41,132 nt of DNA from a virus. The position numbers were made by a program, and so were the translations under genes. Shown here piece after piece: positions 1-41,132 of this stretch (positions within the stretch are counted from its first letter, which is position 1; each line of letters starts with the position of its first letter). The notes beneath the pieces are model-generated. The model did not search any database. It was not told where the DNA came from and worked only from the letters and a program-made list of their open reading frames with translations. The DNA lies in the IMG/VR virus record IMGVR_UViG_3300025086_000074, positions 1 through 41,132 of that record. One strand, given 5' to 3'.

Positions 1-474
1 TTCGGTAAGTACAATTTCCGTTCTGCCGAAGACATTCTCGAAGCAACAAAACCCTTTTTAAAGGAGCTTAGCGTTACTATAACTGTAAATGAAGAGTTAC
101 TTACTATGAAACCTGGTAGCTGTGATCAACCTGTTTTAAAGACAGTTGCAACAATATCAGATGGTAAAGACTCTATATCAGCTACAGCTATTGTAGGCGT
201 TGACACTGATCAAAAAGGTATGCAAATGCCACAGAGATACGGTGCTGCAAGTTCATACGGTAAAAAGTACGCACTTGGCAATCTGTTCTTGATTGATGAC
301 ACTCAGGATTCAGATGCAACAAACCAACACGGCAAGAAAACTGCCGCTAAACAAACAATGACTAATGAGTCTTTAGCTAAAGCAAAAGAATACATCAACA
401 AAGGTGGAAGTCTTGACGCTATTAAAGCTAAATATGTAGTCACAAAAAAGCATGAAGAGATGCTAACACTATGA
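1..474 (+). CDS. erf: ERF-family ssDNA-annealing recombinase, 5' truncated by window edge
   Basis: The reading frame is open from base 1, so the first ATG in the window (106) is internal and not the start. The visible 157 residues begin with a segment close to KYNFRSAEDILEA and continue to a YGAASSYGKKYAL block followed by acidic DDTQDSDA. This is the conserved core of ERF-family (P22 Erf-like) single-strand annealing proteins, which anneal complementary strands during phage recombination and genome circularisation. The C-terminal part (after about residue 115) is Lys/Ala rich and looks like a linker plus a small helical domain. The stop overlaps the next start (ATGA, 471-474), so it is translationally coupled to the exonuclease, its expected partner in a two-component recombinase. 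Family call is firm; the N-terminus lies outside the window. Confidence 0.85.
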   Translation, partial: FGKYNFRSAEDILEATKPFLKELSVTITVNEELLTMKPGSCDQPVLKTVATISDGKDSISATAIVGVDTDQKGMQMPQRYGAASSYGKKYALGNLFLIDDTQDSDATNQHGKKTAAKQTMTNESLAKAKEYINKGGSLDAIKAKYVVTKKHEEMLTL

Positions 475-1202
475 AAAAAGAAAAAATAATAGAAATGCTA
501 AGAGAAGATGAGCATTACTATGGCGATTTTGGTAAACAGTATTTAAGTAATTCAGATATATCTACGTTACTTAAAAACCCATTAGCTTTAAAAGAACCAA
601 GTAAGACAAATGCTCACTTCTTAGTAGGAGGCTATTTTCACACTGCTATATTAGAACCAAACAAACTTAAAAAGTTTAAGATTGTTGATTCAAGTAGTAG
701 AAACACTAAGGTTTATAAAGAAATGTCCGGTGGTGAAATGTGCTTACTACAGCATGAGGTTGACTTAGTTGACAACTTAATATCTACAATGCTAAATAAC
801 AAAGTTTGCAGAGACTTAATCTCAGAAGAAAAAGGAGAATATGAAGTGCCTGCTATAACAGAGTTATTTGGCCAAATGTGGAAAGGAAAAGCAGACGTTG
901 TTAATCACAACGAAAAGCTAATAATAGATCTTAAAACAACTTCTGATCTTGACAACTTTAAATGGAATGCTAAGAAATATAATTATGATTCTCAAGCATA
1001 TATTTATAGAAAATTATTTGGATATGAATTTATATTTATAGCTATAGATAAAAAGACAGGACAAATAGGTTTGTTCGACTGTTCTGATAAGTTTTACAGT
1101 TCAGGCGAAGAGAAAGTTGAAAAAGCATCAGAAGCTTATGATCTATTTTATAACACAGAGGGATTTGACCCTCACCAATATTTTATAAACCAAACCCTAT
1201 AA
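471..1202 (+). CDS. PD-(D/E)XK exonuclease, RecE/YqaJ-like
   Basis: A 243-residue protein with the motif series of the exonuclease VIII/YqaJ-type PD-(D/E)XK nucleases: a helix with GGYFHTAILEP (His57), GKADVV (Asp142), IDLKT (Asp153, Lys155) and QAYIYR (Gln175). These are the metal-binding and catalytic positions of the fold. Such enzymes resect dsDNA 5' to 3' and leave 3' single strands for an annealing protein. Placement directly after the ERF gene with a 4-base overlap, and before an SSB, makes a resection/annealing module. The start at 471 is set by that overlap; there is no Shine-Dalgarno-like site. It could also be called Cas4-like, but no cysteine cluster for an Fe-S site is seen, so RecE/YqaJ type is preferred. 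Confidence 0.85.
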   Translation: MKKEKIIEMLREDEHYYGDFGKQYLSNSDISTLLKNPLALKEPSKTNAHFLVGGYFHTAILEPNKLKKFKIVDSSSRNTKVYKEMSGGEMCLLQHEVDLVDNLISTMLNNKVCRDLISEEKGEYEVPAITELFGQMWKGKADVVNHNEKLIIDLKTTSDLDNFKWNAKKYNYDSQAYIYRKLFGYEFIFIAIDKKTGQIGLFDCSDKFYSSGEEKVEKASEAYDLFYNTEGFDPHQYFINQTL

Positions 1203-1203
1203 T

Positions 1204-1518
1204 ATGGCAGGAATAATAAAAGCGAGCATTAACTTAAATGCAATAGACAAATCAAAAATAATAGAAGGTAAGAAAGGAAAGTATTTGCCCATTACAATTA
1301 CGGTGAATGACGAACCTGACCAATTTGGTAACCAAGGGCCAGTTTGTATGGACCAATCTAAAGAGGAAAGAGAAGCTAAAACACCTAAAGTTTATTTAGG
1401 CAATGTAAAAGTTGTATGGACTAACGGAACTTTCCCTGATAAAATACCTTATGAAGGAAATGGAGCAGCACCTCAACCAAAAGCCCAAGCTAAAGTAGAA
1501 GAAGATCTACCATTTTAA
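1204..1518 (+). CDS. ssb: Single-stranded DNA-binding protein (phage type)
   Basis: A small 104-residue protein. The body has alternating strand-like segments compatible with an OB fold, with KVYLGNVKVVW near residues 61-71. The tail is low complexity (Pro/Ala/Gln/Lys) and ends in EEDLPF. An acidic tail ending in -PF is the hallmark of SSB proteins, where it recruits replication and repair partners. The position between the exonuclease and the primase-helicase fits a replication/recombination SSB. It is shorter than bacterial SSB, as is common in phages. The fold call rests on size, tail and context rather than a clear sequence match. It starts one base after the preceding stop. Confidence 0.7.
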   Translation: MAGIIKASINLNAIDKSKIIEGKKGKYLPITITVNDEPDQFGNQGPVCMDQSKEEREAKTPKVYLGNVKVVWTNGTFPDKIPYEGNGAAPQPKAQAKVEEDLPF

Positions 1519-1531
1519 TTAAATAAAATAA

Positions 1532-3244
1532 ATGCAAGTCGAAGAAATCGAAATAAATGGTTTTCAAATTGAAAACTTTAATCAGCACGGCTTAGACGTA
1601 GGTAAATCACAGGGGACTTGTCCCCTGTGTTCTTCTTCTAGAAAACCTGAGAATAGAAAAGCAAAATGTGCTAGCTATGATTGGGAGCGTGGTCTTGGTA
1701 CTTGTCATAACTGTGATAGCACTTTTCAAATGCACACATACAAACGTAAAGGTAAAGCTGAACGTGACTATGTTATGCCTGAAATTAACAAGGTTGACCC
1801 TGTTAAAGATAAGACGTTAGAATGGTTTAAAACACGTGGTATATCTAAAGATACGTTAGATGAATTAAAAGTCTCTACTGGATCTGAATATATGCCTCAA
1901 ACCGGCAAGACCGAGAATACTATCCAATTTAACTATTATGTAGGTGGACAACTTACTAATGTTAAATACAGAGATGCTCGTAAGAACTTTAAGTTATACA
2001 AAGGAGCTGAAAAAGTATTTTATAATATAGACAATATTGTAGGTCATGATACCTGTGTTATTGTTGAAGGCGAAATGGACGTGTTAGCTTTACATGAAGC
2101 TGGTATACCAAACGCGATATCAGTTCCCAATGGAGCTACATTAAATTCAAACAATTTAGACTATCTAGACAACTGTATTGATTATTTTGATGATATGTCT
2201 AAAATAATTATTGCAGTTGATTCAGATGCGCCGGGACAAGCCCTACAAACTGAATTGATACGTAGACTTGGAGCTGAGACTTGTTTCTTGGCTACATTTG
2301 ATGATTGCAAAGATGCTAACGAGTACTTAACCAAGTACTCTAGTAAGGAGCTATTGTCACGTATAACAAATGCAAAACCAGTACCGTTAGAAAACGTTAC
2401 TACATTTAGAGATATAGAAGATGAAATTACAGACTTTGTTAGAAACGGTTTTAAACGTGGCTATACTATTGGCCTTAATAATTTTGATTCAATTTTTAGT
2501 ACATATACTAAGCAGTTTATTACTGTAACTGGTATACCTAGTTCAGGTAAATCAGATTTTGTAGATCAAATGTGTGTAGGTTATAATAAAGAGTATGGTT
2601 GGAAAACAGCTTTTGCTTCACCAGAAAATGCTCCTACATATTTGCATGCACATAAGTTAATGCGTAAAGTATGGGGTGATATGCCTGAAAAAGGTCATAT
2701 TGGTGGAGACAAATGGAATCAAGTAGCAGATCATGTTAATGATAACTTTTTCTTTATTGATATGGAACGTTACACTCTTGAGTCTGTACTACGTAAAGGG
2801 GCTGAACTTGTGAAACGTAAAGGTATTAAATGTTTAGTTATTGATCCATTTAATAAAGTTAGAGACGTTGACTGTAAAACAGAAGATGTTAATCGTTATA
2901 CAATGGAGTATTTAACTAAGATTGAAACATTCGCTAAGAAATATGATGTGCTAGTGTTTATAGTAGCTCATCCAACTAAGATGTATAAAACACAAGATGG
3001 TAAAATTGAAGAGCCAACAATGTACAACATTAAAGGTGGTGGAGAATGGTATGACGCATCATATCATGGTCTGCTCGTACATAGAGACTATGAAGCTAGA
3101 ACGACAAAAGTTAAAATACTTAAATGTAAATTTCAAAACCTCGGGGAAAACGGAGCTGAAGCATTCTTCACTTGGGAACCGAGATCAGGATGTTTTGTAC
3201 CTCACGTACAACCTGAATTAGAAGAAAAAATGCCATGGGAATAA
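1532..3244 (+). CDS. Bifunctional DNA primase-helicase (T7 gp4-like)
   Basis: A 570-residue protein with the complete domain order of T7 gp4-type enzymes. It has an N-terminal zinc ribbon with Cys30, Cys33, Cys58 and Cys61, and a TOPRIM primase core with VEGEMD (178-183) and the acidic pair at Asp230/Asp232. The C-terminal RecA-like helicase has Walker A GIPSSGKS (334-341), Walker B LVIDPF (435-440), a VAHPTK segment (478-483) and KGGGEWYDASY (501-511). It would unwind DNA at the replication fork and lay down primers. The ATG follows the SSB stop after 13 A/T-rich bases. No replicative polymerase lies in the window, so the partner is presumably encoded further left. All recognisable catalytic motifs look intact. 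Confidence 0.93.
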   Translation: MQVEEIEINGFQIENFNQHGLDVGKSQGTCPLCSSSRKPENRKAKCASYDWERGLGTCHNCDSTFQMHTYKRKGKAERDYVMPEINKVDPVKDKTLEWFKTRGISKDTLDELKVSTGSEYMPQTGKTENTIQFNYYVGGQLTNVKYRDARKNFKLYKGAEKVFYNIDNIVGHDTCVIVEGEMDVLALHEAGIPNAISVPNGATLNSNNLDYLDNCIDYFDDMSKIIIAVDSDAPGQALQTELIRRLGAETCFLATFDDCKDANEYLTKYSSKELLSRITNAKPVPLENVTTFRDIEDEITDFVRNGFKRGYTIGLNNFDSIFSTYTKQFITVTGIPSSGKSDFVDQMCVGYNKEYGWKTAFASPENAPTYLHAHKLMRKVWGDMPEKGHIGGDKWNQVADHVNDNFFFIDMERYTLESVLRKGAELVKRKGIKCLVIDPFNKVRDVDCKTEDVNRYTMEYLTKIETFAKKYDVLVFIVAHPTKMYKTQDGKIEEPTMYNIKGGGEWYDASYHGLLVHRDYEARTTKVKILKCKFQNLGENGAEAFFTWEPRSGCFVPHVQPELEEKMPWE

Positions 3245-3496
3245 ATGTTGCCTAAAAAAGTTGATTGGAAACCACCATTGTGGAATAAAGAAAACACAAT
3301 AGCTTATAAATGGTGTATTGAACATGGTATTAAAATATACTCCGTGCCTTGCGGTAAAGGTTTTAATAATAAAACTTGTTGGATAGAGGTAAATGTAAAC
3401 GGAAGAAAAAAGTTAAGTCCAAAAACTTATGGTCCAACAGAATTATGGCCTAAAGTTATGGAACTATATAAATTTTATTATGATAAAAACATTTAA
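3245..3496 (+). CDS. Small conserved-looking hypothetical protein (83 aa)
   Basis: I do not recognise this protein. It is 83 residues, basic and rich in aromatic residues (several Trp and Tyr), with two cysteines (around residues 24 and 36), a strand-like WIEVNVNGRKKL segment and a helical C-terminus. Its ATG follows directly on the primase-helicase stop (no spacer) and its 3' end overlaps the start of the hydroxymethylase gene by 17 bases. It therefore sits inside the operon and is very likely translated. No signal peptide or membrane span is visible. A small DNA-binding or accessory replication factor would fit the neighbourhood, but nothing in the sequence proves it. Confidence 0.7.
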   Translation: MLPKKVDWKPPLWNKENTIAYKWCIEHGIKIYSVPCGKGFNNKTCWIEVNVNGRKKLSPKTYGPTELWPKVMELYKFYYDKNI

Positions 3497-4196
3497 TAAT
3501 AGATTTAAAAACGCTGATGAAGCTTTTCAGTATTGGTATCAATGTATAGAAAATTATGGTACAGACTTTGCTGGAACAAAAGCTTTGTTTAATATAGGAT
3601 TTGAAATGGATATACCAGGTCAAAATCAAATTACACACAAATGGCGTAACTGGAAAGAAGATTATGCAGAAGCTGAATGGCGATGGTATTTATCAGGTGA
3701 TAGAAACATAGAAACATTAGGAGAGATATACGGTAAAGTACCTGCTATATGGAAACGTATGGCAGACGATCATGGTGATGTTAACTCTAATTATGGTTGG
3801 CAATGGGAAAGAGGTTATCAATTAGATAAAGTTATAGAAATGCTAAGAAAAAACCCCGATACAAGACAAGCTACAATATCAATTTACGATGGTAAGGAAA
3901 TAGGCAGATATAAGTATGATACTCCATGCACTTACGCAATACAATTCACAGTTGTAAATAATCATTTGAATATGTGTGTCACGATGCGATCTAATGATCT
4001 CTGGTTCGGTTTCTGTAATGATCAGTATTGTTTTTCACAATTACAAAAATTAGTTGCAGATGAGACAGATTATGACATTGGTACATATTATCACTTTGCA
4101 CATAATTTACATTTATACGAGCGAGATCTTGGTAAGTTCTTGACTACGAAAGAGAAAGGACCAGCGCAATCAAGAGCAGACGAATATGGATGGTGA
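3480..4196 (+). CDS. Deoxycytidylate (dCMP) hydroxymethylase-like enzyme, thymidylate synthase fold
   Basis: A 238-residue protein of the thymidylate synthase superfamily. Catalytic positions are present: Glu66, Trp91, Tyr105 (in NSNYGW), the nucleophile Cys150, Arg170/Ser171/Asp173 (MRSND) and His211/Tyr213. Three features match T4 dCMP hydroxymethylase (gp42) rather than TS: Cys is followed by Thr (CT, not the TS CH), the MRSND phrase, and FGFCND, which puts Asp181 where TS has the dUMP-specific Asn (E. coli Asn177). Asp there (T4 Asp179) selects dCMP. The predicted product is 5-hydroxymethyl-dCMP, made with methylene-tetrahydrofolate. Length is close to T4 gp42 (246). I chose ATG 3480; the frame opens to ATG 3429, which would overlap the previous gene more. 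A dCMP or dUMP methylase activity cannot be excluded from sequence alone. Confidence 0.82.
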   Translation: MIKTFNNRFKNADEAFQYWYQCIENYGTDFAGTKALFNIGFEMDIPGQNQITHKWRNWKEDYAEAEWRWYLSGDRNIETLGEIYGKVPAIWKRMADDHGDVNSNYGWQWERGYQLDKVIEMLRKNPDTRQATISIYDGKEIGRYKYDTPCTYAIQFTVVNNHLNMCVTMRSNDLWFGFCNDQYCFSQLQKLVADETDYDIGTYYHFAHNLHLYERDLGKFLTTKEKGPAQSRADEYGW

Positions 4197-4992
4197 TATA
4201 ATATATTATTTATACCATATCCCGGGTAAAAAAATAGGGGTAACACGTAATCTTAATAGCAGGGTTACCGAACAACAAGGCTATAGCCCAGACGAATATG
4301 AAGTTCTAGATCAAAGCACAGATATCGATTATATATCAAGCCGCGAGTTAGAACTTCAAAAGTCTTACGGCTATAAAGTAGACCTTAAACCATATAAACA
4401 ATTATTTAAAATGAAAATAAACGCAACTGAACAAACCAGTACATTTCCAGTTCCATTAGACAAACTAAAAGGTAGATTAATGGATGAGTTAGGTAAGACG
4501 TGGGAAACAGTACATGGTACTTTTAAAATAACAAAAGAATCTATAGATTGGATAATGAAAAACGCGTCTACGTCTATGTTTAACAAGAAGAGATCTTATA
4601 TATATAATAAATCTTTTTATGAAGCTTTTCTTAACGAAGCTAAGCATGAAGCTACTTTGTTTTATAATCAGTTAAAAGATAGAGCAAATGGTGTTGAAAA
4701 AAATAGATTTCAATTAATTAGAGATTGGGCATATGAAAGAGGACTTTACGATAAAGGAGATGTTAAAACTCAATATTGTAAACTAATGGAAGAAGCCGGA
4801 GAACTTGGTAGATCAATATTAAAAGACGATCAAGTTGAATTTGTAGATGCTATAGGAGACATGGTTGTTGTCTTGACTAATTTAGCTATGCTAGGAGGAA
4901 CATCAATTGAAACATGCATTGATTCCGCTTATAATGAGATTAAAGATCGTAAAGGTGGAATGAAAAACGGTACATTTGTAAAAAATGAGTGA
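4186..4992 (+). CDS. Fusion of GIY-YIG-like domain and MazG-type NTP pyrophosphohydrolase
   Basis: A 268-residue two-domain protein. Residues 5-70 resemble a GIY-YIG nuclease module: a tyrosine-rich IIYYLY strand, KIGVT at 16-20, Arg26 and a RELELQKSYGY helix (Glu54/Glu56). Residues 172-268 are a clear MazG all-alpha pyrophosphohydrolase domain: EEAGE (202-206), EFVDAIGD (218-225) supplying Mg-binding acidic residues, then the RKGGMKNGTFVK C-terminus typical of phage MazG proteins. The middle (80-170) is unassigned. MazG domains hydrolyse (d)NTP to (d)NMP plus PPi. Overlapping the hydroxymethylase stop by 11 bases, it is a candidate dCTPase that would supply dCMP and deplete dCTP. Whether the GIY-YIG part is catalytic is uncertain. 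Confidence 0.8.
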   Translation: MDGDIIYYLYHIPGKKIGVTRNLNSRVTEQQGYSPDEYEVLDQSTDIDYISSRELELQKSYGYKVDLKPYKQLFKMKINATEQTSTFPVPLDKLKGRLMDELGKTWETVHGTFKITKESIDWIMKNASTSMFNKKRSYIYNKSFYEAFLNEAKHEATLFYNQLKDRANGVEKNRFQLIRDWAYERGLYDKGDVKTQYCKLMEEAGELGRSILKDDQVEFVDAIGDMVVVLTNLAMLGGTSIETCIDSAYNEIKDRKGGMKNGTFVKNE

Positions 4993-5089
4993 TTACCAAC
5001 AAACAATGACAGCTATAATAGCCGTTCAATTTATCGGCTTTTTATTAATATTTATATGGACAAAAACAGATGACAGAAAAAACAATTAA
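4985..5089 (+). CDS. Tiny single-span membrane protein (34 aa)
   Basis: A short ORF of 34 codons, ATG 4985 to TAA 5089. It encodes a polar N-terminus, a hydrophobic stretch of about 17-18 residues (AIIAVQFIGFLLIFIW, residues 10-25) and a charged KTDDRKNN tail, the layout of a small membrane protein with one span. It overlaps the MazG fusion stop by 8 bases and the next gene start by 20 bases, the same overlap style as the rest of the operon, which argues that it is real. Function is unknown. Because it is so short, chance cannot be excluded. Confidence 0.5.
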   Translation: MSDYQQTMTAIIAVQFIGFLLIFIWTKTDDRKNN

Positions 5090-5357
5090 ATTCAGAGATC
5101 CTGTTGTAGAGACAGTTGTAGATAAGTTTGTAAGTCGATCAGACGTAGGCTTTAAAAAGTATGGTCAAACCCTACATAAAGAACGTAAGACTGGAGTTAA
5201 AGATCTTGCAGCATATCTAAATGATGTACAAGAGGAATTAATGGACGCAATATTATATATTCAAGCAGCTAAAGATGAGCTGTCTGAAGCTAAAGACAAA
5301 GTCTATGGCGAAAGTATTAACGGTTTACCTTACTATGTCTCGGATATTGCGTCGTAA
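5070..5357 (+). CDS. Small MazG-like / phage nucleotide pyrophosphohydrolase-like protein
   Basis: A 95-residue protein with an RSDVGFKKYGQTL segment (about 23-35) and a helix VQEELMDAILYIQ (53-65). The pattern R-x3-G-x2-KYG followed by EEL-x-DA-x2-Y is shared by many small phage proteins of the MazG-like all-alpha pyrophosphohydrolase group, where EEL and Asp bind metal. Only one half of a canonical MazG motif set is clear, so it may work as a dimer or be a non-catalytic relative. It lies two genes after the hydroxymethylase and adjacent to the MazG fusion, which supports a role in dNTP pool control. Its C-terminus overlaps the resolvase gene by 23 bases. Confidence 0.55.
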   Translation: MTEKTIKFRDPVVETVVDKFVSRSDVGFKKYGQTLHKERKTGVKDLAAYLNDVQEELMDAILYIQAAKDELSEAKDKVYGESINGLPYYVSDIAS

Positions 5358-5787
5358 GAAGCAAGGTCCGGTTAGAGCTAAGAAGAAAGTTGTAGATGGT
5401 ATAGAATTTAAGTCAGGACTTGAAGCATATATGTATAAAGCTTTAAAAGAAGCAGGTATACAAGCAGAGTACGAAGGGATTACTTATGAACTAATCCCTT
5501 CATTTGACTTTAAAAACAAATGTTATGAAAGACAAGCAAACTCTAAAGGAGAGTATAGAGATAGAGGAGGCAAAGCAATACGTAAAGTCACTTATACACC
5601 AGATTTTACTGGAGATGGATTTATCATTGAGTGTAAAGGAAGGCCAAACGAATCTTTTCCTATACGTTGGAAACTTTTTAAGAAATATGCCTCAAAAAAA
5701 TTACTTAAAATTAATATCTACAAACCTCAAAATCAAAAAGAATGCGACGAAACCGTAAGCTTAATTCTTGGGAACAAAAAGACCTAG
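5335..5787 (+). CDS. PD-(D/E)XK endonuclease, DUF1064 / T7 endonuclease I-like resolvase
   Basis: A 150-residue nuclease. Motifs in order are SGLEAYMYKAL (Glu30), YTPDF (Asp90), IIECKGR (Glu99, Lys101) and FPIRWKLFKKY, the E...D...ExK arrangement of small phage PD-(D/E)XK endonucleases of the DUF1064 and T7 endonuclease I types, which cut branched DNA and Holliday junctions. The N-terminus is strongly basic (RRKK, RAKKK). ATG 5335 is preferred over the upstream in-frame ATG 5275 because the earlier start adds an unrelated leader wholly inside the preceding gene. Context next to replication and recombination genes supports debranching of replication intermediates before packaging. Confidence 0.75.
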   Translation: MSRILRRKKQGPVRAKKKVVDGIEFKSGLEAYMYKALKEAGIQAEYEGITYELIPSFDFKNKCYERQANSKGEYRDRGGKAIRKVTYTPDFTGDGFIIECKGRPNESFPIRWKLFKKYASKKLLKINIYKPQNQKECDETVSLILGNKKT

Positions 5788-5903
5788 CTAGAAGAAAATA
5801 TGCTGAACGCAAACTTGAACAATTTATTAAGTGGAGCGTTGAAAGTAAAGGTTATTTAAAATTAAAAGAGTTATTAGAATATGAAAGAAAGTACTCTACT
5901 TGA
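5742..5903 (+). CDS. Small basic hypothetical protein (53 aa)
   Basis: A 53-codon ORF starting at ATG 5742 inside the end of the resolvase gene (46-base overlap) and ending at TGA 5903, 23 bases into the next gene. The product is basic and helical (RRNRKLNSW at the start, LARRKYAERKLEQFIKW in the middle, LKLKELLEYERK at the end) with no cysteines or membrane segment. It fills what would otherwise be a 93-base gap in an operon where every neighbour overlaps, and this is the main evidence that it is a gene. Not recognised; a short DNA- or RNA-binding or coiled-coil adaptor is possible. Confidence 0.5.
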   Translation: MRRNRKLNSWEQKDLARRKYAERKLEQFIKWSVESKGYLKLKELLEYERKYST

Positions 5904-6108
5904 AATGAAGAATAAAATAGACTCAATGACTAGAATTATTCAGCATTTAATAAATGAAAATACACAGCTAAGGGATTTAGCTATTGGGACTTTAGAAACA
6001 GTAAAATTAATGCCTGGTTACGATAAGGCTATAGAGTCTTTAAAAAAAGAAATAACAACAAAAAAAGAGGTAAAAGAAGATGGAGTTATCGAACAAGATA
6101 CTAAGTGA
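5881..6108 (+). CDS. Small coiled-coil hypothetical protein (75 aa)
   Basis: A 75-residue, probably all-helical protein with heptad-like hydrophobic spacing (MKNKIDSMTRIIQHLINEN, about residues 9-27) followed by a charged Lys/Glu-rich tail. No catalytic motif, signal peptide or membrane segment is visible. It overlaps the small basic gene before it by 23 bases and the ribonucleotide reductase start by 29 bases, so it belongs to the same polycistronic unit. I do not recognise the family; the heptad pattern suggests oligomerisation. Confidence 0.6.
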   Translation: MKESTLLEMKNKIDSMTRIIQHLINENTQLRDLAIGTLETVKLMPGYDKAIESLKKEITTKKEVKEDGVIEQDTK

Positions 6109-7942
6109 TGTAACAGTTTATATGAAATATGCAAAATATATCCCTGAATTAAGCCGTAGGGAGACATGGGACGAACTAGTAACACGTAACATGAATATGC
6201 ATATTAAAAAATATCCTGAGCTCACAGATGACATTAAAACAACATATAAATTGGTCTATGATAAAAAGATTTTACCGAGTATGCGGTCACTTCAGTTCGG
6301 AGGTAAGCCGATTGAAATATCACCTAATCGTGTTTATAATTGTGCTTACTTACCTATCGATCATATTGAATCGTTTAATGAGATAATGTTCTTATTACTT
6401 GGTGGTACTGGTGTGGGTTATTCTGTGCAAGATCATCATGTTAAAAAACTAGATCCCGTCAATAAACCTTATAGTAAAAGAACTAGAAGATTTTTAATAG
6501 GTGACTCAATAGAGGGTTGGGCAGATGCTATTAAAGTATTAATGAAATCATATCTTGGTGATAAAAGAAATTCACGAATAGAGTTTGATTACTCTGATAT
6601 ACGCCCTAAGGGTGCAATGTTAGTAACGTCTGGTGGTAAAGCACCGGGACCTCAACCACTTAAAGAATGTATAGTAAAAATAACAGGAGTTTTAGATTCA
6701 AAGGAGGATGGCGATATGCTCTCCACTATAGAAGTACACGATATAGTTTGCCATATTGCAGACGCCGTCTTAGCTGGTGGAATACGTCGAGCAGCTTTGA
6801 TAAGTCTGTTCTCAGCGGACGACGAGGAGATGATCTCTTGCAAGTCTGGAAACTGGTGGGAAACAAACCCACAAAGAGGTAGAGCTAATAACTCTGCTGT
6901 ACTTATGAGACATAAAATAACTAAAGAGTTTTTTATGGATCTATGGAAACGTGTTGAACTATCAGGTGCAGGAGAACCTGGTATATATTTTAATAATGAT
7001 AAAGACTGGGGTACAAACCCTTGTTGTGAAATAGCTTTACGACCTAATCAGTTTTGTAACTTATGTGAAGTAAACGCTAGTGATATAGAGTCACAAGATG
7101 ATTTTAATAACAGAGTGAAAGCAGCTGCGTTCATTGGAACGTTACAAGCTGGATATACAGATTTTCACTACTTAAGAGATGTATGGAAAGAAACAACAGA
7201 GAAAGACGCTTTAATAGGCGTCTCGATGACTGGGATAGGCTCGGGTACGGTGTTAGGATACGACATGAAGAAAGCCGCTCAAATAGTAAAACGAGAAAAC
7301 GCAAGAGTCGCGAAAGTGATTGGAATTAATCCATCAGCTAGATGTACAACCGTAAAACCCGCAGGGACGACGTCTCTGGCGTTAGGAACATCGTCTGGTA
7401 TTCACGCATGGCATAATGATTATTATGTGCGTAGGATCAGAGTTGGTAAAAATGAATCTATATATAAATACTTAGCGGAAAATCACCCAATGCTAGTTGA
7501 AGATGAGTTTTTTAGACCTCACGATACTGCTGTGATTAGTATACCGCAAAAAGCACCTGAAGGTTCTATACTTAGAACTGAATCACCTTTTCAATTACTT
7601 GAACGTATAAAAAAGGTAGCTACAGAATGGGTTGCACCTGGTCATAGAAAAGGATCTAATACTCACAATGTTTCTGCTACAATTAGTTTAAAAGCTGAAG
7701 AATGGGAAACAGCGGGTGAATGGATGTGGGATAACAGAAAGTATTACAATGGTCTTTCAGTACTACCATTTGATGGTGGAACATATACTCAAGCTCCTTT
7801 CGAGGATATTGACGAAGGAACTTATATAAATAAGTTACAACATTTAAAAGATATAAATTTAGAACATGTTATCGAAACTGAAGACAACACTGATCTTAGT
7901 GGCGAGCTTGCTTGCGCTGGTGGTTCTTGTGAAATTACTTAA
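6080..7942 (+). CDS. nrdJ: Class II (adenosylcobalamin-dependent) ribonucleoside-triphosphate reductase
   Basis: A 620-residue monomer-type class II ribonucleotide reductase, which makes dNTPs from NTPs using coenzyme B12. Visible key residues are Cys88 (in VYNCAYL), GTGVGYSV (109-116), the NPCCE active site (Asn313, thiyl Cys315, Glu317), Cys326, the KPAGTTSLALGTSSGIH loop, and a C-terminal CAGGSC pair (Cys612, Cys617) that relays electrons. The Cys315-Cys326 spacing of 11 matches Cys408/Cys419 of the Lactobacillus leichmannii enzyme. It is shorter than that enzyme (739), as in other phage forms. No NrdB or NrdG partner is nearby, consistent with class II. It starts inside the preceding gene (29-base overlap) and supplies deoxynucleotides for phage replication. 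Confidence 0.9.
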   Translation: MELSNKILSDVTVYMKYAKYIPELSRRETWDELVTRNMNMHIKKYPELTDDIKTTYKLVYDKKILPSMRSLQFGGKPIEISPNRVYNCAYLPIDHIESFNEIMFLLLGGTGVGYSVQDHHVKKLDPVNKPYSKRTRRFLIGDSIEGWADAIKVLMKSYLGDKRNSRIEFDYSDIRPKGAMLVTSGGKAPGPQPLKECIVKITGVLDSKEDGDMLSTIEVHDIVCHIADAVLAGGIRRAALISLFSADDEEMISCKSGNWWETNPQRGRANNSAVLMRHKITKEFFMDLWKRVELSGAGEPGIYFNNDKDWGTNPCCEIALRPNQFCNLCEVNASDIESQDDFNNRVKAAAFIGTLQAGYTDFHYLRDVWKETTEKDALIGVSMTGIGSGTVLGYDMKKAAQIVKRENARVAKVIGINPSARCTTVKPAGTTSLALGTSSGIHAWHNDYYVRRIRVGKNESIYKYLAENHPMLVEDEFFRPHDTAVISIPQKAPEGSILRTESPFQLLERIKKVATEWVAPGHRKGSNTHNVSATISLKAEEWETAGEWMWDNRKYYNGLSVLPFDGGTYTQAPFEDIDEGTYINKLQHLKDINLEHVIETEDNTDLSGELACAGGSCEIT

Positions 7943-7946
7943 TTAA

Positions 7947-9377
7947 ATGAGACGTTATTTAAACTCTCCACCTCCTCCTGGTTATAAATATGATGAAAAC
8001 TCTATAAAGAGAGGTAGAGGAGGACGGTTGTTGAAAATATCTAATACCAATCAAGAACCTGAAGAAATTGATATAAAAGAACCTATTACGGAATATACTG
8101 ACAACAAGTATAAAGGGGTTGTGTTAACATATTTAATAGGTAAATACGATGTATTACCCCCTCTAAACAAAACAGAGGGTTGGGATTACATATGTGTAAC
8201 TGACCTCTCTATTAATAGTAAAGACTGGAAAATAGTAGATTTACGTCCCGAAGATAAAGCTGTAGTCGGCAATAAGAAAAAAGCCAGTTCTATTATGTTT
8301 AACGCTTTAAATTATATAGAAAAAAAGTATGATATATTAGTGACTATGGATGCTAATATGTTTATAAATGAAGATTTAAATAGATTAGTAGATAATTATA
8401 ATTTAACTAAACAGCATATTGTTTTTTTAAGTCACCCAGAAAGACAATGTGTATATGATGAAATAAACGCACTTGTAAAAACATCAAAAGATAAAAGACA
8501 AAATGTTTTAGAAGCTAAAGAATTTTTAATAAAAGAAAATTATCCACGAGATTTAGGATTATTTGCTACTGGAGTAATGTTTTTAGATCCAAAAAGCTTA
8601 ATATTACCAAGTTACTTAAAAAATATGCGAGAAGATTATATTAACTCTCCGTCAATTAGAGATCAAGTGACTATAAATTATAGTTTATATAAGAGTATTA
8701 AAACACTTCCTCCGTTATCTTACATTACAATTCCTTTTGATGATATAGTATCTTATAAAGCTCGTAAAAAATCTACTCCTTTTATTGTATTTCCTCATAT
8801 TAAAAAAAAAGATAAAATAACAACTAAAAACAAAATAACTATATATGAAAATACTCCATATAATAATGAAAAAGATTTAGTTAAAGCTTATAATAGTTTT
8901 ATGAAGCTTATTCCAGATAACAGTTGGGCTTTGTTTAGAGATGCAGACACCTTATTTTTAGATAGTCATTATAATGAGTTACTTGAGCAAGCTATAATAA
9001 ATAATCCAGATACTTTTTGCTTTACAGGAGTAACAAATAGAATAAATAATAAAAAGCAATTACACGATGAATATAAAGGAGATGACATAAGCATACATAG
9101 AAAAATAGCAGAAAAATTAAGGAAGAAATATGGATATGCTTGTGAAGAACTTAAGCATCCTAATTACTTAAGTGGTTTTTGTATATTAATTAAGAAATCA
9201 GTATGGAAAAAAATAAATGGTTTTAAACAATGGAATAATAAAAGCAAAATATTAGGAGTGGATAATAAATTACACAAAGATTTAATAGCTCACAATGAAT
9301 CTATAAATGTTATAAAAGGGTTATATATGTACCACTGGTACAGAGGAGGAACAACTAATAAAAAACACTTACTATGA
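7947..9377 (+). CDS. Two-domain glycosyltransferase (DUF616-like plus GT-A domain)
   Basis: A 476-residue protein with two apparent sugar-transferase units. The first (about 55-260) has VVLTYLIGKYDVL, a YICVTD strand (81-86) and MDANMFINEDL (134-144), resembling DUF616/TOD1-type glycosyltransferase domains. The second (about 290-476) has WALFRDADTLFLD with a DxD-like metal site at Asp332/Asp334, then SGFCILIKKSVWKKINGF and VDNKLHKDLI, as in GT-A fold family 2-like enzymes. The N-terminal 50 residues are a Pro/Arg/Gly-rich extension. It starts four bases after the reductase stop, so it remains in the early operon. The DNA becomes visibly more A+T rich here, suggesting separate acquisition. Donor and acceptor are unknown. 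Confidence 0.7.
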   Translation: MRRYLNSPPPPGYKYDENSIKRGRGGRLLKISNTNQEPEEIDIKEPITEYTDNKYKGVVLTYLIGKYDVLPPLNKTEGWDYICVTDLSINSKDWKIVDLRPEDKAVVGNKKKASSIMFNALNYIEKKYDILVTMDANMFINEDLNRLVDNYNLTKQHIVFLSHPERQCVYDEINALVKTSKDKRQNVLEAKEFLIKENYPRDLGLFATGVMFLDPKSLILPSYLKNMREDYINSPSIRDQVTINYSLYKSIKTLPPLSYITIPFDDIVSYKARKKSTPFIVFPHIKKKDKITTKNKITIYENTPYNNEKDLVKAYNSFMKLIPDNSWALFRDADTLFLDSHYNELLEQAIINNPDTFCFTGVTNRINNKKQLHDEYKGDDISIHRKIAEKLRKKYGYACEELKHPNYLSGFCILIKKSVWKKINGFKQWNNKSKILGVDNKLHKDLIAHNESINVIKGLYMYHWYRGGTTNKKHLL

Positions 9378-10114
9378 TTGATAGTAAAAAGTTATTAGAT
9401 ATAGTTTTAAAAAGTCTTAAAAATTTAAAAAGTTTTTCCTTAATTAGGATAGGTGATGGTGAAATGATTATAATAAACAATGTTAAGGATAAGATGGAAT
9501 TTTTTTGTAATAAACAAATAAATAGATCTATTACGCCATCAGAATTAAAACAGTCACAAGAGTGGTTAGAAGAATCTATAACAAAAGCTACTGTTCTAGG
9601 AAAACCAACTCAAGCTCAAATAGATAAAAGCAAACTCTGGCAAACTATAAATGATCATTATAAAAAATTAAATTTAAAAAATAAAAAATATTGCATTCAT
9701 GATATTCATTTAAACTTTTTAGATAGTGGAGATTTGTTTAAACTTTTTAAAAAAGTAGATAATATTGTTGTGGTTAGTCCAAGAAACATTAAAGATAAAT
9801 TGATAAATAAATATAATATTAAAAATGTAACTTGGTATACTTTACCAGCAGAACAGATGTATGAAGTAGAAAAAAATACTACAATAAACATTTTTGATAG
9901 AATAAAAGAAATAAGTAAAGAAATACAAAGTGAAGATAGATCTGGACAGTTACTTATATTTGGAGCTGGCCCTTTTGGTAAAATACTTGGAACTAGATTT
10001 GCAGAACAAGGAGGTATTTCTTTAGATTTAGGATGTGTATTTGACTTGTTTGTTGGTAAAAAAACTAGAGGAAAAGGAAAAGGAAATAAAAGTTTTACAA
10101 AACCTTATTTATGA
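9374..10114 (+). CDS. GT-D fold (DUF1792-type) glycosyltransferase-like protein
   Basis: A 246-residue protein. The N-terminal phrase SLIRIGDGE (Asp28, Glu30) is the signature of the GT-D/DUF1792 glycosyltransferase fold, in which a DxE motif binds the metal and sugar nucleotide. The C-terminal GQLLIFGAGPFGKIL followed by GGISLDLGCVFD (about 191-224) is also typical of that family. The ATGA overlap with the preceding glycosyltransferase (9374-9377) and with the following pyruvyl transferase (10111-10114) shows a co-translated three-gene sugar cassette. In streptococcal adhesin glycosylation a GT-D enzyme adds glucose to a glycan; the acceptor here is unknown. Confidence 0.72.
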   Translation: MIDSKKLLDIVLKSLKNLKSFSLIRIGDGEMIIINNVKDKMEFFCNKQINRSITPSELKQSQEWLEESITKATVLGKPTQAQIDKSKLWQTINDHYKKLNLKNKKYCIHDIHLNFLDSGDLFKLFKKVDNIVVVSPRNIKDKLINKYNIKNVTWYTLPAEQMYEVEKNTTINIFDRIKEISKEIQSEDRSGQLLIFGAGPFGKILGTRFAEQGGISLDLGCVFDLFVGKKTRGKGKGNKSFTKPYL

Positions 10115-10827
10115 AAAATATATATAAAGCTTGGTGGATGCAGGCAAAGCACGTTAATAATTTTGGAGATATATTAACTCCTTTAATATTAGATTACTAT
10201 AATATAAAATACGAGTATACTGAAAAATCCAAAGCAAATTTAATATGTGTAGGCTCAATAGCTAATTTTGCAAATGACAATTCTTTAGTTCTAGGATCTG
10301 GTGTAGCATATAGAAATATTTCATTAAATAATAAAGCTAAATGGCTGTTTACTAGAGGTCCGCTTACAAGAGAGAACGTGATAAAAAACAATGGTTCTTG
10401 TGAAGAAATATATGGAGATCCAGCAATGTTATTGCCTAAAATATTAAGTTCTTCTAATAAAACAGAAAATTTTGGTTATATACCACATATTAATGAATAC
10501 AAAATAATAAAAATAAAGTATCCTAAAAAAAATATAATAAATTTAAATAATCCAAATGTTAAAGAAGTGATAAAACAAATAACATCTTGCAGAAAAATTA
10601 TGTCAAGTTCTTTACATGGAGTAATAGCAGCACACGCATACGGTATACCCGTAGCTCATGTGAATTTTACTGAAGGAATTATACAAGGAGATGGAACTAA
10701 ATATAAAGATCATTACGCCGCAATTAATATACCTCACAACGTATCAACTATAGATAATCCTATATTTACTGATTGCAATAATTTTGACACATCTAAAATA
10801 GAAGATATTTTTAAATCTTTAAAATAA
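10111..10827 (+). CDS. Polysaccharide pyruvyl transferase family protein
   Basis: A 238-residue protein of the polysaccharide pyruvyl transferase family (CsaB/WcaK/ExoV-like). Characteristic segments are NNFGDILTPLIL (16-27), LICVGSI (44-50), LGSGV (61-65), TRGPLTRENV (81-90), YGDPAMLLPK (101-110) and SSSLHGVIAAHAYGIP (165-180). The RGPLTR, GDPA and SLHG-IAAHAYG blocks form the active-site core. Family members attach ketal-linked pyruvate from PEP to sugars; some relatives act as glycosyltransferase-like enzymes. It is shorter than most members, but the core blocks are present in order. Last gene of the plus-strand operon, it ends seven bases before a strong hairpin. The substrate could be a phage-DNA sugar, a virion glycan or a host surface glycan. 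Confidence 0.82.
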   Translation: MKNIYKAWWMQAKHVNNFGDILTPLILDYYNIKYEYTEKSKANLICVGSIANFANDNSLVLGSGVAYRNISLNNKAKWLFTRGPLTRENVIKNNGSCEEIYGDPAMLLPKILSSSNKTENFGYIPHINEYKIIKIKYPKKNIINLNNPNVKEVIKQITSCRKIMSSSLHGVIAAHAYGIPVAHVNFTEGIIQGDGTKYKDHYAAINIPHNVSTIDNPIFTDCNNFDTSKIEDIFKSLK

Positions 10828-10828
10828 A

Positions 10829-10858
10829 AAAAAGGGGATCACAATGAATCCCCTCTTT
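10829..10858. terminator. Bidirectional intrinsic terminator between convergent operons
   Basis: A GC-rich hairpin pairs GGGGAT (10834-10839) with ATCCCC (10848-10853) across an 8-base loop, with extra A-T pairs outside. On the minus strand it is followed by an uninterrupted T run, a classic Rho-independent terminator for the late operon. On the plus strand it is followed by a weaker TCTTT tail. It lies exactly where the early and late operons converge. Confidence 0.85.
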
Positions 10859-10864
10859 GGTTAC

Positions 10865-10902
10865 AGGAACTTTGGGTATGGTGCCCATTATTTTTTGTTC
10901 CT
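10865..10902. other. Nested inverted repeat just 3' of the late operon
   Basis: An outer arm AGGAAC (10865-10870) pairs with GTTCCT (10897-10902) and an inner arm TGGG (10873-10876) pairs with CCCA (10884-10887), giving a two-tier stem-loop. Its distal arm overlaps the stop codon of the last late gene. It sits beside the convergent terminator and could help transcript 3'-end stability. The 10828-10900 stretch, the largest gene-free gap in the window (73 bases), holds only these two structures. Confidence 0.4.
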
Positions 10903-11164
10903 AACTAAATCTACTACAGCACCAACGTTTTCTAGCTGCTTTACCTCTTTCTCCATTCCAACTCTTAGATCTACTACAAAAAGCTTTTTGTCTTTTATAA
11001 GCTTTAGTGCCTGGCTTAACATCACACTTAGTTACAGCTGTTTTAAGTTTGCTGCCAGGGTTTTTCTTTCTATATTCTTTAACTCCTTTAGCTGTCATAC
11101 CAGCGCCCTCTTTAGTTGTTCTAAAGTTTCTACCTTTGCCTTTTGTTGTTTTTCTTATTGCCAT
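10901..11164 (-). CDS. Small Arg/Lys-rich phage protein (87 aa), GAGMTAKGVKEYR family
   Basis: An 87-residue, very basic protein with GAGMTAKGVKEYRKKNPG (21-38), SKLKTAV, then KRQKAFCSRSKSW and GERGKAARKRWCC at the C-terminus. I recognise this pattern from small proteins recurring in marine phage genomes; their role is not established to my knowledge. Charge and four cysteines (Cys47, 63, 82, 83) suggest a compact nucleic-acid-binding or virion-packaged protein. Its start overlaps the stop of the 45-residue gene upstream (TAATG). Being last in the late operon suggests high expression late in infection with the virion genes. Confidence 0.75.
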   Translation of the reverse strand: MAIRKTTKGKGRNFRTTKEGAGMTAKGVKEYRKKNPGSKLKTAVTKCDVKPGTKAYKRQKAFCSRSKSWNGERGKAARKRWCCSRFS

Positions 11165-11301
11165 TATTTCTTCTTTTTACATGATGGATCTTTTTTATGA
11201 TCATACCCTTGCTTAGCTAACCTATCGTGATCTTCTTTTTTAAAAGCCATTTTTACTTTACAATCTTTATACATAGGGTGTGGTTTAAATTTCTTTGCCA
11301 T
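11164..11301 (-). CDS. Tiny Lys-rich Cys-containing protein (45 aa)
   Basis: A 45-codon ORF with ATG at 11301 and TAA at 11164-11166. The product starts MAKKFKPHPMYKDCKVKMA, has a HDRLAKQGYDHKK segment and ends DPSCKKKK. It is extremely basic, with two cysteines. The start overlaps the preceding stop as TAATG, and its own stop overlaps the next start in the same way, strong evidence that all three tiny genes are translated by reinitiation. A second in-frame ATG (11250) would give 28 residues, but the upstream start preserves the coupling. Function unknown; DNA binding is plausible from charge. Confidence 0.62.
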   Translation of the reverse strand: MAKKFKPHPMYKDCKVKMAFKKEDHDRLAKQGYDHKKDPSCKKKK

Positions 11302-11435
11302 TACTTTTTCCTCCCTTTTTTTACACAATTGTTTACCATTTTTATAGCTCCAGATTTAGTTTTTTTACCACTAGGAGATTTCTTTTTACCTTTAGCCACA
11401 TACCCTGGCCAACATTTCTTACCTTTTTTTGCCAT
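11301..11435 (-). CDS. Tiny Lys-rich Cys-containing protein (44 aa)
   Basis: A 44-codon ORF, ATG at 11435, stop at 11301-11303 overlapping the next start (TAATG). It reads MAKKGKKCWPGYVAKGKKK and then SGAIKMVNNCVKKGRKK: a KKCWPGY block near the N-terminus and an NNCVKK block near the C-terminus, two cysteines, and about a third lysine. The CWPGY...NNCVKK pattern resembles small phage proteins I have seen beside similar genes; the role is unknown. It overlaps the membrane protein gene upstream by 17 bases. No membrane span or signal peptide. Confidence 0.6.
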   Translation of the reverse strand: MAKKGKKCWPGYVAKGKKKSPSGKKTKSGAIKMVNNCVKKGRKK

Positions 11436-11694
11436 CTGTTAATTCTTTATCAATTTGTCTACACCAGTCGCGAATTTCTTTCACTTCATCTTCTAGTCTA
11501 TTTATATGATCTGTATGCCAATTTTGTTTTAAATCGTATTCTATTCGATCTATAACAGCCTTAGGCATTTTTTTAGCATCTGCTATATCATCTTGCAATG
11601 TGTAATACATACCTACAAACATTGACGTTACAACTATTATACTTACAATAGTTTTTATATCTATTTTAAATTCTGTGCCTTCGCTTATTTTCAT
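11419..11694 (-). CDS. Single-span membrane protein with cytoplasm/periplasm coiled coil (91 aa)
   Basis: A 91-residue protein with a short polar N-terminus, one hydrophobic span (about residues 14-33, IKTIVSIIVVTSMFVGMYYT) and a long charged, heptad-like helix (RLEDEVKEIRDWCRQIDKEL, 66-85). This layout (N-terminal span plus coiled coil) is that of Rz-type inner-membrane spanins and some holin-like proteins, so a lysis role is possible at this late position. No endolysin or outer spanin is visible next to it, so lysis is inference only. It overlaps the glycosyltransferase gene upstream by 29 bases. Confidence 0.7.
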   Translation of the reverse strand: MKISEGTEFKIDIKTIVSIIVVTSMFVGMYYTLQDDIADAKKMPKAVIDRIEYDLKQNWHTDHINRLEDEVKEIRDWCRQIDKELTDGKKR

Positions 11695-12370
11695 TGTTAA
11701 TTTTTAGTGCTATATCCTTGTAAACCTCACTGTCCATGCAGTGTTTATTAAACCAATTTTGTGCTTGAGATTTGGAAAACTCCCATTTAAATTTTGGATT
11801 ATGACCTGCACCACCAGATACGCCATAACCATGTTTTATTCCAATTGCATATATTTCATTTTCAAAAGAAATCGTTTTAGTCTTTAAATACTTTTTAGCA
11901 TGTTTTCTATATAAGTGTAAATCAAAAAATATATCTTCATCTTGCGTGAAACTATAATTATAAGGAAGCTTTAGTAATGTGCAAAAAGCAGATGATCTAC
12001 CACCATGCTCAAGATGTCTTAAGCCGTTTTCAATTATGTGATAATAATATGTTTCATCTACGCCTAAAACATCCGGCTGACCATTACTATACCATTTTTG
12101 AACCATCCACTCTAAATACAATGGATGATACCAATCATCATCTTCCCAAAGTAATACTATATCACAACCTCTTTTCTGAGCTTCTTGTATCCCTATTCTA
12201 TATCTAGCCCCTAAATCTTTTTTATTAGAAACCGGTTTGTAATCTACTTTTATTATTTCGTGTGGTTGTAATGTCTGACTTTTTATAATTTCATTATATT
12301 GATCTAAAAATAAAGGCCTATCATTTCTAGTAGGAGTAAGTATACCTATTGTGATATCGGTTGTCCCCAT
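11666..12370 (-). CDS. Family 2-like (GT-A) glycosyltransferase
   Basis: A 234-residue protein with ITIGILTPTRNDRPLFLDQ (6-24), the nucleotide-sugar binding first strand and loop of GT2-type enzymes, and VLLWEDDDWYHP (72-83) containing the acidic DxD-type metal motif (76-79). A later HGYGVSGGAGHN segment may form the acceptor loop. It transfers a sugar from a nucleotide donor. Unlike the three sugar genes on the plus strand, it lies in the late, virion-protein operon between the giant protein (25-base overlap) and the membrane protein, so a virion component is a reasonable acceptor. Acceptor unproven. Confidence 0.82.
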   Translation of the reverse strand: MGTTDITIGILTPTRNDRPLFLDQYNEIIKSQTLQPHEIIKVDYKPVSNKKDLGARYRIGIQEAQKRGCDIVLLWEDDDWYHPLYLEWMVQKWYSNGQPDVLGVDETYYYHIIENGLRHLEHGGRSSAFCTLLKLPYNYSFTQDEDIFFDLHLYRKHAKKYLKTKTISFENEIYAIGIKHGYGVSGGAGHNPKFKWEFSKSQAQNWFNKHCMDSEVYKDIALKINNENKRRHRI

Positions 12371-15300
12371 GTCTTATCTTTTTTAAACCCTCCTTTTGGT
12401 TTTCCAAAATTAGAATCACTTTTTGAACTAGACTTTGAAGTTCCCCATTTATCAGCTTCTTTCTTTTTAGCTTCTAATTGCCATTTAGGCCAACCAAGAA
12501 GTAAAGCTATGCTCATCCAAGTCTCTGTTTCTGCAGAAGTTGCTGCCATTACGTTCTCCATTTTAAGTAACAATCTGTCAATAGGCACGTTAGTTATTGC
12601 GGATATAACTTTAGCTGTAGCCATGTAGGCTGGATTATCTATACTAAACCCTTTGTCTATCATTTCTTGTCTTCTTTTTTTAGAGTCAAAATGCCAAAGA
12701 GCTTGTTTTACTCTACTAACTTTTGAGCTTATTACTGGAGACATTCTTACTAATTCCCAAGCCGCGTCTACATATTCTGGTCGCTTTCTATTTGATCTCT
12801 CATACACATCAAAAGCCGTGTTTTTAAGAACAGATATAACTTGTCCACTTATACCTAAACCTCTTAATATATTATCTGTCATACCATTAGCGGTGCTTAT
12901 TATTTTATTATCTTTAAAAGCAGGATCATCGTCTTCATCTCCAAAAGCTAATGCAAACACAGCAGAGTGAGCGGCTTGAAACCAGAGGTTTTGTATAACT
13001 CCATAATATATTATTTTAGAAGCGTTTTCTAAATCATTTCCTCTTCTATTAATAATATCTTGACCAGCTTTTTTCTGTATTCTCAAGTATTGCATTTGAG
13101 TGTTAGCCCAGTTTAAAAATATTCTACCTAAATCACTAGCTTGTTGTGAAGATATTTTACTAGGATCTGATGACTGTTGTGATTTTTCAGCTAAATCAAC
13201 AAACTCCTTGTAAGCTTGTGTTTCAGCTTCTTTTGCGGATAAACCTTCTTTTTCAATTAACTCGTTTAATCTATTTCTAAAAAATGTTGAACCACCTGAA
13301 GCTATAGCAAAACTATCCATAAACTTAGTAGGTGTATAACCTTTTTCTATTATATAAGCTACAACTGCTTTAGCTTTATTTTTGCTAGTTTTAGCCAAGT
13401 TAGCTATTTCATTCTCATTAATATTCATCTTTAAACCGTTTCGTCTGTCGGTTAAATAATCAGAGTTCATTAACTTAGTGAAATCTGACCAGTACTGAGG
13501 TTGATTAGCAAATGCTTTACCTGCTTTATATATATTATTATTACTCCAATTTATAAAGTTCATAGATGAAATACCTTGTAACAAAGCTGATCTCATGTTT
13601 AAAAACAATACAACACCTTGAGCATTATTTAAATAATCTAAAATACCATTAGCTATTCTATTTTGACTTTGAAGTCTGTTTGAACCGCTTTTCATTCTAG
13701 CTAATATGTTTTTAACAGCTTCTACATATTTAGGACCTAAAGAAGCTTCAAGCTTAGCCATGTTTTTATCAGAAAAAATTATATCACTGTTTTGTATAAA
13801 TTCTGATAAAAAATCTTTACGTTTAACATCGTTTAAAACATCTATAAAGTCTGTGGTAATGTTTCCACCTAACCAGTTTGTACCTGGTTTTGAATAATCA
13901 CCTTTACTTATCTGCATTACTACCTCAGCAAAAACTCTTAACTCTTCATTATTTTCTACTAAATCATTTATCTCTTTTAAATCTGTTTTAGAAACACCGG
14001 GTATATCATATCCTAATTGTGACCATATAAAAACTCTCATTGAGTTTTCGTTTGTAAAACCTGAAGAGTTTACATCTCTCATTGTCTTAGGTACACCATC
14101 AAGAGTATTTTTTAAAGCTTTAAAATCATCCATTAAATTTATTCTAGCAGTGTTCATATCTCTAACGCCTCTATTATATGGATCTATTAAATGATCTTTA
14201 AACCATTGGTAATTTGCTTCTCCTGTTTTTCCTTTTCCTAATAATGGATATAGTAATCCTTCAAAATCTTCAGCAGAATAAGGGTGAACCATACGGTTTC
14301 CTTTATTTTGACCTATCATTTTTCCTTTAGCACCTGAGAATTCTTTGTACCACTCTATACCAAAACTATTTTCTAGTATTTTATTAAAATCTTCATCTAT
14401 GTTTTCACTAAACTTAAACTTAGCTTGTTGTACTTTTGATTTAACATCAATAACGCTTAATGCATCTTTAACTGCTTTAACATTTTGAACTGCATCATCT
14501 GCAAAATAAAAATCATTATAACCATTAGCGGCTTTTTCTATTATCCATTGTGCTTTAGCTTCACCTGTTGAATTACCTAATCCAGTTATGTTTTCAAAAG
14601 GAATTTTTATACCTATACCTTGTAAAAAATCATATATTGCTTGAGCAGATTCTTGAGCTCTAGCCGTTAAAACAAACACGTCCTCTGATCCTCTTTTTTC
14701 TATGATAGTTCTAGCTAAATCAGCGAGTGGTCCTTCACCTCCTTCACGCACCGTGTTGAAGTCTGTAAAATCCATAACTGCTCCTAGATCTTTTAGTTCA
14801 GCACCTTGCTTTGCAAACTCTTCCGCATTAAGTTGACCTTTACTACCATCTGGCATTGTGTAAAAAACTAAGTTTTCACTAGTAGCTAATGTATCATCAA
14901 AATCAAACACTCTAATTTTTTTAACTGGAGCATTAGGATCTCTAGCAATCCTCAAAGCAGCATCGACAGAGCTTGCATAACTTAAAACTTCGTCAGCATT
15001 TAAGTTTTTCATATCAACTACATTATTTGATAAAGAGTATTTATTTACTTCATTTGCTTTTTGTTGTTCTTTCCATAGCTTAGCTTCTTGCTCACCAAAT
15101 TTATCACCAGTTCTTATATCTTCTACAGCATAAGCGGCTCTACCTCTAGTGAACATGTTATACCATCTCATAGGCGCAATATCTCCAACTTCGTAACCAA
15201 ACTGCATACGATCAGCGAAGAATGCACTAAAATTTTCATTCATATCTACTGGTATAGCTCCAACAGCGTAAGAATCTTTTAGTTTTTGTAAGTCAATATT

Positions 15301-18300
15301 CTTATTATCAAAGAATACAGCATCAGCTACTAATAAATTAAATATCTTAGCCGGTATACCGTGTTCATACTCAAAGTTTTTACCACCATCTTTGTTTCTA
15401 AGAGATGTAAAAGGAGCGTCTATTGGTTTGTATTTAAAAACAGCCGCCGCTCTTATTGGTCCCTCCATTGCTTGACCATACATATTCATTAACATGGCTA
15501 TATCTAGTTTAGTAGCTCCACCGCCGTCTAGAAGTTGTTTCGCCGCTTTGTAACTATCTACCACGTAGTTAAAAGCTTCATTAGCTATCTTCTCTCTAAA
15601 GTCCATTTCTTCTTTAGACATGTCTTTAAACACCATTTGTTCAGTAACTTTTTGAACTGGATTTGCATCAAATGGTATAGCAGCTGTTAGCTCTCCATCT
15701 GTTTTTTTAAACTGTAAAGTTCTTTTTCCATCTTTCTTTTTTAATATAGCCTCTGTAAAACCATAATTTTCTGTAAAGAATTCATTAAACAATTGTTTAG
15801 AATTAGCATAAACAAATCCTCTAGCTTTTGCTGTTCCTGGTTTAGTTCCATTTTGTCTTCCGTATTGAAATCTTAAATCAAGAGCTGCTTGTTCAATTTT
15901 CATCTCTTCCGTTACTGGGTTTTGTTTACCGTCCGAATCTTTTCCAGCTCTATTTAACAATCTTTGCTGGGCGTTTCTATTATCAAACTTTTTAAAATTA
16001 GATATATCTGTAGGGTTTTGATTTGCTTTAGCCATTGGCTTTTGACCAAACATTTTAGCTATGCTATTTTCAGCATCTAAAGAAGACTCAACGCTAGTTA
16101 TATATTCTTCTAAATTAAAATCTGTTTTACCCTCTTGTTTTACAGCTTTTCTATATGGTTTTAATAGTTTTTCAAAAACACTTTTAATTTTAGTTCTGTA
16201 AGGAATAAATTTACCATCAGAATATATTACATCGACAGCTAATTTGACAGACATAGGATCTGAGACTTCCATATTAATTATTTGGTCTATAAGTGTTGGT
16301 TGTAAAGCTTTATAATCTTCTGCTAGTTTACCCTCAATACCAACTGTTTCAGCTAAAGAAAACTTAAACGCAGTACCACGACCTATTGCTAATGCAAAAT
16401 CTTTTAACGCTTGTTCTCCTAACTGTTCTTTAATTTCTGGATTTCCTTTAGATACTTCTTCAACTACTTTTTCACTAGTTAAATTCTGCATTGTAGCGTC
16501 TAAACCTAGTTCAGAACTTAATATTTTAGCTAAAGCATTTTTTCTACCCCTTACATTAAAAAAGTCAACAAAAGCTTTTTCACTAGGATTTAATCTAGTA
16601 TATAAAGTAGGTCCTTGTGTTGTTGTAGCTGTAGTTAAGTTTCCAGATCCTTCAAACTTCTTAACTTCAGTAGGGTTTAAATTTGTTTTAACTACTTTAG
16701 CTAATATTTTTTCTTTAGCCATTTTTTGTAATTGTACTAAATCTTCTATAGGCAAACGAGCTAAAAGATCTGATCTATTCTTTTTTAGAAAAGTGTCATA
16801 TATTTTAGATTTTAAAAACTCATTTTTTACACTTTTATCTAACGCTGTTTGATAACTAGTTTGTAACTCTGATTTAACTTTTTTCATTATACCAGCTAAG
16901 TCTCTTTCTACTTGTCTTTTAACTTCACCAGTAGGATTTGTTTTAATTGTAGCTCTTACTTGAGCTAATGTAACCTTCTCTCCTTTACCTTTCTTTTTAC
17001 GTTGAGTATACTCAAACTTAGGAAGACCTTTAGCCATTACGTCTTGCACTGCTGACATAGCAGCACCATAAAACGGTGAACCTTTTTCAACACCAAATAC
17101 TTCTCTTATTGTTTTATCAAATTCTTGCACGCTAGTATTTTCTGAAACAGCAACTCCAGAAGCGGCTTCTAATCCTACGTTAAATCCTTGGTTTTTAGAT
17201 TCTGCTCCAATCTTTTTGTTAGCTAACTTAACTTTGTTAGTCATAATAGTTGGGCTCATCATGTAAGCATCAAAATCGTTATTTTTAGTTGGGTTAAAAG
17301 CTCTAACAGATTTCATTAATTCTATATTAGTAAGAGCTGTAAATTCTGCTAACGCTTCGTTAAAACTTTCAAATCTTTGATAAGAGTCAGTTGCAAAGTA
17401 TCCTCCTTTTTTAAACAAGGTTTCTATGTTTCCTTCATAAGCTCTCAATATTTCTGCCATAGGTTTTCCACCTTGGAAAGTTTCTAATCTACCTCTAAAA
17501 GATCTTTCAATTAAATTTACTCTTTCTTTTCTAGCAGCGTCTGACTCTTCTCTTGTGTCACCATTAAATACTGGTACTTTTTCAACAACACCAGCTTTAG
17601 CTTTTAACTCTTTAAATTTATTAGATAATTCATCAACTTTGTTTCTATAGTTCTTTACTGGAGATATTTTATTTTTAGCAACAAGTTCATTTAAATCTTT
17701 TAATATATCAGCAGCTGATTCATATTGTTTTGTATCTGAGAATTTAAAGTTTTCTAATTCTTTTTTTAAGTTTTTTAAGTTTTTTTCCTCTCTAGCTGTT
17801 TTCGCTTCTTTTTCAGCTTTTCTTTTAGCTTTAGAAAAATTGTCTCTCATTTCCTTAAATACAGCTTTTTTTCTGTACTCTTTAACCATTGTTCTAGTGA
17901 CTCTACCCTCTGATATAGCTTTTCCTAAATCATATAAATATTGTATACTTTCATTAGCACCCTTAAAGTCTATGTCAGATTTTTTATTCTTTTTAAATAT
18001 ACTGTTTAAGTTAAAACCAAAAGAACTTCCCATTAATTTACCTGGTTTATTATTTAGGTCAATATCCCCATTCCCTACGTATTCTAAAAAATTCATTACA
18101 ACTTCATCAGCATTATTCAAAGCAGATCCTCTTCTAGCCACCATTGCTTCCCAAATATCAGGATGGGTTTCTTGTAGATACTTTGTAACATCTTCAGCTA
18201 AAGGTTCAAACGCTTTAGAATCATAACCTAATATTTCACCAAACTCAGCATGACTAGCTTCATGTGTAAATATTTGAGTTTCATTATTTTTAATAGCATT

Positions 18301-21300
18301 TTCTCTAAAACCTAGTATTTCATTTCGAGAAACAGAGTTAGCGTCTGTAGTAACAACACCTCTAGAGTCAAACATTAAATTCCAACCACTAATATTACCA
18401 GCGGCAATACCTCCCATAGCTGATCCAGAATTTAATCCATTTTTAAATCCTCTTATATTTACTTCTAGATCTTTTATTTGATTAGCTTTTTGTTCGTCAG
18501 TTAATGTATTATCATTTTGTATAATCTCCTTAGAAGTCTCTAAAACATCATCTATATACGTTAAAGCCTCACCATTGGTGTCAAACTTGAAATACTTTTT
18601 ATTTTTACTTTTTCTTCTTCCGCTAACTTTTTTAAAGTTTGCATCTACTTGCTCTCCAATATATAACTCTTCAGCTCTTTGTGGTATTTGATCATCTCTA
18701 ACTTTACCGTTATTTTCCTTTGCTAGTTGATTTTTTGCCTCCTGCCATAGTCTATCATACTCACGTTTATTAGTTCCTTCAAGTAAGCTAAATGTATTTC
18801 CAAAATTTCCATTATTTCTCCATATATCAGCTTTAGCTTGAAACAAATCAAATTTCATTTTTTCAATTTCTAAAAACTTACTATCAACTCCATTTTTCAT
18901 CATTTCATTTGCAGCTGCACTAGAGTTAGCTTGTCTACGCGTGTTCTCCATAAAAGCATCGTAAGCATTTCCACTCATTGTGTTTTCAATAGCATTAAAT
19001 TTCTTAGCAACAAAAGCCTTTTGATCTTCTCTTAGTTCTGATAAAGCTTCTTTTTGAACTTCTAAAGACTCTGCGCTTAAACTACCATCTTTTTCTAAGT
19101 AATCTAAAGCTGTTTGTAACTCTCTTATTTGATCGTCTTTCTTTTTAAATTCAGAAAAAGAATTATAGTCTGTAAATTGTCTTGCTACTGCACCAGCTAA
19201 AAAAGGACTAGTACTCATACCAAAACCAAACATACCACCCACAAAAGCGGCGTGATCAGCATTTTCTAATAAAGGCCTACCATCTATAGCGTTTTGAGCT
19301 ATACTAGTCATAAACTCCGCTGAGGCTTCACTAACTGGTGACGATGCTAAAAATAAAGCATTTTCTTTAAAGTATTGCTTCATAGAATTTTTGTAGTTTA
19401 ACATGCTTTTAGCTCCACTTCGTTGCATTAACGCTTTTCCTCTTTTTAATATAGGCACTGTTGTTAAAGCTTCAAACACACCTTCAGCAGCTCCATAACC
19501 AATTGAAGATATAGCTTGAATCCATTCGTTTTCAGCTTTACCACTGTGAAACTCTCTTAAATCACCTTCTGCCCAGTGTTGCCCAGCTGAATAAGCTCCA
19601 ATAACCCAAGGTGCAGCTGTACCTCCACTCGCTATCATAGTTGCTAATATAGGTATTTGCTTACCTACTTCCATACCTACAAATCTTCCAAAGTTAGTAG
19701 CGTTTGTAAATGCTCCACCTTGACCGTATCTATTAGCGTGGAAAGATAGTTCTTTACCATAGTTTTCTTTTACTTCTGTTTTCCACCTAGCATAATCGTC
19801 GTAAGTGTCTACAAAGGCGTCATCCCAACTCTTCCAAAGATCATCCATATCTTTACCCGCAGCCATTCCAGGAATTGTCCATGCGTTTCCAATAGTGTAT
19901 TTAACAGTTTTTCCAGCTAAATATAATAGTCCAGTTCCAATATCAGCAAAACCTATTCCTAAAGCGTCTACACTAGAATTCCAAGCATCATATTCTTTTC
20001 CTAATAACTTTAGATTAGCATCTATATCACTCTGTTTATCTTGCAATTTCCAAACTTTATCTCTCACATCTAGCATCGACTTAAGTTGATTTTCTTTAGT
20101 TGATCTAGCTTTTATGTATTTTTCAAACACAGATTTATTAACTTGCTTGCCATTTCTTAATGTAACAATAGGTTGTGATTCATCTAACGTAAACTCACCT
20201 TTTGGATTATTATAAATTTCTTCAAATTTATTCACAGATTCATTAACTGGGTTTATACCTGTATATTCTATAAGATCAGCTTGATTAACAGCCATTAATG
20301 CCATAGATGATATTAAATTTCGATCTCTTGTATCTATATTGTAATATTCTACTAACTGTTGTCTATAATTATTATTTTCAGCGTCCCAAAGAAAAGCACT
20401 TAAATTATCTTCTCTAATCTTATCATAAAGTTTATTATACTCTTGTTGAGCTACGGAACTAGCTATTAAGTCATAAGGAACAGGTTCTCCATCAAATGCT
20501 TTTTGTAAACTTTTTTCAGTCTGTAACCAAACAGCAGAGTTGGGACCATATTCAGGTAATTCTCCTTGATTCCATTTATTTCTATTTTTAAAATCTTCTC
20601 TATAAGGATTTCTTAAACCAATACCTTTTTCAATTTTTTCCAAAGCAACTGCTAAGTTTGTAGGAGCTTGTTGGTACATTGGCGCTGCGGGATTCCAACT
20701 AGCACTAGTTGTCCCTGCTTGGCTTTGTTCTTTAAAACTTGTGTAACCAGGTGTTTCTACCATTGGTAAAGGCAAATCATTTCCTCCAAAATTAACTTCA
20801 GGTGTTATAAAAGGAATTTCTCCTCCTTTATCAACCCAAACTTGTGAATTGTCAGGAAGAGTTTGCCAACCTGATACTTTAGCGATATTTGGCTTTTGAG
20901 GTTCAGTACTTTCTATTTGATAGCTTTTATAAAAACTAGAATTTTTTATATCTTTTGAAGCGGCGCGAGTATTTGGATTTTTGATAGTAGCCTCACTTAA
21001 ACCACCTTTATTAGTTGGATCAGTTTTTAATATATGCTCAACAACTAACTGATTATAAGTGCTAAATGCTTTTGCGTTAACAGTAAATTCTCCATTAGCA
21101 TTATATTCTCCTATACTTAATAGATCTTCTACTTGCATTTCATTTGGAGCTATTCCTCCTTCACTTGGGTCATTAACATTTACAGGCTTATTTAACATAT
21201 TAGCTGTCTTTGCTAATAAATTACTTTTACCTGTATTTATTTTAGATAAATCAATGCTACCATGTTTATTGACAAAATTAGCGAGCTTTATTTTTTGTTG

Positions 21301-22527
21301 TAACAAAAACTTCTCTACAGCTTGATCTTCTTCTTCTCTCGTACGTGTACCATCTCCTATATAACTACCTACTCCAACTTCAGTAAATACACTTATTTCA
21401 TCTTTACCATCAGGACTAGTTACAATTAATTCTTCACCATTAATTCTTATAGGCTTTCCGTTTTCACCGTCTACCATTCTATATGAATAAGCTTCACTAC
21501 CACCACCTGAACCTTCTTGATCCACAACACCTACTTCTCCAAAGTGACTTATAGGAATGTTTCGGTTTTTAGTAATATTGGGAACTGTCTCTGCTCTTTT
21601 CGTATAATCAACTACTCCCCACTTATTCTTTTTATAGACATCTTTTGTAGATCTTTCGTAAGGTCTAACAGTATAACCTGGATACTGTGCTTCAATGATA
21701 CCAGCTAATAGGTTTTGAGATTTATCACTAGCGGTATTATCACTATATAAAAATTCACCTTCCCTAGTTCTTGTCCAGAGATTATTAGTTGATTCTACGT
21801 TGTAATCTACCGTACCTGTTGCTCCTGCTAAGTAGTTTGTAGTTAATTCAGGAAATAACCATGAATGTATACCTTCTTGCGTTTTAGATGAATTTACTTT
21901 TTTATAAATAGTACCGCCTAAAAACTGTGTTTTATTTAAAGGATCTTCATTATCCGGAACTTCTACGGTTTGTGTTGGGTTTATAGAATTAGTACCTTTA
22001 TATTTATTTAATTGAAGAAAAGCATTTTTTTCTTGAGCTCCTAACTCTATGTTTTTTTTAGCTTTGTTAAAGTCAATTTCAAGATCTTTAAGTAATCTTG
22101 CTTTATTAGGAGGGTTGTCTTTTATTAATTGTGCTTTTTTATTCTCGTAATTATCTGTTAATATTTTTAAAGAATTTTCATCAGCTATAGTATTTGTGAC
22201 AGCTGTTTTGTCGTCACCTTCTAGATCATTTAACTCTTCAGGTCTTTCGTTCATATCAACACCTTCGTACGGGTTTGGAAGAGGTTCTATTTTAGTGTCA
22301 TCAATGTCAAAACTAGTATCTATATTAAATCTTTCTACATACGTATCAAAATCTTTTAGATCATCAACTAAAAGTGATTCATTCTCAACTTGTGGATTAT
22401 TAGCTTTAATTAACTGATCATGAAAAGCTTTAGCATTGGCACCGCCACCCATTTTCTTAAACTCTTCTAAAGTTAAAGTAGAGCTAACTAAACCTTTAGC
22501 TTTTAGTATTTTTAATAGTTCTTCCAT
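12346..22527 (-). CDS. Giant multidomain virion-associated 'polyvalent' protein (3393 aa) with zincin and HAD domains
   Basis: One uninterrupted ORF of 3393 codons, about a quarter of the window. In order: an acidic N-terminus (1-400); Gly/Ala-rich hydrophobic segments (about 850-870, 945-980, 1090-1115) that could insert into a membrane; a Lys/Glu helical stretch; HEASH (1422-1426), a zincin metallopeptidase motif with a later conserved-looking Glu (NFLEYVGNG); more helical regions; a YEHGIPAK block; a HAD phosphatase-type domain with DFDDT (2542-2546), VLTAR and YFADDA motifs; and a helix-rich C-terminus with another hydrophobic patch. It follows two candidate internal proteins in the late operon. 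Large internal proteins of short-tailed phages are ejected with DNA; domain mixing resembles the polyvalent proteins described by Iyer, Burroughs and Aravind. Exact activities are unproven. Confidence 0.75.
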   Translation of the reverse strand: MEELLKILKAKGLVSSTLTLEEFKKMGGGANAKAFHDQLIKANNPQVENESLLVDDLKDFDTYVERFNIDTSFDIDDTKIEPLPNPYEGVDMNERPEELNDLEGDDKTAVTNTIADENSLKILTDNYENKKAQLIKDNPPNKARLLKDLEIDFNKAKKNIELGAQEKNAFLQLNKYKGTNSINPTQTVEVPDNEDPLNKTQFLGGTIYKKVNSSKTQEGIHSWLFPELTTNYLAGATGTVDYNVESTNNLWTRTREGEFLYSDNTASDKSQNLLAGIIEAQYPGYTVRPYERSTKDVYKKNKWGVVDYTKRAETVPNITKNRNIPISHFGEVGVVDQEGSGGGSEAYSYRMVDGENGKPIRINGEELIVTSPDGKDEISVFTEVGVGSYIGDGTRTREEEDQAVEKFLLQQKIKLANFVNKHGSIDLSKINTGKSNLLAKTANMLNKPVNVNDPSEGGIAPNEMQVEDLLSIGEYNANGEFTVNAKAFSTYNQLVVEHILKTDPTNKGGLSEATIKNPNTRAASKDIKNSSFYKSYQIESTEPQKPNIAKVSGWQTLPDNSQVWVDKGGEIPFITPEVNFGGNDLPLPMVETPGYTSFKEQSQAGTTSASWNPAAPMYQQAPTNLAVALEKIEKGIGLRNPYREDFKNRNKWNQGELPEYGPNSAVWLQTEKSLQKAFDGEPVPYDLIASSVAQQEYNKLYDKIREDNLSAFLWDAENNNYRQQLVEYYNIDTRDRNLISSMALMAVNQADLIEYTGINPVNESVNKFEEIYNNPKGEFTLDESQPIVTLRNGKQVNKSVFEKYIKARSTKENQLKSMLDVRDKVWKLQDKQSDIDANLKLLGKEYDAWNSSVDALGIGFADIGTGLLYLAGKTVKYTIGNAWTIPGMAAGKDMDDLWKSWDDAFVDTYDDYARWKTEVKENYGKELSFHANRYGQGGAFTNATNFGRFVGMEVGKQIPILATMIASGGTAAPWVIGAYSAGQHWAEGDLREFHSGKAENEWIQAISSIGYGAAEGVFEALTTVPILKRGKALMQRSGAKSMLNYKNSMKQYFKENALFLASSPVSEASAEFMTSIAQNAIDGRPLLENADHAAFVGGMFGFGMSTSPFLAGAVARQFTDYNSFSEFKKKDDQIRELQTALDYLEKDGSLSAESLEVQKEALSELREDQKAFVAKKFNAIENTMSGNAYDAFMENTRRQANSSAAANEMMKNGVDSKFLEIEKMKFDLFQAKADIWRNNGNFGNTFSLLEGTNKREYDRLWQEAKNQLAKENNGKVRDDQIPQRAEELYIGEQVDANFKKVSGRRKSKNKKYFKFDTNGEALTYIDDVLETSKEIIQNDNTLTDEQKANQIKDLEVNIRGFKNGLNSGSAMGGIAAGNISGWNLMFDSRGVVTTDANSVSRNEILGFRENAIKNNETQIFTHEASHAEFGEILGYDSKAFEPLAEDVTKYLQETHPDIWEAMVARRGSALNNADEVVMNFLEYVGNGDIDLNNKPGKLMGSSFGFNLNSIFKKNKKSDIDFKGANESIQYLYDLGKAISEGRVTRTMVKEYRKKAVFKEMRDNFSKAKRKAEKEAKTAREEKNLKNLKKELENFKFSDTKQYESAADILKDLNELVAKNKISPVKNYRNKVDELSNKFKELKAKAGVVEKVPVFNGDTREESDAARKERVNLIERSFRGRLETFQGGKPMAEILRAYEGNIETLFKKGGYFATDSYQRFESFNEALAEFTALTNIELMKSVRAFNPTKNNDFDAYMMSPTIMTNKVKLANKKIGAESKNQGFNVGLEAASGVAVSENTSVQEFDKTIREVFGVEKGSPFYGAAMSAVQDVMAKGLPKFEYTQRKKKGKGEKVTLAQVRATIKTNPTGEVKRQVERDLAGIMKKVKSELQTSYQTALDKSVKNEFLKSKIYDTFLKKNRSDLLARLPIEDLVQLQKMAKEKILAKVVKTNLNPTEVKKFEGSGNLTTATTTQGPTLYTRLNPSEKAFVDFFNVRGRKNALAKILSSELGLDATMQNLTSEKVVEEVSKGNPEIKEQLGEQALKDFALAIGRGTAFKFSLAETVGIEGKLAEDYKALQPTLIDQIINMEVSDPMSVKLAVDVIYSDGKFIPYRTKIKSVFEKLLKPYRKAVKQEGKTDFNLEEYITSVESSLDAENSIAKMFGQKPMAKANQNPTDISNFKKFDNRNAQQRLLNRAGKDSDGKQNPVTEEMKIEQAALDLRFQYGRQNGTKPGTAKARGFVYANSKQLFNEFFTENYGFTEAILKKKDGKRTLQFKKTDGELTAAIPFDANPVQKVTEQMVFKDMSKEEMDFREKIANEAFNYVVDSYKAAKQLLDGGGATKLDIAMLMNMYGQAMEGPIRAAAVFKYKPIDAPFTSLRNKDGGKNFEYEHGIPAKIFNLLVADAVFFDNKNIDLQKLKDSYAVGAIPVDMNENFSAFFADRMQFGYEVGDIAPMRWYNMFTRGRAAYAVEDIRTGDKFGEQEAKLWKEQQKANEVNKYSLSNNVVDMKNLNADEVLSYASSVDAALRIARDPNAPVKKIRVFDFDDTLATSENLVFYTMPDGSKGQLNAEEFAKQGAELKDLGAVMDFTDFNTVREGGEGPLADLARTIIEKRGSEDVFVLTARAQESAQAIYDFLQGIGIKIPFENITGLGNSTGEAKAQWIIEKAANGYNDFYFADDAVQNVKAVKDALSVIDVKSKVQQAKFKFSENIDEDFNKILENSFGIEWYKEFSGAKGKMIGQNKGNRMVHPYSAEDFEGLLYPLLGKGKTGEANYQWFKDHLIDPYNRGVRDMNTARINLMDDFKALKNTLDGVPKTMRDVNSSGFTNENSMRVFIWSQLGYDIPGVSKTDLKEINDLVENNEELRVFAEVVMQISKGDYSKPGTNWLGGNITTDFIDVLNDVKRKDFLSEFIQNSDIIFSDKNMAKLEASLGPKYVEAVKNILARMKSGSNRLQSQNRIANGILDYLNNAQGVVLFLNMRSALLQGISSMNFINWSNNNIYKAGKAFANQPQYWSDFTKLMNSDYLTDRRNGLKMNINENEIANLAKTSKNKAKAVVAYIIEKGYTPTKFMDSFAIASGGSTFFRNRLNELIEKEGLSAKEAETQAYKEFVDLAEKSQQSSDPSKISSQQASDLGRIFLNWANTQMQYLRIQKKAGQDIINRRGNDLENASKIIYYGVIQNLWFQAAHSAVFALAFGDEDDDPAFKDNKIISTANGMTDNILRGLGISGQVISVLKNTAFDVYERSNRKRPEYVDAAWELVRMSPVISSKVSRVKQALWHFDSKKRRQEMIDKGFSIDNPAYMATAKVISAITNVPIDRLLLKMENVMAATSAETETWMSIALLLGWPKWQLEAKKKEADKWGTSKSSSKSDSNFGKPKGGFKKDKTWGQPISQ

Positions 22528-22528
22528 A

Positions 22529-24271
22529 TTATTGTACTTGTCCTAATTCCGTTTGTCCTTCAACTGTTAAAAAATATTGAGTATCAGGATCGTATCCATA
22601 AGCGTTAAATAACGATTGAGATATATTATTAGTATTTAAATCTGGATCATCATCAAAATCATCACTAGTTATACTTGTTGTTTTAGGCATCCCTGACAAA
22701 GCGTTTTGACTTGTTGTTTTATAACTATATATTTCATTGTCATTTAACCCATCAACTCCTCCATATTTAGACTTTAACTCTGCTCCTGTTAAATAATAAC
22801 GACCTTTTTTATTTGAATCTATTAGTTGTAATTTTTTAGCAACTGCACTTAAGTCTCCACCTTTTGTTAGTTCAGTAACCGAAGGTAAAACATTCTTTTG
22901 GTAGTCAGCAGCCCTCTGTCTGCTCCAACCTTCTGATTGTATTTGTTTTTTCGTGTATTCACCATTAGTGCCTTTTCCGGGTGTTCTTTCTCTTTCCTGT
23001 TCTAATTGTATTTTCTCTCCTTCTGGTCTGTAGTTTTGATACTCAGTTAACCAAGCTTGTGCTGCTATTTCTCTTTGACCATTGTTTATATAGTTTCTTA
23101 ACTTATCTAAATCCTCAGGTTCCCAGCCAGTACTCGGTGTAGGATCTGAAAAACCTGCAAATTCTCTAGGTTGTTCATCTACATTACCATCATTATCCGT
23201 ATCTAAAGTGTCATCAAAAGCCGTGTAACTATCTTGATCAGATATTAAATTTTTCAACCCGTCGTCGTTTACGCGGTTTAAAAACTGCCATGGTAAGTCT
23301 CCAAAAGGTTGATCTTTAACCCCTCCTTCATTTAAAGGTTTTTCCTGCATTTGTCTCCACCACTTACCCATTTTGTCATTGTCTAAATCTTGGTTAATTT
23401 GATTACTTAATTGTTTATTCCCTTCTTCTAGCTCAGCTAACGATGCGTATACTACACTGCTTGTTGTTGTCCAAGTTCTAGTAGCTCCGTCATAGTCTGT
23501 AATTTTCACTTTCTTAGTATCAGCTTCTAATAATGGTTTAATTTTTTTATTATACTTATCATAACTATGGGTTGATGTTAGATCATCTTTAGTTATCATA
23601 AAATGATTTAAATCTCTATTACTATGTTTATAAGCATCCACTCTAGCATTTAAATCTAGATCTTCCATTCCTTTTCCAGACATAACAACATGTCCTTTTT
23701 CATTTGTTACAATACTAAAATCGCTATATGTACCATTGCCAAAATTAGAAGCTTCATTATACATTCTCATACCATCTTCATCATACATATAATTATCATC
23801 ATATAAAAATACATTTTTACTTCCCTTGCTTTTAGCGTTTCTGTTACTTTTTAAAGATTTTTGATTATTAGAAACTAAAGTAGCGTTTGTAGCTATAACG
23901 TTTATGTTTGCCATAGCATTACTTTGAGCTAATAAATAAGCATCTTTATCTTTATCTGTGCCATTAGAGCCGTAGGCTTTAGTATAAAGAGCATTTAATT
24001 CTTTACCAGTATCTCTTGCCCATTTTCTATTAGCAGCATCCATTTGCCCGATTAAGGTTCCTTCAACCTCACTAGCTTTGGCCATAAATTGATTTTGAAC
24101 TGCTCTAGCTTCTTTATCTATTATTTTTTCTTCAGCTTTTTTAGCTGCATTTTTTTTACCTAAAGCGGTCATTGCCGCCGTTAAGTTTTGACTTAATGCT
24201 CCAATCATAGCAACCTGCATTTCTGGAGCTTTGCTTAATTGATAATTAGGTATATTAGGTTGTGTTGCCAT
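22529..24271 (-). CDS. Candidate internal virion / ejection protein (580 aa)
   Basis: I do not recognise the family. It is 580 residues and hydrophilic. The N-terminal quarter is Ala/Lys-rich and helical (repeated AAKKAEEK, AVQNQFMAKASEVEG). The middle is Asp/Asn/Tyr-rich and contains DTDNDGNVDE (near residues 353-362), which fits the spacing of an EF-hand/dockerin-type calcium loop. The C-terminus contains GYDPDTQYFLTVEGQTELGQVQ-like strands. No signal peptide or membrane span. It lies between a 215-residue helical protein and the giant protein, with 1 base before the latter, the position of internal core proteins in T7/P22-like phages. The virion call is from context. Confidence 0.6.
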   Translation of the reverse strand: MATQPNIPNYQLSKAPEMQVAMIGALSQNLTAAMTALGKKNAAKKAEEKIIDKEARAVQNQFMAKASEVEGTLIGQMDAANRKWARDTGKELNALYTKAYGSNGTDKDKDAYLLAQSNAMANINVIATNATLVSNNQKSLKSNRNAKSKGSKNVFLYDDNYMYDEDGMRMYNEASNFGNGTYSDFSIVTNEKGHVVMSGKGMEDLDLNARVDAYKHSNRDLNHFMITKDDLTSTHSYDKYNKKIKPLLEADTKKVKITDYDGATRTWTTTSSVVYASLAELEEGNKQLSNQINQDLDNDKMGKWWRQMQEKPLNEGGVKDQPFGDLPWQFLNRVNDDGLKNLISDQDSYTAFDDTLDTDNDGNVDEQPREFAGFSDPTPSTGWEPEDLDKLRNYINNGQREIAAQAWLTEYQNYRPEGEKIQLEQERERTPGKGTNGEYTKKQIQSEGWSRQRAADYQKNVLPSVTELTKGGDLSAVAKKLQLIDSNKKGRYYLTGAELKSKYGGVDGLNDNEIYSYKTTSQNALSGMPKTTSITSDDFDDDPDLNTNNISQSLFNAYGYDPDTQYFLTVEGQTELGQVQ

Positions 24272-24282
24272 ATTTTAACTTA

Positions 24283-24930
24283 TTATAATGTTCCAACGTA
24301 AGAAGCTCCCACACTTGTAGTACCACTAATTCCTGCCATCCAAGATGCACTAGCAGCGTCACTGTAAGCTTGCTGTTGGTTTCTTAAAAAATCTGCTTCT
24401 GCCTGTTGTCTATTTATATCAAATATTTCTCTATCTTCAGCAGCTTGCCAAGCTTGTTGTTCTGCTCCAATAGCATCTCGCTCAAGAGCCATTTTTTGTG
24501 CTTGAATTTCTTTTTCTCCTTCTGCTCTTAGTTTTTGATTAGCAACTTCTTGCTGTTCTATATTTGCTGATATTCCTTGCTTGCTTTTAGCAGCAGCTTG
24601 CGCTAACGCCGTAGCGCTTCCACCGGAGCCAGTAGCTAACATTCCTTCCATCATATTGGCTAAAGCAACATCTGTTTGCTGTTGTTGCATTTCAGCCGCT
24701 TGAGTAGCAACTCCTAAATTTGCATAACTATTAGACAATTGATCCTTCATGGCTCTAATATCACCAGCTGCATTGTAAATTTCTTGTCTATTAGCTATAA
24801 GATCCTCTACGTCTTGAGCTGCATCTATAACATCTTGTTCCATACCATCAGCTTTTCCCTGCTGAATCATGGCGTTAACTCCTCCTATTATTACCGGTGC
24901 TGCTACAGCAGCTATGATTCCCATTGACAT
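24283..24930 (-). CDS. Candidate internal virion protein with N-terminal hydrophobic segment (215 aa)
   Basis: A 215-residue protein: a hydrophobic N-terminus (MGIIAAVAAPVIIGGVNAMI, about residues 3-22), then a long Ala/Gln/Glu-rich helical region with strong coiled-coil character (about 60-185) and a small Gly/Ser/Thr-rich end (GTTSVGASYVGTL). The profile (one hydrophobic helix and a Gln/Ala-rich coiled coil) matches T7 gp14-like and P22 ejection-type proteins, which enter the host envelope. Order in the operon (after the cupin, before two larger internal proteins) fits a three-protein ejectosome. Sequence homology is not claimed. Confidence 0.62.
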   Translation of the reverse strand: MSMGIIAAVAAPVIIGGVNAMIQQGKADGMEQDVIDAAQDVEDLIANRQEIYNAAGDIRAMKDQLSNSYANLGVATQAAEMQQQQTDVALANMMEGMLATGSGGSATALAQAAAKSKQGISANIEQQEVANQKLRAEGEKEIQAQKMALERDAIGAEQQAWQAAEDREIFDINRQQAEADFLRNQQQAYSDAASASWMAGISGTTSVGASYVGTL

Positions 24931-24931
24931 A

Positions 24932-25414
24932 TTATTCTAGTTTTAGTTTTTCATGATCGTAAGTAGTAGAAGTAACCTCGTTAACTATATCTTCTACATT
25001 AGTTTTTTCAGTTGGATGAACAGTATACCATTCCATATCTTCATGTATATACAAAAGTCTTTGTGTTCCAGGCTTTGTAATACCAAAATGAGGAGCAGTT
25101 ATTATATCTATACCTCCAGGTCCTAAAACAGTTGCTTTTCCAGTTAAAACAAAGTAAGGGTGAGTGATAAGGTGTATAGCACTCATTATTACTGAGTTTT
25201 TATTCATTGTTATTTTTCTTATATAAGTACCTTCTCCAAAAAAATGTTCTAATTTGTTACCATTGACACTATCAACTATATCATTTTCTGCATAAGACTC
25301 TCGTACAGTTCCTCCGTTTTCTATTATAAGTTTAGATAGTTCAGTCATTTTGTCTCTAAATTCCAAACTATCAAGCTCACTCATTTTAACCATGAGCTCG
25401 TTTATTTCTTTCAT
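24932..25414 (-). CDS. Cupin-like protein in the tail/internal gene block (160 aa)
   Basis: A 160-residue protein: a helical N-terminus (1-40) and a beta-rich core with MSAIHLITHPYFVLTGKATVL, GIDIITAPHFGIT, RLLYIHEDMEWYTVHPT. The order of strands, glycine turns and histidines (IHLITHP, YIHEDMEWYTVH) fits a single-domain cupin (jelly-roll) barrel with possible metal ligands. Related cupin-like proteins recur in structural operons of marine short-tailed phages, where their role is unclear; an enzyme or a small tail/capsid jelly roll are both possible. It lies 7 bases after the 563-residue tail gene and 1 base before the next gene. Confidence 0.65.
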   Translation of the reverse strand: MKEINELMVKMSELDSLEFRDKMTELSKLIIENGGTVRESYAENDIVDSVNGNKLEHFFGEGTYIRKITMNKNSVIMSAIHLITHPYFVLTGKATVLGPGGIDIITAPHFGITKPGTQRLLYIHEDMEWYTVHPTEKTNVEDIVNEVTSTTYDHEKLKLE

Positions 25415-25421
25415 ATTTAAT

Positions 25422-27113
25422 TTAAGATGATTGATTGAATTTTGTACCCACAGCCCATAATTCTTTAGAACCTTGTGGATCGGTTGTTTGATCAGTTGAT
25501 AAAACGACGTCTAAGTAATAACCTTTTAAACCTGAAAGAGTTGCAGATGGTAATACTTGGCCATTAAAAAACAGTGTGGTATTTTTTATAGGTGCGACAT
25601 ATAAGTTTTCTTTTCTATCAAAACCACATCTAGCAGGGTATCCATCATAATCAGTATATAATCCTTCATTGTAACTATATATTATTCCAGATACATCAGA
25701 TGAAATTTGATTTGGAAAGTCATCTACTCTTGTTGAGGACGATATAATTCTATCAACCTGCCATCCATTATCTCCTTCATAGTTTATGGTTGTAAAAACT
25801 TTTTTCATAGATGGTTGGACATTTACTACAAATTCTATAATTGATGGAGCTTTTTGTCCGTAAAAAACTCCAAAATTGTTATTACCTGCGTTTTCAGAAT
25901 AGTGCTCATATAATTTATTATTTTGAGTGCTATAATATTTTCCTTTTAAACTAAATGCAAAAGAAGGTTTATAACTGTAAAAACTAACCCAACCATTAAC
26001 ACCTTCATCAAAAGAAAGTGTGGAGTAATTAATTTCGTTATCAACGTATGAAGGATCTGCTTGAATAGATACAGTGTAGTATTTGTTAAAATTATCCCAA
26101 CTTCCAGTTATTCTACTTTTACAATCAAAAGAAAATACTCCTTTTGTTAAAGGTGTAAATGGTTTGTCTACTGTTATTTCATAGGTTTCAGGAGTAGTTC
26201 CTTGAGGTACAACTTTTGTTACTATTGCTCCTGTTGCCTGAATTTCTCCATTAGTAGTAAGATTAAATACTTTACTTCCTACAAATACGTTACAAGCGTC
26301 TATATCTTCTATAATAAATTCATAAATAGGGAATTCGTATAATTCAGCACTTTTAAATTGAATGTTTTTTGTGAAATAATTAGAATTTATTGCAGTTAAA
26401 TTGTCTCTAAAAAAATCTTTCATACCGTACTTTGAGACCTCAGTTAAACCATCTCTTGATAATCTCATTACAGTACCTCTGTTTGGGTCTACAAAATATT
26501 TTCTAAAACCAAATTGTGCAAATGACTCTGGATTTTTTCCAATACCGTATCTACCTAAATAAGGTACAAATTCACCAACAACTCTATTAGCAGTTGTTAC
26601 AGTACCTCCACCCTCTGCTGAATATATAGCGTCTTTGTCTATTAAAGCTTTATTAATTTTATTTTCTTGAAAAACAAGTAAATTATTATCTTCTGCAAAA
26701 AGTTTTTGAATACTACCAAAAGATGGATCAGCACTTCTAGTTATTTCCTCATTTGTAGAAAAAACATTAGTCCTGTTTATATCTGTTCTAGAATTATAAA
26801 CACCTGAATATATAAGCGAAGCTGATCTAACATCTTGAACAGGGTTTTCTTCATTTGCGTATGCTCTAGGACCTTGAGAAACCATAGAATTATTAAAACC
26901 TCCTTTTATTCTAGATTCTTCTAAGTACCAATTACCAACAGCTGGTGGTGTAGTAGTTTTAGCACCCTCGCACGGAAATACAGGATAACCATATGGATTC
27001 CATTCTATGCCAGGCCAAACAGGTGTTGATTGTGTTGGCACGGATGTATCTGTTTTTTCTATTTTTTTAATCCAAAAAGAATTAAAATATTTTACCTCTA
27101 CTATAGCACTCAT
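25422..27113 (-). CDS. Tail nozzle/muzzle partner protein (563 aa)
   Basis: A 563-residue, beta-rich protein lacking signal or membrane segments. Blocks such as YLEESRIKGGFNNS (63-76), ANEENPVQDVRSASLIYSG and FRKYFVDPNRGTVMRLS resemble tail hub/nozzle proteins I associate with crAss-like phages, where a propeller-like nozzle of the P22 gp10/T7 gp12 type is completed by a second 'muzzle' protein. A segment LIYSGVYNSRTDIN...F and repeated short strand-turn units support a propeller or beta-barrel fold. It directly follows the 1461-residue nozzle gene (27 bases). Role assignment relies on gene order as well as sequence. Confidence 0.6.
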   Translation of the reverse strand: MSAIVEVKYFNSFWIKKIEKTDTSVPTQSTPVWPGIEWNPYGYPVFPCEGAKTTTPPAVGNWYLEESRIKGGFNNSMVSQGPRAYANEENPVQDVRSASLIYSGVYNSRTDINRTNVFSTNEEITRSADPSFGSIQKLFAEDNNLLVFQENKINKALIDKDAIYSAEGGGTVTTANRVVGEFVPYLGRYGIGKNPESFAQFGFRKYFVDPNRGTVMRLSRDGLTEVSKYGMKDFFRDNLTAINSNYFTKNIQFKSAELYEFPIYEFIIEDIDACNVFVGSKVFNLTTNGEIQATGAIVTKVVPQGTTPETYEITVDKPFTPLTKGVFSFDCKSRITGSWDNFNKYYTVSIQADPSYVDNEINYSTLSFDEGVNGWVSFYSYKPSFAFSLKGKYYSTQNNKLYEHYSENAGNNNFGVFYGQKAPSIIEFVVNVQPSMKKVFTTINYEGDNGWQVDRIISSSTRVDDFPNQISSDVSGIIYSYNEGLYTDYDGYPARCGFDRKENLYVAPIKNTTLFFNGQVLPSATLSGLKGYYLDVVLSTDQTTDPQGSKELWAVGTKFNQSS

Positions 27114-27140
27114 ATTATAATTACTTGTTTTATATATTAT

Positions 27141-30100
27141 TTATTGAAATCTAACAAATATTTCATGATAACCTACCGCTGGACTTAAAGGTACTAATCC
27201 AGAACCACATCTGTCTTTTACTTTAAATGTTAATTTAAAAGTAATATAATTAACAAAGTGTGAAGTTTGAAGTGGATTATCAATACCATCGGTGTTATAT
27301 GGATCGTCAACTTGATAAAAAAATCCACCAGCGCCACCACCTTGTGTGCCCGAAGTAAGATCATTTCCAAATAATCCCGCGCCACATCCAAGTCTCATTT
27401 CACCATCATTACCTCCTGAGCCGTTTAGACCGGCGCACCAAGTATTAAGACCGGTGCATGTTGCGGCAATAGGACCATAAACTCCTGTTCTACCAATTGT
27501 ACTATAGGTAAATGTTCTTACGTAGTCACGATTTTTAATTATTTGATAGGGAGAATAGGTAGTTGTGTTTCCTTGATCAACTGCAATATAGGCAGAGGTA
27601 TCGGTGGTACTATTAGGGTATGGGTTCCAGCCGGAAGGCCAATACCCAAACTGGTTTTGACTTATATTTTCACCATCCACACAAATTGCAGATTCAAGAT
27701 ACCACTGTAATTCTTGTTTATTAAGATCATTATCACCTGATCCATTTGTCGCTGAAAACACATCGTTGCCATTAAGGTAGAAATCAAATCCATTAGAATC
27801 ATAAGGATAAGGAATAACAGTTGGAACATTATTATTTATATAATCAGAACCTTGATTTCCCCATTTACTGACTATTAAAGGATTACTTTCGGTGTTGGTA
27901 TAGTTACCCCCGTAAATAGGTCTAACATTATTTATACCATCAGCAAACGTTTTATAGAAAGTATTACCTTGACTTTCTATTGAAACAGTAAAACTAAACT
28001 GAGTTAAATTATCATCTTGTAAAACAACATATCCCGCAGGTGTAGATTCAGTTGATATATTATACTGTCCATTACCTAAATCGTTAATTTTAAACTCTGC
28101 ATCTCTAGGGTTGTTATTTCCGTCTGTTACACTTATTATATTTGCTACTGCTCCTGGATCAATAAAAGTATTATTCGTTGCATCTATAAGTGAAAAATTA
28201 TTAGTAATAACTTGTGGATTTAATTGACTTTCATCCCACTCATTAGTGTCAATTGTTGTTATGGCAAATGGTGTTGCAGTTAGGTCAGTACCTGAACCTT
28301 CTTGAATAGCTGAATTTAAAGAACTTATTAAACCACTGGTAGATGTTTCATAATATATATCTAAAGCAGACTCGAAAGGCTTTGTTTCAGCTACGGCTAA
28401 TTGTAATCTAAAGTCATCTTCTTCTGCTACTCCAATTTGAGATGAAGTGTTTAATATTCCAATTAAAGGATTGTTATTTGAATTATAAATTATACCTGGA
28501 GGATTAAAAGTTATGGTGTCACCAATATTAACTGTTATACTTTTGTTTAATGTTACCTCAGGACTACCGCCTGCATTAACATAACTGCTAGTAACATAAA
28601 TTCCATCACTTAGTGAAACTAGATTAGTTCCTGTACTACTTGTAACTGTTATAGCCATTCCATTTACTATCTCATCTGCGGGTTGAGAAGAGAAACTACC
28701 CATCATCTCCACACGCGTCGTTGATGGCACATTGGTAATTTCTCTAGATAGCCTATTTAAAGTAAAACCTAGATCAGTTAATTCACCTAATGTCTTAACT
28801 TTTTCAATTGACGTATCTGGATAAAATTGAGTACTTACCCATTTATCTTCATAGTTGTTTGCTACTCTTAATGATAATTCCACGTTAGAGTTAAAACTGC
28901 TTTGCGTTGGTCCAACTTCTTGTAAATTTCTAGGAACTTTATTAATATTATCTGAAAATAAACTTATAGTGGCCTCTGTTGTACTTGCTATTCCCACTGT
29001 ATTAATAGCCCCATTTACAATTCCGGGCAAATATACATTGTAATAATCTTGTTCTTGTTGTTTAACAACTATTTTATAACTATACCAACCAGTTAAATTA
29101 GGAGATTGAGCTGGTTGGTATATAAAAGTAGCTGGAGTAGATCCGCCATCAATTTCAATTAAATCTCCTGCTTCATATCCAGTTCCTGGATTACTTATTG
29201 TTAGTGATGTTATATAACTAAGCCCAAATGATTTAAAAGTAACATAATCAACTTCTAAACCTGTTCCTGTTCCACCCGTAGTGGTTGCGGTTGTAGGATT
29301 TCCTGCTGTAGCAGCACTATAACCAGCACCTCCAAATAGATTAGAAAAGCCACCAGGATTTATACCTATAAACAAACCTGGATAACCATTAACACCTATA
29401 TTTTCTGGTACGTTTTGATTAAACCTAACACTAAGCGTGTCACCTGGCCAAGTTCTTGAAGGTACTGTTGGTATACTGTCTGTTATTAAATTTTGTCTTG
29501 ACCATCCAGAGGGTTTGTAAGGATGATATATAGTAGAACCCGTAAAAGTTCCTAGACCAGCCAAATCAATTGACGATTTATCTAAAGATGATAATATTAC
29601 ATCTGATTGTCTTCCATACCTATCTGTTAATATAATACCAACTTGATAGTTTCTATTTTGCTTTAAAGTATGATTTTGATATTCTTTTTTTAAATCACTT
29701 ATTTCTGTAGGAAACTTAGGTGCTGCGTTAACTTGATAATTTAAAAAAGGTAAACTAGAATGACCATCTATATAATTGCCATACATAACTCTATTTCCAA
29801 CTATCTCTTGAGTTAAAGCTCTTAATGGAACTTTATCACTAACTCTAGTTAGTTCTGATTCAGGTAATACTTTTATAGGTTTTCTTGATTGGTAATCATA
29901 TGTTAAAACGGAAGAATCTAAATTTACAAACTTATCTTTAGTTATAACATCAGCAACTTTTAATACAGTTTCATCATCATTTTTATATATTATTTCAATA
30001 GCTTCAACATGCATTTGATTTCTTAAATTACTAAATAAAGATGGAGTATTATCTAAGAATTCAGGGCATGGTATTAATAACTCTACATCCGTGACAGAGT

Positions 30101-31526
30101 TTTCAAAAAAATCTATTTCTGTACTTTCAAAAGCAGTTTGAGTGTCAGTTACATTTTCACTTGTAGTTGAAAGGTTAGTAGTTATTTGTCTATCTTCGGA
30201 AAGAAAATAACCATTTTGTTTGGGAATAAAACAAGCTTGAGTGAATGGTGATATTATTGAGTATTCATTATCATCAAACTTAAATCTATACGCAAATCTT
30301 ACAAATTTATCTTTTAAATATTGACAATCTCCAGGCCAATTTTCTTCGTAATCAGGGTTAAAACCAACTTCCATTTGGGTTACATCAGGAATTTGTGTTG
30401 GCGTTAAATTAGGCCATTTTACTTTAAACCTCTGAAAAGATGGAGAGGCATCTACTTGAGAAATATAAGTTCCAGGAGGTGTTGGTACTGAGCCGTTAAA
30501 TTTTACTAAAGCACCAGTATAATCTACTTCTAGCAGGTCAGGTCCTGAAATTGTACCCTGACTTACATTAATTTCAAACTCGTCTGCTAAACCACTACCA
30601 TCCGGTATGATAGTTACGCTTGGTATTAGGGGGAAGCTTAAATCAAAAACAGAACTTATAGGGAGTTTTTCTGAACACTTATCTCTCATTGTAGTATTGC
30701 TTTCAACCGTTAAGGTCAATGTGGCATTTCCTATTTTTCCCGCAATAGTTACTATGTCTCCATCTTGATAACCTACGCCTTGATCTATTATTTCAATTGC
30801 TTGTAATTTACCTGGCAGAGCTGATGCAGCTGTAATTTTAACTAAAAGCCCATTACCACTACCTCCTTCCGCAACAAAAAAATTATCAATTAAATTGCTA
30901 TAATCACCCTGAGTACCTTGATTTATTTGATAATCTACAATATAATCCTTTATTAAACGTATACAGTCGTGAGGATAATATTTTATAACACTTATTTGGT
31001 CGTCATTGGTATAATAATTAGGATTATTAGAATTTGAAGGATTAGCTTTATTTGTATTAATTTTTCTAGGTTGATTTCTATTGTCAGTAAAAAATAATAA
31101 ATCTTCTAATACATTTACTCCAGAAATAGGATGTGTTATAGAGAAATTTAAAAATGATCCTTCTACTAATTTAGTATTTGCACCTGAAACTATATTTCTT
31201 CTCCATATTTCACAGATAGCAGTACTAGGTGGGCGATTACTTAATTTATCAAAAGAAGTATCTATAAAATTAGTAAAAAACAAATATACATAATTGTTTT
31301 CATCATCAACACAGTAACCAATAATTTCAACATTACATTCATTAGTAAAACCAAAATCAGCTATTTCAGAATTTCCTAAAACAGTTTTTAATGTACCAAC
31401 GTCTGAACCCTCATTTTGACTAACAGCTATATTAAAAGCACTTCTATACTCACCAGCTGGAATCAACCTGCTATCTAAGTCTTGATTCATTTTAGACTTG
31501 ATAAAACTATTTTTACTTTCCGCCAT
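27141..31526 (-). CDS. P22 gp10-like tail stabilisation / nozzle protein, enlarged (1461 aa)
   Basis: A 1461-residue protein. The first 170 residues carry the tail-stabilisation (nozzle) signature: KSKMNQDLDSRLIPAGEYR, NIAVSQNEGSDVGTL, VLGN and later LFFTDNRNQPRKIN, typical of P22 gp10/T7 gp12-type proteins with a beta-propeller. Two inserted modules share a GxGYxxGDxxxI phrase (near residues 249 and 780). The C-terminal 500 residues are Ser/Thr/Asn/Gly-rich beta structure with a Gly- and Cys-containing patch near the end. The excess length over gp10 (about 470 residues) suggests fused receptor-facing domains. It ends 27 bases before the next tail gene and starts two bases after the stop of the adaptor gene. 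Confidence 0.75.
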   Translation of the reverse strand: MAESKNSFIKSKMNQDLDSRLIPAGEYRSAFNIAVSQNEGSDVGTLKTVLGNSEIADFGFTNECNVEIIGYCVDDENNYVYLFFTNFIDTSFDKLSNRPPSTAICEIWRRNIVSGANTKLVEGSFLNFSITHPISGVNVLEDLLFFTDNRNQPRKINTNKANPSNSNNPNYYTNDDQISVIKYYPHDCIRLIKDYIVDYQINQGTQGDYSNLIDNFFVAEGGSGNGLLVKITAASALPGKLQAIEIIDQGVGYQDGDIVTIAGKIGNATLTLTVESNTTMRDKCSEKLPISSVFDLSFPLIPSVTIIPDGSGLADEFEINVSQGTISGPDLLEVDYTGALVKFNGSVPTPPGTYISQVDASPSFQRFKVKWPNLTPTQIPDVTQMEVGFNPDYEENWPGDCQYLKDKFVRFAYRFKFDDNEYSIISPFTQACFIPKQNGYFLSEDRQITTNLSTTSENVTDTQTAFESTEIDFFENSVTDVELLIPCPEFLDNTPSLFSNLRNQMHVEAIEIIYKNDDETVLKVADVITKDKFVNLDSSVLTYDYQSRKPIKVLPESELTRVSDKVPLRALTQEIVGNRVMYGNYIDGHSSLPFLNYQVNAAPKFPTEISDLKKEYQNHTLKQNRNYQVGIILTDRYGRQSDVILSSLDKSSIDLAGLGTFTGSTIYHPYKPSGWSRQNLITDSIPTVPSRTWPGDTLSVRFNQNVPENIGVNGYPGLFIGINPGGFSNLFGGAGYSAATAGNPTTATTTGGTGTGLEVDYVTFKSFGLSYITSLTISNPGTGYEAGDLIEIDGGSTPATFIYQPAQSPNLTGWYSYKIVVKQQEQDYYNVYLPGIVNGAINTVGIASTTEATISLFSDNINKVPRNLQEVGPTQSSFNSNVELSLRVANNYEDKWVSTQFYPDTSIEKVKTLGELTDLGFTLNRLSREITNVPSTTRVEMMGSFSSQPADEIVNGMAITVTSSTGTNLVSLSDGIYVTSSYVNAGGSPEVTLNKSITVNIGDTITFNPPGIIYNSNNNPLIGILNTSSQIGVAEEDDFRLQLAVAETKPFESALDIYYETSTSGLISSLNSAIQEGSGTDLTATPFAITTIDTNEWDESQLNPQVITNNFSLIDATNNTFIDPGAVANIISVTDGNNNPRDAEFKINDLGNGQYNISTESTPAGYVVLQDDNLTQFSFTVSIESQGNTFYKTFADGINNVRPIYGGNYTNTESNPLIVSKWGNQGSDYINNNVPTVIPYPYDSNGFDFYLNGNDVFSATNGSGDNDLNKQELQWYLESAICVDGENISQNQFGYWPSGWNPYPNSTTDTSAYIAVDQGNTTTYSPYQIIKNRDYVRTFTYSTIGRTGVYGPIAATCTGLNTWCAGLNGSGGNDGEMRLGCGAGLFGNDLTSGTQGGGAGGFFYQVDDPYNTDGIDNPLQTSHFVNYITFKLTFKVKDRCGSGLVPLSPAVGYHEIFVRFQ

Positions 31527-31528
31527 AA

Positions 31529-32704
31529 TTAATGTTTAATCCATTTAGACTTACCTCTCATTATTTGAGTAAATTCACCTAATTTAATGTTTTGTAATCT
31601 TATCTTAGCATTTCTCAAAGCAGAACTCCTGTCTTTTTTAAACCTTTGAACTATATATTCAGGAATTCCTCTACGAGTAGACAATATACTATAAGCGATA
31701 TGCATATACATAGCTTGTTCAGCCATTTTAGGAATTTTAGTATCAGCATCTGTTGCTAATCCATCTGATATATAAGATAAAGTTATTAACGCGTTTGTTA
31801 AACCACTACTAAATGATATTGTACCAGTTCTTTCATTTATCCCAAACCAACCGTTTTGTTGAGCAGTTTCTGGATTTAAACCATACATTCTTCCATACCA
31901 ATTTAAAGATGGATAATAACCCCAATAATCTCCATATGGATAATTTTGCCAATTAGTTGTCCAATTATTCTTTAAAGCGTTCCATCTTTCGGTTATAATA
32001 GCTTGAGAAGCTTCTATGTTTTCTCCAAAAGAATCTTGAGTAGGTATTCCTTTATCATCTTGAATTGGCAGTTCAGTTGGATAAGATGTTAAAGTAGTAG
32101 GGTAAATTATTCTTTCTACTCCACTCTCGTCCACCCAAGCAAGTTTCACATAGTTAACATAGTCCTGAGGTAATGGAACTGAAAGACTTGGTGGAATATT
32201 TAATTCCATTTCTTTAACACTTTTTAAAGTATCATAACTAAACTCTTGTAATCCTCTTTTAGCATGAAACAAAACATCAGTTCTTCTAACTCTAGGTATG
32301 ATATTATCAGGACCAACATACCCAACTAAAAAGTTATCTACAATGTCATTTAAACTTATATATTCATAGCTTCCATAATTGGTTCCTATAGTGGGCTCTG
32401 TTAATTGTATTATTAACTGATAATTTATAGTTGAAGGATCATCTAAGTCTGGAATAGTAATTTGAGAACCATTAGGACCAGAAACATAAGAGCTACTTTG
32501 AGGTAACTGTATAGGGGATATTCCAGCAAAAATTACAAATACATTATAATTTGATGTTGGTGCTATTTCTTTTCCGTTTATATCGTAAGCACTTACTAAT
32601 GGTGTATCAAAAGTAGAATTAAAAATAGACTGGGGTGCAGATCCTACAGTTACATATTGTTGACCAGAATAATATTCTGCATTAGTTTCGTTTAATAATC
32701 CCAT
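31529..32704 (-). CDS. Head-tail adaptor / ring protein with extra N-terminal domain (391 aa)
   Basis: A 391-residue protein. Residues about 115-391 (SLNDIVDNFLVGYVG, RRTDVLFHAKRGLQEFSYDTLKS, LPQDYVNYVKLAWVDESG, AEQAMYMHIAYSILS and a basic tail) look like the helical-bundle-plus-sandwich adaptor of short-tailed phages (T7 gp11/P22 gp4-like; 'ring' proteins in crAss-like phages). The first ~110 residues are a separate beta-rich domain (YYSGQQ, FNSTFDTPLVS). A Tyr/Trp-rich loop (NWQNYPYGDYWGYYPSLNWYGR) in the middle is unusual. It sits between the other adaptor and the nozzle, with 2-3-base gaps. The adaptor role is inferred from fold features and order. Confidence 0.65.
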   Translation of the reverse strand: MGLLNETNAEYYSGQQYVTVGSAPQSIFNSTFDTPLVSAYDINGKEIAPTSNYNVFVIFAGISPIQLPQSSSYVSGPNGSQITIPDLDDPSTINYQLIIQLTEPTIGTNYGSYEYISLNDIVDNFLVGYVGPDNIIPRVRRTDVLFHAKRGLQEFSYDTLKSVKEMELNIPPSLSVPLPQDYVNYVKLAWVDESGVERIIYPTTLTSYPTELPIQDDKGIPTQDSFGENIEASQAIITERWNALKNNWTTNWQNYPYGDYWGYYPSLNWYGRMYGLNPETAQQNGWFGINERTGTISFSSGLTNALITLSYISDGLATDADTKIPKMAEQAMYMHIAYSILSTRRGIPEYIVQRFKKDRSSALRNAKIRLQNIKLGEFTQIMRGKSKWIKH

Positions 32705-32707
32705 ATT

Positions 32708-33505
32708 TTATTGTTTTTCTAAAGTTTCTTCTTGCTGAATTTTTTGTGTTGCAACTTGAACTATTTGAGGATCTCTCAAAACAACCCCCGCGTAAAACAA
32801 AATGCTTATAACAACTTCTGTTTGTTCAGAATTATGTAATTCAAAATCTACAGACCCGCTAGAAGGAGTTACAGGTCCAGAAGCTCCTTGAGGAACGTAT
32901 TGAAATTCACCTAAACTACCTACAGTATACGCCCATGTAACATTTTCTGGTTTTTTAATATAATCTATTAATATACAACCATCTTGAAGTGGACTTAAAA
33001 TAGATCCTACATTTATTGAGCTAGGACTTAAATATAATTTGTTATTTTCATATAAATAAGAAGGCCAAGTTTTAGTGGGAGCAGTGAGTTTAGATCTTGT
33101 CACTAAATTAAACTCGTGTCTATCTAATTGTTGAGCTTCAACATAGTTAGAGCTAAAATTATAATTACCAGGAGAACCTGGTATTTCTAAAAAATCTCTA
33201 AATGTAACATTACCTAGTCTATATAAGTTTTCAGGAATATCAAAACCTCCATTGCTGTAAGTTGGATAAGTAGATGTTCTAAACTCTTCCAACTTTTCCT
33301 CTGTATTTTTTAATCTATCTGCATACTCAATTTCAGTACTAGGTGTTCTAGAGTAAATAGCTAAATCATCAAAATATTTTTCAAAGATTTCTCTTTGAAC
33401 TTGAGTTGCTATTCTATTAAACTCTGCAGGAGTCATATATCCTCTTTGCTCCTTGTTTAATATTGTTAGCACAGTTGTATATACTTCGTTTACATTTATA
33501 GCCAT
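32708..33505 (-). CDS. Head-tail connector / ring protein (265 aa)
   Basis: A 265-residue protein with an N-terminal helical segment (NEVYTTVLTILNKEQRGYMTPAEFNRIATQVQREIFEKYFDDL, quoted in parts: residues 5-47), a central beta region with FDIPENLYRLGNVTF, and a helical C-terminus that ends in a polar KIQQEETLEKQ tail. The composition and the order between head genes and the 391-residue adaptor suit a head-completion or tail-adaptor ring protein of a short-tailed phage. Its ATG lies only 12 bases after the T run of an intrinsic terminator, so its expression must come from read-through or from processing. Confidence 0.6.
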   Translation of the reverse strand: MAINVNEVYTTVLTILNKEQRGYMTPAEFNRIATQVQREIFEKYFDDLAIYSRTPSTEIEYADRLKNTEEKLEEFRTSTYPTYSNGGFDIPENLYRLGNVTFRDFLEIPGSPGNYNFSSNYVEAQQLDRHEFNLVTRSKLTAPTKTWPSYLYENNKLYLSPSSINVGSILSPLQDGCILIDYIKKPENVTWAYTVGSLGEFQYVPQGASGPVTPSSGSVDFELHNSEQTEVVISILFYAGVVLRDPQIVQVATQKIQQEETLEKQ

Positions 33506-33517
33506 TTTTATTTATTT

Positions 33518-33543
33518 AAAAAAAAGGCGGCGTAGTTGCCGCC
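33518..33543 (-). terminator. Intrinsic terminator after the head-linked gene
   Basis: A perfect 6-bp stem GGCGGC/GCCGCC (33526-33531 with 33538-33543), 6-base loop, followed on the minus strand by eight T (33525-33518). It ends 12 bases before the next ATG (33505), leaving no room for a promoter in between. It therefore probably attenuates rather than fully blocks transcription into the tail genes. Confidence 0.85.
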
Positions 33544-33560
33544 TTATTTATAATCACTTA

Positions 33561-34325
33561 TTAATTTAGTTTTTTATCTACCGATTTAAAAACTTCTAAA
33601 CCTTCATCAGTTTGAAACCAAGCCGCTAGTGCAGAATATGGATTTTCTTCAAAAGGAACTGTCATTAGTTTTTTACCATTAGAAGCCCAACTAACTGTTC
33701 TATTATCTTGAGATAGTTTTAGTATTCTTGCTTCTACAGCCTTTACCGCTGTATTTCTTAATTGTATATTTTCATCAGAAACTAAATCTAAGAATAAAAC
33801 TGGATTTGACTTAGCAAATAGTAGTAAATCTCTTTTAATCTCTTTAGAACTCATCTTAGTGACTTTGGATCCAATTTCTACTCTTAATATAGCTTCTGCT
33901 TGATCTATATCAATATCTCTAGCTGTGTTTAAAGCATCTATTTCTATTTCTAAATAATCTATATCGTTAGCAGCGTTAACTTGAGGTTTAAATTCTCTAT
34001 ATTCTTTATCCCTTCTAGGATGGTATAGAGATAATAATTTTTGTAAATTTTGTTCTTCTTTAGGAACAAATAACCTTCCAGATTTAAATACTATATGTCC
34101 TAATGTTGCTGTTCCTTTTTGATCGTCTACAAAAGGAGATGACATATTAGTTGCGTATCGTAGTTCTTTTTGTTCTCCATTTTCCTCATCAAAATATAAT
34201 AAAGGAGATCTTCTACTGTGTTTGCAATTTAATCTTAATGTTAAAGGTTTTTTATTTATTAAATGATAAAGACGGTCTTTTATTTCCCATCCTTCTTCTT
34301 CTTTTCTTTTTTCTTTTGTTTTCAT
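33561..34325 (-). CDS. Conserved head-linked protein of unknown function (254 aa)
   Basis: A 254-residue protein beginning MKTKEKRKEEEGWEIKD (ATG 34325). The in-frame ATG at 34364 is rejected because its extra 13 codons run through a terminator hairpin. The N-terminal half has LRLNCKHSRRSPLLYFDEENGEQ, RYATNMSSPFVDDQKG and HIVFKSGRLFVPKEEQNLQKLLSLYHP, a pattern I recognise from uncharacterised proteins beside phage capsid genes. The C-terminal half is helical (IKRDLLLFAKSNPVLFLDLVSD and AAWFQTDEGLEVFKSV). The gene is isolated between two intrinsic terminators directly downstream of the capsid gene, suggesting separate dosage. Capsid decoration, assembly or head-to-tail joining are possible; not resolved. 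Confidence 0.68.
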   Translation of the reverse strand: MKTKEKRKEEEGWEIKDRLYHLINKKPLTLRLNCKHSRRSPLLYFDEENGEQKELRYATNMSSPFVDDQKGTATLGHIVFKSGRLFVPKEEQNLQKLLSLYHPRRDKEYREFKPQVNAANDIDYLEIEIDALNTARDIDIDQAEAILRVEIGSKVTKMSSKEIKRDLLLFAKSNPVLFLDLVSDENIQLRNTAVKAVEARILKLSQDNRTVSWASNGKKLMTVPFEENPYSALAAWFQTDEGLEVFKSVDKKLN

Positions 34326-34340
34326 AATATAATATAATTT

Positions 34341-34370
34341 AAAAAAGCTAGAGTGCCGAAGCACCCTAGC
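34341..34370 (-). terminator. Intrinsic terminator after the capsid gene (UUCG tetraloop)
   Basis: Read on the minus strand: a 10-bp stem (arms 34361-34370 and 34347-34356, one G-U pair) closed by a TTCG tetraloop (34357-34360) and followed by six T (34346-34341). UUCG loops are unusually stable. It starts 13 bases after the capsid stop and ends 16 bases before the next start codon. Confidence 0.9.
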
Positions 34371-34382
34371 ATTTGGTATTTA

Positions 34383-35936
34383 TCAAGTAGTAAATAACAT
34401 GAAGTTATTAGCAGCTTGAGTAACTAAACATCTTTCAGATAGGAAGTGTACTTCCATAGCATCTAAAGATGATGTATAAGCTCCACCTACAGAACCTGTA
34501 ACCCAAGACTTAAGTCTTCTGTCATCAGCTTCTGAAGCTCTATATCTTACGTGTAAGAATGGACGTCTTATGTTAGATCCTAACATTTGATCGTACACTG
34601 TAGAAGTACCAGCAGGTACTAATACACCTTCGATGTCTTTTGCTAAACCTCGAGTAGAAGCATCGTTTAGATATTTCCAGTCAGTTTTGTAGAAGTCATA
34701 AGAACCTCTTCTAAAACCATCAAACCCAAAGTTCAATGCCATATTAGCATCATTTTCAAACAGACCATAAGAAGCTCCGTTACCAGCACCACTAGCTTGA
34801 GCTGATCCGTTAACGTTTGCAATCATGTTGTCAATAGATAAAGCTAAAGATCTATTACAGAAAATCATATTTTCTTCAATAGCACCTTCAAAATCTAATT
34901 GAGCTAAAATAGAATCAAAATCATCTAAAGCATCATTACCTCCGCCAGTACCAGCGAAATTTTGATACTCATGACCTCTATCTTTAATAGCAGCAAATAA
35001 ACCTTGCGTACCTTTTTGCCCAGCTTGACTTGCGTTATTGAGGCCTAATGCCGCAACTCCACCACCAGCGATAGCAAGTTCACCTTCAACCATAGCCATT
35101 TCCATGTAATCTTCAAATCTTAATCTTGTTTCAGATTCAGATTTTAGATACCATAAATAACCAGATGTTCCATCTTCAGTTGCAACTTCAACCCAACCAA
35201 TTTGAGCAGTATCAGATCCATTGATCTCAAACTTATCTCTAATAATAATTGGAGAGTTAGAAAATTGTGTAAAGTCAGGCTCAATAGAAGCTAAAGCATC
35301 TGTATTAGATCCTTTTTCCCATTCAGAACCATAAACGAATATAGCAACATCAGAATTTAATCCACCTGAAGATCCAGATCCATCAAATTCACCTGGGTTT
35401 TGTCCACCAGTTGTCAGTTTAGCCGCCTCGTAGCAAGCAACAGTTAAGTCACAAGTTCTAGGAACTCCTGCACCACCGCCTTGATAGTTACTAGGAGCAG
35501 CTGTTACTAATACTTTCATAGTTTTACCTTGACCAGCACCTGTTGTACCATTTCCATAAACAACTAAAGTATTGTTTACTTTAACAGCACACTCTTTGCT
35601 TCCAACAGCACCACCAGCAGCGGTAACGTCAGGATCAATGTTTACTCTAATAGTCGTGCCATCTATAACTTCACATGTTTCGTAAGCTACGTGTAATCTA
35701 TTTTGTTCAGACCAAACAACTTGGTCAGATGTCATTGGCATTTCAGCGCCAACCATTCTTAAGAATCCGGCAATAGTTCTATTACCATATCTTTCTACCT
35801 CTTGCTCATAAAGCTCAGGTAGGTATTGCTGTGCAAAGTCGTTATCGCCATCTGTAAAAGACAGATAGTTTGTGTGTAACGCCATTCGCTTCTGTGCTGG
35901 CTCCAAATTTGGACCCAACGCTGGATTTAAACTCAT
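34383..35936 (-). CDS. Major capsid protein (HK97-fold candidate, 517 aa)
   Basis: A 517-residue protein directly downstream of the scaffold gene and upstream of the strongest terminator, the normal position of a major capsid protein. The N-terminus (NYLSFTDGDNDFAQQYLPELYEQE) and WSEQNRLHVAYETCEV resemble capsid proteins of crAss-like short-tailed phages. A Gly/Ser-rich insertion (around residues 150-200) may be a surface domain. The late part contains ASTRGLAKDIEGVLVPAG and SNIRRPFLHVRYRASEADDRRLKSWVTGSVGGAY, with a strand-rich end suited to the P domain. About 415-420 such subunits would build a T=7 shell. No protease or delta domain is visible. Codon composition here is visibly more ordered (fewer A/T-only codons) than in neighbours, consistent with high expression. 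Confidence 0.85.
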   Translation of the reverse strand: MSLNPALGPNLEPAQKRMALHTNYLSFTDGDNDFAQQYLPELYEQEVERYGNRTIAGFLRMVGAEMPMTSDQVVWSEQNRLHVAYETCEVIDGTTIRVNIDPDVTAAGGAVGSKECAVKVNNTLVVYGNGTTGAGQGKTMKVLVTAAPSNYQGGGAGVPRTCDLTVACYEAAKLTTGGQNPGEFDGSGSSGGLNSDVAIFVYGSEWEKGSNTDALASIEPDFTQFSNSPIIIRDKFEINGSDTAQIGWVEVATEDGTSGYLWYLKSESETRLRFEDYMEMAMVEGELAIAGGGVAALGLNNASQAGQKGTQGLFAAIKDRGHEYQNFAGTGGGNDALDDFDSILAQLDFEGAIEENMIFCNRSLALSIDNMIANVNGSAQASGAGNGASYGLFENDANMALNFGFDGFRRGSYDFYKTDWKYLNDASTRGLAKDIEGVLVPAGTSTVYDQMLGSNIRRPFLHVRYRASEADDRRLKSWVTGSVGGAYTSSLDAMEVHFLSERCLVTQAANNFMLFTT

Positions 35937-35953
35937 AATTTTTGTTTTTTAAG

Positions 35954-37132
35954 TTATGTTCTTTTTTTGATTTTTAACTTAGAACCATTAGCACCACTAA
36001 TTGCTTTAACTTTTAATCCATTAATAAAAACGTCTCCATTAGAAGTCGTACGTGGTTTCCCATCTTGTATATTCTTAGATTTAGCTATAATATCTTTAGT
36101 AGCATCGGCTTTGCCTTGCTCATAAAAATGTTTAGCTAAGTTATCGGAATTAGCAGCAGCATAAACAGCTTTGTGATAACCTGAGTAATCATTAACACTC
36201 CCATCATCATTTAAGAACTTCTTAAAAACGGATTTAAGATCTGATTGGCGGTCAGCAGCTTCTGAAGGATTGTTTAGTTTATATCTAAAGTTTTTTTCTC
36301 CAACATCGAAATTAAATCCATTAAAATCTCCTTTGAAAAACTCTTGAGTTTTTTGTTTAAACGTTCCATGAAGCTTTTGCGCGTGTTCTTGGCTCTGCTT
36401 GTATGTATTGACAAAATCTAAAGCTGCTTTTTGCTCCTCTGTAATACTACTGTTAGATCTCAACTTGATATCTTTATAATATTCTTTTTTAGAAGCTTCT
36501 AAATAGTTTTTAGCTTTTGCAATTTCTTCTTTGTAAGCAAGTTTTTTCTTTTTAATATCTCGCTCGGTTTCTTCATCTTCGTTCCAAGAAAAATTATCTT
36601 CTAGTAAAAAGTTAATTTCTTCTGAATCTAAATGAGGTTTAGTTTTATTGTAATATTCTTTCAACGCTGTATTGTCGTCAATTTTTGAATAATCTTTATT
36701 TAAATTAACGTAATCTTCTAATGTTCCGCCTGTGTCACTCATAAACTTAACTAAACTTTCTAAGTTTTCTGGTAAATCTACTTTAGCTTGTTCACTTTGT
36801 TTTTTAGTTTGGCTTACAGGTTCTTCAACTTTCTCAGTTATTACTTCTTCAATTATTTCTTCTTCTTTACTTTCACTGGTAACTTCTGGTTCTTCGGCGT
36901 GTGTTTCTCCCACAGGTTGCAATTCCACTTCGGTTTCTTTCCCTTCTTCTTTGCTTTCTTCATCAGGCGGTAACACAACCCTCGTTGGTTCTGACTCAGG
37001 AATGGCATCTTCTTCTTTTTTATTAAGATCAACTTTTACAGTATTCTCTTCTTTTGATTTGTTTAATTTTTTAGGACGACCAGGTTTCTTTTTCACCTTA
37101 AATTCTCCTTCTTGTTTTATTTCTTCTGACAT
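35954..37132 (-). CDS. Capsid scaffold protein with N-terminal AT-hook-like motif (392 aa)
   Basis: A 392-residue protein between portal and capsid genes. The N-terminal ~120 residues are disordered and Glu/Lys-rich (long acidic runs such as EESKEEGKETEVE), preceded by KVKKKPGRPKKLNK (12-25), whose GRPKK core is an AT-hook. Residues ~150-300 are helical/coiled coil, and the C-terminus is basic (SGANGSKLKIKKRT). Gene order, acidity and helical content are those of phage scaffolding proteins, which template the procapsid and leave before or during DNA filling; the basic C-terminus fits capsid binding. The AT-hook is unexpected for a scaffold. ATG follows an A/T-only leader. Confidence 0.78.
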   Translation of the reverse strand: MSEEIKQEGEFKVKKKPGRPKKLNKSKEENTVKVDLNKKEEDAIPESEPTRVVLPPDEESKEEGKETEVELQPVGETHAEEPEVTSESKEEEIIEEVITEKVEEPVSQTKKQSEQAKVDLPENLESLVKFMSDTGGTLEDYVNLNKDYSKIDDNTALKEYYNKTKPHLDSEEINFLLEDNFSWNEDEETERDIKKKKLAYKEEIAKAKNYLEASKKEYYKDIKLRSNSSITEEQKAALDFVNTYKQSQEHAQKLHGTFKQKTQEFFKGDFNGFNFDVGEKNFRYKLNNPSEAADRQSDLKSVFKKFLNDDGSVNDYSGYHKAVYAAANSDNLAKHFYEQGKADATKDIIAKSKNIQDGKPRTTSNGDVFINGLKVKAISGANGSKLKIKKRT

Positions 37133-37156
37133 AATATAATATAATAATTAATAATT

Positions 37157-39568
37157 TTAAGTGGCTATAAAATCTTCCGGTGTTAATGGAGATTGTCCAG
37201 GACCACTTCCTTTTTCAAAATCTACTGGAGCACTATCGTTTGTTCTTTGAGCTATCATTTTACTTTGTTGTGTTCCTTGTATTCTAGTTCTTTGATCTTT
37301 TCTTTGCTCAATCATTTCTTCTTTAGCAGTAGCTTTACTTACATCCATCTGTTTTAGTTGCATGTCGTAGCCATGTTGTACTTCTGCCATTTGCAACTTA
37401 TGATTTAGCTCTACTTGCATTTTTTGCAACTCTAATTCTGCTGCTATTTTCTTAAGTTGAGCTTCCGTCTCTGTTAAAGCTTGTTGTTTTTGAACTTCCG
37501 CCATAGCGGCTTTTTCAGCTGTTTCAGCATTAGCTTGCGCCTGAGCTTGAATCATTCTTTCTTGAGCAGCTTGGTCTTGTTCTTGTTTTTTCTTTCTTCT
37601 GTATTTTAAAAACTGATTAGCTAAAGTTAAATTTTTCACTTCTCTAATATCAATAGCATCTTCTAAATATATTTGATTTTCTTTTAAAGCTATTTGAATA
37701 TTTTGTTCTAATTGAGCTTTTTCTTCTTCATCCGGCTCTAGATTAATAAATATACCAAAGTCATGTATATTTAAATCAGCCAACTCGTCTAAAGTCCCAA
37801 CATTATATTGTGATAAACTGTTTTCTAAAGCAGCTCTAGTTGTAGGATACATTAAAGAATCAGCAACTCTTAAAGATATATTTTCACAAGTTCTATGTGT
37901 AAGGTATAATCCAGCTTGAAGAATATGTCTTGTCGCTGTGTTTGAGTTAGCTGCTGCTAGTTTTTGTAGTCCAACTAAAGAATCTTTATCAGGAATACTA
38001 GCATCTCTAGCTTCATTCAATCCGGTTACATCTCTTATCATTTGTAAATAATAGTTGTAAGTTTGAATTAAAGACTGCATTTTAGCCATTCCACTGGAAC
38101 TGGAAAGCTCTTGAATAGGAACTTTACCACGATTAGGATCTCCATCTTGAGTTAATGATCTACCTACAATACTACCAGTTTGGAAATACATATTTAAAGC
38201 TTCTTTAGGGTTATAATTAGTACCATTACCTAAATCAACTTCTGCCAATCCATCAACATCTAAATAAACCCCATCTGGAACCATTCTAGATAAAACTTGT
38301 TGTAGTTTTAAATGCGTTAACTGTATCATATCGGCAAAACCTGTTACTCTATTAACCAATGAGTTAATTCTACCTTTATACATTCTTGGAGCACATAGAG
38401 CGTAGTTCATATTTACCTTTACAGTATCAGCTACTGGACGAGTCATGTTACTTGACATTTCCCATCGTAACATATTTGTATGTCCAAGAACTTTAGCTCC
38501 AGAATATAACACTTCTATTGATCTTTCTATTTTTCCATAACCAATAGCATCTTCTGGTGGTATAAAAGTGTCTTGCTTTTCTAATACTTTTTCTAAACCA
38601 AAGTTATTTTCTTTTATTTTAAAAACTTGATTTGTATATGTTTTATATTCAAAATATAATACCTGTATAGTATTATTATCTGGTCTACCATTCCAGTTTC
38701 TTACGTAGTTTTGGTTTCCAGGATATTTTTGTATTTGCTCTAATTCACCAGGTGTTAAGTCTGGAAATTCTTTTTTTAATTCGGATAAACTAATACCTTT
38801 AACTTCTCCAACATACCACAAATCTTGAAAATTCGGATCTTCGCTATATGACCAAACTAAATTAGCAGGATCAACATAATCTACAACCACTCCCTCAGAT
38901 TGGTTCCAACTCGTTTTAACGGCTCCAATACCTAAGACAGCTAAATCATAATTAACTCTAGACCTAGTTAGTTCATATTTATTTTTATCTAAAACTTGAT
39001 TTATAACTTCTTCTTCAGCAACCTCAACTGACTGTTTAAAATCCATTTGCAAGTGAACTGAAAGTTCTTCTTCGTCTTGAGGAGCACTGCTTCTGTCTGC
39101 TGAATTAAATCCATTTACACCTAAAGTAGTTTGAACTTGTTCTAAAAAAGCTTTAGCATTTATATCTGCTAATAAGCCTTCCGCATAAGCAGTTCTTTGT
39201 CTAGAACATACTGGATCTTGAGCAAAAGCATTTATATCAAAAGTTCTTTGAGATATACCATTAACAACAATGTCTACAAATTTCGGTAGTATAGGAACTG
39301 GTTTCCAATCAAGGTTTAAATAAGATAAGTCACCATCTATAGATAGTTCATCTTTATACTTCTGTATTGATTGTTCTCCTCTAGCGTATAATCTTAAGTT
39401 GTGAAAGTTATTGTAGTTTTGATAAAACTTATCTCTTCCTTGACCAGCCCAAAACCATTCACCTTCAATAGCTCGGCCTACTCTTAGACCATACTCCCAA
39501 GTAGCCTTTTCCGCGTCTGGTACTACCTGATCAGGAAATGCACTGTGACTATTTGTGTAAATTTTCAT
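37157..39568 (-). CDS. Portal protein with C-terminal helical barrel (803 aa)
   Basis: An 803-residue protein next to TerL. The body contains FYQNYNNFHNLRLYARGEQS, LNLDWKPVPILPKFVDIVVNG and SSGMAKMQSLIQTYNYYLQMIRDVTGLNEARDAS (quoted in short parts), typical of podovirus portal proteins, which form the dodecameric packaging vertex. From about residue 655 to 755 it is a continuous Gln/Ala/Glu/Lys helix with coiled-coil spacing, as in the long barrel of the P22 portal that contacts packaged DNA. Length is at the long end of portals. It lies 5 bases after TerL and 24 bases before the scaffold gene. Confidence 0.88.
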   Translation of the reverse strand: MKIYTNSHSAFPDQVVPDAEKATWEYGLRVGRAIEGEWFWAGQGRDKFYQNYNNFHNLRLYARGEQSIQKYKDELSIDGDLSYLNLDWKPVPILPKFVDIVVNGISQRTFDINAFAQDPVCSRQRTAYAEGLLADINAKAFLEQVQTTLGVNGFNSADRSSAPQDEEELSVHLQMDFKQSVEVAEEEVINQVLDKNKYELTRSRVNYDLAVLGIGAVKTSWNQSEGVVVDYVDPANLVWSYSEDPNFQDLWYVGEVKGISLSELKKEFPDLTPGELEQIQKYPGNQNYVRNWNGRPDNNTIQVLYFEYKTYTNQVFKIKENNFGLEKVLEKQDTFIPPEDAIGYGKIERSIEVLYSGAKVLGHTNMLRWEMSSNMTRPVADTVKVNMNYALCAPRMYKGRINSLVNRVTGFADMIQLTHLKLQQVLSRMVPDGVYLDVDGLAEVDLGNGTNYNPKEALNMYFQTGSIVGRSLTQDGDPNRGKVPIQELSSSSGMAKMQSLIQTYNYYLQMIRDVTGLNEARDASIPDKDSLVGLQKLAAANSNTATRHILQAGLYLTHRTCENISLRVADSLMYPTTRAALENSLSQYNVGTLDELADLNIHDFGIFINLEPDEEEKAQLEQNIQIALKENQIYLEDAIDIREVKNLTLANQFLKYRRKKKQEQDQAAQERMIQAQAQANAETAEKAAMAEVQKQQALTETEAQLKKIAAELELQKMQVELNHKLQMAEVQHGYDMQLKQMDVSKATAKEEMIEQRKDQRTRIQGTQQSKMIAQRTNDSAPVDFEKGSGPGQSPLTPEDFIAT

Positions 39569-39573
39569 ATATA

Positions 39574-41132
39574 TTATCTGTTAATTTTGGATAAATATCC
39601 TGTATTGTCATAAGTTTTAAATCCTAATTTAATAGGAGTTGTAGATCTTTCAGCAGAAGGTCTATACTTATTTTTGTTACAAGCCATTATTGCTAAACCA
39701 GAGCTTATAGATGCATCGTGTTTAGTTCTGTTGTTTAAATTAAAGTTTAACCAATCTTCTAGAGTGGCTTGGTGATACATATCTCCATATTTACCATTGC
39801 TAAAACCCACGTAATCGTTAATATAAAACTCAATTGCAGCTGCATGTGCTTGTTTAATATCCTCGCTTGAGTTAGGTATTCCACCTATTTCTTTTTCAGC
39901 TGATGATAATTTGTTCCATACTTTATCGGGTCTATTCATGCTAAAACCCCTATAACCTCTTCTTCTAAAATGATACAATAATCTTGGCTTATTGTTTTCT
40001 GCTAATATAGGCATTCCGTAGAACACGCAAGCCATTAATATTTCTTCAAAAAATATATCAGCGGTTTCAGGTCTTGCTATATATTCTAAAAAAAAATGAT
40101 TGGGTGGAGCGTCTTCCATAGAAAACTTAGTTAGTCCATGTAGTGATCCATTAGAACCCTTACCATCCACAGTACCGCTAATGTCGTAACTATCACATCC
40201 AAATGCTCCAATATGTTCGTTTCCTGGATATTTAATGCCATTTTTTATAATCACTCTATTTTGTAAATTTTTAGGTGGCACCCAGGATACTTTAAATCTT
40301 CCATTAGGATTTGGAGCAAAAAATACTTTAGTATCTTTAACTCCGTTTTGCCACATAAAACTACCTATTGTTACATTGGCGTTATTTTTAACCTCTTCGT
40401 TGTAATCTATTTGTTCATAGATTTTTACTAAGTTAAATAAGCTATCTTTTGTTTCGTCTCTAAAAGCGTGTTGTTCAGTTCTTGGAAATTGACGATAATA
40501 TTCGTTTAAACTATCTTGATCTGATTTTAATCCATCTACTTCATTGTCCCAATGTTCTATAACTCCTGTAGTAATCGGTACACCGTCGATTCCTTTGATT
40601 TGATTTGTTGGCGTAGTGAATACAGGTGATCCAAAAGTATCCATGAATCCTTCGTAGTTCCATTCCATAGGGATGAAAAGAGAGTAGAGGCCAGAACTTG
40701 TTTGTCCATTTCTATTTCTTTTTGTAACGTCTGAATTGTAGTAAAGTTTTTTGAAGTTGTTTCCACCTTTATCTAACGCGTTTGAAGTTGAGCCCATCAT
40801 ACACTTGCCTACTATTCTTCGGCCTAGTCTTAGTGTAGTTTTTGTAACTCTCCAGTTGTTTAATATATTGTCTGGTCGTTCCCATTTTCCTGATTCGTCG
40901 TGTGCTAATATTTTTAATTTCTCACCATCGTAAGAGTTATCCCCCGTGTTTTTCCAGTCTATAGTTGTGTCAAGACCTTTTAATTCTTTTAATTTAACGT
41001 TATCATCTAGTTTTCGTCTAGTAAGCTTTGAAGCTGGGACTCTATACGCCAACTCGGTTTTAGGACGATCCATACCATCCTGGATGGGTTTAAAAAAAAA
41101 CGGATAGTTAACGGATATTGGTACGACTTTGT
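39574..41132 (-). CDS. terL: Terminase large subunit (TerL), N-terminal part cut by window edge
   Basis: The frame is open to the last base; the first Met in the window (41073) is internal because an in-frame NYPFFFKPIQDG precedes it. The visible 518 residues start after the Walker A/B region. Coupling motif GKCMMGSTSNALDKGG is present, followed by the RNase H-like nuclease domain with acidic positions in FGCDSYDIS, in the FFLEYIARPETADIFFEEI region and in TKHDASISSGLAIMA, the three metal sites of TerL nucleases. It cuts and pumps concatemeric DNA into procapsids through the adjacent portal. The ATPase Walker motifs must lie outside the window. Confidence 0.9.
   Translation of the reverse strand, partial: KVVPISVNYPFFFKPIQDGMDRPKTELAYRVPASKLTRRKLDDNVKLKELKGLDTTIDWKNTGDNSYDGEKLKILAHDESGKWERPDNILNNWRVTKTTLRLGRRIVGKCMMGSTSNALDKGGNNFKKLYYNSDVTKRNRNGQTSSGLYSLFIPMEWNYEGFMDTFGSPVFTTPTNQIKGIDGVPITTGVIEHWDNEVDGLKSDQDSLNEYYRQFPRTEQHAFRDETKDSLFNLVKIYEQIDYNEEVKNNANVTIGSFMWQNGVKDTKVFFAPNPNGRFKVSWVPPKNLQNRVIIKNGIKYPGNEHIGAFGCDSYDISGTVDGKGSNGSLHGLTKFSMEDAPPNHFFLEYIARPETADIFFEEILMACVFYGMPILAENNKPRLLYHFRRRGYRGFSMNRPDKVWNKLSSAEKEIGGIPNSSEDIKQAHAAAIEFYINDYVGFSNGKYGDMYHQATLEDWLNFNLNNRTKHDASISSGLAIMACNKNKYRPSAERSTTPIKLGFKTYDNTGYLSKINR

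Follow-up and report, generated by a model that had tools for sequence, protein, structure and literature searches.

The genes at 3480–5357 probably constitute the hydroxymethyl version of a cytosine-modification cassette, and the same slot in sister phages holds a predicted 5-methyl version. These genes lie in an IMG/VR record of 41,132 bases, which was analysed whole (hereafter the window) and is a phage fragment, its relatives being about 60 kb long. The cassette is composed of a gp42-like TS-fold gene, a MazG fusion and the gene of a 95-aa protein, here called KYG. On balance, we lean towards a cassette swap at this single locus between a gp42-type dCMP hydroxymethylase and a naturally evolved ThyA-Asn177Asp dCMP methylase, which would switch the phage DNA between 5hmC and 5mC, with KYG matched to each chemistry.

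The terminase of the record is 65% identical to that of Podoviridae sp. ctfjg026 (MW202828) and 49% identical to those of Flavobacterium elemo phages, so a Bacteroidota host is likely. The phage belongs to a family of marine podovirus-like phages of about 60 kb, kin of Flavobacterium and Cellulophaga phages. Its early operon encodes an Erf annealing protein, an exonuclease, a small protein, a primase-helicase, a second small protein and the TS-fold protein, followed by the MazG fusion, the KYG protein, a DUF1064 endonuclease, further small proteins and a class II ribonucleotide reductase. The operon core is syntenic across 17 relatives. The features are as follows.

1532–3244, + strand: primase-helicase (phrog_239, 2e-88), directly upstream; a lineage marker outside the cassette
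3245–3496, + strand: small protein between the primase and TS-fold genes (weak phrog_5945), present in 17 of 18 genomes; context
3480–4196, + strand: candidate gp42-like dCMP hydroxymethylase, 238 aa (PF00303, 3.5e-29; Cys150 codon 3927–3929, Asp181 codon 4020–4022)
4186–4992, + strand: two-domain gene with a T5orf172/GIY-YIG-like N-terminus (weak) and a C-terminal MazG-type pyrophosphohydrolase (about residues 174–268), dCTPase candidate (PF03819; phrog_1992/715)
5070–5357, + strand: 95-aa alpha-helical KYG protein (RS..G..KYG...QEELMDA), its allele matched to the TS-fold enzyme type (sequence comparison, gene trees)
5275–5787, + strand: DUF1064/Holliday-junction-resolvase-like endonuclease (profile matches), outside the exchanged cassette
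6080–7942, + strand: class II (B12) ribonucleotide reductase (profile matches), operon end; context

The TS-fold enzyme of the window

The first-pass annotation had described a TS-fold protein with Cys150-Thr151, MRSND, FGFCND and Asp181, and all of these are found where it placed them (MRSND at residues 169–173). The reading frame is also open upstream, from 3429, and the relatives begin at the ATG at 3480. HMMER aligns Asp181 on Asp179 of T4 gp42, the best single-sequence solved relative (9e-19). In T4 gp42, Asp179 sets the preference for dCMP, and activity requires both Cys148 and Asp179 (PMC6400193). None of Asp181, Cys150 and Thr151 varies among the 80 IMG/VR relatives found by similarity (60–87% identity), a conservation beyond chance. 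The Cys-Thr pair at the active site is that of gp42, whereas ThyA has Cys-His and the SPO1-type dUMP hydroxymethylases have Cys-Asn. Moreover, Asp147, at Cys-3, corresponds to gp42 Asp145, where ThyA has Leu. The folate-activating Glu (T4 Glu60) is kept, and the C-terminal tail of ThyA is absent. Of the phosphate-binding Arg pair contributed across the dimer (T4 Arg123 and Arg124), the first is kept and the second is Gln, a position at which other hydroxymethylases vary too. The window protein thus lacks every hallmark of canonical ThyA (Asn177, His147, the C-terminal tail, membership of the ThyA clade) and both of those of the SPO1-type dUMP hydroxymethylases (Cys-Asn and Asn177).

The same annotation had taken the protein for a gp42-like dCMP hydroxymethylase rather than a ThyA, which residues, tree and fold bear out. 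In the tree, the ThyA clade (100/99) excludes the window protein, so the placement inside canonical ThyA that the first-pass annotation would have counted against its reading is not seen. The hydroxymethylase-slot copies and BF486P2_32 of a Bacteroides phage together form a clade (99/96) that joins gp42 at 95/72, and the SPO1-type dUMP hydroxymethylases form a separate clade (100/99). The AF2 model of the window protein has a pLDDT of 85.7, and the top six Foldseek matches to it are chains of MilA, a CMP hydroxymethylase, and T4 gp42, before every ThyA. The assignment as a dCMP-specific hydroxymethylase distinct from ThyA is therefore well supported by residues, tree and fold. Taken separately, specificity for dCMP is very likely, and hydroxymethylation is likely. 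The residues suggest that the enzyme would take a one-carbon unit from methylene-tetrahydrofolate, attach it at C5 of dCMP and add water, yielding 5-hydroxymethyl-dCMP.

MilA is also the top match of the profile search against solved structures, in which PDB 9iqc, a dCMP- and FAD-bound monooxygenase, is detected as well. Both matches could point to another cytosine-nucleotide chemistry, either a monooxygenase like 9iqc or a CMP hydroxymethylase like MilA, but we regard this as very improbable. The folate-activating Glu is kept, the match to 9iqc is much weaker, and Ser171 of the window protein is a deoxyribose-type residue, at a position where the CMP enzymes have Ala (PMC5175136).

Two enzyme types in one slot and their neighbouring genes

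A second set of 80 relatives was gathered by primase, a marker chosen because it avoids selecting on the enzyme. In all 80, the primase is closely followed by a TS-fold gene. The slot is occupied by a gp42-like hydroxymethylase in 51, without exception one that has the Cys, Thr and Asp of the three key positions, and by a ThyA-clade enzyme in the other 29. The ThyA-clade copies are 38–46% identical to known ThyA proteins and have Asp177 in all 28 readable cases (LGLPYDI versus LGLPFNI), keeping E58, W80, Y94, C146, R126, R127, R166, D169 and mostly H147. The 14 full-length ThyA-Asp177 copies aligned retain the ThyA-like tail, and the 14 copies placed in the tree form one clade inside ThyA (100/100). 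Papers cited in PMC8670742 report that replacing Asn by Asp at 177 makes TS a dCMP methylase, and the sister enzymes are predicted to make 5-methyl-dCMP. Since both alternatives carry Asp at 177, the gene before the MazG gene is always a predicted dCMP enzyme. Of the whole records searched, nearly all have a single TS-family gene (G087 has two copies; G053 and G081 have split or contig-edge pieces), and ThyX is absent from the 51 records searched. Because the slot that holds the gp42-like enzyme in the window holds a ThyA with Asn177 changed to Asp in sister phages, one phage family appears, as judged from its genes, to alternate between 5hmC and 5mC.

These observations also bear on whether the window enzyme could itself be a dCMP methylase making 5-methyl-dCMP, as in Xp12. 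Asp at 177 sets cytosine recognition and not reduction, and the TS Asn-to-Asp mutants just mentioned yield 5-methyl-dCMP. We nevertheless consider this quite unlikely for the window enzyme, which shares Cys-Thr and the Asp at Cys-3 with T4 gp42, has no ThyA tail and falls outside ThyA. In addition, methylation is better suited to the separate ThyA-type Asp177 enzyme of the sister phages.

The gene at 4186–4992 overlaps the end of the TS-fold gene by 11 bases, and in all relatives with sufficient flank the TS-fold gene is followed by the MazG fusion. Its MazG domain, scanned alone, scores 22.5 bits with PF03819 (cut-off 22) and contains a complete EExxE...ExxD catalytic motif. Among the relatives, E202, E203, E206, D221 and D225 are invariant and the first residue of ExxD varies; at the N-terminus, Y10, G18 and R26 are invariant. 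The first-pass annotation had seen two overlapping MazG-like genes, candidate dCTPases, downstream of the enzyme. This gene fits that description in domain and motif, whereas 5070–5357 is not recognisably MazG and the two are separated by a gap of 77 bases.

For the MazG domain alone, relatives sharing at least 60% identity have a TS-fold gene no more than 4 kb away in 10 of 10 cases, always with Asp at 177, and their backgrounds include several other phage types. The neighbouring enzyme is gp42-like in loci L218, L222–224 and L228, ThyA-Asp177 in L225–226, and of a third type in L219–221. None of the 43 relatives below 59% identity has a TS-fold neighbour, and this MazG subfamily was never found beside an Asn-type TS-fold enzyme in the loci examined. 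MazG relatives at greater distance occur widely in phages lacking a TS-fold neighbour, so the MazG domain alone is not diagnostic. No link to a single T4 gp56 sequence was found by hhalign; we take the MazG domain to belong to the same broad superfamily as this dCTPase. An objection that the MazG gene pairs with ordinary ThyA and is hence no dCTPase was dropped, as those ThyA copies carry Asp177. The MetaGPA study independently describes PF01503 genes found together with TS homologues, in many cases specifically in modified contigs (PMC8670742). The association with Asp-type enzymes supports a putative dCTPase role for 4186–4992, and the exclusive pairing with cytosine-type enzymes fits hydrolysis of dCTP. 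The MazG domain would convert dCTP to dCMP, which would supply the enzyme with substrate and reduce the competing dCTP.

The KYG gene overlaps the next gene (5275–5787). For its product, neither Pfam nor NCBIfam nor the solved structures gave a credible match, and its AF2 model (pTM 0.54) has no PDB match. MazG likeness is limited to an EExxD-like helix, and hhalign against the MazG domain gives a kinship probability under 1%; a MazG role, matched by neither profile nor structure, is not supported. In the loci compared, the KYG sequence tracks the enzyme type perfectly. With a gp42-like enzyme, KYG has Y/F-L-x-D before QEELMDA, whereas with ThyA-Asp177 it has W-L-x-H and a loop four residues shorter. 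Given this co-segregation, we propose that KYG may serve the enzyme type to which it is matched, as a partner or as a specificity factor.

Changes of enzyme-type label were counted on gene trees built from 68 common loci. The label changes once on the KYG tree (87/97 in a careful tree), four times for either primase half, four times for one half of the MazG gene and seven for the other, and six times for the endonuclease. The tree of five structural genes requires at least three enzyme-type changes, and a single split is rejected (AU p 0.024). For a single split, the AU test is borderline with the replication set (0.054) and the primase (0.053), the endonuclease rejects it (0.003), and the MazG gene does not (0.168). 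This last value weakens an earlier argument that KYG co-segregates with the enzyme although the intervening MazG gene does not. Between L298 (gp42-like) and L296 (ThyA-Asp177), which are close to each other, identity is 89% for the primase, 30% for the TS-fold protein, 71% for MazG, 47% for KYG and 93% for the endonuclease. The simplest reading is that the unit of exchange is the cassette from the TS-fold gene through KYG, as exchange of the whole cassette explains the behaviour of both KYG and MazG.

Completion of the pathway and signs of DNA modification

The first-pass annotation envisaged a compact 5hmC route, which is incomplete here: beyond the candidate hydroxymethylase and the MazG gene, the later steps have no phage gene found for them. 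The search for a hydroxymethyl-dCMP kinase gave no candidate. PF21448, a narrow model of the gp1-type dNMP kinase that also missed the kinase annotated in Dickeya phage JA15, matched 0 of 51 records, which may be incomplete, and no kinase-like P-loop protein was found in 17 relatives and the window. Neither a family-A polymerase nor a conserved 5hmC glucosyltransferase was found in the relatives examined. The glycosyltransferase genes at 7947–10827 were rejected as 5hmC tailoring enzymes, being missing from 17 relatives, 26% in GC and of surface-polysaccharide-type families. Comparison of gene content between 26 hydroxymethylase and 14 ThyA-Asp177 genomes revealed no modification partner; the differences were clade effects, for example class II reductase as against class I. 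An ATP-dependent ligase is present in 21 of the 26 hydroxymethylase genomes. With no phage kinase or polymerase found, host kinases and a host polymerase would be needed to phosphorylate the modified nucleotide and to incorporate it, and this is the model's weakest step.

GC-containing 4-mer palindromes have an observed/expected ratio of 0.94 in hydroxymethylase genomes versus 0.88 in ThyA-Asp177 genomes (p about 1e-6, kinship ignored). The difference has the same direction in all three tree contrasts available, and a non-palindrome control is flat. The ratio is 0.81 in MW202828 and 0.59 in Flavobacterium phage elemoA, where no hydroxymethylase gene was found. Avoidance of 6-mer palindromes is alike in hydroxymethylase and ThyA-Asp177 genomes, and for this reason the relaxed palindrome avoidance of hydroxymethylase genomes is taken as a suggestive sign of DNA modification.

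The missing kinase, glucosyltransferase and phage polymerase would also fit an enzyme serving general nucleotide supply (dTMP/dCMP salvage) beside a house-cleaning MazG pyrophosphatase, with virion DNA unmodified, and MazG-like domains are indeed common in phages without TS. We think this unlikely, as Asp177-type residues occur in both alternative slot enzymes and GC palindrome avoidance is relaxed. Moreover, MetaGPA ties Asp177 TS homologues, together with PF01503 genes, to modified-cytosine contigs (PMC8670742). The cytosine-modification cassette is the explanation we prefer.

Relation to known systems

The window enzyme shares with T4 gp42 (1b49, 6a9b) the TS fold, Cys-Thr, the equivalents of Asp145 and Asp179, Glu60 and the lack of a ThyA tail. 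It is only about 26–38% identical to T4-type gp42 proteins and has Gln where T4 has Arg124. T4 gp42 works beside a dCTP-removing enzyme, whereas the window enzyme is encoded beside the MazG/GIY-YIG-like fusion, with no gp56 homologue by sequence. Unlike T4, the window group has no detected gp1-type kinase, glucosyltransferase or phage family-A polymerase. The SPO1-type dUMP hydroxymethylases (CampHawk, JA15) share the TS fold and the Asp at Cys-3 but differ in Cys-Asn, Asn177 and their separate clade.

Asp-type TS proteins are already annotated in Bacteroides phages, BF486P2 among them. Its 'deoxycytidylate 5-hydroxymethyltransferase' (WAX06796.1), 46% identical and with the same key residues, is the nearest annotated phage homologue and the clade partner of the window protein. 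The stretch of BF486P2 searched contains no homologue of the MazG fusion or the KYG protein, and this phage has a second TS-fold gene without the folate Glu.

The modified-contig module of MetaGPA (PMC8670742) comprises an Asp177 TS homologue with PF01503, DNA ligase, deaminase and carbamoyltransferase. Shared with our cassette is an Asp177, non-His147 TS homologue adjoining a gene of the MazG/PRA-PH superfamily, and a ligase is likewise found in hydroxymethylase genomes; carbamoyltransferase is not among the conserved genes of the window group. The occurrence of gp42-like enzymes beyond the T-even phages, and their tie to modified cytosine, are already known (PMC8670742); alternation of hydroxymethylase and ThyA-Asp177 at one locus is not met in the portion of that paper drawn on here.

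All of the cytosine in Xp12 DNA is replaced by 5-methylcytosine, and AXL1, a relative of Xp12, is resistant to enzymes with G/C sites (PMC9206674). Our comparison with this group rests on the relatives AXL1 and PaMx28. In both, the 'thymidylate synthase' has LPYD (Asp177) and the adjoining gene encodes a PRA-PH (MazG-superfamily) pyrophosphohydrolase. This is a counterpart of the ThyA-Asp177 allele of the sister phages, whereas the window allele is gp42-type; a further difference is that AXL1 encodes a DNA polymerase, a DHFR and a dCMP deaminase of its own. Our literature searches, confined to open-licence papers, uncovered no description of a single phage family in which one slot alternates between gp42-like and ThyA-Asp177 enzymes, and the interchangeable 5hmC/5mC cassette appears to be new.

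Cytosine modification guards phage DNA against restriction and CRISPR, and elicits defences directed at modified bases. If our reading is true, a family switching between 5hmC and 5mC would be a natural experiment on why either is favoured, and its ThyA-Asp177 enzymes would correspond, in the wild, to the classic laboratory TS mutant with Asn changed to Asp. It would also provide AXL1 and other Xp12-like phages with a candidate gene for their suspected 5mC, the genetic mechanism of which in AXL1 the authors call unknown (PMC9206674). In addition, the KYG protein is flagged as a candidate new component of the pathway.

Gene content of the relatives and a low-GC block

The type of ribonucleotide reductase varies among the relatives (G002-G089) and the window (gene at 6080-7942). 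Class II enzymes are found in 17 of the 26 genomes with a gp42-like hydroxymethylase, whereas they occur in 0 of the 14 sister genomes whose ThyA-clade enzyme carries Asp177; class I-type genes are present in other relatives. The ~60-kb relatives, such as G002, contain genes for GroEL, GroES-like and sigma-factor-like proteins and an ATP-dependent ligase, while no family A DNA polymerase was recognised in them. One relative, G087, has two gp42-like genes (two matches), and the ThyA-type gene of G053 lies in three pieces, reflecting either an intron, a frameshift or an assembly error.

The window harbors a three-gene block absent from all 17 relatives compared, probably a recently acquired surface-polysaccharide island:

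7947-10827, glycosyltransferase, GT-D-like and polysaccharide pyruvyl transferase genes, GC 26%

GIY-YIG and MazG parts

In the window, the gene at 4186-4992 joins a GIY-YIG-like N-terminus to the MazG domain; in T4 (L113:1607-2786) the GIY-YIG homing endonuclease gene segF overlaps the dCTPase gene 56. The parallel is possibly coincidental.

Asp177 proteins and other TS-fold chemistry

Further TS-fold genes were found in other phages:

L219:1964-4285 (also L220, L221), stretch with a Huwbert_67-like protein, Asp177 present, folate-activating Glu58 missing
L001:17156-17917, annotated dCMP hydroxymethyltransferase of Bacteroides phage BF486P2, Leu at the Glu58 position
L427:6623-7564, 'thymidylate synthase' of phage AXL1, Asp177
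L428:3883-4779, 'thymidylate synthase' of PaMx28, Asp177

In L219-L221, the Huwbert_67-like gene adjoins a MazG gene and the gene of a 439-aa protein, which looks like a glutamine-amidotransferase/asparagine-synthase; this set is a candidate for a different cytosine-modification cassette. Judged from its sequence, the listed BF486P2 protein is doubtful in folate chemistry because of its Leu, and the genome has a second, intact copy. Among the TS-fold proteins of solved structure PDB 9iqc, 9iqu and 9ir2, one is, by its description, a dCMP- and FAD-bound monooxygenase that depends on riboflavin, and such chemistry could be hidden among the Asp-type phage proteins. The AXL1/PaMx28 gene type is a candidate for the dCMP methylase behind the 5mC of Xp12-type phages.
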